Shown piece after piece: positions 1 to 64,000 of a stretch of 64,000 nucleotides of DNA (within the stretch, counting starts at the first letter, position 1; each line of letters begins with the position of its first letter). Position numbers and translations under genes: made by a program. A model generated the notes under the pieces. That model was not told the origin of the DNA. It saw only the letters and a program-made list of their open reading frames with translations, and did no database searches. This DNA is from Hymenobacter siberiensis. GTDB taxonomy: Bacteria > Bacteroidota > Bacteroidia > Cytophagales > Hymenobacteraceae. The DNA lies in assembly GCF_018967845.1 (NCBI RefSeq), contig NZ_JAHLZZ010000001.1:434001-498000 (forward strand). The letters run 5' to 3'.

Positions 1-1080
1 CGCAACACCAAAACGGTGGTGAAGGCCAAGAGCATGACCACCGAGGAAATCCACCTCAACCACTACCTCGGCACCCAGGGCATTGAGTCGGTGGAAACCG
101 ACCTGGGCGAGTACATCGTGCAGCTAAACGGCGAGCGCCCCTACCACATCGTGACGCCCGCCATGCACCTGAGCAAGGCCGACATCAACGACATTTTTGT
201 GAAGCACCTGGGCACGAAATCGACCGACGATGCCCAGGAGCTCGTGCTCACGGCCCGCCACCTGCTGCGCGGCAAGTACACCAGCGCCGAGGTGGGCGTG
301 ACCGGCGGCAACTTCCTGTTGGCCAAGGAAGGAGCCGTGGCCGTGACCGAGAACGAGGGCAACGCCCGCCTGTCGGCCACCTTCCCCAAGCTGCATATCG
401 CGGTGGTGGGCATTGAGAAAGTCATTCCGCAGCTCACGGATTTGGACCTGTTCTGGCCGCTGCTGAGCACCAGCGGCACCGGCCAGCAGGTCACGGTGTA
501 CAACACGGTGTACTTCGGCCCGCGCCAGCCCGGCGAAGTGGATGGACCAGAGGAAATGGTGGTGATTCTACTCGACAACGGCCGCACCAACCTGCTGGCC
601 CAGCCCGATAAGCGCGCCGCCCTGCGCTGCATTCGCTGCGGGGCCTGCCTGAACGTGTGCCCGGTGTATAAGAACATCGGCGGCCACACCTATGAAACCA
701 CATATTCCGGCCCCATCGGCTCGGTCATCAGCCCGCACCTGAGCGGCCTGCCCGAGCACAAGCACCTGAGCTACGCCAGCAGCCTTTGCGGCGCCTGCAC
801 CACGGTGTGCCCGGTACGCATTCCGCTGCATAGCTTGCTATTACTCAACCGCCAGCAAAGCGTGGCGGAAGGCTACGCGCCCACCGAGGAGAAGCTCGCC
901 ATCGGCCTCTGGAAGTGGAGCATGCAGCACCGCTGGGCCCTCGACCTGCTGCCCGTAAAGCTGAAAGACTGGAGCCTGGGCCGCCTGCTGGGCCAGGTGG
1001 GCTGGAGCAAGCGCCGCGAGAGCCTGCACATTGCCGGGCCCTCATTCCGGGAGCTGTGGCGGGCGCGGGCGGGGCGTTAG
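1..1080 (+). CDS. lutB: Lactate utilization iron-sulfur protein LutB, 5'-truncated by the window edge
   Basis: This is the C-terminal 359 residues of a LutB/LldF-type protein, a cytoplasmic subunit of the LutABC L-lactate oxidation complex. The reading frame is open from base 1, so the true start lies upstream. Two ferredoxin-like cluster motifs are visible: CIRCGACLNVCP with Cys at visible residues 210, 213, 216 and 220, and CGACTTVCPV with Cys at 263, 266 and 270. The first visible residues (KAKSMTTEEIHLN) match the conserved family motif before the LUD domain. LutA would be expected upstream. LutC does not follow directly, since the next gene is an unrelated membrane protein 61 bp downstream. 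The family call is firm; lactate as substrate is inferred from the family. Confidence 0.87.
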   Translation, partial: RNTKTVVKAKSMTTEEIHLNHYLGTQGIESVETDLGEYIVQLNGERPYHIVTPAMHLSKADINDIFVKHLGTKSTDDAQELVLTARHLLRGKYTSAEVGVTGGNFLLAKEGAVAVTENEGNARLSATFPKLHIAVVGIEKVIPQLTDLDLFWPLLSTSGTGQQVTVYNTVYFGPRQPGEVDGPEEMVVILLDNGRTNLLAQPDKRAALRCIRCGACLNVCPVYKNIGGHTYETTYSGPIGSVISPHLSGLPEHKHLSYASSLCGACTTVCPVRIPLHSLLLLNRQQSVAEGYAPTEEKLAIGLWKWSMQHRWALDLLPVKLKDWSLGRLLGQVGWSKRRESLHIAGPSFRELWRARAGR

Positions 1081-1141
1081 ACTGGCTGGGCGGCGTCCGG
1101 CGGTTTGTGGCTGTTGTGCGTATCAGGCATTTTTACCGACT

Positions 1142-2197
1142 ATGCCTCCTTACCTCCTGCTCGCGCTGCGCATCATTACCGGAATGGGCGGCGTGATATT
1201 GGTCATCACCACCTTGTCGGCGGCCATTCGCTCATTCATTCTGCCCCGCAACGAGGTGGTGCGGATGAACGTGTGGGCTTTCATGGGCATCCGCACCATT
1301 TTTGACGCGGCGGCCCGGCTGGCCAATTCGTACGAGCGGCGCGACAAAATTATGGCCCACTACGCACCGGTGGCGCTGGTAGCGCTGCCCGTATTCTGGG
1401 AAGCCCTCGTGAGCCTGGGCTACACCAGCCTGTACTGGGCGCTGGACGAGGGCACCTGGAAGCAATGCTACAAGCTGAGCAGCAGCTCGCTGCTCACGCT
1501 TGGCACCACCGATAGCCACCACCTGCTCATCTCGGCCCTCAGCTATTCCGAGGCCACGCTGGGCCTGCTGCTGCTCACGCTGCTCATCTCCTACCTACCC
1601 ACCATCTACCAGGCATTTTCGCGGCGCGAGGCCACCGTGGCCCAACTGGAGCTACGAGCCGGCACGCCGCCCACGGCCGCCTGCCTGCTCGCCTGGCTTA
1701 ACCACGATGGCTCGGTGCAGAACGACGACCAGCAGTGGGCCGAGTGGGAGCGCTGGTTTGTGGAGATTGAGGAAAGCCACACGTCGCTGCCCGTTCTCAC
1801 TTTTTTCCGCTCGCCGCAGCCGGGGCGCTCCTGGGTCACGGCGGGCGGGTTGATTCTGGACACGGCCGCCCTGCTTTTTGCCGCCGTGGATGGCAACCAG
1901 CCCCGGCAGGCCCAGATTACCTTCAAGGCCGGCTGTCTGGCCCTGAACCGGATGTACCGCTTTTTTGATAATAAGGCCAGGGCCGAGCCCAGCAGCCTGT
2001 TGCTCACCGAAGAGGACGCGCCGAACCGGGCCGACTTCGACCTCACCTGCGACGAGCTGACCAAAAACGGCCTGAAAGTTTGCGAAGACCGGGCCGATGC
2101 CTGGCGGCGCTACTGCGAGCTGCGCAGCCGCTACACCACGGCCCTTCGTTTCCTGGCCCAGCTTACCATGGCACCGGGGGTAAGAAGCAAGACATAG
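1142..2197 (+). CDS. Membrane protein with potassium-channel-like pore motif
   Basis: A 351-residue protein. I chose the ATG at 1142 because it gives a compact N-terminal hydrophobic helix (MPPYLLLALRIITGMGG); upstream in-frame sequence is charged and overlaps lutB. Hydrophobic segments lie near residues 5-25, 75-95 and 130-155, and the remaining 190 residues look soluble. Between the second and third segments sits SLLTLGTTD (about residues 117-124), placed like the pore helix and selectivity filter of two-helix ion channels (TVGYGD type), but the filter is degenerate. No family is recognised with confidence. It could be an ion-channel relative or an unrelated membrane protein. It may be co-transcribed with lutB, with a 61-bp gap. 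Confidence 0.68.
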   Translation: MPPYLLLALRIITGMGGVILVITTLSAAIRSFILPRNEVVRMNVWAFMGIRTIFDAAARLANSYERRDKIMAHYAPVALVALPVFWEALVSLGYTSLYWALDEGTWKQCYKLSSSSLLTLGTTDSHHLLISALSYSEATLGLLLLTLLISYLPTIYQAFSRREATVAQLELRAGTPPTAACLLAWLNHDGSVQNDDQQWAEWERWFVEIEESHTSLPVLTFFRSPQPGRSWVTAGGLILDTAALLFAAVDGNQPRQAQITFKAGCLALNRMYRFFDNKARAEPSSLLLTEEDAPNRADFDLTCDELTKNGLKVCEDRADAWRRYCELRSRYTTALRFLAQLTMAPGVRSKT

Positions 2198-2494
2198 CGC
2201 CCGACGGAAAGTAATTCCGGCAAGTAGTGCGGTGCCCGCGCAGGCGGGGTCTTAAGAACGACCATGCGCCGCCTAAAGGCTTGGGTTGAATATATTTTGC
2301 GCCTAAAAACCCGACTGACACAGCCGCAGAAGGGGTTTTGTATAATTTCTGCAACGAGGAGGATTACGCCCTGAACAATGATAATAGTCAGGAGCTGAAA
2401 TCTTGATTAATTTACGCCCCCATTTACTGGGCTTATTCCATTCTGTTTTTCATTTTCCCTAACCCTCTTCCCCAAACCCTATTTCCAAACCTCT
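2198..2494. other. Intergenic leader before the giant T9SS cargo gene
   Basis: This 297-bp stretch has no gene. It is clearly more AT-rich than its neighbours from about 2285, consistent with a promoter region for the gene at 2495. TATATTTTG at 2291-2299 resembles the Bacteroidota -7 box but has one base too many, and no well-spaced -33 box is visible. I cannot name a promoter with confidence. Confidence 0.4.
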
Positions 2495-5400
2495 ATGCAC
2501 ACACCTTTTCTAAGCAATCGGCTGGGCCGGTGGCTGGCGGTGACGCTCCTGGCGCTGATGAGCGCCACGACGGCACGCGCCCAGCTCACGGGTACCAAGG
2601 CCATCCCGGCAGACTATGCCACCGTGGCCGCTGCCATCACGGCCCTCAACGCCCAGGGCGTGGGGGCGGGCGGCGTCACGTTCAACGTGCCGGCGGGCTA
2701 TTCCGAAACCTTCGCCTCGCCCACGGCCGGGGCCATCACGGCCACTGGCACGGCGGCCAACCCCATCTTGTTCCAGAAGAGCGGGACCGGGGCCAACCCC
2801 AAAATCACGGCCGGCGTGGGCACCACCACCAACCTCGACGCCATCATCAGCCTATCGGGTTCCGACTATGTCACCATTGACGGCCTGGATGTAGCCGAGA
2901 ACGCGGCTAACACCACGGCTACTACCCAAATGGAATTCGGCTACGCCCTGTTCCGGCCCTCGGCCACGGACGGGTGCCAGTTCAACACTATTCGCAACTG
3001 CGTGGTGACGCTGAACAAAACCAACACTGGCACTATCGGCATCTACGGAGCACCTTCTACGGCAGCTTCGGCGACGGCCGTGGCGGCAACCGCTACCAGC
3101 GGAGCCAATACCAGCAACCGGGTATATGGCAACGTGGTAACCAACTCGCTGACGGGCATCTACTTCGCGGCTTCGTCATCCACCACCACTGCCAACTACG
3201 ACCAGAACAACGAAATTGGGGTAACGGCCGGCAACACCATTGGCAACTTTGGCGGCACGGCTACGGGTTACGCAGCGGGCGGCACTTACCAGAACGGCCT
3301 GAAAATATCGGGCAATACCATTAACAGTACGCTGAACTACACGTCGGCCACGGCCTCAACCCCGATAGCAGCCAGCACGGTAACGAGCACGCTGCGTGGT
3401 ATTTACACGCCCGCCGGCACTTCCTCGAACATTGACATTACCAACAATACCATTACCCTGGCCAGCGGCGCAACCTCATCGCAGATGTCAGGTATTGAGA
3501 ACGGTACGGGGAGCACGGCCGCCGGCAATACGGTGAACATCACGGGTAATACCGTGACGAACTGTACGTATGCTACGGCTACCTCACCCATCATTTACTG
3601 CATCTACAACACGGCCTCGGCCGCGACGATAAACATCTCAAACAATACGGTAACTGCCAATAACATGGGCAGTGCAACCACGACCTCAGTCACCTTTTAT
3701 GGGGTATATAACTTCGGGGCAGGCACGACGGTAAACCTGGGCTCGAACACGGTGACCAACAACACGACTGCCGGCAGCGGCACGGTGGCACTGGTGTACG
3801 GAGGCTCGCCGACGACGCTTAATGTGACTAATAACATCATCACCGGCAACACCAAAACGGGTGGGGCAACCACGTCGGGCAGCTTTTACTGTATTCAGGC
3901 GCTGACTACGGCGGCTACGGTGACGGGCAACACGGTGAATAACAACAGCATCATCACCGCGGGCACGATTTCGGGCCTTCTCTACGGATACTACAACCTG
4001 GGCTCGCCCACGGCCGAGACGGTTACCCAGAACACCTTTACCAACCTGACGGTAGGCGGCACCTCTACTTCCACGAGCCATGCGGTAGGGGGTATCAACA
4101 GCAACCCGGTATCCACGACGGTTAAAAATTTCAGCCAGAATACCCTTGGCAATCTGACGACTCCGGCCGGCGGCATTGCTTACGGCATTTACACCGCAAC
4201 CGGGGCTACAGTTACGCTGAACCGCAACAAAATCTATGGCATTTCGGCGGGTACCAGCGGCGGGGTGGCTTATGGCCTCTTCATTGTGTCGGGCACGACC
4301 GTTACGGCCAGCAACAACCTGATTGGCGATATTACGGCCCCGGCCAGCACCAGCCTGCTGGGCGTGGCGGGCCTGTACGTGGGCGGCGGCACCACCATCA
4401 ATGCCTATTACAATACCATTCAACTCAATGCCAACAGCACGGGCGCCACGTTCGGCACGTCGGGTATCTACCTGAATTCGACCAGTGCTACCCTGGACCT
4501 GCGCAACAACATTGTGGTGAATAAAAGCGCGGCTATCGGCACGGGAGCCTACACGGCCGCCCTGCGCCGCGTGAGCGGCACGGCGGGCACAGCCCCGGCC
4601 AACCTGGCCACCACCACCAACAACAACCTGTACTTCGTTGGCACGCCCTCGGCTACCAATCTGATTTACGTGGAGGGCACTACAACCGCTACCAATGCGC
4701 AGCAGACCCTGACGGCTTACAAAGCCCTGGTGGCAAGCCGGGAGAGCAACTCGGCTACCGAAGACGTGCCATTCCTGAGCACGACGGGCACGGCGGCTAC
4801 CTTCCTGCACATCAACCCGGCCATACCAACTCAGGTCGAAAGCGCCGGTACCCCCATCACGGATATTACGACCGACTTTGATGGCGATACCCGCAACGGC
4901 AGCACCCCGGACCTGGGCGCCGACGAAGGCACCTTTGCCCCGCTGGACCTGACGGGCCCATCCATCGTGTTTACGGCCTTGGGCAGCACCTCCGGCACGG
5001 CCAACCGCATCCTATCCACTACCATTACAGACCCGAGCGGCGTGTCGGCGAGCGCAGTTCCCCGACTGTTTTACCGCAAGGGCACGAGCGGGGCCTTTAC
5101 CTCGGCCCTGGCCACGAGCGTGAGCGGCAGCGCGTACACCTTCACGCTCAACTACGCGGCCCTGGGCGGCGTGGTGCCGAGCGATGTCATCCAGTACTAC
5201 GTGGTGGCACAGGACGTGCCCGGCAACGTTTCGTCGAGTCCGGCGGGCGGCACCTTCAGCACGATACCTGCTTCGTTTTTTCAGTACACTATTCTGACCT
5301 CCCTGAACGGAATTTACTACGTGGGTACCAGCACTTCGCCGGATGCCTCCCGCACCTATGCGACCCTCACGGCAGCCGCCAATGCGTATTCCTCCAGCGG

Positions 5401-8400
5401 CATGAGTGGGCCGGTAACGTTCCTGCTGCTCGATAATGCCTATTCGGCTACTACGGGCGAAACCTTCCCGGTGATATTCTTCAACAACCCCGATGCCAAC
5501 GCTACCAATACGCTGCTGGTTAAGCCTAACACCGGCGTTTCGCCGGTGGTAACCGCGGCCGGCAGTGTGCTCGTGCTGGCTGGTACCCGCTACGTCACCA
5601 TCGATGGCTCGAACGGGAGCGGCACCCCAGTCGGCACCTCCCGCAACCTGACCCTGGCCAATACCTCGCAGACGGCCAGCACCTATAGCCTGGGCCTGCT
5701 TACCCAGACGGGTATTACGCCATCGAATCTGTTTGCCACGGTACGCAATGTGAACGTGACCGGCGGTGGCATTACGGCCAACACAACCATCGGCATTCTC
5801 CTCAACGGAGCCGACAACGACAACGTGACGCTGCAAAACAACAGTGTGCAGGGCGTCACGACCGGCATCCAGGCTTTTGGCACGGCCAATGCCTCGGCCG
5901 GCGGACTCGACAATCTGGTTATCACGGGCAACCTGGTGGGGCCAGCTACGGCTACCTCCGGGGCCAATATCAACCAATATGGTATTGTAGTGGGCAGCGC
6001 CATCAGTCCGGTGCTGAGCGCCAATGAGGTGCAGAACATTGTGAACCCTACTACTACGTTTGCCTCCAACATGACCGGCATTCTGCTGCAGGACGTGAAA
6101 ACCGGTAGCGTGACCCGCAACTCGGTTCATAACCTGACTTATAACGGCACAAGCACCGCTAAGCTCTACGGCATCTCTACCCAGATTTCGACCAGCACTT
6201 TCAACACGGCGGCAAATGCTTCGACCAACCGCTTCGACAACAACCTGGTTTACAACCTGAACTCAACGGCTAGCAGCGCCTCCTGGAATACCAGCGGCAT
6301 CAATAACAATGGCGGCTACGGCGACCAGTATTACTTCAATACGGTGTACCTCAGCGGCCAGCTCAGCACTGGCTCGGCTGGTTCGGCGGCCTTCAGCAAC
6401 GGCAACGGCATCTCCGCCACGGCCGCGGCCAACATCGATGTGCGCAATAACATCTTCAGTATTATTGGCGGCACGGGCGCGGCCACTACTCCGCTGTATG
6501 CCCACTACACCACGCTGGCCAGCTACGCGGGCAGCACCCTCGACTACAACGACCTGTACGTGACGGCCGGCGCCGCTGGCGTGGCCCGTATCGGCCGCCT
6601 CAACAGCTTGGATGCCACTACGCTGGCCGACTGGCGCACTGCCACCTCCCTGGAGGCGCAGTCCATTAGCGTGGACCCGCAATTTGTGCAAACCACGACC
6701 CTCCCCTACGACCTGACTCCCGGCAATGTGGCCCTGAATAATGTCGGCACGCCCATCAGCGGCGTTACGGTAGACTTCCGCAACACTACCCGCGGCGCCC
6801 TGCCCGATATGGGTGCGTATGAGTTTACGCCCTTAACCTCCGACCTGGCCCCGGTGGCGTTGGTGGCTCCGGCTACCAGCAGCACCTGCTACAGCCCCAC
6901 CGAGGCCGTAAGCGTCAGCATTCGCAATGCCGGCACAGGCACGCTGAATTTCAGCCTGAACCCTGCTACCATCACGGTAGTGGTAACGCCACCCAGCGGC
7001 ACCACCCAAACCCTGACCACGACCATCAACACGGGGACGCTGGCCAGCGGCACCGCTCAGACAGTAACCCTGCCCACCACGCTGAACATGACTGCCGTGG
7101 GCACGTACTCCTTTGCCATTACCGCTACGGTAACCGGCGACGGCAATACTTCCAACGACCAGCTCACGCCAGCGCCCACGCGCACGGTAGCGACCCCAGT
7201 AGCCGGTACCCTGGCGCCGGCCGCTTCGGCAATCTGCATCAGTGGCACGGCTACGCTCACGCTTACGGGGGCGGCCAATGGCAGCATTCAGTATCAGCAG
7301 AGTGGCGATAACGTGACGTTTACGGACATCGCCGGCGCTAGCAGTGCCGTGTATACGACGCCCGTTATTTCGGCCACTACCTACTACCGCGCCCAGGTGC
7401 GCTGCAACACTGGTGTTGCGACCAGCAACGTCAGCACCATCACGGTGAACAACCCACAGGTAGCTACTACCAACACGCCGGTTAGCATCTGCTCGGGCAG
7501 CACGGCTACGCTCACGGCTACGGCTTCGGCGGGCAGCTTGGTGCGCTTCTTTAGCGCGGCCACGGGCGGCACCGCCCTCACCACGGCTACGCCAGGCACC
7601 TACACCACGCCCGCCCTCACGGCCTCGACTACCTACTACGCCGAAGCCTACAGCGGCGGCAGCGAGCGGGTGGGCCCGGCCGACAATACGATTAGCACTG
7701 GCGGCGTCACCGACAACTACTACGCCCTGGTATTCAATGTAACCGCACCCACTACGTTGCTTGGGGTATCTGTATTCCCAACGGCTGCCGGCATCACCAA
7801 CATTCAGCTGCTCAACAGCAGCGGCACAGTGTTGCAAACCTACGCAGCAACGTTTACGGCAGCTGACCTGAACGTCAAGACGTTCGTACCGCTTAATTTC
7901 CCGCTGCCGACTGGCACGGGCCTGCAGCTGGCCAATGCCTCGACCTCGACGGCTAGCCTCTACCGCAATACGGCCGGGGGGGTATACCCCTACACTTCGC
8001 CCAGCGGCACGGTGAGCATCACGGGTAATACGTTCTCGTCGGGCGCCGCTTACTACTACTACTTCTACGACTGGAGCGTGAGCAGCGAGTGCGTTGGCGC
8101 AGCTGCCCGCACGGCCGTTCAGGTGAATGTGACCCAGCCGGCCACGGCCTCGTTCCCGAACACTACGGCCAGCACCTGTGGCACCTCGGCCTATCAGCTG
8201 GCTGGCACGGTGGGTGGTTCGGCCACGGGTGGCACCTATACCACCAGCGGCACGGGCACCTTCTCGCCCAATGCTACTACGCTGACCGCCAGCTACACGC
8301 CCTCGGCGGCTGACGTAACAGCCGGCTCGGTGACCATTACGCTGACCTCGGCGGGTTCGACGCCCTGCCCGGCTGCTACGGCCACCTTCACGCTGAGCAT

Positions 8401-11400
8401 CAGCCCGGCTCCGGTAGCCAGCTTCAGCTACCCGGCTGCTACCACGTATTGCGCCGGCAGCACCAGCACCGTTGCGCCCACGCTGGGCACCGGCGCTTCG
8501 GCGGGCACGTTCACTTCCACTACGGGCCTGAGCATTAACGCCACCACCGGCGTTATCACGCTGGCTTCGTCCACGGCCGACACCTACACCGTAACCAACA
8601 CGGTGGCCGCCAGCGGAACCTGCGCCGCCGTTTCGGCTACGACTTCGGTAACCATTGCTCCGGCTACTTCGGCGGCGTTTGCTTACGCCACGGGCACGTT
8701 CTGCGCCAGCGGCACCAACCCCACCGCTACGGTGACGGGCACGGCCGGCGGCACGTTCAGCTCCACCACGGGCCTGAGCCTGAATGCCAGCACGGGCGCC
8801 ATCAACCTGAGCGCCTCAACCCTGGGCACCTACACCGTGACTTACACGGTGACCGGGGCCTGCGGCAGCTCGGCCACAGCTTCGGTGACCATCACGGCGG
8901 CTCCGGTTGCTACGTTCTCCTACCCGGCTGCTACCACGTATTGCGCCGGCAGCACCAGCACCGTTGCGCCCACGCTGGGCACCGGCGCTTCGGCGGGCAC
9001 GTTCACTTCCACCACGGGCCTGAGCATTAACGCCACTACCGGCGTTATCACGCTCAGCACTTCCACGGCCGGCACCTACACCGTGACCAACTCGATTACG
9101 GCTTCGGGCTCGTGCGCGGCGGCTATGGCCACCACCACGGTGACCATCACGCCGGCCACCACGGCCACGTTCGCCTACTCGGGCGCGACGTTCTGCGCCA
9201 GCGGCACCAACCCCACCGCTACGGTGACGGGCACGGCCGGCGGCACGTTCAGCTCCACCACGGGCCTGAGCCTGAATGCCAGCACGGGCGCCATCAACCT
9301 GAGCGCCTCGACCCTGGGCACCTACACCGTGACTTACACGGTGACCGGGGCCTGCGGCAGCTCGGCCACAGCTTCGGTGACCATCACGGCGGCTCCGGTT
9401 GCTACGTTCTCCTACCCGGCCGCTACCACGTATTGCGCCGGCAGCACCAGCACCGTTGCGCCCACGCTGGGCACCGGCGCTTCGGCGGGCACGTTCACTT
9501 CCACCACGGGCCTGAGCATTAACGCCACTACCGGCGTTATCACGCTCAGCACTTCCACGGCCGGCACCTACACCGTAACCAACTCGATTACGGCTTCGGG
9601 CTCGTGCGCGGCGGCTATGGCCACCACCACGGTGACCATCACGCCGGCCACCACGGCCACGTTCGCCTACTCGGGCGCGACGTTCTGCGCCAGCGGCACC
9701 AACCCCACCGCTACGGTGACAGGCACGGCCGGCGGCACGTTCAGCTCGACGCCGGGCCTGAGTCTGAATTCCAGCACCGGTGCCATCAACCTGAGCGCCT
9801 CGACCCTGGGCACCTACACCGTGACTTACACGGTGACCGGGGCCTGCGGCAGCTCGGCCACAGCTTCGGTGACCATCACCGCCGGCCAAGTTGCTGCGTT
9901 CAGCTACGGCACGGCATCGACCTACTGCGTGAGCGGCACCACGGCTCCGGCCGCTGTACTGGGCACCGGTGCTTCGGCCGGTACGTTCTCATCGACTACG
10001 GGCCTGACGCTGAACGCCACCACCGGCGCGATTACCCTGGCCTCGTCCACGCCCGGCACCTATACCGTGACCAACACGGTGGCCGCTGCCGGCGGCTGCG
10101 CCACCGCCACGGCCACCACCACGGTGACCATCACGGCGGCTCCGACGGCCACGTTCAGCTACGGCACGGCATCGACCTACTGCGTGAGCGGCACCACGGC
10201 TCCGGCCGCTGTACTGGGCACCGGTGCTTCGGCCGGTACGTTCTCATCGACTACGGGCCTGACGCTGAACGCCACCACCGGCGCGATTACCCTGGCCTCG
10301 TCCACGCCCGGCACCTATACCGTGACCAACACGGTGGCCGCTGCCGGCGGCTGCGCCACCGCCACGGCCACCACCACGGTGACCATCACGGCGGCTCCGA
10401 CGGCCACGTTCAGCTACGGCACGGCATCGACCTACTGCGTGAGCGGCACCACGGCTCCGGCCGCTGTACTGGGCACCGGTGCTTCGGCCGGTACGTTCTC
10501 ATCGACTACGGGCCTGACGCTGAACGCCACCACCGGCGCGATTACCCTGGCCTCGTCCACGCCCGGCACCTATACCGTGACCAACACGGTGGCCGCTGCC
10601 GGCGGCTGCGCCACCGCCACGGCCACCACCACGGTGACCATCACGGCGGCTCCGACGGCCACGTTCAGCTACGCTACTACCACGGGCTGCGCGGGTTCGA
10701 CCACGGCCGTAACGCCCACGCTGGGCACCGGGGCCACGGCCGGCACCTACGCCTCGACCACCGGCCTGGTGATTAACGCCACCACCGGCGCGATTACCCT
10801 GGCGACCTCCACGGCCGGCACCTACACCGTGACCAACACGGTGGTCGCCGCCGGCGGCTGCGCCGCCGCCACGGCCACGGCCACCTTCACGGTGAACCCG
10901 CGCCCGGCCACGCCCACCCTCAGCGTGGTGTACAACGGGACCACGACGACGATGACCTCCAGCGCCACGACCGGCAATCAGTTCTTCCTCAACGGCGTGG
11001 CCATTGCGGGCGCGACCGGCCAGACCTATGTGGTGAACGGCCTGCCCGCCCAGTACGGCTCCTACACCGTGGTGGTGACCAACACCAACGGCTGCACCTC
11101 CCTGCCCTCGACCCCGCTGGTTATCACGGCGGCCCGCAACGGCATTGCCGGGGCCAGCCTCCAGGTGTACCCCAACCCCACGCCCACGGGCCAGGTAACT
11201 CTGGAGCTGACCGGCTACCGCCTCGCCACCCAGCTCACGGTGCTTGACGCGCTGGGCCGGGTTATCCTCAGCGAGCTGCTACCGGCCAACACCGGTACCG
11301 CCACCCGCACCCTCGACCTGACGGGTGTGGCCACGGGCGTGTACCTGCTGCGCCTGCGCAACACCGACGGCGTGGAAACCCGCCGCCTGGTGCGCGAGTA

Positions 11401-11401
11401 G
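2495..11401 (+). CDS. Giant secreted repeat protein with T9SS type A sorting domain
   Basis: A 2968-residue cell-surface or secreted protein. A signal peptide covers about residues 1-29 (cleavage near TARA/QLTG). Residues 30-1450 are Gly, Thr, Ser and Asn rich and read as right-handed parallel beta-helix blocks (recurrent NNTIT/GNTV rungs, two SDYVTIDG-like entries). A CARDB/Ig-like region follows, then tandem Ig-like modules of about 80-85 residues (about 1970-2805), each with a conserved Cys near its start and usually one near its end. The C-terminus (about 2889-2968) is a type A sorting domain: LQVYPNPTPTG, a central LDALGRVI, then GVYLLRLRNTDG. Such proteins are exported by T9SS and usually anchored to surface lipopolysaccharide. 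An adhesin role is inferred. The module DNA repeats are nearly identical, implying recent expansion. Confidence 0.9.
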   Translation: MHTPFLSNRLGRWLAVTLLALMSATTARAQLTGTKAIPADYATVAAAITALNAQGVGAGGVTFNVPAGYSETFASPTAGAITATGTAANPILFQKSGTGANPKITAGVGTTTNLDAIISLSGSDYVTIDGLDVAENAANTTATTQMEFGYALFRPSATDGCQFNTIRNCVVTLNKTNTGTIGIYGAPSTAASATAVAATATSGANTSNRVYGNVVTNSLTGIYFAASSSTTTANYDQNNEIGVTAGNTIGNFGGTATGYAAGGTYQNGLKISGNTINSTLNYTSATASTPIAASTVTSTLRGIYTPAGTSSNIDITNNTITLASGATSSQMSGIENGTGSTAAGNTVNITGNTVTNCTYATATSPIIYCIYNTASAATINISNNTVTANNMGSATTTSVTFYGVYNFGAGTTVNLGSNTVTNNTTAGSGTVALVYGGSPTTLNVTNNIITGNTKTGGATTSGSFYCIQALTTAATVTGNTVNNNSIITAGTISGLLYGYYNLGSPTAETVTQNTFTNLTVGGTSTSTSHAVGGINSNPVSTTVKNFSQNTLGNLTTPAGGIAYGIYTATGATVTLNRNKIYGISAGTSGGVAYGLFIVSGTTVTASNNLIGDITAPASTSLLGVAGLYVGGGTTINAYYNTIQLNANSTGATFGTSGIYLNSTSATLDLRNNIVVNKSAAIGTGAYTAALRRVSGTAGTAPANLATTTNNNLYFVGTPSATNLIYVEGTTTATNAQQTLTAYKALVASRESNSATEDVPFLSTTGTAATFLHINPAIPTQVESAGTPITDITTDFDGDTRNGSTPDLGADEGTFAPLDLTGPSIVFTALGSTSGTANRILSTTITDPSGVSASAVPRLFYRKGTSGAFTSALATSVSGSAYTFTLNYAALGGVVPSDVIQYYVVAQDVPGNVSSSPAGGTFSTIPASFFQYTILTSLNGIYYVGTSTSPDASRTYATLTAAANAYSSSGMSGPVTFLLLDNAYSATTGETFPVIFFNNPDANATNTLLVKPNTGVSPVVTAAGSVLVLAGTRYVTIDGSNGSGTPVGTSRNLTLANTSQTASTYSLGLLTQTGITPSNLFATVRNVNVTGGGITANTTIGILLNGADNDNVTLQNNSVQGVTTGIQAFGTANASAGGLDNLVITGNLVGPATATSGANINQYGIVVGSAISPVLSANEVQNIVNPTTTFASNMTGILLQDVKTGSVTRNSVHNLTYNGTSTAKLYGISTQISTSTFNTAANASTNRFDNNLVYNLNSTASSASWNTSGINNNGGYGDQYYFNTVYLSGQLSTGSAGSAAFSNGNGISATAAANIDVRNNIFSIIGGTGAATTPLYAHYTTLASYAGSTLDYNDLYVTAGAAGVARIGRLNSLDATTLADWRTATSLEAQSISVDPQFVQTTTLPYDLTPGNVALNNVGTPISGVTVDFRNTTRGALPDMGAYEFTPLTSDLAPVALVAPATSSTCYSPTEAVSVSIRNAGTGTLNFSLNPATITVVVTPPSGTTQTLTTTINTGTLASGTAQTVTLPTTLNMTAVGTYSFAITATVTGDGNTSNDQLTPAPTRTVATPVAGTLAPAASAICISGTATLTLTGAANGSIQYQQSGDNVTFTDIAGASSAVYTTPVISATTYYRAQVRCNTGVATSNVSTITVNNPQVATTNTPVSICSGSTATLTATASAGSLVRFFSAATGGTALTTATPGTYTTPALTASTTYYAEAYSGGSERVGPADNTISTGGVTDNYYALVFNVTAPTTLLGVSVFPTAAGITNIQLLNSSGTVLQTYAATFTAADLNVKTFVPLNFPLPTGTGLQLANASTSTASLYRNTAGGVYPYTSPSGTVSITGNTFSSGAAYYYYFYDWSVSSECVGAAARTAVQVNVTQPATASFPNTTASTCGTSAYQLAGTVGGSATGGTYTTSGTGTFSPNATTLTASYTPSAADVTAGSVTITLTSAGSTPCPAATATFTLSISPAPVASFSYPAATTYCAGSTSTVAPTLGTGASAGTFTSTTGLSINATTGVITLASSTADTYTVTNTVAASGTCAAVSATTSVTIAPATSAAFAYATGTFCASGTNPTATVTGTAGGTFSSTTGLSLNASTGAINLSASTLGTYTVTYTVTGACGSSATASVTITAAPVATFSYPAATTYCAGSTSTVAPTLGTGASAGTFTSTTGLSINATTGVITLSTSTAGTYTVTNSITASGSCAAAMATTTVTITPATTATFAYSGATFCASGTNPTATVTGTAGGTFSSTTGLSLNASTGAINLSASTLGTYTVTYTVTGACGSSATASVTITAAPVATFSYPAATTYCAGSTSTVAPTLGTGASAGTFTSTTGLSINATTGVITLSTSTAGTYTVTNSITASGSCAAAMATTTVTITPATTATFAYSGATFCASGTNPTATVTGTAGGTFSSTPGLSLNSSTGAINLSASTLGTYTVTYTVTGACGSSATASVTITAGQVAAFSYGTASTYCVSGTTAPAAVLGTGASAGTFSSTTGLTLNATTGAITLASSTPGTYTVTNTVAAAGGCATATATTTVTITAAPTATFSYGTASTYCVSGTTAPAAVLGTGASAGTFSSTTGLTLNATTGAITLASSTPGTYTVTNTVAAAGGCATATATTTVTITAAPTATFSYGTASTYCVSGTTAPAAVLGTGASAGTFSSTTGLTLNATTGAITLASSTPGTYTVTNTVAAAGGCATATATTTVTITAAPTATFSYATTTGCAGSTTAVTPTLGTGATAGTYASTTGLVINATTGAITLATSTAGTYTVTNTVVAAGGCAAATATATFTVNPRPATPTLSVVYNGTTTTMTSSATTGNQFFLNGVAIAGATGQTYVVNGLPAQYGSYTVVVTNTNGCTSLPSTPLVITAARNGIAGASLQVYPNPTPTGQVTLELTGYRLATQLTVLDALGRVILSELLPANTGTATRTLDLTGVATGVYLLRLRNTDGVETRRLVRE
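8409..9884 (+). repeat. Three tandem 492-bp composite repeats inside the giant cargo gene
   Basis: Units begin at 8409, 8901 and 9393. Each is 492 bp (164 residues) and encodes two different Ig-like modules, an A module (TTYCAGSTSTVAPTLGTG) followed by a B module (FCASGTNPTATVTGTAGG). The second and third units are almost identical in DNA; the first is more diverged. Length is a whole number of codons, so unit gain or loss keeps the frame. Confidence 0.9.
9901..10665 (+). repeat. Triplicated 255-bp module, apparently identical copies
   Basis: Copies start at 9901, 10156 and 10411, each 255 bp (85 residues), encoding the C module (STYCVSGTTAPAAVLGTG). Read side by side, copies one and two show no difference at all, including synonymous sites, and copy three appears the same. 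A fourth, diverged module follows from 10666. Identity at silent positions points to very recent duplication or ongoing gene conversion. Confidence 0.92.
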
Positions 11402-11420
11402 CCACGATTAGGCTCGATAC

Positions 11421-11456
11421 AAAAAAACCCACTGGCAATGCCAGTGGGTTTTTTTT
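11421..11456. terminator. Bidirectional terminator between convergent genes
   Basis: A near-perfect hairpin (arms CCCACTGGC and GCCAGTGGG) is flanked by seven A on the left and eight T on the right, so it can end transcription both from the T9SS cargo gene and from sdaA on the opposite strand. Confidence 0.9.
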
Positions 11457-11485
11457 GTGGTTTCTGGTTTCTGATTTCTGGTTAC

Positions 11486-12388
11486 TCAGGCGTCCTCGTC
11501 GGGCAGGATGTTCACGTCCTGCACCAGCACCATCTTCTCGATTTCCTTGCCGCGCTTGGTGGCGGCCAGGCCGCCGAGGGCAGTTTCCTTGTAGCGGGTT
11601 TCCATGCTCTGGCCCACTTCGCCGAGGGCGGCCACGCACTGGTCGACGGGAATAACCGGGTCGATGCCGGCAATGGCAATCTGGGCCGACGAGAAGGCAA
11701 TGGCCGCCGCCGAGGCGTTGCGCACCACGCAGGGCACTTCCACAAGGCCGGCCACGGGGTCGCATATCAACCCCAGCATGCACTGGATGGTGACGGCCAC
11801 GGCGGCAAACACCTGCTCCACCGGCCCGCCCAGGCAGTACACAATGGCCCCGCTACCCATGGCGGCTGCCGAGCCAGTTTCGGCCTGGCAGCCGCCCACG
11901 GCCCCGGCCAGCGAGGCATTCTGCTCGATGATGAGGGCAATACCGGCCGCTACGAGCAGACCCTCCAGAATCTGGCGGTCACTCAGCTTGTGCAAATCCT
12001 GGATGGTAACGAGCACGCCGGGCAAAATGCCCGAGGCCCCGGCGGTGGGCGCGGCCACCACGCGGCCCATGCAGGAGTTTACCTCCTTGGCCCCCAAAGC
12101 ACGGGTGATAAGCTGCTTGAATTCGGGCGAGAGCACGGTGACGGGCGAGGCGGCAATCTTCTTGGCCCCGTTGTTTATCATGCCCGAGCGCGAGGTCATG
12201 TCGCCGGTCAAGCCTTCCTTCACGGCGTCGCGCATCACGTCGTAGGCCCGTTGCAGGCCGGTCCAGATTTCTTCTTCGGTGCGGCCCTTCTGCTCGATTT
12301 CGTAGGCGAGGACGGGCTGGTAGAGAAGTTCGCCGGTTTCGGCGCAGTGCGCGCCCCAAGAGGCAAAATCATTAAATAGCAAAGACAT
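11486..12388 (-). CDS. sdaA: L-serine dehydratase, iron-sulfur-dependent, alpha subunit
   Basis: A 300-residue cytoplasmic enzyme that deaminates L-serine to pyruvate and ammonia using a [4Fe-4S] cluster. It matches the alpha (catalytic) domain of the iron-sulfur class: SRSGMINNGAKK near residue 66, NSCMGRVVAAPTAGASGI near 103, GGCQAETGSAAAMGSG near 164, and CDPVAGLVEVPCVVRNA near 210, which supply the conserved cluster cysteines. The beta domain found fused in E. coli SdaA is absent, so a separate beta subunit should exist elsewhere or the protein is a stand-alone alpha type. The gene is monocistronic in appearance, with its terminator at 11421-11456. Confidence 0.92.
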   Translation of the reverse strand: MSLLFNDFASWGAHCAETGELLYQPVLAYEIEQKGRTEEEIWTGLQRAYDVMRDAVKEGLTGDMTSRSGMINNGAKKIAASPVTVLSPEFKQLITRALGAKEVNSCMGRVVAAPTAGASGILPGVLVTIQDLHKLSDRQILEGLLVAAGIALIIEQNASLAGAVGGCQAETGSAAAMGSGAIVYCLGGPVEQVFAAVAVTIQCMLGLICDPVAGLVEVPCVVRNASAAAIAFSSAQIAIAGIDPVIPVDQCVAALGEVGQSMETRYKETALGGLAATKRGKEIEKMVLVQDVNILPDEDA

Positions 12389-12427
12389 GGCGGGTGGGAT
12401 TGAGGCGGGAAGTGAGCTATAAACGCA

Positions 12428-12461
12428 AAGCCCCGGCCGAAGGTGTCTTCGACCGGGGCTT
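12428..12461 (-). terminator. Rho-independent terminator of msrB
   Basis: Arms AGCCCCGGCCGAAG and CTTCGACCGGGGCT pair with one G-T position around a GTGT loop. On the minus strand the stem is followed by TTTGCGTTT, so it ends msrB transcription before sdaA. Confidence 0.8.
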
Positions 12462-12490
12462 AAAGCTACGGGATTGGCGCAAGGTGGCGG

Positions 12491-12958
12491 CTACGCGGCG
12501 GGTTGCTGGGCGGGCTCCTGCTGCACCAGCTTCACGCTGGCCGAGTTGATGCACAGGCGCAGGCCGCTGGGCGCGGGGCCGTCGGGAAAGGCATGACCCT
12601 GGTGGGCATCGCACACATTACAAAGCACTTCAATACGGGTCATGCCGTAGCTGGTGTCTTTCTTGTAGCGGATGGCGCTTTCCTCCACGGGCTGCGTGAA
12701 CGAAGGCCAGCCGGTGCCGGATTCGAACTTCGTGCGGGAGTCGTAGAGCGGCGTGCCGCAGCACACGCAGGCGTAGAGGCCAGCTTCGTGGGCCTCGCAG
12801 TACTCGCCGGTGAAGGCGCGCTCGGTACCGTGCTCACGCGTGACGTGGAACTGCTCGGCCGTGAGCAGGGCGCGCCACTCGGCGGGCGTTTTATCCACGC
12901 GGCGCGGCGAAGGAGTAGGATGGTTGGCGAGGCGGATAACGTCGTTCCAGGTTTGCAT
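12491..12958 (-). CDS. msrB: Peptide-methionine (R)-S-oxide reductase MsrB
   Basis: A 155-residue protein that reduces methionine-R-sulfoxide in damaged proteins. Zinc ligands are visible as CVCC (residues 64-67) and CNVC followed by DAHQGHAFPDG. The catalytic cysteine is Cys136 in RLCINSASV. The substrate-binding segment KFESGTGWPSF is intact. The length is typical for a single-domain MsrB, with no signal peptide, so it acts in the cytoplasm. The C-terminal tail (QQEPAQQPAA) is low complexity and unlikely to matter. The gene is flanked by its own terminator and by a roughly 120-bp upstream gap without a recognisable promoter. Confidence 0.95.
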   Translation of the reverse strand: MQTWNDVIRLANHPTPSPRRVDKTPAEWRALLTAEQFHVTREHGTERAFTGEYCEAHEAGLYACVCCGTPLYDSRTKFESGTGWPSFTQPVEESAIRYKKDTSYGMTRIEVLCNVCDAHQGHAFPDGPAPSGLRLCINSASVKLVQQEPAQQPAA

Positions 12959-13080
12959 ATCGGGATTGTGAGGTAAGCTTTAGCTTGCCGGATGAGTTCG
13001 GCAACAAGGGAGTTAATAAAACGCGACCGGGCCCGGGAGGTTTTCAGCGGCCTTGGTCAGACGCTATTTCACCCCGTTCC

Positions 13081-13620
13081 TTACAGCAACGACTCCAGCA
13101 GCGCCAGCCCGGCCGGCCAGTCGCCGTAGCCGCTGGCGGTGTTGATGTGGCCGGCCTCGCCGATATCGACCAGCTCGCTGCCCCAGGCCTCGGCAAACTG
13201 CCGGGCGCGGGCGGGCGTGGCCCAATCATCGTTCTGGCTGAACACCACTTTGCTGGGAAAAGGCAGCCGGGCCAGCGGCATCGGGGCGAAGCCGGTGGTG
13301 GGAAAGGCGGCGTAACGGGCGGTTTCCACGTCGCTGGGGGCCACCAGCAGCGCACCTTTGATGCGGTGGCCGTACTGGCCGGCCCAGTGTGCGATGGTGG
13401 CGCAGCCCAGGCTGTGGGCCACCAGCACCACCTGGCTCAGGTCTTCGCCGTCGAGGGCATCTTCGAGGCGGGCGACCCATTCGGCGCGGTCGGGCACGTC
13501 CCATTCGCGTTGCTCAATTCGGGTAAAATCCGGCTGCGTACGTTCGAAATACGTTTGCCAATGGTCGGGGCCCGAGCTGCCGAGGCCGGGTACAATAAAG
13601 ACGCGAGTGGTTTCTTGCAT
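13081..13620 (-). CDS. RBBP9/YdeN-family serine hydrolase
   Basis: A 179-residue alpha/beta hydrolase. The start at ATG 13620 places the first strand (RVFIVPGLGSSGPDHWQ) right at the N-terminus, as in the family; a longer frame reaches 13788 but runs into the divergent nnr gene. The nucleophile elbow is AHSLGC, the acidic residue lies in SQNDDWATP, and the catalytic His is in EAGHINTASGYGDW. Family members hydrolyse small esters in vitro, but their physiological substrate is unknown. It is divergent from nnr with only 33 bp between start codons, so the two promoters must overlap or lie inside the opposite gene. Confidence 0.88.
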   Translation of the reverse strand: MQETTRVFIVPGLGSSGPDHWQTYFERTQPDFTRIEQREWDVPDRAEWVARLEDALDGEDLSQVVLVAHSLGCATIAHWAGQYGHRIKGALLVAPSDVETARYAAFPTTGFAPMPLARLPFPSKVVFSQNDDWATPARARQFAEAWGSELVDIGEAGHINTASGYGDWPAGLALLESLL

Positions 13621-13653
13621 AACCAAAAGTAGCTTCCGGATTCCTTCTTCCCC

Positions 13654-15183
13654 ATGAAAATTCTTTCCGCCGCCCAAACCCGTGCGCTCGACCAGGCCAC
13701 CATTGCCGGGCAGGGCATCACCTCGGCGCAGCTGATGGAGCGCGCCGCCCAGGAGCTGCTGTTTTGGTTTTACGACCACTATGGCCACGGCCGGGTGCCC
13801 GCCGATACGCTGTTGCTCTGCGGCCCCGGCAACAACGGGGGCGACGGCCTGGCCCTGGCCCGCCTACTGCACGGGGCCAACTACGCCGTGCGCGTGGCCC
13901 TGCTGCCCGCCGACAGCTACTCGGCCGACTGGCAGCACAACCGCCAGCGCCTGCCCGCCGCCGTGCCGGTGACCGAAATCAGCGCCGAAGCCCTGCCCGC
14001 TATTTCGGCCGATACCGTAGTGGTCGACGCCCTGTTTGGCACCGGCCTCAGCCGGCCGCTGGCGGGACTGGCCGCCGCCGTGGTGGCCCACCTCAATGCG
14101 GCCCGGGCCCGCGTGGTAGCCGTGGATATTCCCAGCGGCCTTTTCGCCGATGCGCCCCAGCCGGCCGCCAGCGCCGTGGTGCGGGCGCGGCACACCGTGA
14201 GCTTCGGCCTGCCCAAGCTGGCTTTCCTGCTGCCGCAGAATGCCGAATTCGTGGGCGAATGGGAGGTGGAGGACATCGACCTGAGCCCACAGTTTATCGC
14301 CAATACCGCCACGCCCTGGCACTATACCAATGCCGCCGCCGTGGCTGGCCAGCTACCAACGCGCCCCAAATTCAGCCACAAGGGCACCTTTGGGCACGCG
14401 CTGCTGCTGGCCGGCAGCCGGGGCAAGATGGGCGCGGCCGTGCTGGCAGCGGGCGCGTGCCTGCGCAGCGGCGTGGGCCTGCTCACGGCCCACATTCCCG
14501 GCTGCGGCTACGACATTTTCCAAATCAGCCAGCCCGAGGCCATGTGCCTGACCGATGCGCAGGCCAATTTTATCAGCGAGCTACCGGAATTGCAACCCTA
14601 CCAGGCCGTGGGCATCGGCCCGGGCCTGGGGCAGGATGCGGCCAGCCTCGCCGTGCTGCGCCAACTGCTGGAAGCGGCCGCCAAGCCACTCGGAAAAACC
14701 GGCCAGCCCCTCCCCCTCGTCATCGACGCCGACGCGCTGAACCTGCTCGGCAGCCACCGCGAACTGCTGAACCTGCTGCCCGAAAACACGGTGCTCACCC
14801 CTCACCCCAAGGAGTTCGAGCGCCTTACCGAGCCCACCCGCGACGACTACCACCGGCTGGAACTGCTGCGCGATTTCGCCACCAGATACCACTGCCTGGT
14901 GGTGCTGAAAGGGGCCTACACCTGCCTGGCCACGCCCAGCGGCGAGCTGCACTTCAACAGCACCGGCAACGCCGGCATGGCCACCGGCGGCAGCGGCGAT
15001 GTGCTCACGGGCGTGCTGCTGGCCCTACGCTCCCACGCCCAATTGCCGGCATTCGAGGCGGTGCGGCTGGGCGTGTACGCCCACGGCCGGGCCGGCGACC
15101 GGGCCGCCGCGCAAACCGGCCAGGCCGGGCTGGTAGCCAGCGACATTGTGCGGCACATGGGCCCGGCGCTGGCCGAGGTGTAG
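13654..15183 (+). CDS. nnr: Bifunctional NAD(P)H-hydrate epimerase / ADP-dependent dehydratase
   Basis: A 509-residue cytoplasmic repair enzyme for hydrated nicotinamide cofactors. The N-terminal YjeF_N epimerase domain (about 1-215) contains MERAAQ, LCGPGNNGGDGLALAR and DALFGTGLSRPL. The C-terminal ribokinase-like dehydratase domain (about 230-505) contains KGTFGHALLLAGSRGKMGA, GIGPGLGQD, DADALNLL, TPHPKEFERL and the ATP/ADP-binding NAGMATGGSGDVLTG. The domain order and length are those of the usual bacterial fusion, and all key motifs are present. It is convergent with the UbiA-like gene downstream. Confidence 0.95.
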   Translation: MKILSAAQTRALDQATIAGQGITSAQLMERAAQELLFWFYDHYGHGRVPADTLLLCGPGNNGGDGLALARLLHGANYAVRVALLPADSYSADWQHNRQRLPAAVPVTEISAEALPAISADTVVVDALFGTGLSRPLAGLAAAVVAHLNAARARVVAVDIPSGLFADAPQPAASAVVRARHTVSFGLPKLAFLLPQNAEFVGEWEVEDIDLSPQFIANTATPWHYTNAAAVAGQLPTRPKFSHKGTFGHALLLAGSRGKMGAAVLAAGACLRSGVGLLTAHIPGCGYDIFQISQPEAMCLTDAQANFISELPELQPYQAVGIGPGLGQDAASLAVLRQLLEAAAKPLGKTGQPLPLVIDADALNLLGSHRELLNLLPENTVLTPHPKEFERLTEPTRDDYHRLELLRDFATRYHCLVVLKGAYTCLATPSGELHFNSTGNAGMATGGSGDVLTGVLLALRSHAQLPAFEAVRLGVYAHGRAGDRAAAQTGQAGLVASDIVRHMGPALAEV

Positions 15184-15238
15184 CGCCTGCTTTAGCTGGT
15201 GCATCGTTGTGCGGTCCTGGCGGAAGCTGAAGCAGGTG

Positions 15239-16123
15239 CTACTTCCCCACCAGGTACAGCACGGCGGGCACCAGCAGCACGCCATCGGCCAGCAGGGCGT
15301 AGAAGTAGTCGGAGCGCCGCTCCTCGGCCAGCAGAATTACGGCCGCCGCCGCCAGCCCCGTGAGCCCCAGCCCCAGCGGCGGCACGCCGCGCTCGAAACC
15401 CAGCAGCATGGCCCCGGCCAGGAAGGCCAGCGCCACGGCCCGCGCGCCGGCCACGCCCAGCACCACCGGGAAAGTTTGGGTGCCGGCCGCCCGGTCGCGG
15501 CTCAGGTCGCGGATGTCGAACACAATGGTGATGGCCAGCACCAGGCAGAAGCGTTGCGCCAACAGCCCCAGCACCTCGGCCAGCGGGCGGTGCTGGGCCA
15601 GCGCGGGCAGTCCCACCGTGATGGCCGACCACACGCCGGCAATCAGAAAGCCCTTTAGCAGCGGCACTTCGCGCAGGGCCCGGCGCTGCCCCTGCCAGCG
15701 CACCAGCGGCCACGAGTACACCAGCGCCAGCAGCGTGAGGGGCAGCAGCGCCGGCAGGTAGCGCCACCAGCCATCAACCAGGAAAAGGTAGCCGGCCGCC
15801 AGGGCCGCCGCGCCGGCCAGCCCCGCCAGCAGCTGGCGGTGCCGCTGCTGCCAGGCCTTGCGCCCCGAGCCGGCGGCCGGCTGCCGGTGCTTGAAGGGCA
15901 GCACGGCATCGAGGTTATACACCAGGAGAGTGGCGGAAAACACCAGTGCCACCACCCGGCCGTTCACGCCGCCATCGGCGGCTGGCCAGCGCCGGAACGA
16001 GGCCGCCGTTTGGGCCGCCGCCGCGCCGGCCAGCCACACGCTGCTAAACAGTATGGCATCGAGGACCCGCCGCCACAGGCGGGGGCCGGCCCCGGGGGCA
16101 GCGACGGAAACGGAAGCATCCAC
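15239..16123 (-). CDS. UbiA-superfamily membrane prenyltransferase-like protein
   Basis: An integral membrane protein of about 294 residues, predicted to cross the membrane eight or nine times. The second Asp-rich UbiA motif is visible as DIRDLSRDRAAGTQTFP. The first motif (normally NDxxDxxxD) appears only as YNLDAVLPFKHR, so catalytic competence is uncertain. The frame extends to a TTG at 16177, but that codon lies within a large palindrome, so I prefer the GTG at 16123. Bacteroidota often carry such a UbiA-like gene next to ppa, as here; a product of prenyl transfer is pyrophosphate, but the pairing may be chance. The substrate is unknown. Confidence 0.75.
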   Translation of the reverse strand: MDASVSVAAPGAGPRLWRRVLDAILFSSVWLAGAAAAQTAASFRRWPAADGGVNGRVVALVFSATLLVYNLDAVLPFKHRQPAAGSGRKAWQQRHRQLLAGLAGAAALAAGYLFLVDGWWRYLPALLPLTLLALVYSWPLVRWQGQRRALREVPLLKGFLIAGVWSAITVGLPALAQHRPLAEVLGLLAQRFCLVLAITIVFDIRDLSRDRAAGTQTFPVVLGVAGARAVALAFLAGAMLLGFERGVPPLGLGLTGLAAAAVILLAEERRSDYFYALLADGVLLVPAVLYLVGK

Positions 16124-16171
16124 GGAGCGAAGGTAGAAGGCGGGGCCCGTTGGGTGGGCCTGAAACGCGAA

Positions 16172-16296
16172 CCCCAAAATTTCCTTTCGGCCCGCCAGAA
16201 CGAAATCGGTCGAATCGTTCTGGCGGGCCGAAAGAAAATTTCGGGGCCTGTGTCCGGTTGCGCTATCGCGCGAACGTTCAGTTCGCGCGATAGCGC
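16172..16296. repeat. Two adjacent long hairpins between ppa and the UbiA-like gene
   Basis: The first hairpin has 32-nt arms (16172-16203 and 16215-16246) with two mismatches. The second has a perfect 16-bp stem, GCGCTATCGCGCGAAC (16260-16275), a five-base loop GTTCA, and its complement (16281-16296). Neither is followed by a clear T-run on the minus strand, so they look like intergenic palindromic repeats more than classical terminators. Confidence 0.85.
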
Positions 16297-16315
16297 AGCG
16301 ATTCCGAAACGGCGA

Positions 16316-16867
16316 TTACGCCTTGCGGTCGCCGAACGTCTCTTCGTAGAGCTTGATGCTGTCGTTGATGATGCGGTAGGCATCTTCCTTGCCCATGAAG
16401 CGCTCCACGGTAACGTGCTTGTTGTGCTCCAGGGCCTTGTAGTCCTCGAAGAAGCGGCGCATTTCGAGCAGCGTGTGGGGCGGCAGGTCGGAGATGTCGT
16501 TGTAGTGGTTCACCGAAATGTCGTGGGCAGCTACGGCGATGATTTTATCATCTTCCTCGTTCTGGTCCACCATCTGCATTACGCCGATGACCTTGGCCTC
16601 CACCAGGCACATGGGCACGATGTCAACCGAGCAGAGCACCAGAATATCCAGCGGGTCTTTGTCGTCGCAATAGGTTTGCGGAATGAAGCCGTAGGCGGCC
16701 GGGTAGTGCACGGCCGAGAACAGCACGCGGTCGAGCTTCAGCAGGCCGCTTTCCTTGTCGAGCTCGTACTTGCCTTTGCTGCCTTTAGGAATTTCGATGA
16801 TGGACTGGACGACGGTAGGAGTTTCGTCGCCGCGCGACACGTCGTGCCAGGGGTTGAAGTGGGTCAT
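16316..16867 (-). CDS. ppa: Inorganic pyrophosphatase, family I
   Basis: A 183-residue cytoplasmic enzyme that hydrolyses pyrophosphate to phosphate and drives biosynthetic reactions forward. The signature [10 protein letters not shown] with its metal-binding Asp residues is intact near residue 72. Also visible are [15 protein letters not shown] (active-site Lys), [12 protein letters not shown] and HYND. The length is typical of the soluble hexameric family. A -7-like TAATTTTG lies at 16905-16912 on the minus strand, about 38 bp upstream of the start, without a good -33 partner. Confidence 0.96.
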
Positions 16868-16943
16868 ATTCAGGGAAAGCAGCCGCCTATCTGACGGCCA
16901 ATGACAAAATTACAAGCGGATGGGGGAGTTTGTTAATAAAAAT

Positions 16944-16970
16944 GTAGCGCGGACTCTGCGAGTCCGCGCG
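16944..16970 (+). repeat. REP-like palindrome, GTAGCGCGGACT family
   Basis: GTAG at 16944 is followed by the hairpin GCGCGGACTC-TGC-GAGTCCGCGC. The same family recurs at 20392-20453. The GTAG foot before a GC-rich hairpin is the hallmark of REP sequences processed by RAYT transposases in other bacteria. Confidence 0.75.
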
Positions 16971-16999
16971 TGAGCGCAGCGAGCAGACGGGAACTACGG

Positions 17000-18706
17000 T
17001 TACCTTCCCAGCACCTCGCGCAGCGGCACCCCCGAGCAGCCGCTGGGCTCCTGAATGTGCAGAAACTGCGCGATGGTGGGCGCGATGTCAATGGTGTGCA
17101 CCGCAGCCGACGACTCGCCGTGCTTCACGCCCCAGCCCCAGAACAGCAGCGGCACGTGCGTATCATACGCGCCGGCCGAGCCGTGGGTGGTGCCTTTCAC
17201 TACGGGATAGGCGTAGGCTTCGAGCCAGCCGGGGGCCAGCACGGTGAGCACATCGCCGGAGCGCGGGGCGTAGAAACCGTTTTCCTGGTACATGCCCAGG
17301 CCCTCGCTCCAGTGGGCGCGCTGCAGGTCGAGGGCGGTGAGAGCCTGCGTGACGCCGGGCAGGGTGAGCAGGGCGGCGGCCACGTCCTGCTGGGCTTTGC
17401 CGAGGTCAATATTCTTCTTTTTGAGCAGCGGGCGGTTGAGGTACACCTGCTGGTTTTCGTAGCTGAGCACCCACTGGCCGGCGCCGTACTGGCGGGTGAG
17501 GGCGCGCTGCACCGAGTCGCGGATAACGGACGGCCCTACGCCGCCGCCGGGCAGCCGGTGGGCCTGCGAGAAGCCCACGGCATGGGCCGCCGCGTGGTCG
17601 GCAGTGAGGAAAACGAGGGTCTGGCCCCGGCCCACCTGCTTGTCGAGGGCCTCAAACAGGCGGGCCAGCTCGCGGTCGAGGCGCAGGTAGGTGTCCTCAG
17701 CTTCGATAGAGTTGGGGCCGAACTGGTGGCCCACGTAGTCGGTGCTGCTGTAGCTCAGGGCCAGGAAATCGGTGATGCCGCGCTGGCCCATCTGCTCCTG
17801 GCGCAGGGTTTCGAGGGCGAAGTCGGTGGTCAGGCTGTTGCCGAAAGGCGTGCTGCGGATGAGGTCGAGGTTCTGGGTGGGCGGCTGGGGGTTCTTGCCA
17901 TCGCCCGAGTTTTTGAGGACGGGCTGCACCGAGGCGGGGGCCCCGGCCGAGAGCACGGGCAGATCGTGCGGGAACACGGGCTTGCTTTCGCCCTTGAAAG
18001 CGGCTTCCCACGGCACGTCATCGGCCGAGCTTTCGGTGTAGCCGGCAATGGGCAGCAGCGTGTTCCAGGGCTTAGCCAGGTACTCGGCAGCGTGGCCAGC
18101 GGCGTTGAACTTCGTGACCCAATCGGGCAAAGTGGGCTGGTAGAAGGTGCTGCTGATGAAGGCGCCGTTGGTGCCGTCGTACCAGTAGGCGGCGGTGGCC
18201 GAGTGGCCGGCGGGCAGGATGCTGCCCCGGTCCTTCATGCTCACACCAATGGTTTTGGCCTGGAAATTCGTGGCCAGGCGCAGCTCGTCGGTGATGGTGG
18301 TACTAAGCATATAGCGCGGCGACATCTGGCCGGCGGCCGCCGTGCCGCCCACGGCCTGCACGGTCTTGTCCTCGGTCACGTAGGTTTCGCGGCCTTCCTC
18401 GCGCACCCACCAGTTGTTGCCGATAATGCCGTGCACGGCCGGCGTGGTGCCGGTGTACACGCTGGCGTGGCCGGGGCCGGTGTAGGTGGGCACGTAGTTG
18501 TAGTGGCAGCTTTCGTAGCTGAAGCCCTCGCCCAGCAAGCGCCGGAAGCCGCCGGCCGGGTACTTGCTCCAGTAGCGGTAAATGTAGTCGTAGCGCATCT
18601 GGTCGACCACGATGCCCACCACCAGCCTGGGGCGCGGCACGGGGTCTTCGGGTTTGGCGGCCAGCGTGGGCAAGGCCAGGAAAGCTAAGGCAAGAAGTTT
18701 CTTCAT
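17000..18706 (-). CDS. pafA: PafA-type alkaline phosphatase (nucleotide pyrophosphatase/phosphatase fold)
   Basis: A 568-residue exported phosphatase. The ATG at 18706 gives a signal peptide (MKKLLALAFLALPTLAA); the frame continues upstream but without secretory character. Metal and catalytic residues are recognisable: Asp35 in VVDQMRYDY, the nucleophile Thr76 in PTYTGPGHASVYTG, STDYVGHQFGP, and LTADHAAAHAVG. PafA-like enzymes of Bacteroidota are periplasmic, calcium- or zinc-dependent phosphatases that release phosphate from diverse monoesters, largely independent of phosphate repression. The gene is divergent from the HAD pseudogene with 69 bp between them; a -7-like TATCTTTG lies at 18733-18740 on the minus strand. 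A REP palindrome lies downstream at 16944. Confidence 0.9.
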   Translation of the reverse strand: MKKLLALAFLALPTLAAKPEDPVPRPRLVVGIVVDQMRYDYIYRYWSKYPAGGFRRLLGEGFSYESCHYNYVPTYTGPGHASVYTGTTPAVHGIIGNNWWVREEGRETYVTEDKTVQAVGGTAAAGQMSPRYMLSTTITDELRLATNFQAKTIGVSMKDRGSILPAGHSATAAYWYDGTNGAFISSTFYQPTLPDWVTKFNAAGHAAEYLAKPWNTLLPIAGYTESSADDVPWEAAFKGESKPVFPHDLPVLSAGAPASVQPVLKNSGDGKNPQPPTQNLDLIRSTPFGNSLTTDFALETLRQEQMGQRGITDFLALSYSSTDYVGHQFGPNSIEAEDTYLRLDRELARLFEALDKQVGRGQTLVFLTADHAAAHAVGFSQAHRLPGGGVGPSVIRDSVQRALTRQYGAGQWVLSYENQQVYLNRPLLKKKNIDLGKAQQDVAAALLTLPGVTQALTALDLQRAHWSEGLGMYQENGFYAPRSGDVLTVLAPGWLEAYAYPVVKGTTHGSAGAYDTHVPLLFWGWGVKHGESSAAVHTIDIAPTIAQFLHIQEPSGCSGVPLREVLGR

Positions 18707-18775
18707 GAAATGGCAATTGAGCGAAAGCCCGGCAAAGATACCGCCGCGCTTGCCCCGCCGTGCGTACGCCAGGTT

Positions 18776-19531
18776 ATGAAACCAGCCCTCCTCTTCGACA
18801 TGGACGGCGTGCTCGTCGACAACACGCCTGTGCAGGCCCGCGCCTTCCAGCTGCTCTTCCGCGACCTGGGCCTCACAACCCAAGCCCGGCCCCTGCTCAA
18901 ACGCCTCAACGGCATGCCCGCCGACGATATTGAAGCTGTTTAGAAAGCGTAGAGACGCATATTTGCGTCTCTACGCTTTCTAAACAGCTTCAATATCCAA
19001 CGCATGTTCCGGCACGCCATCCCCAAAAAGCAGCGCGACAGCTACGCCGAGCAGCGCGAGCTCCTCTACCGCACCCTGTACCGGAGCAAGCGCCGCGCCC
19101 TGCCCGGCCTCGTTGATTTCCTGCAAGCGGCCCGCGATGAGGGCTTTAAAATCGGTCTCGGCACCGGCTAGGGCGGCCCCACGCTCAGCTACATCCTCGA
19201 CCACCTCGACCTGCGCTGCTATTTTGACGTGGTCGCCGGCAAAGACGACGTGCCCCGGGGCAAGCCCCACCCCGACACCTATTCCCGCACCGCCGCCCGG
19301 CTGGGCGCACAGCCGGAAGACTGCATCGTGTTCGAAGATGCCGTGCTCGGCGAGCAGGCCGCCTACCGCGCTGGTATGCGCTGCGTGGCCGTGGCCACCA
19401 CGCTGGCGGCGAAAGATTTCCAGGCCCCGCTCACCGTCATCAAGGACTTCACGGGCTTCACGCCCGAGCACTTGCTGGAGCTGCTGGCGCAGCAGCCCGC
19501 AGCGCCGAAGGCCCGGAAAGGACGCGGGTAG
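18776..19531 (+). pseudogene. HAD-superfamily phosphatase (beta-phosphoglucomutase-like), interrupted
   Basis: The frame starts at ATG 18776 (MKPALLFDMDGVLVDNT, HAD motif I with the nucleophile Asp) and continues in the same frame to TAG at 19529. It is broken by two internal TAG codons. The first, at 18941, lies inside a 72-bp palindrome. The second, at 19169, falls in motif II (LGTG-stop-GGPTLSY). Downstream motifs survive: GKPHPDTYSRT with the motif III Lys, and IVFEDAVLGEQAAYRAG for motif IV. Intact relatives are about 220 residues and act on small phosphorylated metabolites. With the nonsense codon between motifs I and III, no full enzyme can be made without readthrough. Confidence 0.88.
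18926..18997. repeat. 72-bp perfect palindrome inserted in the HAD gene
   Basis: The arms at 18926-18959 and 18964-18997 are 34 bp long and perfectly complementary, with a four-base loop TATT. The core, 18949-18974, reads GTAGAGACGC...GCGTCTCTAC and so has GTAG/CTAC feet. The element is exactly 24 codons long and codon-aligned, so the gene frame is the same on both sides, but the left arm carries the in-frame TAG. Confidence 0.95.
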
Positions 19532-19677
19532 TCGTGCAACGGGGCGCCTCACCCCGTTGAACGACAGCACATCCCACATTTTATCCCCACCTTTCCGACG
19601 CGGGCCGCGTGGCCCGCCCGGGGCCCGGCAGCTGGGGCCGCCGGTTCTCTTTTTCCTACCTACCACTCATCTTTCCG

Positions 19678-20151
19678 ATGTCTAATCAGATTACCGCTGC
19701 CATTCCCCCCGCCGAGCTGGCCAAGGCCCTCGACCACCTCAAGCAGGCTCGCGCCGTGCTCGCCCCCTACCTGCACGCCCTCACGCCGGACGAGCGCAAG
19801 AACCTGGCGAAAATGGGCGACAAATCCGTCGGCTTCATGGCCAAAATTCTCGATTACGCGGCCAACTCCCCCGCCTTCGTGCCCGCCTTCATCAGCTTCG
19901 ACGAGCTGAAGCAGGACGTGGGCCTGGCCGCCGACCTGGCCCCCCTCGAACAGTTTGCCGCCCAGCTCGCCCTCGACCTCGGCAGCACCACCATGCTGGC
20001 CGGGGCCGAAGGCATGGCCCAGGCCTCGCCGGTTTACAAAAACATCAAGTTCCTGGCCGAGCAGAAGCAGCCCGGTGCCCAGGCCGCCTACGACGACCTG
20101 CGCCAGCGCTTCCCCGGCCGCCCCGCCAAAACCGTCCCGAGCAAGGCCTAA
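19678..20151 (+). CDS. Conserved hypothetical protein, alpha-helical
   Basis: A 157-residue soluble protein beginning at ATG 19678 (MSNQITAAIPPAELAKALDH). There is no signal peptide or membrane segment. It looks mostly helical, with a first half resembling a four-helix bundle (LAKMGDKSVGFMAKILDYAANSPAFVPAFIS) and a conserved-looking segment LDLGSTTMLAGAEGMAQASPVYKNIKF. I do not recognise the family. Codon use matches its neighbours, so it is likely native. It has its own terminator at 20195-20237 and stands alone in a stretch otherwise occupied by pseudogenes and palindromes. Confidence 0.75.
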   Translation: MSNQITAAIPPAELAKALDHLKQARAVLAPYLHALTPDERKNLAKMGDKSVGFMAKILDYAANSPAFVPAFISFDELKQDVGLAADLAPLEQFAAQLALDLGSTTMLAGAEGMAQASPVYKNIKFLAEQKQPGAQAAYDDLRQRFPGRPAKTVPSKA

Positions 20152-20194
20152 CCCGCCCCGCCGCCCCTTTCCGCCGCGCTGCCCGGCCCCCTGC

Positions 20195-20237
20195 AAGCTC
20201 CGAACGGCTTTAAACCCGTTCGGAGCTTCTTTTTTGC
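20195..20237 (+). terminator. Rho-independent terminator of the hypothetical gene
   Basis: A 13-bp stem (AAGCTCCGAACGG with its complement) and an eight-base loop are followed by CTTTTTT. The stem sequence CCGAACGG recurs in the palindromes just downstream. Confidence 0.88.
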
Positions 20238-20253
20238 CCCGCCCGCCCCCCCG

Positions 20254-20356
20254 AATCCCCTTCCGAACGCGCAAAAACCCGTTCGGAAGGGGATTTAACC
20301 CCCTCCGAACGGGTTTCGGGCCGCCCCACGCCGCCCGAAACCCGTTCGGCAGGGGG
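20254..20356. repeat. Cluster of palindromes sharing a CCGAACGGG core
   Basis: One hairpin has perfect 16-bp arms (20254-20269 and 20280-20295, AATCCCCTTCCGAACG). The next has arms of about 22 nt (20299-20320 and 20333-20356) built around CCGAACGGGTTTCGGG, with one unpaired base. Together with the upstream terminator, the core occurs five times in 160 bp in alternating orientation. This is part of a roughly 300-bp gene-free interval (20152-20449). Confidence 0.85.
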
Positions 20357-20391
20357 ATTAAACCCGCTTGGCACGGGTTTCGGGGCAGTCG

Positions 20392-20453
20392 GAGCGCGGA
20401 CTTGTAGGCCGCGAGCCCCCTGATTCCCCTCGCGGACTAAAAGTCCGCGCTAC
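20392..20453. repeat. Inverted pair of REP-like elements (BIME-like)
   Basis: A degenerate copy of the GTAGCGCGGACT family on the plus strand (20392-20414) faces a canonical copy on the minus strand (hairpin 20431-20449, CTAC foot 20450-20453). The right copy touches the 3' end of the restriction-modification remnant. Confidence 0.75.
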
Positions 20454-21544
20454 AGCGCGCCGCCCGCCCCCGGCAGCGCCACCCCATACAGCGCGGCATC
20501 GGCGGCATCGTGGTAGCGCACCAGCTGCCCCTCCAGCAGCTTCAGAAACAGGAGGCGGTTCACCCACACCAGGCACAGGGCCAGGGCCACTTCCTCCAGC
20601 TAGGCTTCCAGGGTGTTGCCGTAGGTGGGGCGCTCGGCGGCGGGCATGTTCTGCAAGCCCTGCCCGATGTGCAGCTTGCTGAGCGTGTTTTCGAGCAGCG
20701 AGCCGGGCTGGCGCTCGCCCACCGGGCAGCGGCCAATGCGGCGCAGGCCGCCCTGCTTGTCTTCCTTCAGCCCCACCAGGTACAGCAGCTCGTTGTAGAA
20801 CTCCTGGTTGAGGGTGTTGGGGTCGCGTCGCCCCGTCAGGGGCTCCTTCAGCAGGTAGGCGGGGTGAAACAGGCGGTAGAGGGCCAGCAGGTCGGCGGGC
20901 TTGGTGGGCAGGCCGGGGCGCAGGTCCACGTAGGCCACGCGCAGCTCGCCGGCCAGCGCGGCCAGCTGCTTGCCGGCAATGCTGTGGTAGAAAAAGGCGG
21001 TATCGGTGGCGGCCTTGGCGCCCGCCTTCCAGTCGCGGAAGGCCTTCACAAACGTCTTGTCACGGAAAAACAGGCGGTTGAAGTCGAGGGCATCGAACAC
21101 GTACCACTCGTAGCCCGTCGTGATGATGAGGCGCTTTAAGTCGTCGGCCTTCTCGTCGGTGCGGTCTTCCAGGTAGTAGAGCAGCAGCTGCTGGAAAGCC
21201 TTGCGGTTGAGGTCGTCTGGGGCCAGCATCTCGCCGGGGTTCTTGGGGCCCTTCACCTCCAGCACCACCCCCACCGGCGAGTCGGCCGTGTCGCCGAGGT
21301 GCAGCACCAGGTCGCGCTTGCCGTTCACGTTGCCGTAGCGGCTGCCGCCCTCGGCGGGCCGGGTCACGCTGCGCAGGAAGTCGAGAATGTGGGTTTCGCC
21401 GTGCCGCTCAATCTTGGTGGGGTCGAGGTGGCGCAGCAGCTCGGCCAGGTGGGCGCGGAATTCGGCCAGCTGTTCGGGAGTGGGTCGCAGGCGGCGCAGG
21501 TGGGCAGTGGCCGCGTCGGGGGTAAGCAGGCTGGGTAGAAGCAT
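20450..21544 (-). pseudogene. Remnant of a type IIG restriction-modification enzyme (N-terminal DUF7149-like domain)
   Basis: The 314-residue open part (21544 to a TAG at 20600) matches the N-terminal nuclease-like region of Eco57I-type restriction-methyltransferases: the block NGKRDLVLHLG...PVGVVLEVKGP resembles a PD-(D/E)xK core, and the gene continues with IITTGYEWYVFDALDFNRLFF. After the TAG the same frame continues for about 50 codons with family-like sequence (LALCLVWVNRLLFLKLLEG), then stops where a REP palindrome begins. The whole methyltransferase part (NPPY motif and later) is absent. It is therefore a truncated pseudogene with at least one nonsense mutation. Whether the residual N-terminal domain is expressed is unknown. 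Confidence 0.8.
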
Positions 21545-21554
21545 GGGGGCAAAT

Positions 21555-21630
21555 GTAGGGCGGGGCGGGTGCGGGCCGATGCCCCGCGACCGCCCAGGGC
21601 GGTCGGACCGGGGGCAGGCCTCGCCCCTAC
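21555..21630. repeat. Inverted pair of REP-like elements, GTAGGGGCG family
   Basis: GTAGGGCGGGGC at 21555 on the plus strand faces GTAGGGGCGAGGCCTGCCCC on the minus strand (CTAC foot at 21627-21630), with the palindrome GACCGCCCAGGGCGGTC between them. The right foot overlaps the TAG stop codon of the next gene. The same family forms a more perfect pair at 62237-62323. Confidence 0.75.
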
Positions 21631-21980
21631 TCCACCTTCAGTGTGCGCATTATGCGCTGCTCCCCCGCCCGCACCTGCACCCGGTACAGGCCGGGCACGC
21701 GGCCCAGCAGCGGCACTTCGGCGGTGCCCCCGGCACCGGTCAGGCTCACGGGCTGCTCAAACACGGTGGCCCCGAGCGCATCAGTGAGCGTCACAGTGGC
21801 CGTATCGGCCCCCGGCACCGCCGGCACCTGCACCGTGGCCCGAATGTGCGCCGGGTTGGGGTACACGCTCACGTCGGCCAGCGGGGCCAGGTCCTGCGCG
21901 TGGGCTGTCGGTGCCCACAGTTCCAGCAAGGCCGGAACTGCCAGCATACCCAAACGGGGCGATAACACGATGCTTCTCAT
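21627..21980 (-). CDS. Minimal T9SS cargo: signal peptide plus sorting domain only
   Basis: A 117-residue protein. Residues 1-28 are a signal peptide (ending PTAHA/QDLAP), and nearly all the rest is a type A T9SS sorting domain: VSVYPNPAHIRATVQVP, then LTDALGATVFEQPV, PGLYRVQVRAGEQRIMRTLKVE. There is no cargo module between them. It could be a genuine mini-cargo, a decoy or competitor for the secretion machinery, or the residue of a larger gene that lost its middle. Its own start and stop are intact and there is no internal frameshift. The stop codon lies within a REP foot. Confidence 0.78.
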   Translation of the reverse strand: MRSIVLSPRLGMLAVPALLELWAPTAHAQDLAPLADVSVYPNPAHIRATVQVPAVPGADTATVTLTDALGATVFEQPVSLTGAGGTAEVPLLGRVPGLYRVQVRAGEQRIMRTLKVE

Positions 21981-22177
21981 AGCGTGGATAGGTTAGATAA
22001 AATAACGCCGGGACCACCGGCAATAAGCGCCATCATATCCTGGCATCAGACGCTCCGGGCTGAAATCATTGTTCGTCTGGGCACCGGCCCTGCCCGCCCC
22101 GCCGTCCTCGTCAGCCCTCCTTTCCCCATACTCAAGTGCTGAAGTGCTGAAGTGCGCGTTTACCGATTCCCCCTAAA

Positions 22178-22213
22178 AAAAAGGTCCCCTTCCAACGGAA
22201 GGGGACCTTTAAA
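22178..22213 (-). terminator. Terminator of the atp operon
   Basis: The stem AAAGGTCCCCTTCC-AACG-GAAGGGGACCTTT ends in a T-run on the minus strand (complement of the eight A before it), directly downstream of atpG. The 197 bp between it and the T9SS mini-cargo gene hold no gene; a GTGCTGAA direct repeat is visible near 22136. Confidence 0.9.
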
Positions 22214-22233
22214 ATTGTGCAGGAAGCCAGAAA

Positions 22234-23118
22234 TTACCCCGCCGCCAGCGCTTCAGCACCACCCACGATTTCGAGAATCTCGGTCGTGATGGCCGCCTGA
22301 CGCGTCCGGTTATAAGTCAGCTTGAGGGCCTTGAGCAGCTCCCCGGCATTCTCGGTCGCCTTGTCCATGGCCGTCATGCGGGCACCGTGCTCCGAAGCAT
22401 TACTTTCCAGCACCGCCTTGTAAAGCTGAATCTTGATGGACTGCGGAATCAGCGTCTGCACGATGTCCTCTTTCGAAGGCTCGAACAGGTAGTCCACATT
22501 CGACTCCGGCGTAGCCGTGACGGGCGCGGGCTCCTGCACCAGCGGCAACAGCTGCTGAGTGCGGATAATCTGCGTCGCCACGTTCCGGAACTCGTTGTAT
22601 ACCATCACCACCTCGTCGTAAGTGCCGTTGCGGAAACCATCCATGGCCACTTCTGCCGCCGCCCGCACCGTCTCAAACGACAGCTTGGTGAAGACATGGG
22701 TATAGTCGCCCACCGTCTGGCCGCGACGGCCGTAGTAGTCATGCGCCTTCTTGCCAATGGCCATCACCGAAATGCTGGCCGCCGGCAGGTTGCCGTAGCG
22801 CGAAGCAATGGCTGCGTTCACGCCCTTAAACACGTTCGAGTTGAACGCGCCCGCCAGGCCCCGGTCCGAGGTAATGGCAATCACCAGCACCTTACGCACC
22901 TCCCGGGCCACGCCGTATTCGCTCACAATGTCGTCGTCGGCATTGCGCGTCAGGTTGGTCAGGATGGCGTTCAGCCGCTGGGCATAAGGCCGCATCCGGA
23001 TAATGTTGTCCTGGGCACGGCGCAGCTTGGCCGCCGCCACCATTTTCATGGCTTTGGTAATCTGCTGCGTGCTGCTCACCGACTGAATGCGGCTACGGAC
23101 TTCTTTTAAACTGGCCAT
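22234..23118 (-). CDS. atpG: F-type ATP synthase subunit gamma
   Basis: A 294-residue rotor shaft subunit linking catalytic F1 to the c-ring. The N-terminal helix MASLKEVRSRIQSVSSTQQITKAMKMVAAAKLR is characteristic (quoted in part: QQITKAMKMVAAAK), and the C-terminal helix ARMTAMDKATENAGELL is intact. The middle Rossmann-like part contains AITSDRGLAGAFNSNV. It is the last gene of the operon here; atpD (beta) and atpC (epsilon) are missing and must be elsewhere, as is usual in Bacteroidota. A long perfect hairpin at 23125-23205 separates it from atpA and ends only six bases before its start codon. Confidence 0.96.
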   Translation of the reverse strand: MASLKEVRSRIQSVSSTQQITKAMKMVAAAKLRRAQDNIIRMRPYAQRLNAILTNLTRNADDDIVSEYGVAREVRKVLVIAITSDRGLAGAFNSNVFKGVNAAIASRYGNLPAASISVMAIGKKAHDYYGRRGQTVGDYTHVFTKLSFETVRAAAEVAMDGFRNGTYDEVVMVYNEFRNVATQIIRTQQLLPLVQEPAPVTATPESNVDYLFEPSKEDIVQTLIPQSIKIQLYKAVLESNASEHGARMTAMDKATENAGELLKALKLTYNRTRQAAITTEILEIVGGAEALAAG

Positions 23119-23124
23119 TTGTAG

Positions 23125-23205
23125 AGTTAAGAGTTAGGAGTTAAGAGTGATGAGTTAGGAGCTAAGAACCACTAAGTGGCAACTCTTAACTCCTAACTCT
23201 TAACT
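23125..23205. repeat. Heptad-built inverted repeat between atpA and atpG
   Basis: The arms, 24 bp each and perfectly complementary (23125-23148 and 23182-23205), are made of seven-base quasi-repeats (GAGTTAA, GAGTTAG). The 33-base loop continues the heptads. On the atp transcript this would be a strong hairpin ending six bases before the atpG start. Confidence 0.93.
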
Positions 23206-23211
23206 TTTAAC

Positions 23212-24795
23212 TTACTTCACCGCGTAGTTCGCCGACACGTCCTTCGCTACTTCGCGCATCGCCTTGGTGGCAGTATCGTCGAGCTTACCGGCTTTCAGAG
23301 CCTTCAGCACGTCGGGGTAGCGGGAGTTCATCACCTGACCAAATTCCTTCTCAAACTCACGCACGCGGTTCACGGGCACGTTGTCGAGGAGGCCGTTGGT
23401 GGCGGCGTAGATGATGGCCACCTGGTCCTCCACCTTCACGGGCGAGTACTGGGGCTGCTTCAGAATTTCGAGGTTGCGACGGCCGCGCTCGATGGTGAGC
23501 TTGGTCGAGGCATCGAGGTCGGAGCCGAACTTGGCGAAGGCTTCCAACTCGCGGAACTGGGCCTGGTCGAGCTTCAGCGTACCGGCCACTTTCTTCATCG
23601 ACTTAATCTGGGCGTTACCACCCACGCGCGATACCGAGATACCCACGTTAATGGCCGGGCGCACGCCCGAGTTGAACAGGTTGGTCTCGAGGAAAATCTG
23701 GCCGTCCGTAATCGAAATCACGTTGGTCGGGATGTAGGCGGATACGTCGCCGGCCTGCGTCTCAATCAGGGGCAGGGCGGTCAGCGAACCGCCGCCTTTC
23801 ACGAGGTGCTTGATGCTCTCGGGCAGGTCGTTCATGTTCTTCGCAATCTCGTCCGAAGAGTTGATTTTAGCGGCCCGCTCCAGCAAACGGCTGTGCAGAT
23901 AGAACACATCGCCGGGGTATGCCTCGCGGCCCGGAGGACGACGGAGCAGCAGCGACACCTCACGGTAAGCTACGGCCTGCTTCGACAAGTCATCGTAAAC
24001 CACCAGGGCCGGACGACCCGTATCGCGGAAGAACTCACCAATAGCAGCACCCGTGAAGGGCGCGTAGAACTGCAGCGGAGCTGGGTCGGAAGCCGAAGCG
24101 GCCACCACCACGGTGTAGTCCATTGCACCGCCCTTGGTGAGGGCCTGCACTACCTGGGCCACCGTAGAAGCCTTCTGGCCGATGGCCACGTAGATGCAAT
24201 ACACCGGCTGGCCGGCCTCGAAGAACTCGCGCTGGTTGATGATGGTATCGATGGCCACGGCCGATTTGCCGGTCTGGCGGTCACCGATAATCAGCTCGCG
24301 CTGGCCACGGCCAATCGGAATCATCGCGTCAATCGACTTGATGCCGGTTTGCATCGGCTCGGTTACGGGCTGACGGAAGATTACGCCGGGAGCTTTGCGC
24401 TCCAGGGGCATCTCATACAGCTCGCCCGTTATGGGGCCCCGGCCGTCGATGGGCTGGCCCAGCGTGTTTACCACGCGGCCCACAATGCCCTCGCCCACTT
24501 TGATAGAGGCGATTTTCTTGGTGCGCTTCACCGTAGAGCCTTCCCGGATTTCCGAGTAGTCGCCCAGCATCACGGCACCCACGTTGTCTTCTTCCAGGTT
24601 GAGCACGAGGGCCTGCAGGCCGTTCTCAAACTCAATCAGCTCGCCGGCCTGGGCTTTGCTCAGGCCGTAGATGCGGGCCACGCCGTCGCCGACCTGCAAT
24701 ACGGTGCCGACTTCTTCCAGCTCGGCTTCCGACTTGAAATTGGACAATTGCTGCCGCAGGATTGCGGAGACTTCGTCCGGACGTACTTCTGCCAT
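23212..24795 (-). CDS. atpA: F-type ATP synthase subunit alpha
   Basis: A 527-residue regulatory nucleotide-binding subunit of F1. The P-loop [14 protein letters not shown] lies near residue 170, VYVAIGQK-like [12 protein letters not shown] follows, and the conserved [21 protein letters not shown] and the arginine-finger region [15 protein letters not shown] are present. The N-terminal beta-barrel ([20 protein letters not shown]) is intact, and the length is usual for the family. Three copies are needed per enzyme against one gamma, so the hairpin before atpG may help set the ratio; that is inference. Confidence 0.97.
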
Positions 24796-24879
24796 TTTTG
24801 GGGGGAATAAGGTATAGGGAATTCGGGATATGGGGTGGGGACGGCGGGAGCGTGTCCCCTATCCCAACTTCCCTACACC

Positions 24880-25440
24880 CTACAGTTTTTGTTGGTAAGA
24901 ATTTTCTTGCAGCGACGTGCGCAGCTTGCGCAGGCTGGTGCGCACGGAATCGTCAATCTGATTATCGCCCACCCGCAGCACGAAGCCACCGATAAGCTCG
25001 GGGTCAACTTTCTCGGTGAGCTGCACCTCGGTGAGGCCGGTCTGCTTGGTCACCAATGCCTGCATTTCGGCGCGGGCAGCCGGCGTGAGGGCCGTGGCCG
25101 ACGTTACTTCGGCCGACTGAATGCCCTGCATGCTGTTGTACTGCGCCAGAAACTCCGGCCCAATCCCTTCAATCGCCGACTCGCGGTTTTTATTGGTCAG
25201 AATAGTGAAGAAGCGCAGGGTCATGTCCGATACCTTACCGCCGAAAATGGCGTTCAGGATGGCCAGTTTCTTGTCGTGCTTCACAATCGGATTGCGTAGC
25301 AGCAGGCGCAGGTCGCGGCTTTGGGCCATGGTCTTGCTCAGCAGGTCCATGTCCGCTTTCACTGCGCTCAGGGTGCCCATCTCCTTGCCCAAGTCGAGGA
25401 GCGACTTGGCGTAGCGGGCCGCTACTCGTTGGTCAGCCAT
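24880..25440 (-). CDS. atpH: F-type ATP synthase subunit delta
   Basis: A 186-residue stator subunit joining the b-dimer to the top of F1. The N-terminal helical domain starts MADQRVAARYAKSLLDLG, a standard opening for the family, and the C-terminal region LTEKVDPELIGGFVLRVGDNQIDDSV is the conserved delta motif. It lies 84 bp before atpA and 120 bp after atpF; the latter gap is occupied by a TGTCATGC-family palindrome. Confidence 0.95.
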   Translation of the reverse strand: MADQRVAARYAKSLLDLGKEMGTLSAVKADMDLLSKTMAQSRDLRLLLRNPIVKHDKKLAILNAIFGGKVSDMTLRFFTILTNKNRESAIEGIGPEFLAQYNSMQGIQSAEVTSATALTPAARAEMQALVTKQTGLTEVQLTEKVDPELIGGFVLRVGDNQIDDSVRTSLRKLRTSLQENSYQQKL

Positions 25441-25453
25441 ATTATTTTGAGGT

Positions 25454-25556
25454 TGTCATGCTGAGCTGGCGAAGCATCTTATCAGGTTCGCGCCGCTCGG
25501 TAAGCTAAATCTGACGAAAGCAGCCGCGATAAGATGCTTCCTTCGTCAGCATGACA
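25454..25556. repeat. TGTCATGCTGA-family inverted repeat between atpF and atpH
   Basis: Arms of about 29-30 nt (25454-25483 and 25528-25556) share TGTCATGCTGA and GAAGCATCTTATC, with a few mismatches between, and enclose a 44-base loop. Relatives occur at 28129-28229 and 52704-52742. In the transcript the arms would pair within the atp operon. Confidence 0.85.
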
Positions 25557-25560
25557 GACA

Positions 25561-26061
25561 TTAGTTAAGATTGACGTCTTTCAGGTAAGAATCGACCAGC
25601 TGCGTTTGGGCGGCAGGGTCGGTCAGCTCACGGCGCAGGATGCGCTCGGCAATGTCGAGCGAGAGCTTGGCGGCGGTATTTTTCACCTCGGCCAGGGCTG
25701 CGTTTTTCTCCTGCTGGATGGCTTCGCGGGCTTGCTGGATGATGGTGTTGGCTTCGGCGGTGGCGCGGGCCTTTTCGGTTTCGCGGTACTGGTTGGCCAT
25801 TTGAGCGGCTTCCTGCATCATTCGGTCGCGCTCGAGGCGGGCATCGGTCAGCAACTTCTCGTTGCCGGCTTTCAGCTGCTGCATTTCGATTTTGGCCTGG
25901 TCGGCCATGCGCAGAGCACCTTCGATGTTGTCTTCACGCTCTTTGAGGGCGAGCAGAATCGGCTTCCAGGCAAACTTGCCCAGCAGGAACAACACCAGCA
26001 GGAAGATGACCAGTTGCCAGAAAATCAGGCCGAGTTCAGGGGATAAAAAAGCTGGCAGCAT
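25561..26061 (-). CDS. atpF: F-type ATP synthase subunit b
   Basis: A 166-residue peripheral stalk subunit. I use the ATG at 26061 (MLPAFLSPELGLIFWQL); an in-frame TTG at 26088 would add nine residues. One N-terminal membrane helix (GLIFWQLVIFLLVLFLLGKF) precedes a long charged coiled coil rich in Ala, Glu, Gln and Lys that extends to the C-terminus, where RRELTDPAAQTQLVDSYL is typical. As a single b gene it should form a homodimer. It sits between atpE and atpH as in most operons. Confidence 0.95.
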   Translation of the reverse strand: MLPAFLSPELGLIFWQLVIFLLVLFLLGKFAWKPILLALKEREDNIEGALRMADQAKIEMQQLKAGNEKLLTDARLERDRMMQEAAQMANQYRETEKARATAEANTIIQQAREAIQQEKNAALAEVKNTAAKLSLDIAERILRRELTDPAAQTQLVDSYLKDVNLN

Positions 26062-26197
26062 TGATAGGGTATTTTTAAAAAATGTCAACTAATCAATTAG
26101 GCAGATTAGGAGCAGGTAAGCCCGCCGCGCCAACTGCATGTTGCAGCAGCGGGCGGCGGGCTTCCAACTACTTCCGGGCCCAAAGCCCGGCCCGTTA

Positions 26198-26467
26198 CTA
26201 AACGAGTTTGGTCCAGATAAGCACGCAGACTACGACTGCGAACAGGCCCAGACCTTCAATCAGCGCGGCGGCGATAATCATTGCCGTCTGGATTTTGCCC
26301 GAAGCTTCCGGCTGACGGCCGATAGCATCCATGGCGCTGCCGCCGATGCGACCGATACCCAGGCCAACGCCCAAAGCAACCAGACCTGCACCGATACCGG
26401 CACCCATTACTGCCAGACCGGGACCGTAGTTGGCCGCCATGGCTTGCAAAAACAAAGAGAGAAGCAT
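26198..26467 (-). CDS. atpE: F-type ATP synthase subunit c
   Basis: An 89-residue two-helix hairpin proteolipid that forms the membrane rotor ring. Helix 1 carries the glycine-rich GAGIGAGLVALGVGLGIG, the polar loop is RIGGSAMDAIGRQPEASGK, and the ion-binding Glu is residue 71 in AALIEGLGLFA. The residue after Glu71 is Gly and not Ser or Thr, which argues for protons over sodium. The start at 26467 gives a short N-terminal extension; a second Met lies ten codons in. The region upstream is strongly pyrimidine-rich in the mRNA. Confidence 0.96.
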   Translation of the reverse strand: MLLSLFLQAMAANYGPGLAVMGAGIGAGLVALGVGLGIGRIGGSAMDAIGRQPEASGKIQTAMIIAAALIEGLGLFAVVVCVLIWTKLV

Positions 26468-26530
26468 AATAAAAAAGAAAAAGGGGAAAAAGAAAAAGTT
26501 CGTCAGTCCCGCGGCGGGGAGGGGGGGGGG
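26468..26530 (-). promoter_or_regulatory. Pyrimidine-rich leader of atpE with adjacent C10 tract
   Basis: On the transcribed (minus) strand the 30 bases before the atpE start are almost only U with short C runs. Further upstream lies a run of ten C (26521-26530 on the plus strand are all G). Bacteroidota lack strong Shine-Dalgarno sites, and A/U-rich leaders favour initiation, which would suit the high copy number of subunit c. The function is inferred. Confidence 0.45.
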
Positions 26531-26594
26531 ATTGCCACGGGCTGGCCGAAACAGCCAGTTGGCGGGTGGCGGGCACCCGGCCGGTTAAATCAGA

Positions 26595-27659
26595 TTAGTG
26601 GGCAGCGTGGGCAGCTTCCGAGTCGTCGCTGTAGCCTATTTGCATGTCGGCATCGTGATGCTCCTCTACTGCGCCGCCGATGTACATCGAAGTCAGCAAA
26701 GTGAAAATGAACGCCTGGAGCAGGGCCACCAGCAATTCGAGCACGTTGATGAACAGGCCGAAAGCCAGCGTCACCGGAGCGACAGCCCACGATTTGAAGA
26801 TGAACACCAGGCTGATAAAGCTCAGCACCACGATGTGGCCCGCCGTGATGTTGGCGAACAGACGAATCATGAGCGAGAAGGGCTTGGTGAAAATACCAAT
26901 TACTTCCACGATAATCATGATGGGCAGCAAGGGCTTGGGCACGCCGGGCGTGGCGAAAATGTGCGCCCAGTAGTACTTATTGCTCGAGGCCAGGGTGATA
27001 ACCAGCGTCATCAGGGCCAAGACCATGGTCACGGCGATGTTGCCGGAGAGGTTGGCCGCGCCGGGCGTGAGGCCGAGCAGGTTGTTGAACCAGATGAAGA
27101 AGAACACCGTGAGCAGGTACGGCATGTAGCGCTCGTACTTGGGGCCGATGTTTTTCTTGGCTACTTCGTCGCGGATGAAGACGATGATGGGCTCGAAGAA
27201 CGACTGGATGCCCTTGGGGGCATGGCCGTGGTTCTTGCGGTAGCCGCTGGCTACGGAGATAAACACCACCAGCATCAGCACGGCGCTGCCGATGAGGCCG
27301 GCAACGTTTTTGGTGATGGAGAAGTCGTAGAGCTTGCTGCCATCGGTGCTCACGAGCTTTTCGTGGTCGAGCTTTAGGCCATCATACTCCTTGCCGCTGG
27401 CTTCTCCTTCGCCGTTCGAGATTTTCTCGGAGGAGAATATCGAAACCCCTTTGCCGGGGCGGTAGGCGATAATGGGCAGGTAGGTGGTGAAATTGCCGGT
27501 ATCGGTGGCCAGCCAATGCCACTCGTGCGAATCGCCGATGTGGTGCAAAATCATTTCACCGGGATTGAAGCCTTCGGCTTTTTCGCCCTCGGCAGCGGGT
27601 TCGTTAGCAAAAACGGACAGGGAGACGAAGCAGAGGAGAATCGAGAGTAAACGCTTCAT
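26595..27659 (-). CDS. atpB: F-type ATP synthase subunit a
   Basis: A 354-residue membrane subunit forming the proton half-channels. The essential Arg is about residue 266 in MIRLFANITAGHIVVLS, and the following helix contains FINVLELLVALLQAFIF. The protein carries a long N-terminal extension of about 100 residues starting with a signal-like segment (MKRLLSILLCFVSLSVFA) and a His/Glu-rich stretch (GDSHEWHWLATD), as in other Bacteroidota a-subunits. The C-terminus is His- and Asp-rich. It is encoded before atpE with a 127-bp gap that holds the atpE leader. Confidence 0.95.
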   Translation of the reverse strand: MKRLLSILLCFVSLSVFANEPAAEGEKAEGFNPGEMILHHIGDSHEWHWLATDTGNFTTYLPIIAYRPGKGVSIFSSEKISNGEGEASGKEYDGLKLDHEKLVSTDGSKLYDFSITKNVAGLIGSAVLMLVVFISVASGYRKNHGHAPKGIQSFFEPIIVFIRDEVAKKNIGPKYERYMPYLLTVFFFIWFNNLLGLTPGAANLSGNIAVTMVLALMTLVITLASSNKYYWAHIFATPGVPKPLLPIMIIVEVIGIFTKPFSLMIRLFANITAGHIVVLSFISLVFIFKSWAVAPVTLAFGLFINVLELLVALLQAFIFTLLTSMYIGGAVEEHHDADMQIGYSDDSEAAHAAH

Positions 27660-27698
27660 TCAAAGTTAATTAATGACTAATTCCGGGCTAACGCACTA

Positions 27699-28109
27699 TC
27701 ATTGCGTTACTTGCTTTCCTGAAATCGGCCGCAAGTTACTCAAAGTAGCCCAGATTTCAAACCCGGCCCACGAAAAGTACAGGATAAAGAAGGCTCCGAG
27801 GAAGGTCCAGATGCCCCTCGGCTCGCGGGCAATGCCGCCGGCCAGCAGCCAAGTAACAAGGCCCAGCGACACCAGCAGCCGGACCGTCATGCCGATGAGG
27901 TAGCCCGTGCCGAGGTTATCGGGCGAGCGGGCCACAAGGCGCGCCGTGAGGGTGTAGGCGAAGTACGTGAGCGCGGCCATGACGGCAAAAATGAGCCCAG
28001 TGCGCGGGTGCACTACGGCCGCGCCGTAGAGGCGTTGCAGGACGTAGATGGGCAGTCCCAGCGCGGCGGTGAAGAGCAGAAACTGACGCAGGAACTTGGA
28101 CATAGACAT
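27699..28109 (-). CDS. Four-helix membrane protein in the atp operon
   Basis: A protein of about 136 residues with four predicted membrane helices (FLLFTAALGLPIYVLQRLYG, TGLIFAVMAALTYFAYTL, IGMTVRLLVSLGLVTWLLAG, FLGAFFILYFSWAGFEIW). An earlier in-frame ATG at 28133 lies inside a palindromic repeat, so I prefer the ATG at 28109 (or 28103). It occupies the place between atpZ and atpB where AtpI-like assembly proteins are often found and has the same topology, but I see no decisive AtpI motif. A role in c-ring or Fo assembly is inferred from position only. Confidence 0.72.
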   Translation of the reverse strand: MSMSKFLRQFLLFTAALGLPIYVLQRLYGAAVVHPRTGLIFAVMAALTYFAYTLTARLVARSPDNLGTGYLIGMTVRLLVSLGLVTWLLAGGIAREPRGIWTFLGAFFILYFSWAGFEIWATLSNLRPISGKQVTQ

Positions 28110-28128
28110 AGATTGGGGCTGATACGAC

Positions 28129-28229
28129 GTCATGCCGAGCGTAGCCGAGGCCTCTCGCGTGCCCCCACTAATCTTTCAACGATTGAGTTGCTATTGCACG
28201 CGAGAGGCCTCGGCTGCGCTCGGCATGAC
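28129..28229. repeat. TGTCATGCCGAGC-family inverted repeat
   Basis: The arms, 33 nt each (28129-28161 and 28197-28229), differ at one position: GTCATGCCGAGC followed by GCCGAGGCCTCTCGCGTG. The loop is 35 bases. It lies between atpZ and the four-helix membrane gene. Confidence 0.92.
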
Positions 28230-28242
28230 AGTGGGTTCGTAC

Positions 28243-28476
28243 TTAAAGCGATTCTTTGGTGAGGCTGCGGATAACCTGAAACACGGCCAGGAACACGCCC
28301 AGCAGCAGCAGCCCAATGGTGAGCCAGGGCTGGGTGTGCAAACGGCCGTCGAGCCAGGTGCCCAGCCAAGCACTGCCCCCGATGATGGCCAGCATCTGGA
28401 AGGCCAGGCCGGAGTATTTCATGACGGCCTGCAGGCGGTTGGTGCCGGCGGGCTGCGGGTCGGGCGGGGTGGACAT
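28243..28476 (-). CDS. atpZ: AtpZ/AtpI-family protein, first gene of the atp operon
   Basis: A 77-residue protein with two membrane helices (YSGLAFQMLAIIGGSAWLG and PWLTIGLLLLGVFLAVFQVI) separated by TWLDGRLHTQ, the AtpZ pattern. The start at ATG 28476 follows a Pro- and Ser-rich in-frame stretch that I consider untranslated. Family members assist Fo assembly or magnesium/calcium handling with AtpI. It is divergent from porW. Confidence 0.85.
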   Translation of the reverse strand: MSTPPDPQPAGTNRLQAVMKYSGLAFQMLAIIGGSAWLGTWLDGRLHTQPWLTIGLLLLGVFLAVFQVIRSLTKESL

Positions 28477-28500
28477 GGGCGGTGAGGGAGAGACGGCTGG

Positions 28501-28531
28501 CAAAGTTACGGCGCGGGCGGGGCTACGTTTG
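28501..28531. promoter_or_regulatory. Divergent -7-like boxes between the atp operon and porW
   Basis: TAACTTTG on the minus strand (28501-28508) lies about 25 bp upstream of atpZ, and TACGTTTG on the plus strand (28524-28531) about 110 bp upstream of porW. Both match the Bacteroidota -7 consensus TAnnTTTG, but neither has a TTG at the expected -33 distance. Confidence 0.4.
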
Positions 28532-28642
28532 CCCGGGGAAAAACGTAATTTTACCCGTGCGGCTTCGTTATCTGGCAGAGCCGTCGAACATTTCCGGCTG
28601 CTTTGGGCGTTCCGGCTGCTCCGGGCCGTCCTTTCCCTTGCT

Positions 28643-31600
28643 TTGATTTTGACACATTATTCGCTGACATATCGCTGGGCCGCGCTGCTCGCCTTCCTAC
28701 TGGGCGTGGGAGCGGCGGGCTGCGCATCGGACAAAAACCTGGTGGCTCACGCCTTCAACAACGTGGCCGCCCGCGACAACGCCTACTTCCTGGCCCGCGT
28801 GAAGCTGCAGACGGCCGAGGACAAGATGTACGCGGCCCGCGTGAACGACTACAACCAGACGCTGCCGCTGTTCCCGACGCTGGACAGCGCCAGCGTGAAG
28901 GCCAACCGCGCCGATTTGAACGATATTATCAAGAAGGCATCGATGCCGATTCAGAACCGGCCGGGCTCGGACTGGACCGATGATGCCTACATACTGGTGG
29001 GCTGGGCGCGCTTCTATCTGATGCAGTTTGACGATGCTGGCCAGACGTTTAAGTACGTAAACTCGACCGGCAAGGACGCCAATGCCAAGCACGAAGCGCT
29101 GATTGGACTGATGCGGACCTTCGTGGCGCAGGGCGAGCTGGAAAGCGCCAAAGCGGTATCGGACTTGCTGGACAAGGAAAAGGGCCTGCCGCAGGATGCG
29201 CGCCAGCTATTTCTGACGCGGGCCGACTACTACATCCGCACGGAGGAACCGGCCAAGGCCATTCCGGAGCTGGAAAAGGCTATTCCGCTGATTGAGTTTA
29301 AGAACGAGCAGTCGCGCACGCGCTACATTCTGGCGCAGCTGTACCAAGATGCCGGCGAGAATAAAAAGGCCTACGAGCAGCTCGACCAGATTATCGCTCG
29401 CAACCCGCCGTACGAGCTGGATTTCCAGGCCAAGCTGATGCTGCCGCAGGTATCGGACCTGAGCGCGACCGACCGGGTGAAGCTGAACAAGAACTTTGTC
29501 AACCTGCTGAAAGACACAAAGAACAAGGACTACCGCGACAAGATATACTATGAGATGGCGCGGCTGAACTACCGCGAAAAGAAATACCCGGAGGCGCTGA
29601 AACTGCTGCGGCAATCTATTAAAGCCACCACCACCAGCCGCCTCCAGAAAAGCTATACCTACTTGCTGGCTGGGCGCATATACTACGAAAACCTGCAGAA
29701 GTACCGCCTCGCGGCGGCCTACTACGACAGCACGGTGCAGAACCTGAACAAGGAAGCCAAAACCTACGCCGCCATCAAGGAGCGCAGCGGCATCCTGAAG
29801 GATTTTGCCAAACAGTACACCATTATCGAAACGCAGGACAGCTTGCAGGCGCTGGCCCGCCTGGCACCCGATGCCCTTAACCAGCAGCTCGTTGCCTACG
29901 CCGAGGCTGAGCTGGCAGCCCAGAAAGTGGCCGCCGACCGCTTGGCGGCTCAGCAAAAGAAACAGGCGGCCGCCGCCGAGTTTGCCGGCCGCACCAGTTC
30001 CAGCAGCAGTGGCCTGGGCAGCAACCTGCCCGGTGGCGCACCCAGCGCCGACCCGCTGTCATTCGACCCGACGGCGGTGGCTTCGGGTGCGCAGTGGTAC
30101 TTCGACAACCCCGCCACGCTGGGCACGGCCCGCGCCGACTTTCTGCGCAAATGGCAGAACCGACCATTGCAGGACAACTGGCGCACCAGCCGCACGGGCA
30201 GCAGCTCGACCAACAACATCGCCAATGGTGGTGCGCCCATCTCCATCACCGGCAACGGCAGCACGCTGGTGAATGGCGGCCGGTCCGACTCGGCGGCCGT
30301 GGCCGCCGCCGCCGCCAACCCCAACGCAGCCAAGGATGCCCTGGTAGCGCAGTACCGCAAGGATATTCCCACCACGCCCACCCAGCTGGCGGCTTCCGAT
30401 ACGCAGGTAGAAGGCGCGCTGTACGAGTTGGGCGGCATCTACAAAGAGCAGCTGAAGGAGCGTGAAAAGGGCTTCGAAACCTACGAGAAGCAGGTGACCC
30501 GCTACGTGCGCGGTGAACATGCCCCCGATGCCTACTACCTGCTATACCTCTACTACAAAGACAAGCCCGACGCGGCCAAAACTGCCCAATACGCGGCGGC
30601 GCTGCAGCGCGAGTTCCCGAAGTCACTCTACGCCAAGCTGATTGCCGACCCGCTGTACCGCGAGCACGAGCTGGCCCTGCACAACGCCGTGGCCAGTCGC
30701 GTCGATTCGGCCTTCACGTATTACAAGAACCAGGAGTTCCGCAAGGCCACGACCGTACTGGCGCGCACCGAGCAGCAATACCCCAAAAGTGACCTCAACG
30801 ACCGGGTGGCCTACCTGAAAACGCTGCTGGTGATTCGAACCCAGCCGCCGCTCACGGCCCGCTCCTCGGTGGAGAAATTCTACAAGGATTTCCCGGAAAG
30901 CCCCCTAGTGCCGCAGGCCCAGGCGCTGGCCGCCACCTATCAGAAGAAGGACGATGGCCAGATTGCCGGCGCGCTGGCTTCCACCGAAAAGCCCGTGGTG
31001 TCCATCTTCCGCCCCGGCGAAATTGATAACCGAATGCGCATTGTGTATCGCGAAGGGGATAGCCCGGCCAAAGCCCTGGGTCCGACTACGCCAGCCCCGG
31101 CCCCAGCAGCGCCGGCCCCTGCCACGCCCGCACCGGATGCGATGCGGGCCATGCCCCGGCGCTCGGCGGCTGATATCCGGCAAGAAGCGAAGAGCGCGGC
31201 CGAAGCCACAGGCTCAACTATGCCCCCCTCAACGGCGGCCCTGGGTACTGCTCCGGCTACCAACGCGGCCCTCACGCCGGGAGCGGCACCAGTTGCGGCA
31301 GCTCCGGTGCGGAAAGGTCGGCCCACGCGCAAGCAACTGGCCGATGAAGCGGCGGCGAAAAAAGCAGCCGCTGCAGCAGCAGCTTCGGCGGCGGGCACTT
31401 TGCCGGCTGCTACGGGTGGCAGCCCCACTCCTACCGCACCAACGGCCGCACCACTTCCCGCTGCCGCTACCAACGGTGCCCCGACGGCAACTACCCCCAC
31501 AACGGCGGCCCCGGTCCGCAAGGGCCGGCCCACCCGCAAGCAGCTGGCCGACGAGGCTGCCGCGAAAGCTGCCGCTGCCAAAGCGGCGGCGGCAGCGGGT

Positions 31601-32083
31601 GTTACCCCCGGCACTACGGCTCCTGCACCGGGCACCCCAACTCCCGCAACGACGGCTCCGGCAGCTATGCCCACGCCCGTAGCCGGGGCCAGTACGGCTT
31701 CGTCGGCCCCGGCCGTGGCCTACACCACCCAGCTAAACAGTCCGCACACGGTGGTGCTGGTGTTTCCGAAAGACTCGCCCGCTACCACGGGGCTGGCGGC
31801 TCAGCTGGCTACTTACAACAGTCGTTTTTTCAAGGCGAATAACCTCACGGTTGAATCGGTGCCGCTGGGAGCCGACCAGGAGTTAGTGGTGGTGAAAGCG
31901 CTGCCGTGGGCCAAAATAGCCCAGAGCTACGCCACCAAGCTGCGCGGGCCGCAGTCGCCACTGGGCAAGCTGCACGGCGCGGGCTATCAGACGCTCGTCA
32001 TTAGCCCCGAAAATCTGGCTTTGCTCCAGATTAGCGGCGATTTGGCGGGGTATTTGACCTTCTACCAGCGCGTGTATAAATGA
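28643..32083 (+). CDS. porW: T9SS periplasmic lipoprotein PorW/SprE
   Basis: A lipoprotein of about 1146 residues needed for type IX secretion, thought to bridge the PorK/N ring and the Sov translocon. No ATG fits: the best start is TTG at 28643, giving a signal sequence ending in the lipobox GVGAAGC (Cys27, codon at 28721). TPR-like helices fill most of the chain (KAIPELEKAIPL, YPEALKLLRQSIKA, FRKATTVLARTEQQYP). The opening SDKNLVAHAFNNVAARDNAYF is family-typical. An Ala/Pro/Thr-rich linker (about 815-1020) holds two copies of APVRKGRPTRKQLADEA. A conserved C-terminal domain ends ISGDLAGYLTFYQRVYK. The linker and its repeat are unusual and probably lineage-specific. Confidence 0.88.
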   Translation: MILTHYSLTYRWAALLAFLLGVGAAGCASDKNLVAHAFNNVAARDNAYFLARVKLQTAEDKMYAARVNDYNQTLPLFPTLDSASVKANRADLNDIIKKASMPIQNRPGSDWTDDAYILVGWARFYLMQFDDAGQTFKYVNSTGKDANAKHEALIGLMRTFVAQGELESAKAVSDLLDKEKGLPQDARQLFLTRADYYIRTEEPAKAIPELEKAIPLIEFKNEQSRTRYILAQLYQDAGENKKAYEQLDQIIARNPPYELDFQAKLMLPQVSDLSATDRVKLNKNFVNLLKDTKNKDYRDKIYYEMARLNYREKKYPEALKLLRQSIKATTTSRLQKSYTYLLAGRIYYENLQKYRLAAAYYDSTVQNLNKEAKTYAAIKERSGILKDFAKQYTIIETQDSLQALARLAPDALNQQLVAYAEAELAAQKVAADRLAAQQKKQAAAAEFAGRTSSSSSGLGSNLPGGAPSADPLSFDPTAVASGAQWYFDNPATLGTARADFLRKWQNRPLQDNWRTSRTGSSSTNNIANGGAPISITGNGSTLVNGGRSDSAAVAAAAANPNAAKDALVAQYRKDIPTTPTQLAASDTQVEGALYELGGIYKEQLKEREKGFETYEKQVTRYVRGEHAPDAYYLLYLYYKDKPDAAKTAQYAAALQREFPKSLYAKLIADPLYREHELALHNAVASRVDSAFTYYKNQEFRKATTVLARTEQQYPKSDLNDRVAYLKTLLVIRTQPPLTARSSVEKFYKDFPESPLVPQAQALAATYQKKDDGQIAGALASTEKPVVSIFRPGEIDNRMRIVYREGDSPAKALGPTTPAPAPAAPAPATPAPDAMRAMPRRSAADIRQEAKSAAEATGSTMPPSTAALGTAPATNAALTPGAAPVAAAPVRKGRPTRKQLADEAAAKKAAAAAAASAAGTLPAATGGSPTPTAPTAAPLPAAATNGAPTATTPTTAAPVRKGRPTRKQLADEAAAKAAAAKAAAAAGVTPGTTAPAPGTPTPATTAPAAMPTPVAGASTASSAPAVAYTTQLNSPHTVVLVFPKDSPATTGLAAQLATYNSRFFKANNLTVESVPLGADQELVVVKALPWAKIAQSYATKLRGPQSPLGKLHGAGYQTLVISPENLALLQISGDLAGYLTFYQRVYK

Positions 32084-32313
32084 GTTAAAAGTTAGGGGCT
32101 ATGAGTTACGAGTTGGCATTCGGACCTTTGCACCGTGGTTAGGCCGGCCTAAGTTTTAACGCTAGGACTTACGCACTTCAAAAGCTGTGTAAACTGAAAA
32201 TTAACGACTTGTATTCAAGACGTATATTTGTTATATTGCTGTTTTTCAGCTGGTTGGTGTTTCAACTGCATAAGTCCTAAACTCTTAACTTTTAACCCCT
32301 AACTCTTAACTCC
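32082..32313. repeat. Heptad-built inverted repeat flanking porW and the PBP gene
   Basis: The left arm (32082-32114, starting in the porW stop codon) and the right arm (32281-32313, ending four bases before the next ATG) are inverted copies made of GAGTTAA/GAGTTAG-like heptads, about 22 of 26 aligned bases identical. They match the array at 23125-23205. The loop contains the palindrome TTAGGCCGGCCTAA (32139-32152) and a MITE-like element. Confidence 0.8.
32163..32279. mobile_element. MITE-like element, 117 bp
   Basis: Terminal inverted repeats TAGGACTTACGCACTTCAAA (left) and TAGGACTTATGCAGTTGAAA (right, read inward) match at 17 of 20 positions. The interior is AT-rich, unlike the surrounding genome, and too short to encode a transposase. 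No target duplication is obvious. TATATTTG at 32223-32230 is a perfect -7-like box pointing at the PBP gene. Confidence 0.68.
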
Positions 32314-32317
32314 CTCA

Positions 32318-34657
32318 ATGCCCAATACCCCTCCTGCCCGTCGTCCCAAGCCCCAACCTTTGAAACCGGTTCGTTCGGGGCGATTTACGGCGTTTGTGCG
32401 CACCATGTGGCTGCTGTTTGGCGTGGGTGTAGTGGGGCTGGCGCTGTTTGTGCTGGCCGTGAGCGGCAACTTCCTGGACCTGTTCGGGCGCATGCCCAAC
32501 CTCAAAAGCCTCGAAAACCCGCGCTCGGAGCTGGCCTCCGAGATTTATTCGGCCGATGGTATACTGCTGGGCAAATACTTCCGCGAGAACCGCACGCCCG
32601 TCGATTTCAAAGAGCTGCCCCAGAACCTGATTGACGCCCTCATCGCCACCGAGGACGTGCGTTTCGAGCAGCACTCGGGCATTGATGCCAAGAGCGTGCT
32701 ACGGGCCGTAACCGGTGTGCTCACCTTCTCGCACAACGGCGGCGGCTCCACGCTCACGCAGCAGGTGGCCAAGGTGCTGTTTCGCACCCGGGGCGACCTC
32801 AACGACGGCACCCTGAACGGCACCGGCAAGCTCGGCCTGCTCATCACCAAAACGAAAGAATGGATTCTGGCCATCCGGCTGGAGCGCAACTACACGAAGC
32901 GCGAAATCATCCGGATGTACTTCAACACCGTGGAATACGGTTCCAACGCCTTCGGCATCAACACGGCAGCCAAGACGTTCTTCAACAAGTCGCCCAAAAA
33001 CCTGAGCACGCCCGAGGCCGCCACGCTAGTGGGCATCGTGAACGCACCGGGCCGCTTCAGCCCCGTGGTGCACCCCGACCGCTCGCGCAAGCGCCGCAAC
33101 TGGGTGCTGCGCCAGATGGCTAAGTCGAACTACATCACCACCACCGAGCTGGCCCAGGACACAGCCAAGGCCATTGTGCTGCACTACTCCGTGGAGAACC
33201 CCAGCAAGGGCCTGGCCCCCTATTTCCGGGCCGAGGTGGTGAAATCGCTGCTAAGCTGGGCCAAGGAAACCGACCACGACCTGTACGCCGACGGCCTGAA
33301 AATCTACACTACCATTGACTCGCGCATGCAACAGCACGCCGAGCAGTCGCTGGCCGAACACATGACGCTCCAGCAGAAGTGGTTTTCGGCCCACTGGAAG
33401 GGCCAGCTGCCCTGGCGCGACGAAAACGGCAAAATCATCCCCAACTTCCTGGTGAACTCCATGCGCCGCACCCAGCGCTACAAGTCGCTGATGGCCCAGT
33501 ACGACGGCAACCGCGACTCGGTGAACTACTACCTGCATAAGAAGTACAAGATGCAGGTATTCTCCTGGCAGGGCGAGAAGGAGATGCTGATGTCGCCCTA
33601 CGACTCGCTCGAGTACTACAAGCGCTACCTGCAGGCCGGCTTCATGGCCATGAACCCGCTCAACGGCCAGATTAAGGCCTGGGTGGGCGGCCCCAACTAC
33701 AAGTTCTTCAAGTTCGACCACGTGCGGCAGGGCAAGCGCCAGCCCGGCTCCACGTTCAAACCCATCGTGTATGTGGCGGCCATCGACCAGGGCTACTCGC
33801 CCTGCTACCCGCGCCCCGACGTGGCCACCACCTTCCCCGCCGTGGCGGGCCGGGCGGCCTACACGCCCCACAACTTCGAGGGTAATTTCTCGGGCCGCAC
33901 CTTCACCCTGCGCCAGGCGCTGGCCCGGTCCATGAACTCTATCACAGCCTGGCTGGTGATGAAGCTCACCCCCGAAACCATCGCCGCCTACGCCAAGCGC
34001 CTCGGCATCACCTCACCGGTCGATGCTGTGCCATCGATGGGCTTCGGCACCTCCGATTGCAGCATTTTCGAGCTGTGCGGTGTCTATTCCACCTTCGTAA
34101 ACAAGGGCGTTTACACCACTCCCATCATGGTGACCCGTATCGAGGACAAGAATGGCAACGTGCTGCGCGAGTTCGTGCCCCGCACCCGGGAAGTGCTCAG
34201 CGAAGAAACGGCCTACATCATGACCAACATGCTGCAGGCCAGCACCACCGAGCCCGGCGGCACCAGCACCATCCTGCACACCGGCTTCAAGTTTCCATAT
34301 GAAATCGGGGCCAAAACCGGCACCACCAGCAACTACTCCGATGCCTGGTTCATGGGCATCACCCCCGACCTGGTGTGCGGCATGTGGGTGGGCGGCGAAG
34401 ACCGCAGCATCCACTTCCGCACCGGCACCTACGGCCAAGGCGCGCGCGAGGCCCTGCCGCTCTACGGCCTATTCATGCAGAAAGTGTACAAGGACAAGCG
34501 CATCGGCATCAACACCGGCCCCTTCCCCAAGCCCGCCACCCCGCTCAGCATCGAAATCGACTGCTCGAAATACTACGGCGGCCAGCGCGACACCATTCCC
34601 GCAGACCAGAAAATGCAGGTGCCCGACGCCGGCGACCTGGACGATAAGGACATATAA
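32318..34657 (+). CDS. Class A penicillin-binding protein (PBP1A-type transglycosylase/transpeptidase)
   Basis: A 779-residue bifunctional peptidoglycan synthase. One N-terminal membrane helix (about 30-50) anchors it to the inner membrane. The GT51 glycosyltransferase domain carries the catalytic Glu112 in IATEDVRFEQHSGID and the GGGSTLTQQVAK motif. The transpeptidase domain has SxxK at Ser478 (PGSTFKP), SxN at Ser538 (SMNS) and KTG at Lys666 (KTGTTSNYSDAWF). All active-site residues are intact. The C-terminal tail is short and acidic. It lies between porW and uvrC; both flanking gaps are filled with inverted repeats. Confidence 0.96.
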   Translation: MPNTPPARRPKPQPLKPVRSGRFTAFVRTMWLLFGVGVVGLALFVLAVSGNFLDLFGRMPNLKSLENPRSELASEIYSADGILLGKYFRENRTPVDFKELPQNLIDALIATEDVRFEQHSGIDAKSVLRAVTGVLTFSHNGGGSTLTQQVAKVLFRTRGDLNDGTLNGTGKLGLLITKTKEWILAIRLERNYTKREIIRMYFNTVEYGSNAFGINTAAKTFFNKSPKNLSTPEAATLVGIVNAPGRFSPVVHPDRSRKRRNWVLRQMAKSNYITTTELAQDTAKAIVLHYSVENPSKGLAPYFRAEVVKSLLSWAKETDHDLYADGLKIYTTIDSRMQQHAEQSLAEHMTLQQKWFSAHWKGQLPWRDENGKIIPNFLVNSMRRTQRYKSLMAQYDGNRDSVNYYLHKKYKMQVFSWQGEKEMLMSPYDSLEYYKRYLQAGFMAMNPLNGQIKAWVGGPNYKFFKFDHVRQGKRQPGSTFKPIVYVAAIDQGYSPCYPRPDVATTFPAVAGRAAYTPHNFEGNFSGRTFTLRQALARSMNSITAWLVMKLTPETIAAYAKRLGITSPVDAVPSMGFGTSDCSIFELCGVYSTFVNKGVYTTPIMVTRIEDKNGNVLREFVPRTREVLSEETAYIMTNMLQASTTEPGGTSTILHTGFKFPYEIGAKTGTTSNYSDAWFMGITPDLVCGMWVGGEDRSIHFRTGTYGQGAREALPLYGLFMQKVYKDKRIGINTGPFPKPATPLSIEIDCSKYYGGQRDTIPADQKMQVPDAGDLDDKDI

Positions 34658-34884
34658 ATCACAGATTACCGCTGATTAACCGTGATTTCGCTGATTCTTT
34701 TAGCTGAATCACGCAAGCGGCGGTTTTATAAGGAATGGCCGGCGACTTTTGCCGGTCATTTTTTGTTATCGATGACACCTCTTTGCCCTCCAAGGGGACT
34801 CCTTTTTAGCGCCCCACCTCCCTCCTTCCCAACACGCCGGCTGAATCAGCGTAATCACGGTTAATCAGCGACAATCTGCGATTT
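34656..34884. repeat. Inverted repeat spanning exactly the PBP-uvrC gap
   Basis: The 42-nt arms (34656-34697 and 34843-34884) agree at 38 positions and consist of roughly ten-base GATT-containing quasi-repeats (CGCTGATTAACCGTGATT). The left arm starts inside the PBP stop codon and the right arm ends at the base before the uvrC ATG. Confidence 0.92.
34734..34764 (+). terminator. Terminator of the PBP gene
   Basis: AATGGCCGGC pairs with GCCGGTCATT (one G-T) around GACTTTT and is followed by TTTT. It lies within the loop of the larger inverted repeat. Confidence 0.75.
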
Positions 34885-36726
34885 ATGGCAGCCAACCCCG
34901 AACTGCAAGCCCAAATTTCCGCCCTGCCCCACAAGCCCGGCGTGTACAAGTATTTTGATGATGAGGGCATCATCTACGTGGGCAAGGCCATCGACCTGCG
35001 CAAGCGCGTGAGCAGCTACTTCACCAAGCAGGACCACAACAAGAAAACCCAGCAGCTGGTCCGCAACATCAAGCGCCTGGAGTTTACCATCGTCGACAGT
35101 GAATCCGATGCCTTCCTGCTCGAAAACAACCTCATCAAGCAGCACCAACCTAAGTACAACATCCTGCTGAAGGACGGCAAAACCTACCCCTTCCTGTGCC
35201 TCACCAACGAGCGGTTCCCCCGCCTCATTCCCACGCGCAATAAGATTAACGACGGCTCGCGCTACTACGGCCCCTACGCCAACGGCACTGCCCTCAACGT
35301 GCTGTTGGAGCTCATCCGGGCCCTCTACCCGCTCCGCACCTGCAACTACAACCTCAGCGCCGCCAACGTCGAAGCCGGCAAGTTCAAGCCCTGCCTGGAG
35401 CTGCAAATCGGCAACTGTAACGCGCCCTGCGTCGCCCGCGAAGAAGAGGCCACCTACAACACCTACATCCAGCAAATCCGCAACATCCTCAACGGCGACC
35501 TGCGCATCCCCAAGCAGTACTTCCGCGAGCGCATGAGCGCCGCCGCCCAGGACATGCAGTACGAGCTGGCCCACCAGTTCAAGGTCAAGCTCGATAAGCT
35601 CGAAGCCTTCCAGGCCAAGTCCACCATCGTGAGCGACACGCTCACTAACATCGACGTCTTCGCTATCGCCAGCAACGAGAAAGCGGGCTTTATCACGTAT
35701 CTGAAGGTGATGAACGGCAGCATCATCCTCACGCAGTCGCTGGAAGTCACCAAAAAGCTCGATGAGGAGGATGCCGAAATCCTCGCCCCGCTCATCATGC
35801 AGCTGCGTCAGGAGTTCGAAAGCGAGTCGAAGGAAATCCTCACCAATGTGGCTGTCGAACTCCCGCTGCCCGGCGTGAACCTCGCCGTGCCCCAAATCGG
35901 CGACAAGCGCAAGCTACTTGAACTGGCCATCAAAAACGTGCTCTACGCCCGCAAGGAAAAGGAAAGCATGAATGAGAAGAGCAAGGACAGCAACGAGGTG
36001 CGAATCATGGAAACCATCAAAAAGGACCTGCGCCTTACCGAGCTTCCTAAGCACATCGAGTGCTTCGACAACTCCAACTTCCAGGGCGATAACCCGGTGG
36101 CCGCCATGGTCTGCTTCCGCAACTCCAAGCCCAGCAAGCGCGATTACCGCCACTACCACATCAAAACCGTCATCGGCCCCAACGACTTCGACTCCATGTA
36201 CGAAGTCGTTTCCCGCCGCTACCGTCGCCTGGTGGATGAAGGCGCAAGCCTCCCGCAGCTCGTTATCGTCGACGGCGGCAAGGGCCAGCTGAGCATGGCC
36301 GTCAAGGCCCTGAAAGACCTCAACCTCTGGGGCCAGATTGCCATCATCGGCATCGCCAAGCGCCTCGAAGAAATCTACGTCCCCAACGACCCGCTGCCTA
36401 TCTACATCGACAAACGCAGCGAATCCCTCCGCCTCTTCCAGCGCATGCGCGACGAAGTACACCGCTTCGGCATCACTTTCCACCGCTCCCTTCGCGACGC
36501 CGGCACCCTCAAAACCGAGCTCACCGACGTCAAAGGCCTCGGCCCCGTCACCGCCGAAAAACTCCTCAACAAGTTCAAGTCCGTCAAGAAAATCCGCGAG
36601 CTCACCGAAGCCGAGTTAATCGCCGAAGTAGGCAAGTCCAAAGCCCGAATCCTCCAAACCTACCTCGCCGAAAACGAAGCCCCCGCCCACCCCATGCCCC
36701 CCCGCCAGCTTCCCAAACCAGCCTAA
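34885..36726 (+). CDS. uvrC: Excinuclease ABC subunit C
   Basis: A 613-residue nucleotide excision repair endonuclease that makes both incisions around lesions bound by UvrAB. The N-terminal GIY-YIG domain is clear (LPHKPGVYKYF, IIYVGKAIDLRKRVSSYF). A Cys cluster follows (ELQIGNCNAPCV), then a UVR-like helix (FRERMSAAAQDMQYELAHQF). The C-terminal RNase H-like domain has ECFDNSNFQGDNPVA and LVIVDGGKGQLS, and a helix-hairpin-helix ends the core (LTDVKGLGPVTAEKLL). All expected parts are present and the length is normal. Confidence 0.97.
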   Translation: MAANPELQAQISALPHKPGVYKYFDDEGIIYVGKAIDLRKRVSSYFTKQDHNKKTQQLVRNIKRLEFTIVDSESDAFLLENNLIKQHQPKYNILLKDGKTYPFLCLTNERFPRLIPTRNKINDGSRYYGPYANGTALNVLLELIRALYPLRTCNYNLSAANVEAGKFKPCLELQIGNCNAPCVAREEEATYNTYIQQIRNILNGDLRIPKQYFRERMSAAAQDMQYELAHQFKVKLDKLEAFQAKSTIVSDTLTNIDVFAIASNEKAGFITYLKVMNGSIILTQSLEVTKKLDEEDAEILAPLIMQLRQEFESESKEILTNVAVELPLPGVNLAVPQIGDKRKLLELAIKNVLYARKEKESMNEKSKDSNEVRIMETIKKDLRLTELPKHIECFDNSNFQGDNPVAAMVCFRNSKPSKRDYRHYHIKTVIGPNDFDSMYEVVSRRYRRLVDEGASLPQLVIVDGGKGQLSMAVKALKDLNLWGQIAIIGIAKRLEEIYVPNDPLPIYIDKRSESLRLFQRMRDEVHRFGITFHRSLRDAGTLKTELTDVKGLGPVTAEKLLNKFKSVKKIRELTEAELIAEVGKSKARILQTYLAENEAPAHPMPPRQLPKPA

Positions 36727-36782
36727 CCATCTAAACAGAAAAAGCCCTCGCATCACTGCAAGGGCTTTTTCTGTTTAGATGG
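36727..36782. terminator. Bidirectional terminator between uvrC and gldN
   Basis: Perfect 22-bp arms (36727-36748 and 36761-36782) include the block AAAAAGCCCT/AGGGCTTTTT, so U-runs follow the inner GC stem in both directions. It serves the convergent genes uvrC and gldN. Confidence 0.93.
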
Positions 36783-36800
36783 TAACCGAATCGACTACAA

Positions 36801-36840
36801 AATCCGTGAAATCCACTTAAATCTGCGAAATCCGTGATTT
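36801..36840. repeat. Short periodic repeat AATCCGTGA / AATCTGCGA
   Basis: Four quasi-copies of an AATCYGYGA-like unit about ten bases long run from 36801 into the gldN stop codon. It resembles one arm of the array at 34656-34884 but has no inverted partner here. Confidence 0.6.
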
Positions 36841-37819
36841 AGAAGGACCACAGGTTATACTCGTACTCTACCAAGTCAGCGGCCGTCTGCTGAGCAGCCA
36901 GGATGCCTTGCTGAGCGCCACCGTAGATGTCGTCCAAACGGCTGTCGCCAGCGTTCGACACCTTGGTGATGTACGAGTTAAACAACCACAGCTCAAACGC
37001 ATCAGCAAGGTTCTTGTGCTGCGCATCATTCTCGGCGTTGAACCAGATGGCATTCTGCGGATTGTTGCGGAACACCTTCACCAAGTCGCTGTACTTGAAG
37101 TAGCCAATGGGCTTCTCAATGCCCGACGTGTTGGCGCGCAGCGTCGAAGGAACAAAAAGACCAATGGACTTAATGTCGTGATACATCCGCGACCGTTTCT
37201 TGTCGAAAATCATATCCTCCTTCAACTCCATCTCATACAGGTCTTTGTACCGGTATTCGTTGGCCGGAGGAGCTGGCTTGGCCACCGGAGCAACTGCTAT
37301 GGTTTCGTAAATGGTCTTGCCCTTTTTATCCTTCATCGGCTTGCCATTGGCACCTATTTTAGGCTGGCGAACCGTTTTAGCCGTGCTCTTGGATGTCTTT
37401 TTAGGAGCGCCCCAATCATCACCGCCACCGCCCAGGTCAGACTGGCTAAAGCCAGCTGCTTTTTCCTCGTCGCTCAGTTTCACTGCCTCATCGGCATATG
37501 ACATGTTGGACGAGATTTCCTGCGGGTTGAGTGTAGACGTAAGCGAATCATTTTTGTATGCCTGCAATTCGCCCCGCTTCACTGCCTCCAGAATCACCCG
37601 GCTGATTTCTTTGCCTTCGGAAAACATCGGCTTATTCTGCTTCTCACGCAGGTCTACCTGCCGCCAGATGCTCTTACGAAACATTTGGTCCGATAGCGGA
37701 ATCGGCCGGTGCGAGCCGGTGCTGCTCGCCGTAGTGGCCTGCTCCTGCGCCGAAACCGACAGCGAAAGCGAAAGCGACAGGCCCACCGCGATAGCGGCCA
37801 AGGTGTGAATGGATTTCAT
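36839..37819 (-). CDS. gldN: T9SS ring/motor-associated protein GldN (PorN)
   Basis: A 326-residue periplasmic protein that forms the T9SS ring with GldK. The start at 37819 (MKSIHTLAAIAVG) gives a signal peptide ending near VSAQEQ; an earlier in-frame Met adds five residues. Family features include HRPIPLSDQMFRKSIWRQVDLREKQN near the N-terminus, KDLYEMELKEDMIFDKKRSRMYHDI in the middle, and LWLFNSYITKVSNAGDSRLDDIY. An Ala/Pro/Lys-rich insertion (about 140-180) is poorly conserved. It is the last gene of gldKLMN, 58 bp after gldM. Confidence 0.94.
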   Translation of the reverse strand: MKSIHTLAAIAVGLSLSLSLSVSAQEQATTASSTGSHRPIPLSDQMFRKSIWRQVDLREKQNKPMFSEGKEISRVILEAVKRGELQAYKNDSLTSTLNPQEISSNMSYADEAVKLSDEEKAAGFSQSDLGGGGDDWGAPKKTSKSTAKTVRQPKIGANGKPMKDKKGKTIYETIAVAPVAKPAPPANEYRYKDLYEMELKEDMIFDKKRSRMYHDIKSIGLFVPSTLRANTSGIEKPIGYFKYSDLVKVFRNNPQNAIWFNAENDAQHKNLADAFELWLFNSYITKVSNAGDSRLDDIYGGAQQGILAAQQTAADLVEYEYNLWSF

Positions 37820-37877
37820 AACGGGCAAAAGCAAATTGATTGTAAGATAGTTCGCTAACGTAACTACGGTGTAGATA

Positions 37878-39479
37878 TTATAGCAACGGGATATTGAACT
37901 GTTTCGAAACGCTTACCGGCTCAACACTGCCCTGGAAGGTCTGGCGCTGCACTTCTTTCACTTCGATGTACAGACGGTCGCCGTCACGATAGGCATTCAC
38001 CACATCGCTCAGGTCAGCCTGCGGGCCGCTCACGGTCTTCGTCGGCAAAGCCGGACGACGGCCACGTACCAGCGTCACTTCGTAGCGCGACACGCGGAAC
38101 TTCGCATCGTCGGGCAGGAAGGTAGCAAAGCCAGCATCCGGGATAGCGCGCAGGTTCAGCGAGCGCACAGCCGTACCGGGGGTACCCTGCTTCTCGTTGG
38201 CCTGACGGCCGCCCACCCAGCACTCAATGGTGGGCTTAGGAATAGGACGCACCTGGAAAGTCTGCGAGCCAATGGCATTGCCACCGCTGCTAACATTCAG
38301 AGTTACTTCTCTTGCGCTGGGGACCAGCGTTACGTCACCAGTCTTGGCACCCTGGATTGCCGAAGCACCCGAAGCCGAGAAGCTAGGCTTATACTGAGCA
38401 CCCAAAGCGGGCACCGAAACGTTCAGCTTGTTGCCGCACTTGAAGTACAGCGCCTGCACCGAAGCCGACTGAATCTGCATCACCGGCTTGGTGATGGTAT
38501 AAGGCACTTTCACTATGAAAGTAGTATCGCGGTTATTCTGGTTGAATTTAATCCGACCTTCCCACGAAGCCTTGGCATTACCGGAAGCATCGAAGCCACC
38601 CGGACGGGCCGTGAACTCTACTTTGCCGTGGCCATCGGCACCTACTGCGAGCGGGCTGCCGTTCAGCGTCATCTTCTGCTGAAGGCCGGTGGCCGAAGCA
38701 GTCAGGAACAGCTCGGCTTTGTACTTGGTGCCGGCAGCCACCGTGTTCGACTCTGCGCTGGCAAAAGCACCGATTTTGTCGAACGAGATGATGGTAGCAC
38801 CTACTTTCTTCGCCTGCTCCGACAGGGCATCAGCTTCCAGCTTCAGCACAGCGGTTTCCTTTTGCGACAGTACTGCCAGGGCAGCTACCAGCGGCGTATT
38901 CTCAAAGTTCAGCTCAGCAAAATCCTTGTTGCGCTGCTCCATGGTCGTATGCTCTTTGGAGTTGATGATACGCGAATCCTCTTTGCCGTCCAGTGCCAGC
39001 GGAGTTGCATCCGGCACGTAGGTTTTGATGAAGGTCGAGTAGCTGTTCAACTCCGCTTTCAGCGGGTATGCCAGGCCATTCTTTTTGCCGCCCAGCATGA
39101 TTGGCATCACTTTGTTGTTGGCGTCCGGGTCTTTAAAGTCGGGGGCACCCTTAACGTTGCCCGTGCCAGCAATGAGTTTGTCGCGAACGTCCTGCAGATA
39201 GGCAATCATTGCCTTCGTCTTGGTCCGGATTTCCTCGCTTTGCTTCAGCACCGTCACATCGCTAGCGAGGTTGTGGTTCTTGTCAACAGCAGCCTGAATA
39301 CCTTTCACGGTATTATCGGCCGCCATGTTGGTTTTGCCATTGACGTCAATCAAGCTGTCGTCGATGAACTTGAACTTCAGCAGAATCGCTGAGTTCACTT
39401 GGAGCGCCAGAAGAGCGGTCAGCACGAGGTACATCATGCCAATCATCTTCTGCCGCGGGGTTTCTTTTCCGCCTGCCAT
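37878..39479 (-). CDS. gldM: T9SS motor protein GldM (PorM)
   Basis: A 533-residue inner-membrane protein with one N-terminal helix (MYLVLTALLALQVNSAILLKF) and a long periplasmic part that reaches the outer-membrane ring. Together with GldL it forms the proton-driven motor of T9SS and gliding. The first residues MAGGKETPRQKMIGMMYLVL are the family signature. The periplasmic region should fold into four domains; repeated beta-rich segments are visible, with two cysteines only (FKCGNKLNV and IECWVGG). It lies 52 bp downstream of gldL. Confidence 0.96.
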   Translation of the reverse strand: MAGGKETPRQKMIGMMYLVLTALLALQVNSAILLKFKFIDDSLIDVNGKTNMAADNTVKGIQAAVDKNHNLASDVTVLKQSEEIRTKTKAMIAYLQDVRDKLIAGTGNVKGAPDFKDPDANNKVMPIMLGGKKNGLAYPLKAELNSYSTFIKTYVPDATPLALDGKEDSRIINSKEHTTMEQRNKDFAELNFENTPLVAALAVLSQKETAVLKLEADALSEQAKKVGATIISFDKIGAFASAESNTVAAGTKYKAELFLTASATGLQQKMTLNGSPLAVGADGHGKVEFTARPGGFDASGNAKASWEGRIKFNQNNRDTTFIVKVPYTITKPVMQIQSASVQALYFKCGNKLNVSVPALGAQYKPSFSASGASAIQGAKTGDVTLVPSAREVTLNVSSGGNAIGSQTFQVRPIPKPTIECWVGGRQANEKQGTPGTAVRSLNLRAIPDAGFATFLPDDAKFRVSRYEVTLVRGRRPALPTKTVSGPQADLSDVVNAYRDGDRLYIEVKEVQRQTFQGSVEPVSVSKQFNIPLL

Positions 39480-39531
39480 TATCTGTTTCCGCTAAAATTG
39501 GATGAGAACTATCTGATGCGCTGGTCGGTGC

Positions 39532-40338
39532 TTAGGCCTGGGCCGGGGCACGCATGGCGTTCAGCATGTTGCCGTACACCCGGTTCAGCGACGTCAGGTT
39601 GCCCGTCAGGTCGGCTACTTGCTTCTGGAACTGCTCGGTGTCTTTGCCGGCCTGCGTCATGTTCTCCATGGCGTGGCTCAGCGTACCGTAGAACTGGTTC
39701 ATGGACTTGAGGTGCGTGTTGGCATCCTGCAGTTCCATTTCGTACACGGCGTTCAGCGCGCCCAGGTTCTTGGTCACGTTCTGTACCTGCATGTGGTACT
39801 CTTTGGCGTCCGAAGTAGCATTCGACATGGCCGAAATAGCTTCTACCGTGTTGCCGTAAGCCACGTTGATTTTGTCGAGCGAATCGGCAGCCGAACGCAC
39901 TTTCTTGGTGTACTCGTCGGTCACGTTAGCAGCTTCGCCCAGTTGCGACATCTGCGAAGTGGTGGTGCTGAGGCGGTTCAGGCCCTGGCCCAAGCTAGTG
40001 AGGGCTTCCGGTGTTACGTTAGCATTTTTCAGCATGTCGTCCAGCTTCATCGTCAGGCCTTTGGCATCGCTGGCACCACCTACCTGGCGGCTGCTGGTCG
40101 AAGGGTCATAGCCGTCGTTCAGCTCCGGGTAAACCAATGCCCAATCAGGCTCGTGAGCGGTAGGCTGGAATGCGCTCAAGGCAAAGATTACTGCTTCTGT
40201 ACCAAGACCCACAATCAGCATTATGTCAGCACCAGCCCAGTGCTCAATTTTAAACAATGCACCGACGATTACAACTGCTGCACCGAGGCCGTAGATTTTG
40301 GGCATCAGCGTATCATAGAGAAAACTTTTAGCTGCCAT
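39532..40338 (-). CDS. gldL: T9SS motor protein GldL (PorL)
   Basis: A 268-residue inner-membrane protein with two N-terminal helices (about 15-29 and 38-55) and a cytoplasmic, mostly helical C-terminal region. In the family a membrane glutamate takes part in proton flow; here Glu48 in LIVGLGTEAVIFALSAF is in that place, with Lys30 and Tyr16 as other conserved polar residues. GldL and GldM form a 5:2 rotary complex. The C-terminal helices (ATSDAKEYHMQVQNVTKNLG) look like coiled coil. The operon order gldK-L-M-N is standard. Confidence 0.96.
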   Translation of the reverse strand: MAAKSFLYDTLMPKIYGLGAAVVIVGALFKIEHWAGADIMLIVGLGTEAVIFALSAFQPTAHEPDWALVYPELNDGYDPSTSSRQVGGASDAKGLTMKLDDMLKNANVTPEALTSLGQGLNRLSTTTSQMSQLGEAANVTDEYTKKVRSAADSLDKINVAYGNTVEAISAMSNATSDAKEYHMQVQNVTKNLGALNAVYEMELQDANTHLKSMNQFYGTLSHAMENMTQAGKDTEQFQKQVADLTGNLTSLNRVYGNMLNAMRAPAQA

Positions 40339-40419
40339 GAGGATTAACGATTGAAAGGGGTTGAAGAGGTGTTGGAAGGGGGGAGGGTGGTTGAGAGTTG
40401 GCGTCAGCCGGTTGAAATT

Positions 40420-41439
40420 TTAGTTGAGGGAGCTGTTCGTACCCATCCCGATTTGAATCATCGAGCACCGGAAACCGATGTAGGAGCGAGCCGAATCCTG
40501 GTATTCAAAATTGCGGGTACCGGTTTCGAGGAAGTACGCAATGTCTTTCCACGAACCGCCACGCACCACTTTGCGGGGCTCGTTATCGTCCGGGTTGGTA
40601 GGGTTCAAGTCCCAAACCACCGGCACCGAAGCCTCCATGTAGGCGTCATCGCACCACTCCGAGACGTTGCCGGCCATATCGTACAGGCCAAAATCGTTGG
40701 GGAAGAACGAGCCAACTTCCGCAGTGTAGGCAAAGCCGTCGGAAGCATAATCGCCACGGCCGGGCTTAAAGTTGGCCAGCATGCAGCCCTTGCTGTTGCG
40801 CAGGTAAGGACCACCCCAAGGGTAAGTAGCCAAGTCGCGGCCGCCACGAGCGGCGTACTCCCACTCAGCCTCGGAAGGCAAACGGAAGTTCGGGTCGTTG
40901 GCCGAGCCGGTTTCTTCGCGGGCGGCGTTGCGGAACTTGGTACGCCAGTTGCAGAAATACTTAGCGGCAAACCAATCGACGCCAACCACCGGATAGTCGT
41001 CGAATGCCGGGTGGGTGTAGTAGTACTCCAGCAGCGGGTCGCCCATGTGGTAGGTGAAGTCGCGCACCCACACCGTGGTATCGGGGTAGAGCTCGGTCAT
41101 CACGTACTCTTCGCCCAGTACATCCAGAGAGTCCTGTTTGATGGCATCGACGAACTGGCGGTACTCGTTGTTGGTAATCTCTGTTTCGTCCATGTAAAAG
41201 CCGGCGATAGTCACCTGCTTGTTCATGTTGACCATCGAAGCGGAAATATCCTGGTCGGTCTGGCCCATGTGGAACGTGCCTCCTGGGCAGGGGACCATTC
41301 CAAATGGCACTTCCTGAGGATTAAAGAACGGACGGTCCTCGGAGCCAACCAGGTCACCCGTAGGGCCTTTGCCAAATCCACACCCGCCTAATAATGCCCC
41401 GGAAATAGCGAAAAGGGATATTGCTAGAAGCTTGTTCAT
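40420..41439 (-). CDS. gldK: T9SS/gliding lipoprotein GldK (PorK)
   Basis: A 339-residue outer-membrane lipoprotein that forms the periplasmic ring with GldN. The signal ends in the lipobox ALLGGC (Cys20). The body is a formylglycine-generating-enzyme-like (SUMF) fold, seen in GGTFHMGQTDQD, FYMDETEITNNEYRQFV, NFRLPSEAEWEYAARGG, GLYDMAGNVSEW and KVVRGGSWKD. The catalytic cysteine pair of true sulfatase activators is not expected in GldK. GldJ is similar, but the position directly before gldL decides for GldK. It is the first gene of the operon, with a good promoter at 41498-41528. Confidence 0.95.
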   Translation of the reverse strand: MNKLLAISLFAISGALLGGCGFGKGPTGDLVGSEDRPFFNPQEVPFGMVPCPGGTFHMGQTDQDISASMVNMNKQVTIAGFYMDETEITNNEYRQFVDAIKQDSLDVLGEEYVMTELYPDTTVWVRDFTYHMGDPLLEYYYTHPAFDDYPVVGVDWFAAKYFCNWRTKFRNAAREETGSANDPNFRLPSEAEWEYAARGGRDLATYPWGGPYLRNSKGCMLANFKPGRGDYASDGFAYTAEVGSFFPNDFGLYDMAGNVSEWCDDAYMEASVPVVWDLNPTNPDDNEPRKVVRGGSWKDIAYFLETGTRNFEYQDSARSYIGFRCSMIQIGMGTNSSLN

Positions 41440-41497
41440 GAGAGTTAGAAATTCTGTTTAATTGCCGATACCGCTAAAGTACATTTGGATGGGCAGG

Positions 41498-41528
41498 CAA
41501 ATCTACACTTTTTTAGGTCGCGGTGCAA
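41498..41528 (-). promoter_or_regulatory. gldK: Bacteroidota-type promoter of gldKLMN
   Basis: On the minus strand TTG (41528-41526) is separated by 20 bases from TAGATTTG (41505-41498), matching the -33/-7 consensus TTG-N19/20-TAnnTTTG. Transcription should start near 41490, leaving a leader of about 50 bases before the gldK ATG. The rest of the 248-bp gap to porP is AT-rich and holds no gene. Confidence 0.72.
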
Positions 41529-41687
41529 TACCTGCCTTTCGTAAAAGGCGACCAAATTGAGGGTAAACACGCTGAATAGCGTAAATAAATCGGTTAATCC
41601 GTTTTATTGTTTGCGAGGCCGACTAAATTTTATCCTAACTGAATAGGACAATGCTCATCCTGAGTACAAGATAAGAAAATAGGAGAA

Positions 41688-42686
41688 TTAGAAGCTATAA
41701 CGAGGCGTGCGAATGGCTGGTCGGGTATTAATCGTCGCTTTGGGCAAGCGGTAGGAGAGCATAATTTCGTGCGAGCTGAACGCCCGGGCATCCTGGTTAA
41801 AGGCAATGAAGTCGAACGCATAGCCCAGACGCACAGCATTGTCCTTTGCAAAGCTTAAGCCAAGAAGTCCTGAAACGGATTCTTCGGTGCGATAGTTGGC
41901 ACCAATCCAATACTTATCATCGATTGTGGCACGAACGCCACCTTCGAAAGAGTAGTTCTTAGAGTTGTTAAATTTACTGGAGTTGGAGAAATCACCCGGC
42001 AATACCGCTTTCGCGAGAATCATCGGCGTTACGATAACGGAAGAGGATGCCTCAATATTGTAGCCGGCCGTGAAATAAGCGTGATTCTCCGCGATGTACT
42101 TGCTGGGCGTACCGGCGGCACCGGCACTTTTGAAGGAGTACTCCGAACGCAGTAAGTTATTGACACTGATGCCGGCGTAGAACTTTGGAGCTTCGTACCA
42201 GATGCCCGCACCGGCATCGAACTTGCTGTCGGAAGCGCCGCTGGGCACGTTCACGTCGTTTTGGTCGATGGCTATATAAGTGCCTTTGCTTAGGTACGTA
42301 TAAATGCCCTGGATGCCAAAGCCCAGCTTACCCGAACCCAGCTTGACGTGCTGCGAGTAGGAAAGGGCGGTATTGGTCATTTTCGACTGGCCTACCTGGT
42401 CGTAGTACACGGCCAGGCCTACCCCACCGTTGAGGGCCAGAACGGGCAGCGAAACCGTAATCATGCCCGTGCGCGGCGAGCCGTTGTTGCCGTCGAAAGT
42501 ACCGTTGTAGTTGTAGTACTGGTAGCGGCCGATGAGGTTGACCTCCCCCTGGCCTTTAATACCGGCGTAGGCCGGATTTAAATACATGCCATTCAAGCCG
42601 TAATGCGTGAACTGGGGCTGCTGTTGGGCAAGCGCCGAGCCAGCCGCAGCCGTGAGCAGCAGAGTAACGAGTAACGTTCCTTTCAT
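41688..42686 (-). CDS. porP: PorP/SprF-family T9SS outer-membrane protein
   Basis: A 332-residue outer-membrane beta-barrel of about 14 strands. The start at 42686 gives a signal peptide (ending GSALA/QQQPQ); the frame upstream is not secretory. The family opening QQPQFTHYGLNGMYLNPAYAG is clear, and the last strand ends in SF. PorP/SprF proteins anchor or export particular T9SS substrates, often those with type B sorting domains. One candidate client, with a type B domain, is encoded at 49338. The gene is next to gldKLMN, a common arrangement. A -7-like TACATTTG lies upstream at 42770-42777 (minus strand). Confidence 0.92.
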   Translation of the reverse strand: MKGTLLVTLLLTAAAGSALAQQQPQFTHYGLNGMYLNPAYAGIKGQGEVNLIGRYQYYNYNGTFDGNNGSPRTGMITVSLPVLALNGGVGLAVYYDQVGQSKMTNTALSYSQHVKLGSGKLGFGIQGIYTYLSKGTYIAIDQNDVNVPSGASDSKFDAGAGIWYEAPKFYAGISVNNLLRSEYSFKSAGAAGTPSKYIAENHAYFTAGYNIEASSSVIVTPMILAKAVLPGDFSNSSKFNNSKNYSFEGGVRATIDDKYWIGANYRTEESVSGLLGLSFAKDNAVRLGYAFDFIAFNQDARAFSSHEIMLSYRLPKATINTRPAIRTPRYSF

Positions 42687-42813
42687 AAGGCGGGGTGGTG
42701 ATGGTGAAAGAAGAGGGCGGTGGGTGTGCGAAATAGTGCTGGGTGGGCACAATATAGAAGTACAGCTTCCAAATGTAAGGGAAAAACCGGCGCTAAAAAA
42801 TTCGGCCAAAAAA

Positions 42814-42842
42814 AACCGGCGCAAGGGTGGGTTGCGCCGGTT
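42814..42842 (-). terminator. Terminator of hemD
   Basis: An 11-bp stem AACCGGCGCAA/TTGCGCCGGTT with a seven-base loop is followed by eight U on the minus strand, between hemD and porP. Confidence 0.9.
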
Positions 42843-42872
42843 CTCAGTTGCTTACGGAAACTATCCGTTGGA

Positions 42873-43691
42873 TTAGGGGTTTTTAGCGTTGGCTTTTCCG
42901 ACATCGGTTTGGGCATGCAATCGGATGTAGGCTTCGATGGCACCGGTCATGGAAGGAGCATTGGGATGGGGCGCCTCAATGTCGAGAATAAGGCCGGCAT
43001 CGACCACGGCTTTAGCCGTGGTGGGGCCGAAGGCGGCAATGCGGGTACCGTCCTGAACGAAATCGGGAAAGTTGATGAAGAGCGAGCTGATGCCGGAAGG
43101 GCTAAAGAACGCAATGCAGTCGTATTTCACGTCGGACAGGTCGGACAGGTCGCTGGCGACGGTACGGTAGATGACGGCTTCCGAAAACTTGAGATTGTTG
43201 GCCCGCATGAACACCGGCAGGTCATCCTTGCGGATGTCGGAGCAGGGATACAGGAACTTCTCGCCCTTGTGCTTCTTGATGACGTCGAACAAGTCAGCCG
43301 CCGTACGCTCGCCCACAAACAGCTTGCGCTTGCGAAGGACGATGTATTTCTGAAGGTAGTTGGCGGTCTGCTCAGAAATACAGAAATATTTCATTTCTGC
43401 GGGCATTTCGAGCTTGGCTTCCTGACAAATCCGGAAGAAGTGGTCGACGGCGTTGCGACTCGTGAAAATCACGGCCGTGTATTCCAGAATATTGATTTTA
43501 TCCCGACGAAAATCCTTATAGGATACGGGTTGCACATCAATAAATTCCCGAAAATCCACTTGAATACCGTATTTCTCGGCAATGGCGAAGTAGGGGGAAA
43601 CGTCGTTGGTGGGCTTGGGCTGGGTAACCAGAATGCTGCTTATGCGCTTGGCATGCCGGCCTGTACCCGGCTTATCTGCACTATCGGCCAT
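42873..43691 (-). CDS. hemD: Uroporphyrinogen-III synthase
   Basis: A 272-residue protein of the HemD fold: two alpha/beta domains, the first including ILVTQPKPTNDVSPYFAIA and VIFTSRNAVDHFFRI, the second FLYPCSDIRKDDLPVFMRAN, YRTVASDL and AFFSPSGISSLFINFP, ending with AAFGPTTAKAVVDAGL. HemD closes hydroxymethylbilane to uroporphyrinogen III in haem and sirohaem synthesis. Sequence identity is low across this family, so the call relies on the SPSGI and FGPTTA motifs. It lies next to a DUF4271 gene as in many Bacteroidota. Confidence 0.9.
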   Translation of the reverse strand: MADSADKPGTGRHAKRISSILVTQPKPTNDVSPYFAIAEKYGIQVDFREFIDVQPVSYKDFRRDKINILEYTAVIFTSRNAVDHFFRICQEAKLEMPAEMKYFCISEQTANYLQKYIVLRKRKLFVGERTAADLFDVIKKHKGEKFLYPCSDIRKDDLPVFMRANNLKFSEAVIYRTVASDLSDLSDVKYDCIAFFSPSGISSLFINFPDFVQDGTRIAAFGPTTAKAVVDAGLILDIEAPHPNAPSMTGAIEAYIRLHAQTDVGKANAKNP

Positions 43692-43766
43692 ACAGGTAGG
43701 AAAGGGTAATGCTTAGGACAATAAGAGAGACGAAAGAGCTGAACGAAACTGCCTGTTCAAGGACAA

Positions 43767-44960
43767 TCAGTACGTAAAAACAATAAGTTTAAGTAAAACC
43801 AATAAAGGTAATACTTCAGTAGCACAAAGATAAGCAAACAAATGTAGATTCAGGAGGGAGGTGTGGTGGTGCAGGGTGCGGGCCACCCGCAGCACCGTAC
43901 CGACCAGCAAAATGCCAATGGCCGCGCTGGCCGTCCAGGCTACGGCATTGGGCCAGTTGCCATTGAGGCTGAGGTAGAGCAGCAGCACCAGCGGCAGAAA
44001 CAAACCGGCCAATAAGGTGGTGCGCAGGAACTCGCGGTACTGAATATCGGCCAAAGGCTCCAGGCCAAATATGTAGCCCATTATCTTTACATACAGGTAC
44101 TTACCAAAAACAAAGGTGGTAATAACCGCCGTGTAGAGCAGCACCCGGGCCACGATGGCCGTTTCGGGCACGTCGAAGAAGCGGCGGAGCAGGGGGAGGT
44201 TTTGCAGGTCGGTGTGGATGGCGGTGAGCAGCAGCGCAAACGACAGCGAAAAGAGCAGTACCAACAATAAGTTGAGCAGCGAAAAGGCCGGCTTGGCCAG
44301 AAAGGTCTGCTGGTCGCTGCTGCCGTTGAATAGCTCATCGAGCTGAAAAATACGCGCCATGCCGGGTTGGTAGGTTGTGCGAACGGCCCCGTAAGACAGG
44401 CCCAGCACCAAGAGAAAGCCCAGGTAAACGTTTTGCCCCTGGGGGCCGCGCAGGCGAGGCTGGGCCTGGCCGATACGGGCTTTGGCCAACGGGCTGGTAT
44501 CGGCATGGGCGTTGCTCACTCCTGAAAACGAGGCCAGAGCCGGGTAGCCATCGGGCTGCCACACGGCGAGCAGGTGCTTGCCGGAAGGGAGCGTGGCCGG
44601 CAACAGCCGGGCCAGGTCCAACGAATAGTTGCCAGCTGTGCGGGCCGTGAATACCAGCTGATTATCAATAAACAGGCTGAGGCCGCGCAGGGCTGCGAAG
44701 GACAGCGGAAAAGGCTGCGTATGGCTGACGCGCACCCACTGATAGTAGGCATGGGCCGGCTGGTGGTAGCCGGGCAGGTAGAAAATCAGCCGGTTGCGGC
44801 CGGCATCGTGGAGGAGCCAGTCGGCGGAGAGAGACGTTGGGGAGGCCGGGGGCAGCTGATAGTACTCGCTGGCACACGCCGGGCCGGGCCGGGCCACGAG
44901 CGCCAGCCACAAACCGATGGCGAGCAGCCACCGCATACGCCACAAGCCCGGGGTTTGCAT
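43767..44960 (-). CDS. DUF4271-domain membrane protein
   Basis: A 397-residue protein with an N-terminal signal peptide (ending PACA/SEYY), a periplasmic beta-rich half (about 30-165) that contains LSADWLLHDAGRNRLIFYLPG, and seven or so membrane helices in the second half, the DUF4271 domain (GQNVYLGFLLVLGLSYG, FGKYLYVKIMGYIFGLE). The function is unknown. The constant neighbourhood with hemD in Bacteroidota suggests shared regulation or a role in envelope processes, but that is inference. Confidence 0.85.
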   Translation of the reverse strand: MQTPGLWRMRWLLAIGLWLALVARPGPACASEYYQLPPASPTSLSADWLLHDAGRNRLIFYLPGYHQPAHAYYQWVRVSHTQPFPLSFAALRGLSLFIDNQLVFTARTAGNYSLDLARLLPATLPSGKHLLAVWQPDGYPALASFSGVSNAHADTSPLAKARIGQAQPRLRGPQGQNVYLGFLLVLGLSYGAVRTTYQPGMARIFQLDELFNGSSDQQTFLAKPAFSLLNLLLVLLFSLSFALLLTAIHTDLQNLPLLRRFFDVPETAIVARVLLYTAVITTFVFGKYLYVKIMGYIFGLEPLADIQYREFLRTTLLAGLFLPLVLLLYLSLNGNWPNAVAWTASAAIGILLVGTVLRVARTLHHHTSLLNLHLFAYLCATEVLPLLVLLKLIVFTY

Positions 44961-44972
44961 GGGTGCTGGGTG

Positions 44973-46058
44973 CTAATTGCTGCTTTCGGCGGCTAGCAGG
45001 CGGCGGGAAATACGGCTCTGGTACACGCCGAAAAAGATACTCAAAAGCGCCGAGAAGATGGCCAGGGCAGTGATGAGAACGGTATTGCCGAGGTAAGCGA
45101 ACTGGATAACGGACAGCGTGACCAAGATGTTGAGCAGGCCCAACAGCAGCACGGTGCTGATTTGCTGGAAGCCCATGGCCAGAATGCGGTGGTGGATGTG
45201 GTTTTTATCGGGCGAGAAGGGCGACTTGCCGGCGGCCATGCGCAGCGAGAATACGCGCATGGTATCGAACAGCGGCACGAACAGGATGCCCACGGCTACC
45301 GACGGGGCCGAGGAACCAAAAGGCTGCCCCACCCGCAGGCCCATTTCGATGAACTGGATGGCCAGCACCGACACAATGAAGCCGCAGACGAGCGAGCCCG
45401 TGTCGCCCATGAAAATGGGGGCGCGGTGGAAGTTGTAGCGCAGGAAGCCCAGCAGGCCGCCAATGAGGCACACAGCCACGTAGGCATAGCTGCCGTAGCT
45501 GGCGCCGCCGTACTGGTAGAAATAATAACCAAATGTGCTACAGATGATTAGCACGATAGTGCCGGCCAGGCCATCGAGGCCATCGATGAGGTTGATGGCG
45601 TTGGTGATGCCCACAATCACGAAGAAGGTGAAGGCGTAGCTGATGCCCACCGGCAGGGTGCCGATGCCGAGAATGCCCTGGAAGCTGGTGAGGCGCACGT
45701 CGGCCATTATCATCACGATGCCGGTGGCCAGTAGCTGGCCCACGAATTTTTTGGAGACTGACATTCCTACAAGGTCATCCTTCAGGCCCACGAAAAACAG
45801 GATGATGCAGCCGGCCAGCAGCTCCTTCACGCCGTTTTCGAGGGGCGCAAAGATGGTGAGGGCCGACATGAAGCCGGCAAACACGGCCACGCCGCCCAGG
45901 CGCGGCGTGAGCGACTGGTGCACGGTGCGCCCGTTGGGCGTATCGAGCATGTTTTTGAGGTGGGCAATGTAGATGATGGACGGCACGGCGAATAGGGACA
46001 CCAGCAGCGCCCACATCCAGGACAGGCCTAGTGGAATATCAAAATGAGTCATAGACAA
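44973..46058 (-). CDS. Undecaprenyl-phosphate GlcNAc-1-phosphate transferase (WecA/TagO family)
   Basis: A 361-residue integral membrane enzyme that transfers GlcNAc-1-phosphate (or a related sugar phosphate) to undecaprenyl phosphate, starting O-antigen or other surface glycan synthesis. About eleven helices are expected. Catalytic motifs are visible: GLKDDLVGMS, INLIDGLDGLAG, FMGDTGSLVCG, and the sugar-recognition HIHHRIL after SPDKN, which points to WecA/TagO over MraY. A second start Met lies two codons in. T9SS cargo is attached to surface polysaccharide in this phylum, so the gene may support that pathway; that is inference. Confidence 0.92.
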   Translation of the reverse strand: MSMTHFDIPLGLSWMWALLVSLFAVPSIIYIAHLKNMLDTPNGRTVHQSLTPRLGGVAVFAGFMSALTIFAPLENGVKELLAGCIILFFVGLKDDLVGMSVSKKFVGQLLATGIVMIMADVRLTSFQGILGIGTLPVGISYAFTFFVIVGITNAINLIDGLDGLAGTIVLIICSTFGYYFYQYGGASYGSYAYVAVCLIGGLLGFLRYNFHRAPIFMGDTGSLVCGFIVSVLAIQFIEMGLRVGQPFGSSAPSVAVGILFVPLFDTMRVFSLRMAAGKSPFSPDKNHIHHRILAMGFQQISTVLLLGLLNILVTLSVIQFAYLGNTVLITALAIFSALLSIFFGVYQSRISRRLLAAESSN

Positions 46059-46109
46059 TACAGTAAATAGGGTAGAGTGAAGTACTGGCCGGTTGCCAAC
46101 GCGACGTAT

Positions 46110-46529
46110 TTAGCTGTGCAGCACGCCCACCCGGTTGAGCAGGGCAATGTGGGTGAAATTGTCGGGCACGATGGAATCGGGCACGAAGATGAATTTCTTG
46201 TCGAAAATCTGGGGGCCGTGGTAGTAGCTCACCCAGTACTGATTGTTGAGGTGCAGCAGGGCCGAATCGAGGGGCTCGATGGGCACGGCAGAGTGGGGCG
46301 GCACTACTTCGAAGAGGTAGCGCAGGGTGGATGTCCGGACTTTCTCGCCGTCTTCGGGCTGGCTGTAGCCGTTGGCGTTGATGATGACGTTTTCCAACGG
46401 AAACCCATTGTGGTTAAGCAAATACACCTGCCAGATGGGCTGGCCATCGGGCGTGACGGCATGGTCTTCGGCGGGTACTACGGCTACGGAAACGCCTTCT
46501 ACGGGGTCAAAGGAAATGTCTTGCTTCAC
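46110..46529 (-). CDS. Conserved hypothetical beta-rich protein
   Basis: A 139-residue soluble protein with no signal or membrane segment. Alternating hydrophobic strands are visible (VSVAVVPAEDH, IWQVYLLNHNGFPLENVIIN, LRYLFEVVPPHSAVPIEPLD, WVSYYHGPQIFDKKFIFVPD), consistent with an Ig- or C2-like sandwich. I do not recognise a named family. It lies between lipB (42 bp) and the GlcNAc-1-phosphate transferase (52 bp), probably in one transcript with them. Confidence 0.75.
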   Translation of the reverse strand: MKQDISFDPVEGVSVAVVPAEDHAVTPDGQPIWQVYLLNHNGFPLENVIINANGYSQPEDGEKVRTSTLRYLFEVVPPHSAVPIEPLDSALLHLNNQYWVSYYHGPQIFDKKFIFVPDSIVPDNFTHIALLNRVGVLHS

Positions 46530-46535
46530 GGACCT

Positions 46536-46573
46536 CAGATTTAACGGATTTTAGGGGATTGCAACGGATTTCA
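46536..46573. repeat. Short periodic repeat, ACGGATTT units
   Basis: GATTTAACGGATTTTAGGGGATTGC and a further ACGGATTT (given in part) form three quasi-copies about 11 bases apart and run into the lipB stop codon. Same style as 36801-36840. Confidence 0.55.
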
Positions 46574-47380
46574 GGTGGCTGCCGGCTCCTCGCTGTTGGT
46601 TGCCTCTAGCAGCGCCAGCAGGTGGGGCAGCAGGCGCTCCTGCACTTCGGCAACGGACACGGACCGGGTGCTTCCCAACTCCCGTGCCAGGGAAGTCACG
46701 GCTTTGTCGGTGATGCCGCAGGGCACGATGTGGCCGAAGTACGAGAGGTCGGGATTAACGTTGAGGGCGAAACCGTGGAGCGTGACCCAGCGGCTGCACT
46801 TCACGCCGAGGGCGCAGATTTTGCGCGGGTTGGGGGCACCTTCCTCCCAATCGAGCCACACGCCGGTGAGGCCGGCAATGCGGCCGGCATTCAGGCCGTA
46901 GTCGGCCAGGGTGCGGATGACGGCTTCTTCCAGCACACGCAGGTACCAGTGGATATCGGGTCGGAAGTTGTCGAGGTCGAGGATGGGGTAACCCACCAGC
47001 TGGCCAGGGCCGTGGTAGGTGATGTCGCCGCCGCGGTTGATGCGGTGGAAGCTGGCTTCGTGCGCCGCGAGGGCGGCTTCATCGAGGAGCAGGTGCTCGG
47101 GCTTACCGCTCTTGCCTAACGTATATGTATGCGGGTGCTCGCAGAGCAGCAGGTGGTTGAGGGTAGGCTGCGGGGCTTCGCCGGTGGTTTCGGCGGCGCG
47201 GTTCCGGACCTTGATGGCCAGGGTGGCATCCATGAGCTGCTCCTGAAACTTCCAGGTGGGCACGTAGTCGACCAGGCCCAGGCGCTGCACGTGCAGGAGC
47301 CGGTTGGGAGCGGGGCGGGCGTCGTCGGGAGCGGCGGCGTCGAGCAGTTGCGGGGGGAACTGTTCTACGAAGGAGGCCAT
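46571..47380 (-). CDS. lipB: Octanoyl-[acyl-carrier-protein] transferase LipB
   Basis: A 269-residue cytoplasmic enzyme that moves octanoate from ACP to lipoyl domains of 2-oxoacid dehydrogenases. Family motifs are present: [56 protein letters not shown] with the conserved Lys, and [13 protein letters not shown] with the acyl-accepting Cys. An N-terminal extension of about 30 residues is Pro- and Ala-rich. LipA is not in the window. It is divergent from yraN. Confidence 0.95.
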
Positions 47381-47544
47381 GAGTGGGAGTTGATGAAACA
47401 GGACGCAAAGGTACTAAGCGCGGTAGGCTTTAGCCTGACCCATTGCATAGTTGTTGGCGCACACCGCCCAAACTGTTAGCTTGCGCCACGCCTGGCCCCT
47501 CCCCTGCTCTTACTATCACCCCGGTCTTTACCCGCTACCCGCCC

Positions 47545-47904
47545 ATGGCTCACGCCCCTCACGAACTAGGCCAGGCCGGCGAAACAGCGGCGGCCGACCA
47601 TTTCCTAGCCCTGGGCTACGAAGTGCTGGCCCGCGGCTACCGCCACGGCCGAGCCGAGGTAGACCTGGTGCTGCGGCGCGGCACCGAGCTGCTGGTATTT
47701 GCAGAAGTCAAGACCCGCTCTTCGGGCCAGTTCGGCGCACCCGAGACGTTTGTATCGGCCCGCAAAAAGGAACTGTTCCGCTTCGCGGCCACGCACTTGC
47801 AGGAGGAGCTGGACTGGCACGGCGACATCCGCTTCGACATCGTGGCCCTGACCCTGCTCAGCCAGGGTTTCCGCATCGAGCACTTCGAGGACGCTTTTTA
47901 CTAA
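47545..47904 (+). CDS. yraN: YraN/UPF0102-family nuclease-like protein
   Basis: A 119-residue protein with the small PD-(D/E)xK-like fold of the UPF0102 family: GQAGETAAADHFLALGYEVLARGYR, AEVDLVLRRG, LLVFAEVKTRSSGQFG with the Asp and the Glu-x-Lys catalytic-type residues. I chose ATG 47545 (MAHAPHELGQ); a longer frame reaches 47443 but lacks family similarity. The cellular role of YraN is unproven; a Holliday-junction or RNA/DNA processing nuclease is often suggested. It is followed by a large AT-rich inverted array. Confidence 0.88.
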   Translation: MAHAPHELGQAGETAAADHFLALGYEVLARGYRHGRAEVDLVLRRGTELLVFAEVKTRSSGQFGAPETFVSARKKELFRFAATHLQEELDWHGDIRFDIVALTLLSQGFRIEHFEDAFY

Positions 47905-48081
47905 TGTGGGGAATGTGATGATGTGGGAGATGTGATGATGTGGAAATGTGATGATGTGGGAAATATGGAAATATGGGGAATATGGGGAATGTATTAGATG
48001 TAGTCATTCCATCATATCTTCCATATTTCCACATTTCCCACATCATCACATTTCCACATCTTCCACATCTTCCACATCAAA
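47905..48081. repeat. Inverted array of GATGTGG-like quasi-repeats
   Basis: The 40-nt arms at 47937-47976 and 48021-48060 match at 39 positions and are made of GATGTGGAA/AATATGG units. Further units extend on both sides, filling the whole gap between yraN and the convergent lipoprotein gene. It is AT-rich compared with its neighbours. Confidence 0.93.
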
Positions 48082-48084
48082 AAA

Positions 48085-49137
48085 TCACCGGCGCTTGGGC
48101 AGTACTTTGGCCGGGGCGCGGGGCACGGTGCGCGGGGCTACGGTGCGGCGCTGGCTGGGGCGGTCCTCCACGTCAGGCTGGCCGCGCTTTTCGATATTCT
48201 TTTCCTTGTCGAAGACGAGGACGGCGTTGCGGTTGTACTCGCGCACCAGCTCGGGCTCAGTTACTTCGGGGTCATAACCCGTTTCGCCGTACTGGTACTC
48301 GTAGTGGCGGCGGGCGCGGAAACCCCAGTACTTGGTCCAGATGCCCACGCGCTTACCGTTTTCGAACTGGCCGCGCCAGTCGGGCTGGCCATTGATGAGG
48401 AATTTGGCGTAATCGCCTTCCAGCCTGCCATTAACGTAGGGCACCACTTCGTTGATGAGGCTGCGGTCTTCGCCGTAGTAACTCACGTTGGCATCGCGCG
48501 GGAAGCCCATTTCGTAGTGGGTTTTGGCCAGCAGCACGCCATTTTTATCGAAACGCTCCCAGCGCAGGTGGCGGGTGCCGAGGGCGTAGTAGCCGGTTTC
48601 GAGCACCTTGTTGTTCTGCATTTTCTTGTAGGGGCCGTGCAGAATTTTCAGGTTGGCCGCGTCTTCTTCCACGGCGGCCATCTTCAGGACCCGGTGCTTC
48701 TTGGTGTCGTAGTAATAGTGGGCGGGCGCGTAGGCATTGAGGGTTTTCGGATACTTCAGGAAGTAGAAAATCTCAATAATCTGGTTGCGTCCCTTGGGGC
48801 CGGTCTTGGTGAAAGCCCGCTTCATCCTTTCGCCCAGGAAGACGTTTTTCTTCTTCTTTTTCGACTTGCGCTGGGTGTCCTTTTCGGCATCCTTGGCCGC
48901 CTTCTCCTGCGCTTTGGTGAGCACCACCTTGCGGGCCGTGCTGAGGGAGGGCTTGCCGTTGAGCGAGTCGCCGGGCCGCGTGAGGGTGTCGGTGCCGAGC
49001 GCGGCCACTACGGGCTGCTCGGGGTTGCTGTTGAAGGAAACGGCTTTGCGGGTACACGCCCACGGCAGCAGCGTGAGCAGCACCAGGGCCAGGGCCAGAA
49101 ACCGTAGCGGCCGGAGCCACAGACTAATAATACGCAT
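48085..49137 (-). CDS. Lipoprotein with YwqK/MORN-like repeats
   Basis: A 350-residue lipoprotein. ATG 49137 gives a signal with lipobox LLPWAC (Cys28); an earlier ATG at 49164 adds nine residues. A Lys-rich segment (KSKKKKKN) lies near residue 105. The second half has YwqK-like repeats, short beta hairpins of the form GYYALGTRHLRWERFDKNGVLL, VNGRLEGDYAKFLINGQ and RGQFENGKRVGIWTKYW. In databases such repeats are often labelled antitoxin-like, but a partner toxin is not present here and I would not transfer that function. It ends in a basic tail (VPRAPAKVLPKRR). The likely place is the periplasmic face of the envelope. Confidence 0.78.
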   Translation of the reverse strand: MRIISLWLRPLRFLALALVLLTLLPWACTRKAVSFNSNPEQPVVAALGTDTLTRPGDSLNGKPSLSTARKVVLTKAQEKAAKDAEKDTQRKSKKKKKNVFLGERMKRAFTKTGPKGRNQIIEIFYFLKYPKTLNAYAPAHYYYDTKKHRVLKMAAVEEDAANLKILHGPYKKMQNNKVLETGYYALGTRHLRWERFDKNGVLLAKTHYEMGFPRDANVSYYGEDRSLINEVVPYVNGRLEGDYAKFLINGQPDWRGQFENGKRVGIWTKYWGFRARRHYEYQYGETGYDPEVTEPELVREYNRNAVLVFDKEKNIEKRGQPDVEDRPSQRRTVAPRTVPRAPAKVLPKRR

Positions 49138-49337
49138 GAATCGCACGGGGTATTTTCGCGGCATCAACGCAAAGGTAGGCGGGTTTGGTGCCCGGCAATC
49201 GAGGCCCTGAAATAGAAAAACGAGTGCCGGCCAGTCCAGCACGGCGGCTGGCAGCTCCGGAGCCCGTACGTAAGGCCTGTCTATTATGGCGGATACTTTT
49301 TATCTTTAGCGACTCCTATTCCCTGCCGCCTTGCTCC

Positions 49338-52300
49338 ATGAAGCCAACGCTACTTTTTACGGCTGTGCTACTGCTTAGCCGGCTTGCTGATGCCAGCGCG
49401 CAGGAAACAACCACCTCAAGTCTCGAATTTATTGAGAACAAAGGCCAGTGGGACGGCCACGCCCGCTACGCGGCGGCCCTGCCCGGCGGCCGCCTGTTTG
49501 CCGAAACCGATGGCCTGACCTTCGCGCTGCTGGCCGATGACGACGTGGCCCACCACGGGCGGCACACGGCCCACGACGCCCCCCCGGCCAACCAGGCCGT
49601 GCGGGGCCACGCCCTCACCCTGCACTTCGAAAACGCTGGCTCGGCCCTGCTCACGGCCGAAACGCCCACCACCGAACACCGCAGCTACTTCCTCGGAGCC
49701 GACCCCACGCACTGGGCCGGTGATGTGCGCAGCTACCGCCAACTGCGCTACGCCGGGCTGTGGCCGGGCATTGGGGCGCGGGTGTATGAAAGCGCCGACC
49801 AGCGCCTGGAGTATGATTTCACGCTGGCCCCGCAGGCCAATCCGGCGGCCATCGGCCTGCGACACGACGGCGCCGATGCCCTGACCCTGGACGGCGAGGG
49901 CAACCTGGTGGTGAAAACCAGCGTGGGCAACCTCACCGAGCGGGCCCCGCGGGCCTGGCAGACCAACGCGGCCGGCCAGCGCCGGGCCGTGCCCTGCCGC
50001 TACGTGCTGGCGGGGCGCACCGTGCATTTTGCCCTGGGCAGCTACGATACCGCCCGCCCGCTCACCATCGACCCGGTGGTGGTATTTGCCACCTACACTG
50101 GCTCGACGGCCGATAACTGGGGCTTCACGGCAACTTATGATGCGCAGGGCAACCTGTACTCGGGCGGCATTGCTTTCAGTGCCGGCTACCCGGCCAGCCC
50201 GGGGGCATTCCGGACCACGTTTGCGGGTCTTATTGATATTGCCATCATCAAGTACAATCCCCGGGTGAATGGGCCGGCGGCGCGGGTGTGGGCCACCTAC
50301 CTGGGCGGCAACGGGCCGGATTTTCCGCACAGCCTGGTGGTGAATAACCAGGGCGAGCTGTTGGTGCTGGGCTCGACGGGCTCCAGCAACTATCCGACTA
50401 CGGCCGGGGCTATACAGCGCACTTTTGGCGGAGGTACGGCGGCGGAGCCGTTTGGCAATTATGGACCGCCGTACGATATGCCCACCGGCTCGGACCTCAT
50501 CGTGACCCGCCTGAATGCCAACGCCACGGCCCTGGTGGGCTCGACCTACCTGGGCGGCAGCGGCAACGACGGCGTACTGCCCCTGGACCGCAACCTCTCG
50601 CCCTTTGCCACGCAAAAACAGCTGGTGCACAACTACGGCGACCCTTTCCGGGGCGATATTCTGGTGGATGCGGCCGATAATGTGTACATCGCCTCGCACA
50701 CGGCTTCGACCGATTTTCCGGTGGCGCGGGGCTTCGGCAACACCTACCGGGGCGGCACTTCCGATGGCGTGGTGTGCAAGCTCACCCCCACCCTCACGGC
50801 CATCACCTGGGCCAGCTACCTGGGCGGCACGGGGGCCGATGCCGCTTATTCCATTCAGCTGGAGCCCGGCAGCGGCGATGTGTACGTGGCCGGCGGCACC
50901 ACCAGCCCCAACTTCCCGGCCACGGCCGGGGCCTACCGCACCACCCCGCTTGGCGACGTGGATGGCTTTGCGCTGCGCATTGCAGCGGCCGGCACCAGCG
51001 TGCTGCGCGCCACCTACGTGGGCACGGCCGGCTACGACCAGGCGTATTTCCTGCAAATTGGCACCGATGGCGGCGTGTACCTGCTGGGCCAGACGCTGGG
51101 CCAGTTCCCCACCACGCCCGGCCTGTTCCGCACGACCAATGGCACGCAGTTTATTCAGAAGCTCGACGCCAACTTGAACCAGAGCCTGCTCACTACCTCC
51201 TTCGGCAGCCTCGACCCCGACAACGCGGGCCGGGTGAGCCTCGACCCCACGGCCTTCCTCGTCGACCGCTGCGACCGGGTGTACGTGTGCGGCTGGGGCG
51301 GCATGGTGAACGGCCGCTACCTGCCCGATTTTCCGGCCGCCAACCCTTACCAGGAGGGCAACGGCAGCACCACCCGCCTGCCCCTCACGGCCGACGCGCT
51401 GCAATCCAATACCGATGGCAACGACTTCTACCTGGCGCAGTTTTCGGCCGGCCTCACGGCCCTCACCTACGGCACGTACTATGGTAACGTGGACCCCAAC
51501 GGCGAAGGCGAGCACGTAGATGGCGGCACCTCGCGCTTCGACCCGCGCGGGGTGGTGTATCAGGCGGTTTGCTCGTGCTTTGCCTACACGGGCTTTCCCA
51601 TTCCGCCGGGCGCAAACACGTATTCGACCACCAACAACAGCGGGGCGCTGGGCGGGCCGGCCGGCTGCAACAACGCCGCATTTGTGTTCAACTTTCAGCC
51701 CAATATTGCCAATGCCGGCCCGGCGCAGGCCCTGTGCGTCACGGGTAGCCCGGTGCCGTTGGTGGGTACGCCCGGCGGCGGCACCTTCAGCGGAACGGGC
51801 GTCACGGGCAGCGTGGCCACGGGCTTCGTGTTCACGCCCACGCTCGCGCTGGTGGGGGTGAATACCGTGACATACACGGTGCTGAGTACTGGCCTGTGCA
51901 CCACCACCGACACGCGCCGCATCACGGTGCTGGCCCCGCTCACGGCCGGGGCCGATACCATGCTGTGCGCCGGCAGCACGCTGGCCGTGCGGCTGAGCGG
52001 CACGCCAGGGGGCGGCACGTTTACGGGGCCGGGCGTGACGGGCAGCGTGGCTTCGGGCTTCGTGTTCACGCTGCCGGCCGGTTTTACGGGCGTTGCCACG
52101 CTAACTTATACCGTTGCCAATGCCACCTGCTCGGGGGCCAGCACGACTACCCGGCGGGTATCGGTAGTTCCAATATCGGCGGTACAAGCCAGTTGGCAAC
52201 CCGTGGCCTGCCCCGAAAACCGCCAGGTTCCGCTCACGCTGCGCTTTCTGCTGGTTAGCTCCACTAATTCTGCGACGCCCGCCGTAGTCTGGGAGTTTGG

Positions 52301-52679
52301 CGATGGCACGCAGTCGACGGAAGCGAACCCTGTGCATACCTATACCACGCCCGGCAACTACCAGCCCCGTGTGCGGCTGCGCTACAGCCAGAACCTTTGC
52401 GAAACGACGGCAACCACACCGCCAGTAGAGGTGAAAGAGCGCAAACCCGTACCCAACATCATCACGCCCAATGGCGACGGCCAGAACCAGACCTTCCAAT
52501 TCAGTACCGGCTGCGCGCCGCACCTCCAGGTATTTTCGCGCTGGGGCCAGAAGGTATTCGAAGCGGCCGCCTACCACGACGAATGGAATGCCGACGGCCA
52601 GCCCAACGGCGTGTACTACTACCTGGCCACTTATCCGGATGGGCAGCAGCTGAAAGGCTGGCTGGAGGTGCGCCGATAG
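49338..52679 (+). CDS. Secreted SBBP-repeat protein with PKD domain and T9SS type B sorting domain
   Basis: A 1113-residue exported protein. ATG 49338 gives a signal peptide (ending ASA/QETTT). The N-terminal region (FIENKGQWDGHARYAAALPGG) is the DUF7948-type opening common to these proteins. Beta-propeller-like SBBP repeats follow (VWATYLGGNGPDFPHSLVVN, ITWASYLGGTGADAAYSIQLE). Two Ig-like modules (PLVGTPGGGTFSGTGVTG and its relative) and a PKD domain (VWEFGDGTQSTEANPVHTYT) precede the C-terminal type B sorting domain, IITPNGDGQNQTFQF to LKGWLEVRR. Type B cargo depends on PorP/SprF-like partners; one is encoded at 41688. A surface adhesion role is inferred. Confidence 0.92.
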   Translation: MKPTLLFTAVLLLSRLADASAQETTTSSLEFIENKGQWDGHARYAAALPGGRLFAETDGLTFALLADDDVAHHGRHTAHDAPPANQAVRGHALTLHFENAGSALLTAETPTTEHRSYFLGADPTHWAGDVRSYRQLRYAGLWPGIGARVYESADQRLEYDFTLAPQANPAAIGLRHDGADALTLDGEGNLVVKTSVGNLTERAPRAWQTNAAGQRRAVPCRYVLAGRTVHFALGSYDTARPLTIDPVVVFATYTGSTADNWGFTATYDAQGNLYSGGIAFSAGYPASPGAFRTTFAGLIDIAIIKYNPRVNGPAARVWATYLGGNGPDFPHSLVVNNQGELLVLGSTGSSNYPTTAGAIQRTFGGGTAAEPFGNYGPPYDMPTGSDLIVTRLNANATALVGSTYLGGSGNDGVLPLDRNLSPFATQKQLVHNYGDPFRGDILVDAADNVYIASHTASTDFPVARGFGNTYRGGTSDGVVCKLTPTLTAITWASYLGGTGADAAYSIQLEPGSGDVYVAGGTTSPNFPATAGAYRTTPLGDVDGFALRIAAAGTSVLRATYVGTAGYDQAYFLQIGTDGGVYLLGQTLGQFPTTPGLFRTTNGTQFIQKLDANLNQSLLTTSFGSLDPDNAGRVSLDPTAFLVDRCDRVYVCGWGGMVNGRYLPDFPAANPYQEGNGSTTRLPLTADALQSNTDGNDFYLAQFSAGLTALTYGTYYGNVDPNGEGEHVDGGTSRFDPRGVVYQAVCSCFAYTGFPIPPGANTYSTTNNSGALGGPAGCNNAAFVFNFQPNIANAGPAQALCVTGSPVPLVGTPGGGTFSGTGVTGSVATGFVFTPTLALVGVNTVTYTVLSTGLCTTTDTRRITVLAPLTAGADTMLCAGSTLAVRLSGTPGGGTFTGPGVTGSVASGFVFTLPAGFTGVATLTYTVANATCSGASTTTRRVSVVPISAVQASWQPVACPENRQVPLTLRFLLVSSTNSATPAVVWEFGDGTQSTEANPVHTYTTPGNYQPRVRLRYSQNLCETTATTPPVEVKERKPVPNIITPNGDGQNQTFQFSTGCAPHLQVFSRWGQKVFEAAAYHDEWNADGQPNGVYYYLATYPDGQQLKGWLEVRR

Positions 52680-52703
52680 CACCTCCAAAGCGAGGGAGTA
52701 GCC

Positions 52704-52742
52704 TAGCGGGTCATGCAGAGCGCAGCGAAGCATGACCCGCTA
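52704..52742. repeat. TGTCATGC-family palindrome at a convergent junction
   Basis: Perfect 13-bp arms, TAGCGGGTCATGC and its complement (52704-52716, 52730-52742), enclose AGAGCGCAGCGAA. The core GTCATGC-AGAGCGCAGCGAA-GCATGAC is a compact version of the repeats in the atp operon. Confidence 0.85.
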
Positions 52743-52752
52743 ACAAGCCTCA

Positions 52753-54018
52753 TTACGCCCGAAAAACCATGCGCTGCCACAGCCAGCGCACATCGGCCCA
52801 GCCGGGCAGAATATCCGCCCACGTCGCCTCGATAGCCCGGCGGTAGCGCCCCACCAGGTACAGCACCCCCGCCGCGTAGGAAGCCGACATGCTCAGCGCC
52901 GCGCCCACAATACCCAGCGGCGGCACCAGCAGCAGGCACGCGGGTACCGTCACGGCCAGCCCCAGCAGCGTAGCGCGGTTGTTGATGCCGTACTGGCCCG
53001 TACCGGCGAAGTAGGTACTGGCCTGCATGCCGGCCCCATTGATGAGAATGCCCGGTGCCAGCGCCATAATGACGCCGTGCGCCGCCCCGAACTCCGGCCC
53101 GAAAATGGCGACCAGCCACCCGGCCGGCACGGTGGCCAGCACCAGCACCGCCGCTGCCGTGGCCAGCAGCGTGAGCCGGCTGCCGCGCAGGGCGGCGTGG
53201 GTTTGCTCGCGCTTGTCGGGCGCGTTCACTAGGGCCACGTATTGAATGAGCGCTGTGCTGCGCGGAATCAGCCAGATGGCCTCGGCCAGCGCCACCCCCA
53301 CCGAGAGGATGCCCAGCGCCCGGGTATCGGCCAGGTACACCACGGCGTAGTAGCTGAAACGGTAGTTGGCGAAGGCCAGCAGGTTCGACAGGTGCGCGCC
53401 CCGGCTGTGGCGGGCCAGCTCGCGGGCCGCCGCCCGGCGACGGATGCGCCGGCTGCCCCAGGCATCAGGCAGGCGCAGCAGCAGCGCCGTGCTGATAAGC
53501 CACGGCAGGCCGTAGGCCAGGTAGTTGGCATAGTAATAGGCATCGATGGAAAGCCAGCGCAACGGCCCGAACGCCACGGCCAGCGCCACGGCCAGCAAAC
53601 CGGCCTGCGTGGTAGTGAGCACGTTGTAGGTCCGCTCCCGCTGCCGACCCAGCAGCAGAAACACGTTGATGGACAGCAGAACCTGCACCAGCGCCACCGC
53701 CCCGAGGTGCAACACATAAGCCGTGCTCACCGGCCGCAGCAGGCCCACCAGGGCCGCCCCGCCCAGACTCACGAGCGCGCCCCAGCCGTAGGCTGGCAGC
53801 AAAAGCAGCCACACGTTGCGGCGCGGCACCAGATATATTAAGGATGAGCCGCCCACCAGCCCGGCCAGCAGCGCCAGCCCCGACACATCGGTCACAAACA
53901 GGCTGACCTGCCCGCGCCCCGCCGCCCCCAGGCACCGCGCCGTGAGCCACACTACCGCGAAGCTGAGCCCCGCCGTGAGTACCCGCGCCGCAAAATGCTG
54001 AAGAATGCGCTTAATCAT
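52753..54018 (-). CDS. Oligosaccharide flippase-like membrane protein (MOP superfamily)
   Basis: A 421-residue polytopic protein with about twelve helices, matching Wzx-like lipid-linked oligosaccharide flippases: the opening MIKRILQHFAARVLTAGLSFAVVWLTARCLGAAGRGQ (given in part as LGAAGRGQVSLF) and the internal IFGPEFGAAHGVIMALAPG are typical. ATG 54018 is used; the frame upstream is short and polar. It probably moves undecaprenyl-linked glycan across the inner membrane. Its partner glycosyltransferase is 87 bp upstream on the same strand. Confidence 0.85.
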   Translation of the reverse strand: MIKRILQHFAARVLTAGLSFAVVWLTARCLGAAGRGQVSLFVTDVSGLALLAGLVGGSSLIYLVPRRNVWLLLLPAYGWGALVSLGGAALVGLLRPVSTAYVLHLGAVALVQVLLSINVFLLLGRQRERTYNVLTTTQAGLLAVALAVAFGPLRWLSIDAYYYANYLAYGLPWLISTALLLRLPDAWGSRRIRRRAAARELARHSRGAHLSNLLAFANYRFSYYAVVYLADTRALGILSVGVALAEAIWLIPRSTALIQYVALVNAPDKREQTHAALRGSRLTLLATAAAVLVLATVPAGWLVAIFGPEFGAAHGVIMALAPGILINGAGMQASTYFAGTGQYGINNRATLLGLAVTVPACLLLVPPLGIVGAALSMSASYAAGVLYLVGRYRRAIEATWADILPGWADVRWLWQRMVFRA

Positions 54019-54105
54019 AGAGGAGGGCAGGTATTCGTCGGCTTCCGGCTGGCAGACACCTGCTGAAGCCAAAACGCCGGCCTTTGTACCGGTTCTGTAC
54101 TTTTA

Positions 54106-55320
54106 TTACTCGTTTAATACTTTTTGATACAATTCTCCAAAGGCCTGCCCTATCGCTGCCGGTGCACACCGCGCCGTAACATCAGCCCGCAGCTGCATTG
54201 GCTCGAAGCGAATATTTTTGTCAACCACCTGTTTGATAGCATTTTCCAAAGCTGCTTCATCATCAGGATTCACTAGCAGGCCAAAGGCATTTTCGGGTTG
54301 AAAAAGCTCCGGCACGCCGCCGGTGCGGGTAGCCACTACCGGGCAGCCGCTGGCCCGCGCCTCCAGCAGCACGCAGCCGAAGGTTTCGGCCCGGCTGAAA
54401 GACACGAGGGCGGTGGCGCGGGCCATCTCAGCGGCTACGGCCTCGTGCGACAGCTTGCCGAGGAAGGTTACGGTGCCATCGGCCAGCAGGCCCAGCTCGG
54501 TGGCGTAGGCGTGCAGCGCCTGCTCGTCGGGACCGTAGCCGGCAATGCGCAGCTTCAGGCCGGGCGAAGCGGTGCGCAGCCGCGCCACCACCCGCAGCAC
54601 GCCGGAGATGTTCTTCACCTGGTCGTGAAATGCCGAAACGTGCAGCAACGTGGGTTGGTGGGTTGGCGGGTTGGCGAGTTGGCGGGTTGGTGAGTTAGGA
54701 TGGAAAAGCCCGGTATCTACCACGTTGGCAATGACCACAGCGCGCGGGTTCACAAAGCCCAGCGCGGCCATAGCCCGCCGCAGCCCATCCGATACGGTGT
54801 GCAGGGCCGCCGCCCGCCGCACCACCGCCCGCGTGAGCACCCGCCGCAGCCATGATATGCCGCCTGCCCGCTCAGGCAAATACAGTGTCCAGTGCTCGGT
54901 GACGATGAACGGGATGCCGCGCACCGCCCGCAGCGCCCACGCAAAAAGGCCCGTGCGCAGCAGCACGTGCACATGCACCAAATCGGGCGCCTGCCCGGCC
55001 CAGTGCCGCCGCAGCCGCCGGTAGCCGCGCCCCAGGCACCAGAAATACAGCAGCAGCTTCAGCGGCTTATCAACCAAAGCCAGGCCGGTGGGTGCGGCGC
55101 GGTAGTAGTAGCGCAGCGTGGGCCACGGGCCGCTAAAATCCTCGTCGGCCGCAATCAAGCCCGGCAGTGGCCCCCGCGCCACGGCCGCAAACAGCACCGC
55201 CACGTCTGCTCCGCCATGCGCCGCGATGGCTGCTACGTGCCGCGCCACGAAGTCGCCATCCTGGTCGTCGTAGCGGTTGGGGTACCACTTGGGAAGATGC
55301 AAAACACGGGGCAATTTCAA
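54106..55320 (-). CDS. GT4-family glycosyltransferase
   Basis: A cytoplasmic GT-B glycosyltransferase of about 404 residues. I place the start at TTG 55320 (MKLPRVLHLPKWYPNRYD), which puts the first strand at the N-terminus; an ATG at 55389 would place the first codon on the terminator of the upstream receptor gene. The donor-binding domain contains TLLHVSAFHDQVKNISGVL, LRIAGYGPDEQAL, VTFLGKLSHEAVAAEMARA and the catalytic ETFGCVLLE (E-x7-E) followed by ARASGCPVVATRTGGVPEL. Substrates are unknown. An in-frame array of octamers encodes an odd Pro-rich loop (NSPTRQLANPPTHQPT) between the two domains. Confidence 0.88.
   Translation of the reverse strand: MKLPRVLHLPKWYPNRYDDQDGDFVARHVAAIAAHGGADVAVLFAAVARGPLPGLIAADEDFSGPWPTLRYYYRAAPTGLALVDKPLKLLLYFWCLGRGYRRLRRHWAGQAPDLVHVHVLLRTGLFAWALRAVRGIPFIVTEHWTLYLPERAGGISWLRRVLTRAVVRRAAALHTVSDGLRRAMAALGFVNPRAVVIANVVDTGLFHPNSPTRQLANPPTHQPTLLHVSAFHDQVKNISGVLRVVARLRTASPGLKLRIAGYGPDEQALHAYATELGLLADGTVTFLGKLSHEAVAAEMARATALVSFSRAETFGCVLLEARASGCPVVATRTGGVPELFQPENAFGLLVNPDDEAALENAIKQVVDKNIRFEPMQLRADVTARCAPAAIGQAFGELYQKVLNE
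54654..54701 (-). repeat. Six octamer quasi-repeats inside the glycosyltransferase gene
   Basis: On the plus strand GTTGGTGG, GTTGGCGG, GTTGGCGA, GTTGGCGG, GTTGGTGA and GTTAGGAT follow each other. The 48 bases equal 16 codons, so the array leaves the frame intact. It encodes a loop just before the C-terminal Rossmann domain. Confidence 0.9.
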
Positions 55321-55388
55321 GGGAGAAATGCGGAGAATGAATGGGCCGATGGGCCGGCAAGTTACGGCCTGGGCAAAGGGCCGACGCA

Positions 55389-55424
55389 TAAAAAAGCCGC
55401 CGCTCCCAAGGGAAGCGACGGCTT
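55389..55424 (-). terminator. Terminator of the TonB receptor gene
   Basis: On the minus strand AAGCCGTCGCTTCCC pairs with GGGAGCGGCGGCTT (one bulge) and is followed by TTTTTT. It lies directly between the receptor gene and the glycosyltransferase start. Confidence 0.85.
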
Positions 55425-55445
55425 GAAGAGTGGCAGGCTTGCGAA

Positions 55446-58400
55446 TTAGAACGAGTAGCGCAGGCCCAGCTGCCCCTGCCAGCGCGAGGCCAGCTGGTCG
55501 ATGGAGTAGGTGGCCGGCGTGCCGTAGGTGAAGGCCGGGCGGTTGAACGAGTTGGCGTTGTAGCTGGTCGAGATGGCGCCGGCGCCATCGGCGTAGCCCA
55601 CCTGCGTGAGGCCGGTGCCCAGCGTCGAGTTGAAGGTGTTGGGCACGAAGTACTGACGGCCCCAGTTGCTGTTCAGGAAGTTGCCGAAGTTGATGATGTC
55701 CAGCGACACCTGGATGGTGTGGGCCTTGGGCGTGATGCCGGCGGCGTTGGCCTCCAGGTTGCCGAGCTTCACATCCATCATCAGGCGGATGTCAGCCTGG
55801 TTGTTCCAGGGGGTGCGGCCGGCGTTGCGCTCGGTGTACTGACCCCGGCGGGTTTTCAGGTAGCTGTCGTTGTCCACGAAGCTGTTGAAGGCGGCGCTTT
55901 GGGCACCGGAGGCATCCACACCGTAGCCGTTGGGGTTGGTGGTGGGCACCACGGGGCCGGCCCCTTTATTCACAAACACGATGTCGGAGCCCGAAGTCGG
56001 GATGTAAGCCAGCTGCACGTTCTGCTGGCCGTTGCCGAAGAAGTTGTTGTTGTACACCCAAGTGTAGGGCGAGCCGCTGGCATAGGTCAGCACCGAGGTG
56101 AAGTAGCCGGTGAAGCGCTGGGCGAAGGTTTTGTGCAGGTTGATGGAAGCCACCACGCGGTGGCGCAGGTCGAAGTTGGAGTAGGCCAGGGCGGGATTGT
56201 TCACGTTCAGGGCCGGGTTCAGCTCCCAGTTGCTCTGGGGCGAGTTGCGGATGCCGTTGCTGATGTCCCGGCTCTGGCCGTAGGTGTAGGCCACCGAGGC
56301 ATCCACCAGATTGTTAATGGTCTGGCCCACCGAGCCGGTGAGCTGGTAGCGGTAGCCCTTCTGGGTGTTGGTCAGAAAGAAGGCGTTCGAGAAACCCGAA
56401 TTCACCTTGCCGCTGGCGTACACGGGGCTCTCGGTGGGGCCGTTGGCCAGGTAGGTCACCTTGTCGTTCAGGTTGATGTTCTCAAACTGCACGTCCTGCA
56501 AGGTCTTGGTATAGAGGCCTTCCACCGAGAAGCGGGTGCCGGTTTTCAGCTTGACATCGAAGGCCAGCGACGAGCGCCACACCTGCGGCATCTTGAAGTT
56601 GTTGTCCACCAGGTTTGCCTCGGTAGGGCTGCCCTTCAGGTTGTTAGGGTTATAGTTGGCCGTGGGTAGCTGGCTGTAAATGTTGTTCGGGTTGGTGTTA
56701 AGGTAAATGGTTTTAGGACCCGTGTTGCTGGCCGACTGAATGTTATTGTAGTCTACCGAGTTGAAATTCACGCCGTTGTTATAGTAGGCATAGCCAAACC
56801 AGGCAAACGGCACGCGGCCGGTGAAGATGCCCGAGCCGCCGCGAATCACGAACGACTGGTCGCCCTTCACATCGTAGTTGAAGCCCAGGCGGGGCGAGAA
56901 CTGCACCTGGCCCAGGTAATTGTTATTCAGCTGCGTCCAGGGCGTATGCGAGTACGTCTGGTTCAGCGTATTCACGTCGTTCTGCGGGTTGTTCACCAGG
57001 GCCGTATTCAGGGCCGGCTTGGTGGGCAGCGAGGCAATATCGAAACGAATACCGGGCGTAATTTTCAGCTTATCGGTCACGTTCCACTCGTCCTGCAGGT
57101 AGGCGCTGTAAAAATTGATGTTGAAGGCCGCCGACGGGTTGTTGTAGTTGTACTGGTAGGAGTTGTCGCCCACCGTGCCGTTGTTGTAAGTACCGCGGAT
57201 GCGGCTGGGCTTGTCGGCCAGAAAGTCGTTCACGTTGTTGTACTCGATGCGGCCGTTCCAGGAGTTGATGAAGCCGTAGTCGATGTTGTAGAACTCGTTG
57301 TGCGTGCCCAGCGTGAGGGCGTGCGCCCCCACGTAGTACGTGAAGTTGTCGGTGAGCTCAAACGTCTTCTGGCGGGTGTTGAAGATGCTGGCCTCGCGGT
57401 CCGAGCCGAGCAGAATCTGGTTCGAGCCCGAGTAGTAGCTTGAAGTACCGAGCGTGCCCGGCGTAGTGCCCACGTTGTTAATCTGCACCGACGGAAACAG
57501 GTTGGCCTGGCCGCCCAGCAGGTCGCGGTAGTCGTGGATATTGGTGTAGCCCAGAATCAGGTTGTTGGCAAACTTGCTGCTGAAGTTGCTCTTCACCTCC
57601 AGCACCGTCGAGTTTTGCACGTTGTGCTGGGTGAAGTCCTGCGAGCCAAACTTGAACAGGCTGCCCGACCGCTCCAGATTAGTGGCTTCCGAGGTGATGA
57701 AGTTGTGGCGCAGCGCAATGCTGGTCTTATCGTTCAGGTTGAAGTCAATACGCCCGAAAATCTTGTTGCTGTTCGCGTGGATGTTGTAGGCCCCGTACTC
57801 GCCCACATTGTAGCTGGCCGTGCCCAACGAGCCATCGGCGTTGCGTACCGCGTAGTTATTCAGCTTACTGGTAATGGCCTGGGCCAAATCCGTGGTTACC
57901 GGCGAGCCGGGCGTGCCGGCGGCGTAGAACTGCGGCTCTTGGCGGCGGGCAATTTCGGCGTTGGTGAAGAAGAACAGCTTGTTCTTGATGATGGGGCCGC
58001 CGATGCGGAAACCCGTCTGGTAGTCGTGGTAATCCGAGCCGATGCGGGCCTTTTCGCCGTCGATGCTACGGCCGGTCACGTTCTGGTTGCGGCCGTAGCC
58101 ATACACCGAGCCCGTAACCTCGTTGGTACCGGAGCGCGTCACGGCATTCACTGAGCCGCCCGTGAAGTTGCCCAGCTTCACATCATAAGGGGCCACCGAG
58201 GCCTGAATTTCCTGAATGGCGTCAAGCGAAATCGGGTTGGCGCGGGCCGAGCCGCCGGGCAGGCCGCTGGTGCCGCTCTGCCCGCCCAGCGAGGGCGAAA
58301 AGCCGATGGCGTCGTTATTCACGGCCCCGTCCAAGGTCACGTTGTTGTAGCGGAACGAGCTGCCCGCGAACGAACCGTTGGCATTGCGCGGGTCGAGGCG

Positions 58401-58874
58401 CGTGAAGTCCGACAGGCTGCGCGAAATGGTGGGCAGCTGCTGGAGCGCTTCGCGGCCCACGGTGGTGCCGGCCCCGGTTTTGGTAGCCTGCGTGTTGCCC
58501 ACCACCACTACTTCGTTCAGGGCCTGGCTCTCGGTGGCCAGCACAAAGTTGAGGCGGGTGGTATTACCCAGGGTCAGGAATACGTTGTCAATCTTCTGCT
58601 CTTTGTAACCCACGTAGGTTACGGTTACTTCATAAGGCCCGCCGGGGGCCAGGTTCGGAATCGTGAAACGGCCGTCGGGCTCGGTGCCGGTGCCGCGCTT
58701 GGTGCCAGTGGGCAGGTTAGTGGCCACCACGGTCACCCCAATAAGGTCTTCGCCTTTGTCGGAAGTCACTTTTCCGCTCAGTGCGGATGTCGTTACCTGC
58801 GCCGAAGCCAAGTGTTGAATGAGCAGAAAAAGCAAGCTGAAAAGAGAGGCTCGCAGTCCAATAACATACTTCAT
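55446..58874 (-). CDS. TonB-dependent receptor with carboxypeptidase-like regulatory domain
   Basis: A 1142-residue outer-membrane active transporter. ATG 58874 gives the signal peptide (ending HLASA/QVTTS). The N-terminal Ig-like regulatory domain (about 28-115) contains SGKVTSDKGEDLIGVTVVATN and the plug domain follows (LDGAVNNDAIGFSPS, EIQASVAPYDVKLGNFTGGSVNAVTR). The barrel makes up the rest and ends with the aromatic LGLRYSF. It belongs to the long Bacteroidota class often called oar-like or OmpA-related TonB receptors, not to SusC. The substrate is unknown. The next gene upstream is the broken T9SS beta-helix gene; the pair may once have acted together. Confidence 0.93.
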   Translation of the reverse strand: MKYVIGLRASLFSLLFLLIQHLASAQVTTSALSGKVTSDKGEDLIGVTVVATNLPTGTKRGTGTEPDGRFTIPNLAPGGPYEVTVTYVGYKEQKIDNVFLTLGNTTRLNFVLATESQALNEVVVVGNTQATKTGAGTTVGREALQQLPTISRSLSDFTRLDPRNANGSFAGSSFRYNNVTLDGAVNNDAIGFSPSLGGQSGTSGLPGGSARANPISLDAIQEIQASVAPYDVKLGNFTGGSVNAVTRSGTNEVTGSVYGYGRNQNVTGRSIDGEKARIGSDYHDYQTGFRIGGPIIKNKLFFFTNAEIARRQEPQFYAAGTPGSPVTTDLAQAITSKLNNYAVRNADGSLGTASYNVGEYGAYNIHANSNKIFGRIDFNLNDKTSIALRHNFITSEATNLERSGSLFKFGSQDFTQHNVQNSTVLEVKSNFSSKFANNLILGYTNIHDYRDLLGGQANLFPSVQINNVGTTPGTLGTSSYYSGSNQILLGSDREASIFNTRQKTFELTDNFTYYVGAHALTLGTHNEFYNIDYGFINSWNGRIEYNNVNDFLADKPSRIRGTYNNGTVGDNSYQYNYNNPSAAFNINFYSAYLQDEWNVTDKLKITPGIRFDIASLPTKPALNTALVNNPQNDVNTLNQTYSHTPWTQLNNNYLGQVQFSPRLGFNYDVKGDQSFVIRGGSGIFTGRVPFAWFGYAYYNNGVNFNSVDYNNIQSASNTGPKTIYLNTNPNNIYSQLPTANYNPNNLKGSPTEANLVDNNFKMPQVWRSSLAFDVKLKTGTRFSVEGLYTKTLQDVQFENINLNDKVTYLANGPTESPVYASGKVNSGFSNAFFLTNTQKGYRYQLTGSVGQTINNLVDASVAYTYGQSRDISNGIRNSPQSNWELNPALNVNNPALAYSNFDLRHRVVASINLHKTFAQRFTGYFTSVLTYASGSPYTWVYNNNFFGNGQQNVQLAYIPTSGSDIVFVNKGAGPVVPTTNPNGYGVDASGAQSAAFNSFVDNDSYLKTRRGQYTERNAGRTPWNNQADIRLMMDVKLGNLEANAAGITPKAHTIQVSLDIINFGNFLNSNWGRQYFVPNTFNSTLGTGLTQVGYADGAGAISTSYNANSFNRPAFTYGTPATYSIDQLASRWQGQLGLRYSF

Positions 58875-58961
58875 GATGAAGGGGGGAATGTTTGAGCCAC
58901 AAAGTTCCGGCGATATCCAAAGGCTTAACATGAAGATTGATTCATGAAATTGTTATGCCTC

Positions 58962-58996
58962 AGAATGGTTGGTAACAATAAGGCAACAACCATTCT
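58962..58996. repeat. Palindrome upstream of the TonB receptor
   Basis: AGAATGGTTG (58962-58971) and CAACCATTCT (58987-58996) are perfectly complementary around 15 bases. Placed about 90 bp upstream of the receptor start, it could be an operator; no regulator site is recognised. Confidence 0.5.
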
Positions 58997-59032
58997 TGCG
59001 TCGGCACCAACCAGCCACCCATAAAAAAGCCT

Positions 59033-59063
59033 GCCCCACGAATGGAGCAGGCTCCTAGTCGGA
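59033..59063 (-). terminator. Terminator of the T9SS beta-helix gene
   Basis: AGCCTGCCCCA pairs with TGGAGCAGGCT (one mismatch) around CGAA, and a run of six U follows on the minus strand, downstream of the stop at 59111. Confidence 0.85.
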
Positions 59064-60681
59064 CTACAATACGTCACCCATAATTAATCAAAACACTCTA
59101 TATCAAATATTTACTGCGATACCACGAAGCGGACCGACTGCGTAGTTTCGGCGGTGGCTACCGTGGCCATGTACAGGCCGGGCTTCAGGCCGGCGGGCAG
59201 GGCGATGATTTGCGGGCCGACGGCCAGCTTCCGGCCCGTGGCTACCGTGGCCACGAGGCGGCCGGTGGCATCCAGCACGCGCACCGTGGCGGTGGTGGCC
59301 GTGGCTACCGTGAAGGACAGCTTGGCGGCCCCGGCCACGGGGTTGGGGTACACGCCCAGCTCCAGCGACTTATCGGCGGCGGCTTTGGCGGCCAGGGTCT
59401 GGCCGGCCAGGTTGTAGCAGGTAATCTGGGGGTTGAAGTTGGTCCAGCCGGCGGTCCAGTCGGCGTTGGGGGTGCCGGCCGGGGCCAAGGCCCCACGGTA
59501 GGTCACGGGCGTGAAGAAGCTACCCGCCAGCTTGGCATCGGTGAAGGAAGCGCCGGTGGCCAGGGGCGTGGTAGCCAGGGGCACGAAGCCGGGAGTCGTG
59601 AGGGCGAAGTTGCTGGCATTCAGGTTCAGCGAAGCCACCGTGGAGGTGGTGTCGTTGGTGGCGCCCAGAAACTGCTTCACGTTGTAGGTGCTGCCGTTTA
59701 CGCGGGTGGCTACCGCCCCCCGGGCAAAGCCGGCAAACACGTTATTTTTCAGCACTAGAGCGTGCCGTTGGTGGCGTTCACCGCCAAGTTGGTAGCCGAG
59801 AAGGGCGCGGTGCCCTCGTCCAGCAGCAGGCCCACGGGGTAGCCGGCCACCACCGAGTTGAACACGCTCAGGGCCGAGTTGCGGCGCAGGTGCATGCCGC
59901 GCTTGTAGTTGGTATTGAGCGTGCCGCTGGTGGGCACAATAAAGTTGCTCATGTTGGAGAAGATGGCCGAGGTCTGGGGCAGGTTGTTCGAGCCCTGGGC
60001 GTCGTTGTCGCTCTCGAAGCCGTTCGAGCCGGAGGCATCGGCCACGTTGGGGTCGCGCAGGGCTACGCCAAACTGCACCTTGCCGTGGAAGCCGTTGTCG
60101 GTATCCCACTCGTCATCAATGCCCCGGAAGGCGATGAGGTACTTGGCATTCACCGAGCCGCCAAACCACTCAAAAGAGTCATCGCCGGAGTACGAAACCT
60201 GGATGTGGTCGATGGTGGTGCCCGCCCCTACCCCACCCAGGGTCAGGCCGTTGATTTCGTTATCGGTGATGAAGGCCACACCGGGAAATTCGATGCGGAC
60301 GTACTGCAGCGTGCCGGAGTTGTCGTTGTCGTCGGTGCCCCCGAAGAAGGTATCGGGCGTGAGGCCGCCCTCAATTTTGGACAGCGGCTGGGCGGCCGTG
60401 GCGGGAATGTTCTGGGTGGCGCGGCCCAGCAGAATCAGTCCGCCCCAGTCGCCCCGGGCCCGCGAGCCGGCCGGCTGGTTCGAGGTGAACACGATGGGCT
60501 GCGCGGCCGTGCCCCGGGCATCAATGCGGGCGCCCTGTTTGATGGTGAGCGTGCCCTTCGAAGCCTGGTCGCCCTTGATGATGGTGCCCGACTGAATGGT
60601 GAGCGTAGCGCCGCTTTCCACAAACACAAAGCCTTGCAGCAGGTAAATATTGTTGTTGGTCCAGGTGGTGTTGGCCGTGAT

Positions 60682-61888
60682 TACTCTACCCTACTATTTT
60701 TCTAGTGAATTGATATCGAGTAATTTGCCAGCAAAACCAGCGCAATACTGTTTCCACCATTCGGGCGAGCTTCTCAGCCGCCCCGGTACCGGGGCGGCTG
60801 AGCTGGCGCAGGATATTTAAGCCGTGTCGGCTAAGGCTCATGGCTCGGTAGCCGTGGTTTTTGCGGCCGATGGGCTGGCTTTTCCGGTCGGCTACCGTGC
60901 CCACGCCCAGGCAAAAGGCGTACGCCAGACTGACCAGGGCCACGAGCTTGCGCAACTTCAGGTGGCAGCGCAAGTGACTGGCCTCCAGGTTGAAGCCCCG
61001 ACCTTTGAGGTTCTGAAAGCACTGCTCGATGGTCCAGCGCTTGGCGTAGAGCTGCCCCATGTACGGCAGGCCCACGTTGCCAAAAAGAAAGAGGAAATCC
61101 CCGTCCGTCAAGGCCTTGACCCAGACCTGTCCCCAGACCCCGTCGACCTGGCACTGGGCGAAGCGCCGGGTCTGTCCGACGGCCAGGCCCAGGTCCGTAA
61201 TGGCTTGCCGGCGGCCACTCGGGTGAGTGAGCAGGTGGTGCCGGGGTAGACGCATAACAAAAGGCAGTCCGTTGTCCTTGAGCCATTTGAACCAGGCATG
61301 GCCCACGAATTCGCGGTCGCCCAGCACCAGGCCAATCCGGTCTTTGCCCAGCACCTGGACGCAGACCCGGAGCAGGGCGATGCGGTCAGCCGCGTTGGAA
61401 TTGCCGCTGCGGTTGTCGAGCAGTTCCCAGTAGAGGGGCACGTGAAACGCGCCCTGACCCACGGTCACGAGCAGGATATTGACCTGGCACTGGCCGAAAT
61501 CCCACTCCGTGCGGTCCAGGCACAGGCGCAGCTTGCCCTGGGCCGGCAGCAGGCCCAGCACTAACTGCGCCAGCACCAGATAGTTCAGGTCCGTTTCGCG
61601 GAAAAAATCCTGAATCCGGGTTTCGTTCGAGGCCAACTTGACGGCATCGTTCAAGTGCTGGGCCACCTCGCAGAATTGGACGTTGCGGCTTTTTATCAGC
61701 GCGATAATGAACTGGCTCACAAACTTTTGGCGAGCCAGGTTGCGCACCACCGGCAGGTGTTGTAAAACGGTCGTAATTTTGGCGATGAGGCGTTGCTTCA
61801 TGGGGCGGAACGAGTTGAGCGTGTAGGAACCTCAAAGGTCGGGCCGCCCCGTTTTTTTGCCTTGCCTGACTTTTAGTAGGGTAGAGTA
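60682..61888 (-). mobile_element. IS4-family insertion sequence, complete, 1207 bp
   Basis: The ends are perfect 15-bp inverted repeats (TACTCTACCCTACTA at 60682-60696 and its complement at 61874-61888). A direct 9-bp duplication GGCCGTGAT flanks it (60673-60681 and 61889-61897). One intact transposase gene fills the interior, so the copy may be active. The two identical target copies indicate a fairly recent insertion. Confidence 0.95.
60686..61801 (-). CDS. IS4-family DDE transposase
   Basis: A 371-residue cut-and-paste transposase. The DDE triad is visible: Asp in RLCLDRTEWDFGQ, Asp in GLVLGDREFVGHAW, and Glu in the IS4 YREK signature YAKRWTIEQCFQNLKGRG (Tyr, Arg, Glu and Lys correctly spaced). 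The start ATG at 61801 leaves about 85 bp to the right end, and the stop codon lies inside the left terminal repeat. The protein is full length with no frameshift. The 9-bp duplication agrees with the family. Confidence 0.95.
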   Translation of the reverse strand: MKQRLIAKITTVLQHLPVVRNLARQKFVSQFIIALIKSRNVQFCEVAQHLNDAVKLASNETRIQDFFRETDLNYLVLAQLVLGLLPAQGKLRLCLDRTEWDFGQCQVNILLVTVGQGAFHVPLYWELLDNRSGNSNAADRIALLRVCVQVLGKDRIGLVLGDREFVGHAWFKWLKDNGLPFVMRLPRHHLLTHPSGRRQAITDLGLAVGQTRRFAQCQVDGVWGQVWVKALTDGDFLFLFGNVGLPYMGQLYAKRWTIEQCFQNLKGRGFNLEASHLRCHLKLRKLVALVSLAYAFCLGVGTVADRKSQPIGRKNHGYRAMSLSRHGLNILRQLSRPGTGAAEKLARMVETVLRWFCWQITRYQFTRKIVG

Positions 61889-62017
61889 GGCCGTGATGCT
61901 GCCCGATACCACGATGGGCGTAGGAGCGACGGGGCAGGTGGTTTGGGCCTGGGCCTGCGGGGTGGCGGCGGCTATCGCGGCAAGGGCCACGAGGGCCGAG
62001 AGTACAAGCTTTTTCAT

Positions 62018-62163
62018 AGGGTATCGGGGTGAAATGGCGATGGATGAAGGAATGATGATTACCGGTAAAAAGGTCTGTTCAGCAGCCCATCAGACAGCTC
62101 AGCCCGGGGTTACCATTGGGTTAGAGGGGTATTATCTTATCGTGTTGCCCCGGCCCGACCAGC
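62018..62163. other. Upstream region of the broken T9SS gene
   Basis: This is part of a 323-bp interval without a gene (62018-62340). The first 146 bases would hold the promoter of the T9SS gene, but I see no convincing -33/-7 pair. The rest is a terminator and a REP pair, listed separately. Confidence 0.4.
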
Positions 62164-62211
62164 CCGCAAAAAAAGCCCGCCGCACAGGACGCACGGCGGG
62201 CTTTTTTGCGG
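62164..62211. terminator. Strong terminator hairpin downstream of the second TonB receptor
   Basis: CCGCAAAAAAAGCCCGCCG and CGGCGGGCTTTTTTGCGG pair around an 11-base loop, with A and T runs on both sides, so it may work in either direction. It is 130 bp beyond the receptor stop, with the REP pair between. Confidence 0.85.
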
Positions 62212-62236
62212 TAACATCGGGGCTCAGCTGAACGCT

Positions 62237-62323
62237 GTAGGGGCGGGGCTTGCCCCCGCCCGGACGCTGGCACCGCCATTACGATTCCGTTCACCGACGG
62301 GCGGGGGCAAGCCCCGCCCCTAC
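62237..62323. repeat. Perfect inverted pair of REP-like elements, GTAGGGGCG family
   Basis: The 26-bp arms (62237-62262 and 62298-62323) are perfectly complementary. Each arm by itself is a small hairpin with a GTAG foot (GTAG-GGGCGGGG-CTTG-CCCCCGCCC), so the pair has the layout of a BIME. The loop is 35 bases. Confidence 0.92.
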
Positions 62324-62340
62324 GCCGAAATTCCTCTGGC

Positions 62341-64000
62341 TTAAAACTTATACGTGAGGCCGGCCGTGGAATACTGCCCCCGACGGAAGCGCCCAAACGC
62401 GCCCCGGTCGGCACTGCTAATGCCACCGCTGCGGTCCGAGTCGTAGTACTGGCGGGTGTACTGGTTGAGCAAATCCTGGATGCCCACGCGCACGTCGAGG
62501 TGGGGGCCGAAGCCCTTGGTCACGGCCAGGTCGATGACGTGGCGCGGCAGCTCGAAAAGCGAAAAGTTCTGCTTGTTGCTGCTGGCAAACAGGATGCGCG
62601 GCCCAATCACGTTGTACTGCGCCGACACCTGCCAGCGCCGGTCATCATCCTGATAGAAAATGCCGGTGTTCACCACGTAGGGCGACTGGCCCTGCAGCGG
62701 GCGGTTGTTGTCCACGGAGGTGTCGTCGCCGCTGGCCAGCGACACGCGGCTCTTGATGAAGGAGGCATTCAGCACAAAGGAAATGTGCTGTAGAAAGGGG
62801 TTTTCGGTCAGCTCAACCAGGCCTTTGCGGGCCTCTACTTCCACGCCTACATCATAGGCGCTAGCGGCATTAAGGAAGCCCAGGTCCAGGGTCGAGCCGT
62901 TGGTGCTATTGGTTACCTGCTCGATGGCACCGGTGAAATGCTTGTAGAACACGCCCACCGACAGCAGCTCCGACTTCGACGGGTAAAACTCATAGCGCAG
63001 GTCGGCGTTGTAGATTTTGGCCGTGCGCAGCTTGTTGTTACCCTTGATATTCGCGTTGTTGGTAAAATCGTAGTACGAGTAGTTGGCGATTTCGCGGAAC
63101 TCCGGGCGGTTCACCGTTTGGCTGGCAGCCAGGCGTAGCAGACTACGGTCGTTGAAGTTGTAGGTGGCGTTCAGCGAAGGAAGGAAGGAAGAAGTAGCGC
63201 TTCTCCTCGTAAGCCGGCGTGGCGGAATCGCCCGTGCGCAGAAACTTACGGTTGTACTCCAGCCGCACGCCGCCCGAAATGCTGAACCGGTCCGAAATTG
63301 GAGCCACGGCGCTCAGGTAGCCGGCCACCAGTGTGTTATCGGTGCGATAGCTGTCGAAGTTGGTGGTGCCTTCCTTCAGCACGAAGCCGGTTTTGGGGTC
63401 GAGGTTCCGGGGCGCGAAAATCTTGTCAATGGACAGCGTATCCAGGTCGTAGTTGTGGAATTCCTCGTTGCCGGGAACGTAGGAGAAGAAGCGGCTGGCG
63501 TAGTTGCGCTCCTTGTATTCGGTGTAGAAGCCGGCCCGCAGCTTGTACTGGTTAGCGCGGGTCGAGTCGCGGCCCGTGAGGCGCTGCTCCCACTGCCCGC
63601 TGGCCATGTAGGTGTTCTCCTTCAGCTTGGAAAAGTACGTGGAGTTGTCCTGCTGCGAGCCCACCTGGCTGATTTCCACCCGAAACGGCATCTGAGGCTC
63701 GCCGGGATTCGGCACATCGCGGCCGGTGCGGAAGCGGCGGTAGTCGGGCTCATCGCGAAACACATAGTTGTAGCCCGTGGCCCAGGTTACGGTCGAGTTG
63801 CGGGCGGCGCCCACATCGTGGGTGCCGCCCAGCTGCCCCGAGTAAATGGTGCGGCTCTGGTAGTGTAGGGCATAGTTGTCGCGCTCGCGGCCGTTACCGC
63901 TCTGCACGTAGTCGAGGCCCGTGCGGCGCACCACTTCGTCGGTGCCGTACTGGTTCAGGAAGTTGCGGAAGTCGATGCGGCTATGGTCGTTCAGGCGGGC
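62341..64000 (-). CDS. TonB-dependent receptor, C-terminal part, with a frameshift; continues beyond the window
   Basis: The last 550 or so residues of an outer-membrane receptor barrel. The upstream frame (64000 down to about 63176) reads RLNDHSRIDFRNFLNQYG to RYFFLPS and then stops at 63143. The downstream frame resumes with TVNRPEFREIANYSYYDF and ends RRGQYSTAGLTYKF with the expected terminal Phe. The switch is at a (GAAG)4 tract at 63176-63191; with three units the sequence would read straight through as YFFLPSLNATYNFNDRSLL. As given it is a disrupted gene. Strand switching by repeat slippage, a fixed mutation or a sequencing error are all possible. The NRPEFRE motif is typical for the family. 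Confidence 0.85.
63176..63191. repeat. Tetranucleotide repeat (GAAG)4 in a receptor gene
   Basis: Four perfect GAAG units within the barrel region of the TonB receptor, exactly where the reading frame changes. Loss of one unit would restore the frame. Confidence 0.92.

Follow-up and report, generated by a model that had tools for sequence, protein, structure and literature searches.

A perfect palindrome in a broken Hymenobacter siberiensis HAD gene as a probable MITE insertion with a REP-like interior

Insertion sequences of the ISL2 group generate 3-bp target duplications of the form ANT. For Amoebophilus, PMC3196728 lists elements of this group that measure 914-916 bp and encode 275-aa transposases. 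The Rickettsia palindromic elements (RPEs) lie in frame in ORFs whose products are likely functional proteins (PMC3733652). The same source (Di Nocera 2013) describes GTAG-tagged REP dimers, as well as REP dimers or elements inside longer palindromes in A. variabilis, T. roseum and H. neapolitanus, and the nesting of such repeats in longer palindromes is, as such, already known from the examples it gives. In the portions of PMC3733652 drawn on here, the GTAG repeats are given for phyla other than Bacteroidetes. Template switching between inverted repeats in yeast has as its outcomes arm homogenisation and spacer inversion (PMC8604942), and E. coli is known to undergo quasipalindrome mutation (PMC7202029).

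Here we examine a palindrome in a 64,000-nucleotide stretch of the Hymenobacter siberiensis genome (hereafter the window). We consider it very probable that the palindrome is a 60-bp MITE that inserted into a HAD gene with a 3-bp target duplication, with ends that come from a resident IS and arms that were matched by template switching. The inverted repeat at 18926-18997 consists of two 34-nt arms (18926-18959 and 18964-18997) that are 100% complementary and enclose a 4-nt loop, TATT. It is the only inverted repeat within the scanned interval 18700-19300, and arms of 34 nt in 64 kb are far beyond chance (by simple arithmetic, 4^-34 per start and loop size). An initial annotation of the sequence had described a perfect 72-bp palindrome in a HAD gene, exactly 24 codons long, codon-aligned and with an identical frame on both sides. 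Translation bore this description out: the first base of the palindrome is also the first base of a HAD codon, and the frame is the same to its left and right.

The HAD-family hydrolase gene (18776-19532, forward strand) was delimited by translation, Pfam matches and the orthologues of relatives. Pfam PF00702/PF13419 match both flanks of the insert; the right piece exceeds the curated cut-offs, and the 55-aa left piece falls slightly short of them. Across the insert the HAD frame translates as ...DDIEAV*KA*RR.... The left arm had been said to bring a TAG, and it does, but the insert holds two in-frame TAG codons and not one (18941-18943 and 18950-18952, forward strand, both borne by the element and identified by translation). 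A third in-frame TAG lies downstream and outside the element (19169-19171, forward strand), at the position of the Ser of GTGS in 13/13 correctly framed relatives. These 13 relatives, which have an open HAD orthologue, are those translated in the right frame among 17 (L009, L011, L014 and L015 were set aside as wrongly framed). All three TAG stops are also present in a second genome of the same species, G095. Because of the two stops in the insert and the third downstream, the gene is not open despite its matching frame, and we conclude that it is a HAD phosphatase gene broken by insertion. At the element, Rfam yielded only matches below the gathering score, mostly to hairpin-type microRNA models.

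We searched 39 genomes, including the window's own, for the region and obtained matches in 28, comprising the genome itself, 24 genomes of the same genus and three more distant ones with short matches. Beyond the species, the two nearest genomes are G011 (85-88% identity) and G019 (82-93% across its pieces); both align on either flank and lack a net 63 bp, with a nine-base stretch of the type GAR ATY ATY at the empty site. The insert is absent from 17/17 relatives aligned; these have 9 bp where the window has 72, so the net extra sequence is 63 bp rather than 72. The initial annotation had said that palindrome-free orthologues already holding the outer bases of both arms, in a non-palindromic arrangement, would count against its reading, and the 17 aligned orthologues hold neither the palindrome nor those bases.

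In G095 the insert occupies the same position, in an alignment of 1032 bp with 98.35% identity and 17 differences; the site there reads GATATT, 60 bp, ATTATC, with an intact ATT/ATT duplication. In the window the duplication is imperfect, with ATT on the left (18929-18931) and AAT on the right (18992-18994), one base off. A unit of 60 bp together with a 3-bp duplication accounts for the net 63 bp, and the outermost 6 nt of each 34-nt arm are target duplication or host sequence. The earlier suspicion of a captured insertion event is thus borne out by the empty site, the net length and the ATT duplication in G095. The simplest reading is a single insertion that predates the divergence of the window genome from G095 and postdates the separation of their lineage from its nearest relatives.

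The annotation had also drawn a parallel with Rickettsia RPEs, that is, an in-frame palindrome tolerated by a functional protein. The codon alignment, the length divisible by three and the unchanged frame on both sides are what such an element would show. Set against these are the two TAG codons in the insert and the third downstream, which are kept in both genomes of the species, and the finding that element length plus 3 is divisible by three in 21/62 elements of the family described below, which is the chance level. The in-phase insertion is therefore a chance of length, since 60+3 divides by three as the corresponding sum does in those 21 elements. The parallel fails because, with TAG read as a stop, the two TAG codons of the insert close the frame, and we give a tolerated RPE-like insertion next to no credence.

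The mobile unit, the 60-bp MITE at 18932-18991, is bounded by 16-bp terminal inverted repeats (TIRs) that it has in common with other short elements and with a 915-bp IS. The left TIR, GAAGCTGTTTAGAAAG (18932-18947, forward strand), was recognised by its repeat hits in the genome, and the right one (18976-18991, reverse strand) is its exact reverse complement. Allowing up to two mismatches, a search of the genome with GAAGCTGTTTAGAAAG gave 105 forward and 107 reverse matches, whereas a reversed-pattern control gave 1 + 1. In 86 fetched loci, which cover part of these 212 arm matches, we counted 62 unique short elements bounded by TIRs, the window's included; they are 60 to 200 bp long, the commonest lengths being 89 bp (24 elements), 150 bp (14) and 145 bp (9). 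The 3-bp duplications are identical in 40/62 elements and one base off in a further 14, compared with 5/62 identical in a control shifted 5 bp outward. Among the family duplications ATT, AAT, ACT and AGT are frequent, and GTT, GAT, TAT and others also occur.

Seven distinct copies of the 915-bp IS were found in the fetched loci (nine table rows, two elements being seen from both ends), with identical 3-bp duplications and with ends that are the MITE TIRs. The 276-aa ORF, an open frame examined in one copy, matches DUF4096 and DDE_Tnp_1 and scores 134.4 bits against NF033580 (NCBIfam IS5 family transposase; cut-off 110). In a plasmid collection, its closest match is a transposase on a Hymenobacter psoromatis plasmid (68%); at the DNA level, neither the 915-bp IS nor the MITE locus on contig C2 had a match in the same collection. 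Judged by its predicted transposase, the partner IS is a member of the IS5 family, and the narrower label ISL2-like, which is based on the 3-bp duplication and the size, is a lead only. The window element is short and non-coding, has TIRs in common with an autonomous IS and is flanked by a target-site duplication, as MITEs are. The resident IS5-family transposase is most likely to have moved it.

These results bear on a different origin raised by the initial annotation, which suggested that the outer 16 bases of each arm might have been copied, inverted, from the host; these bases are instead the TIRs of an IS5-type MITE family. If the palindrome had been made in place, a short core would have landed in the gene, and template switching would then have transferred adjacent host bases to the opposite arm. 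Such a history would suit position 18993, which lies outside the element and changed so as to lengthen the palindrome, and some arms in the family do read as copied onto each other. Yet the outer 16 bases are a genome-wide repeat, the arm sequence is absent from the site in 17/17 relatives, and the 3-bp duplication brackets 60 bp. An origin in place is thus very improbable, and an inverted host copy as the source of the outer arms is ruled out by the relatives' sites and the repeat counts.

The interior of the inserted MITE is a 26-bp palindromic core with GTAG feet, GTAGAGACGCATATTTGCGTCTCTAC (18949-18974), identified by its copies in the same genome and in the genus. The GTAGAGACG/CGTCTCTAC class to which it belongs has 5 copies in the window's own genome, the window's included (reversed control, 1), and occurs in 68/120 same-genus genomes. 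The annotation had suggested a REP-like element on account of the GTAG/CTAC feet of the core, and had held that absence of the core elsewhere would tell against it; the copies found agree with the annotation on both counts. In relatives the core unit also occurs in a longer head-to-head pair, most clearly in locus L117 (GAACGATGTAGAGACGCAA..TTGCGTCTCGTCGTTG, a spacer and an inverted partner), of which L112 and L113 hold degenerate versions, and the anatomy of this pair is that of the REP dimers in PMC3733652. We conclude that the MITE interior is not derived from the IS and is a GTAG-footed, REP-like palindrome that also stands alone. The core has a GTAG foot next to a stem-loop and dispersed copies, as REPs do, and we call it REP-like only because our check for flanking RAYT genes was low in power. 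A literature search with strings of the core returned nothing on such a repeat among the papers listed.

If the core were a REP or REPIN, it might itself be the mobile unit, moved by a RAYT (Y1) transposase. The GTAG foot, the hairpin and the head-to-head pairs of the core unit in relatives agree with this, as does the report that many RAYT-associated REPs start with GTAG (PMC2817692). The unit that inserted, however, is 60 bp with IS ends and not the 26-bp core, and GTAGAGACG was found in 0/25 Y1 loci of roughly 3 kb each (0/6 in the window's own genome and 0/19 in 10 same-genus genomes), a comparison of low power in which the 25 loci came from 7/11 genomes searched. A home-made Y1 profile had no match in 114 core-carrying loci, the profile being a poor one in which 2/7 rows were wrong-strand ORFs (L231, L232). 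Y1 genes exist, but none has the core beside it in the loci examined; we dropped RAYT as the mover and put the chance of this reading at very little. Movement of the 60-bp element by the IS remains the preferred explanation.

Other inverted repeats are present in the window. At 62237-62323 two GTAG-footed hairpins, GTAGGGGCGGGGCTTGCCCCCGCCCG and its inverse, stand head to head with 35 nt between them and are 100% complementary; the structure resembles a REP dimer, and its sequence is unrelated to the core. An inverted pair at 28129-28229 (GTCATGCCGAGCGTAGCCGAGGCCTCTCGCGTGC) is 97% complementary with its members 33 nt apart; a similar sequence, GTCATGCCGAGCGGAGCCGAGGC, is found in L138, the locus of a Y1 transposase match below the cut-off. 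An imperfect inverted array of GATGATGTGG/GGAAATATG units at 47917-48072 has longer inverted arms than any other repeat listed for the window.

The IS ends enclose several unrelated palindromes, of the GGTCATGC type in most rows, the GTCATTCTGAGCG type in L174 and the CCGGTCCGACCGG type in the G095 locus L171. The common 89/145/150-bp MITEs have the same IS ends and interiors unrelated to those of L171 and L174. It is as if the MITE interior were interchangeable between one pair of IS ends. We found no second copy of the composite of IS ends and core in the window's own genome, nor, searching with the exact arm, in 120 same-genus genomes outside its own species; the G095 copy has an arm that is changed relative to the window. 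A collection of genome contigs, which may omit records close to the window's genome, contained 0 copies.

We also considered whether the core lands in palindromes that already exist. Within the genus the palindromic flank of core copies extends by at least 1 bp in 24/34 and by at least 5 bp in 16/34, and outside the genus a flank extension is seen in 28/86. The idea was dropped as a general rule because the AACGAT flank in L117, which is degenerate in L112 and L113, is part of the longer head-to-head pair. Scoring 2 candidates per genome gave no usable empty site for cores.

Hairpins of comparable size have been noted elsewhere: the small dispersed repeats (SDR) of cyanobacteria, reportedly described by Elhai in 2008, are said to be 21-27-nt hairpins nested in minitransposons and other repeats. 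A scan of genome contigs for GTAGAGACGCA-N3..8-TGCGTCTCTAC returned at least 117 stretches. Among the 80 matches listed, Bacteroidota are the most frequent host by record title (most records being metagenome-assembled), and Spirochaetes, Planctomycetes, Cyanobacteria, Acidobacteria, Chloroflexi, Desulfobacterota, Fibrobacterota, Pseudomonadota, a Magasanikbacterium and others also occur among them. These 80 listed loci hold 86 copies, of which 78 are exactly 28 bp long. Conservation ends at GTAG/CTAC, with no further pairing in 58/86 and no flanking column dominated by one base. We picked 23 genomes from the 80 listed loci across phyla, each by choice holding at least one copy, and found copy numbers from 1 to 151 (a single copy in 6/23), with a reversed control of 0 in 23/23. 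Calothrix sp. HK-06 has the most copies (151), followed by a Methylomonas MAG (111), and the Magasanikbacterium has 12. The perfect palindrome of about 28 bp, GTAGAGACG...CGTCTCTAC, with its sharp ends, recurs in loci L248-L327 and genomes G134-G156 from many phyla, and appears to form a widely distributed family of very small palindromes in which the feet are fixed and the centers covary.

Beyond the insertion itself, the palindrome has changed between the two genomes of the species. Comparison of the window with G095 places 6/17 differences inside the 72 bp (6/72 versus 11/960; Fisher p = 6e-4), and in simulations two partner pairs arose among 6 random hits in 0.9%. The loop TATT (18960-18963) is reverse-complemented to AATA in G095, a flip that amounts to two partner differences between the genomes. 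In the arms, 18938 (G in the window, A in G095) and 18985 (C and T) have changed in step with their pairing kept. At 18993 the window has the derived base, to judge from the intact duplication in G095. This base completes the 72-bp palindrome by carrying it through the duplication to bases that already paired in the ancestral site (ancestral states being taken from the family consensus and G095, without a tree). The sixth difference, 18991 (C and T), leaves the outermost pair of the element broken in G095.

The window element thus combines symmetric arm changes with spacer inversion between close relatives, a pattern that fits template switching. The initial annotation had suspected template switching, which the flipped loop and the stepwise-paired arm change between two same-species genomes make plausible, and we infer that it produced both the arm changes and the loop flip. 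Hairpin cleavage and repair, or exchange between copies in the common elements, could be the source of part of the pattern.

To see how the rest of the family behaves, we compared it between the same two genomes. Among 75 fetched G095 loci, chosen for intact or nearly intact arms so that decayed copies are under-sampled, we found an orthologous copy for 31/62 elements, 13 identical and 18 differing. (In a first-pass comparison, 2/20 pairs lacked element bounds and were dropped.) A single interior inversion improves 5/13 equal-length differing pairs, or 5 of all 31 pairs. It reduces the differences from 11 to 3 in L208/L166 and from 5 to 3 in the window element, where a single inversion explains only 2/5 differences inside the 60 bp. 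In L173/L172, L177/L396 and L196/L371 it leaves a residual of 0. The elements in these three pairs have the common interior, exactly inverted between the same-species genomes and with no other difference in the element. No inversion improves the other 8 equal-length differing pairs. In three of the 13 remaining differing pairs (L064/L398, and L065/L397 and L182/L388, which are unequal in length), we read the alignments as one arm having been copied onto the other.

Counting gaps, differences occupy 106/3302 columns in the elements versus 189/35308 in the flanks. This excess comes wholly from the five inversion pairs (41/396) and five unequal-length pairs (50/571). Since the remaining 21 pairs differ at 15/2335 columns (0.64%), about the flank rate, we claim no extra point mutation: the palindromes do not have a raised rate of point mutation and undergo multi-base events instead. 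The claim that the elements as a whole mutate faster was dropped, the excess being gone once the inversion and unequal-length pairs are removed.

Matching arms and flipped centers might also arise by recombination between MITE copies, not by template switching within one. There are dozens of similar MITE copies in the genome, the three exact inversions are all in elements with the common interior, and exchange in opposite orientation with another family copy could also invert such interiors. But the homology available is very short, and the window composite is single in its genome, yet its loop flipped and its arms changed in step. As the composite has no other copy in the genome to exchange with, this route is the less likely one for the window element, and overall we judge recombination between copies unlikely.

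Under template switching, replication across the hairpin would copy one arm onto the other and yield identical arms, and the switching would sometimes invert the center of the palindrome. In the window strain, one such change would have carried the match from 60 bp through the duplication to host bases that already paired, giving 72 bp. A more speculative extension, to which we assign somewhat less than an even chance, is that a pan-bacterial family of perfect palindromes of about 28 bp, with fixed GTAGAGACG/CGTCTCTAC feet, sharp ends and covarying centers, is spread by some agent and captured, in this genome and perhaps more widely, as interchangeable interiors of IS-ended MITEs, and that template switching at the hairpin then maintains each composite as a perfect palindrome that flips.

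A puzzling perfect palindrome in a gene is in this way resolved into a transposon insertion with an empty site, a duplication and an IS partner. For bacterial palindromes, the family offers a natural data set for counting arm copying and center inversion between two genomes of the same species, and the core points to a very small repeat common to many phyla, the movement of which is testable.

Among described systems, the window element belongs with the IS-ended MITEs. Like IS5-derived (ISL2-like) bacterial MITEs, it is short and non-coding, has the TIRs of a resident IS and 3-bp duplications, and belongs to a family with tens of copies per genome; it differs from them in having a foreign palindromic repeat inside and in being perfectly palindromic over its whole length. 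With Rickettsia palindromic elements it has in common a palindrome inside a coding gene and a length divisible by three, whereas here the frame is closed by stops and the mobilised unit is an IS-type MITE. The core resembles GTAG-tagged REPs and REP dimers in its GTAG foot, its short stem-loop and its head-to-head pairs in relatives, but it has GTAG on both strands, as a perfect palindrome, and the palindrome that encloses it is a MITE with an IS partner. Cyanobacterial SDRs are reportedly alike in being small nested hairpins, and differ in host phylum. Finally, arm homogenisation and spacer inversion are the same outcomes as in the quasipalindrome template switching of E. coli and yeast, and are met here as natural variation within a species across a bacterial MITE family.
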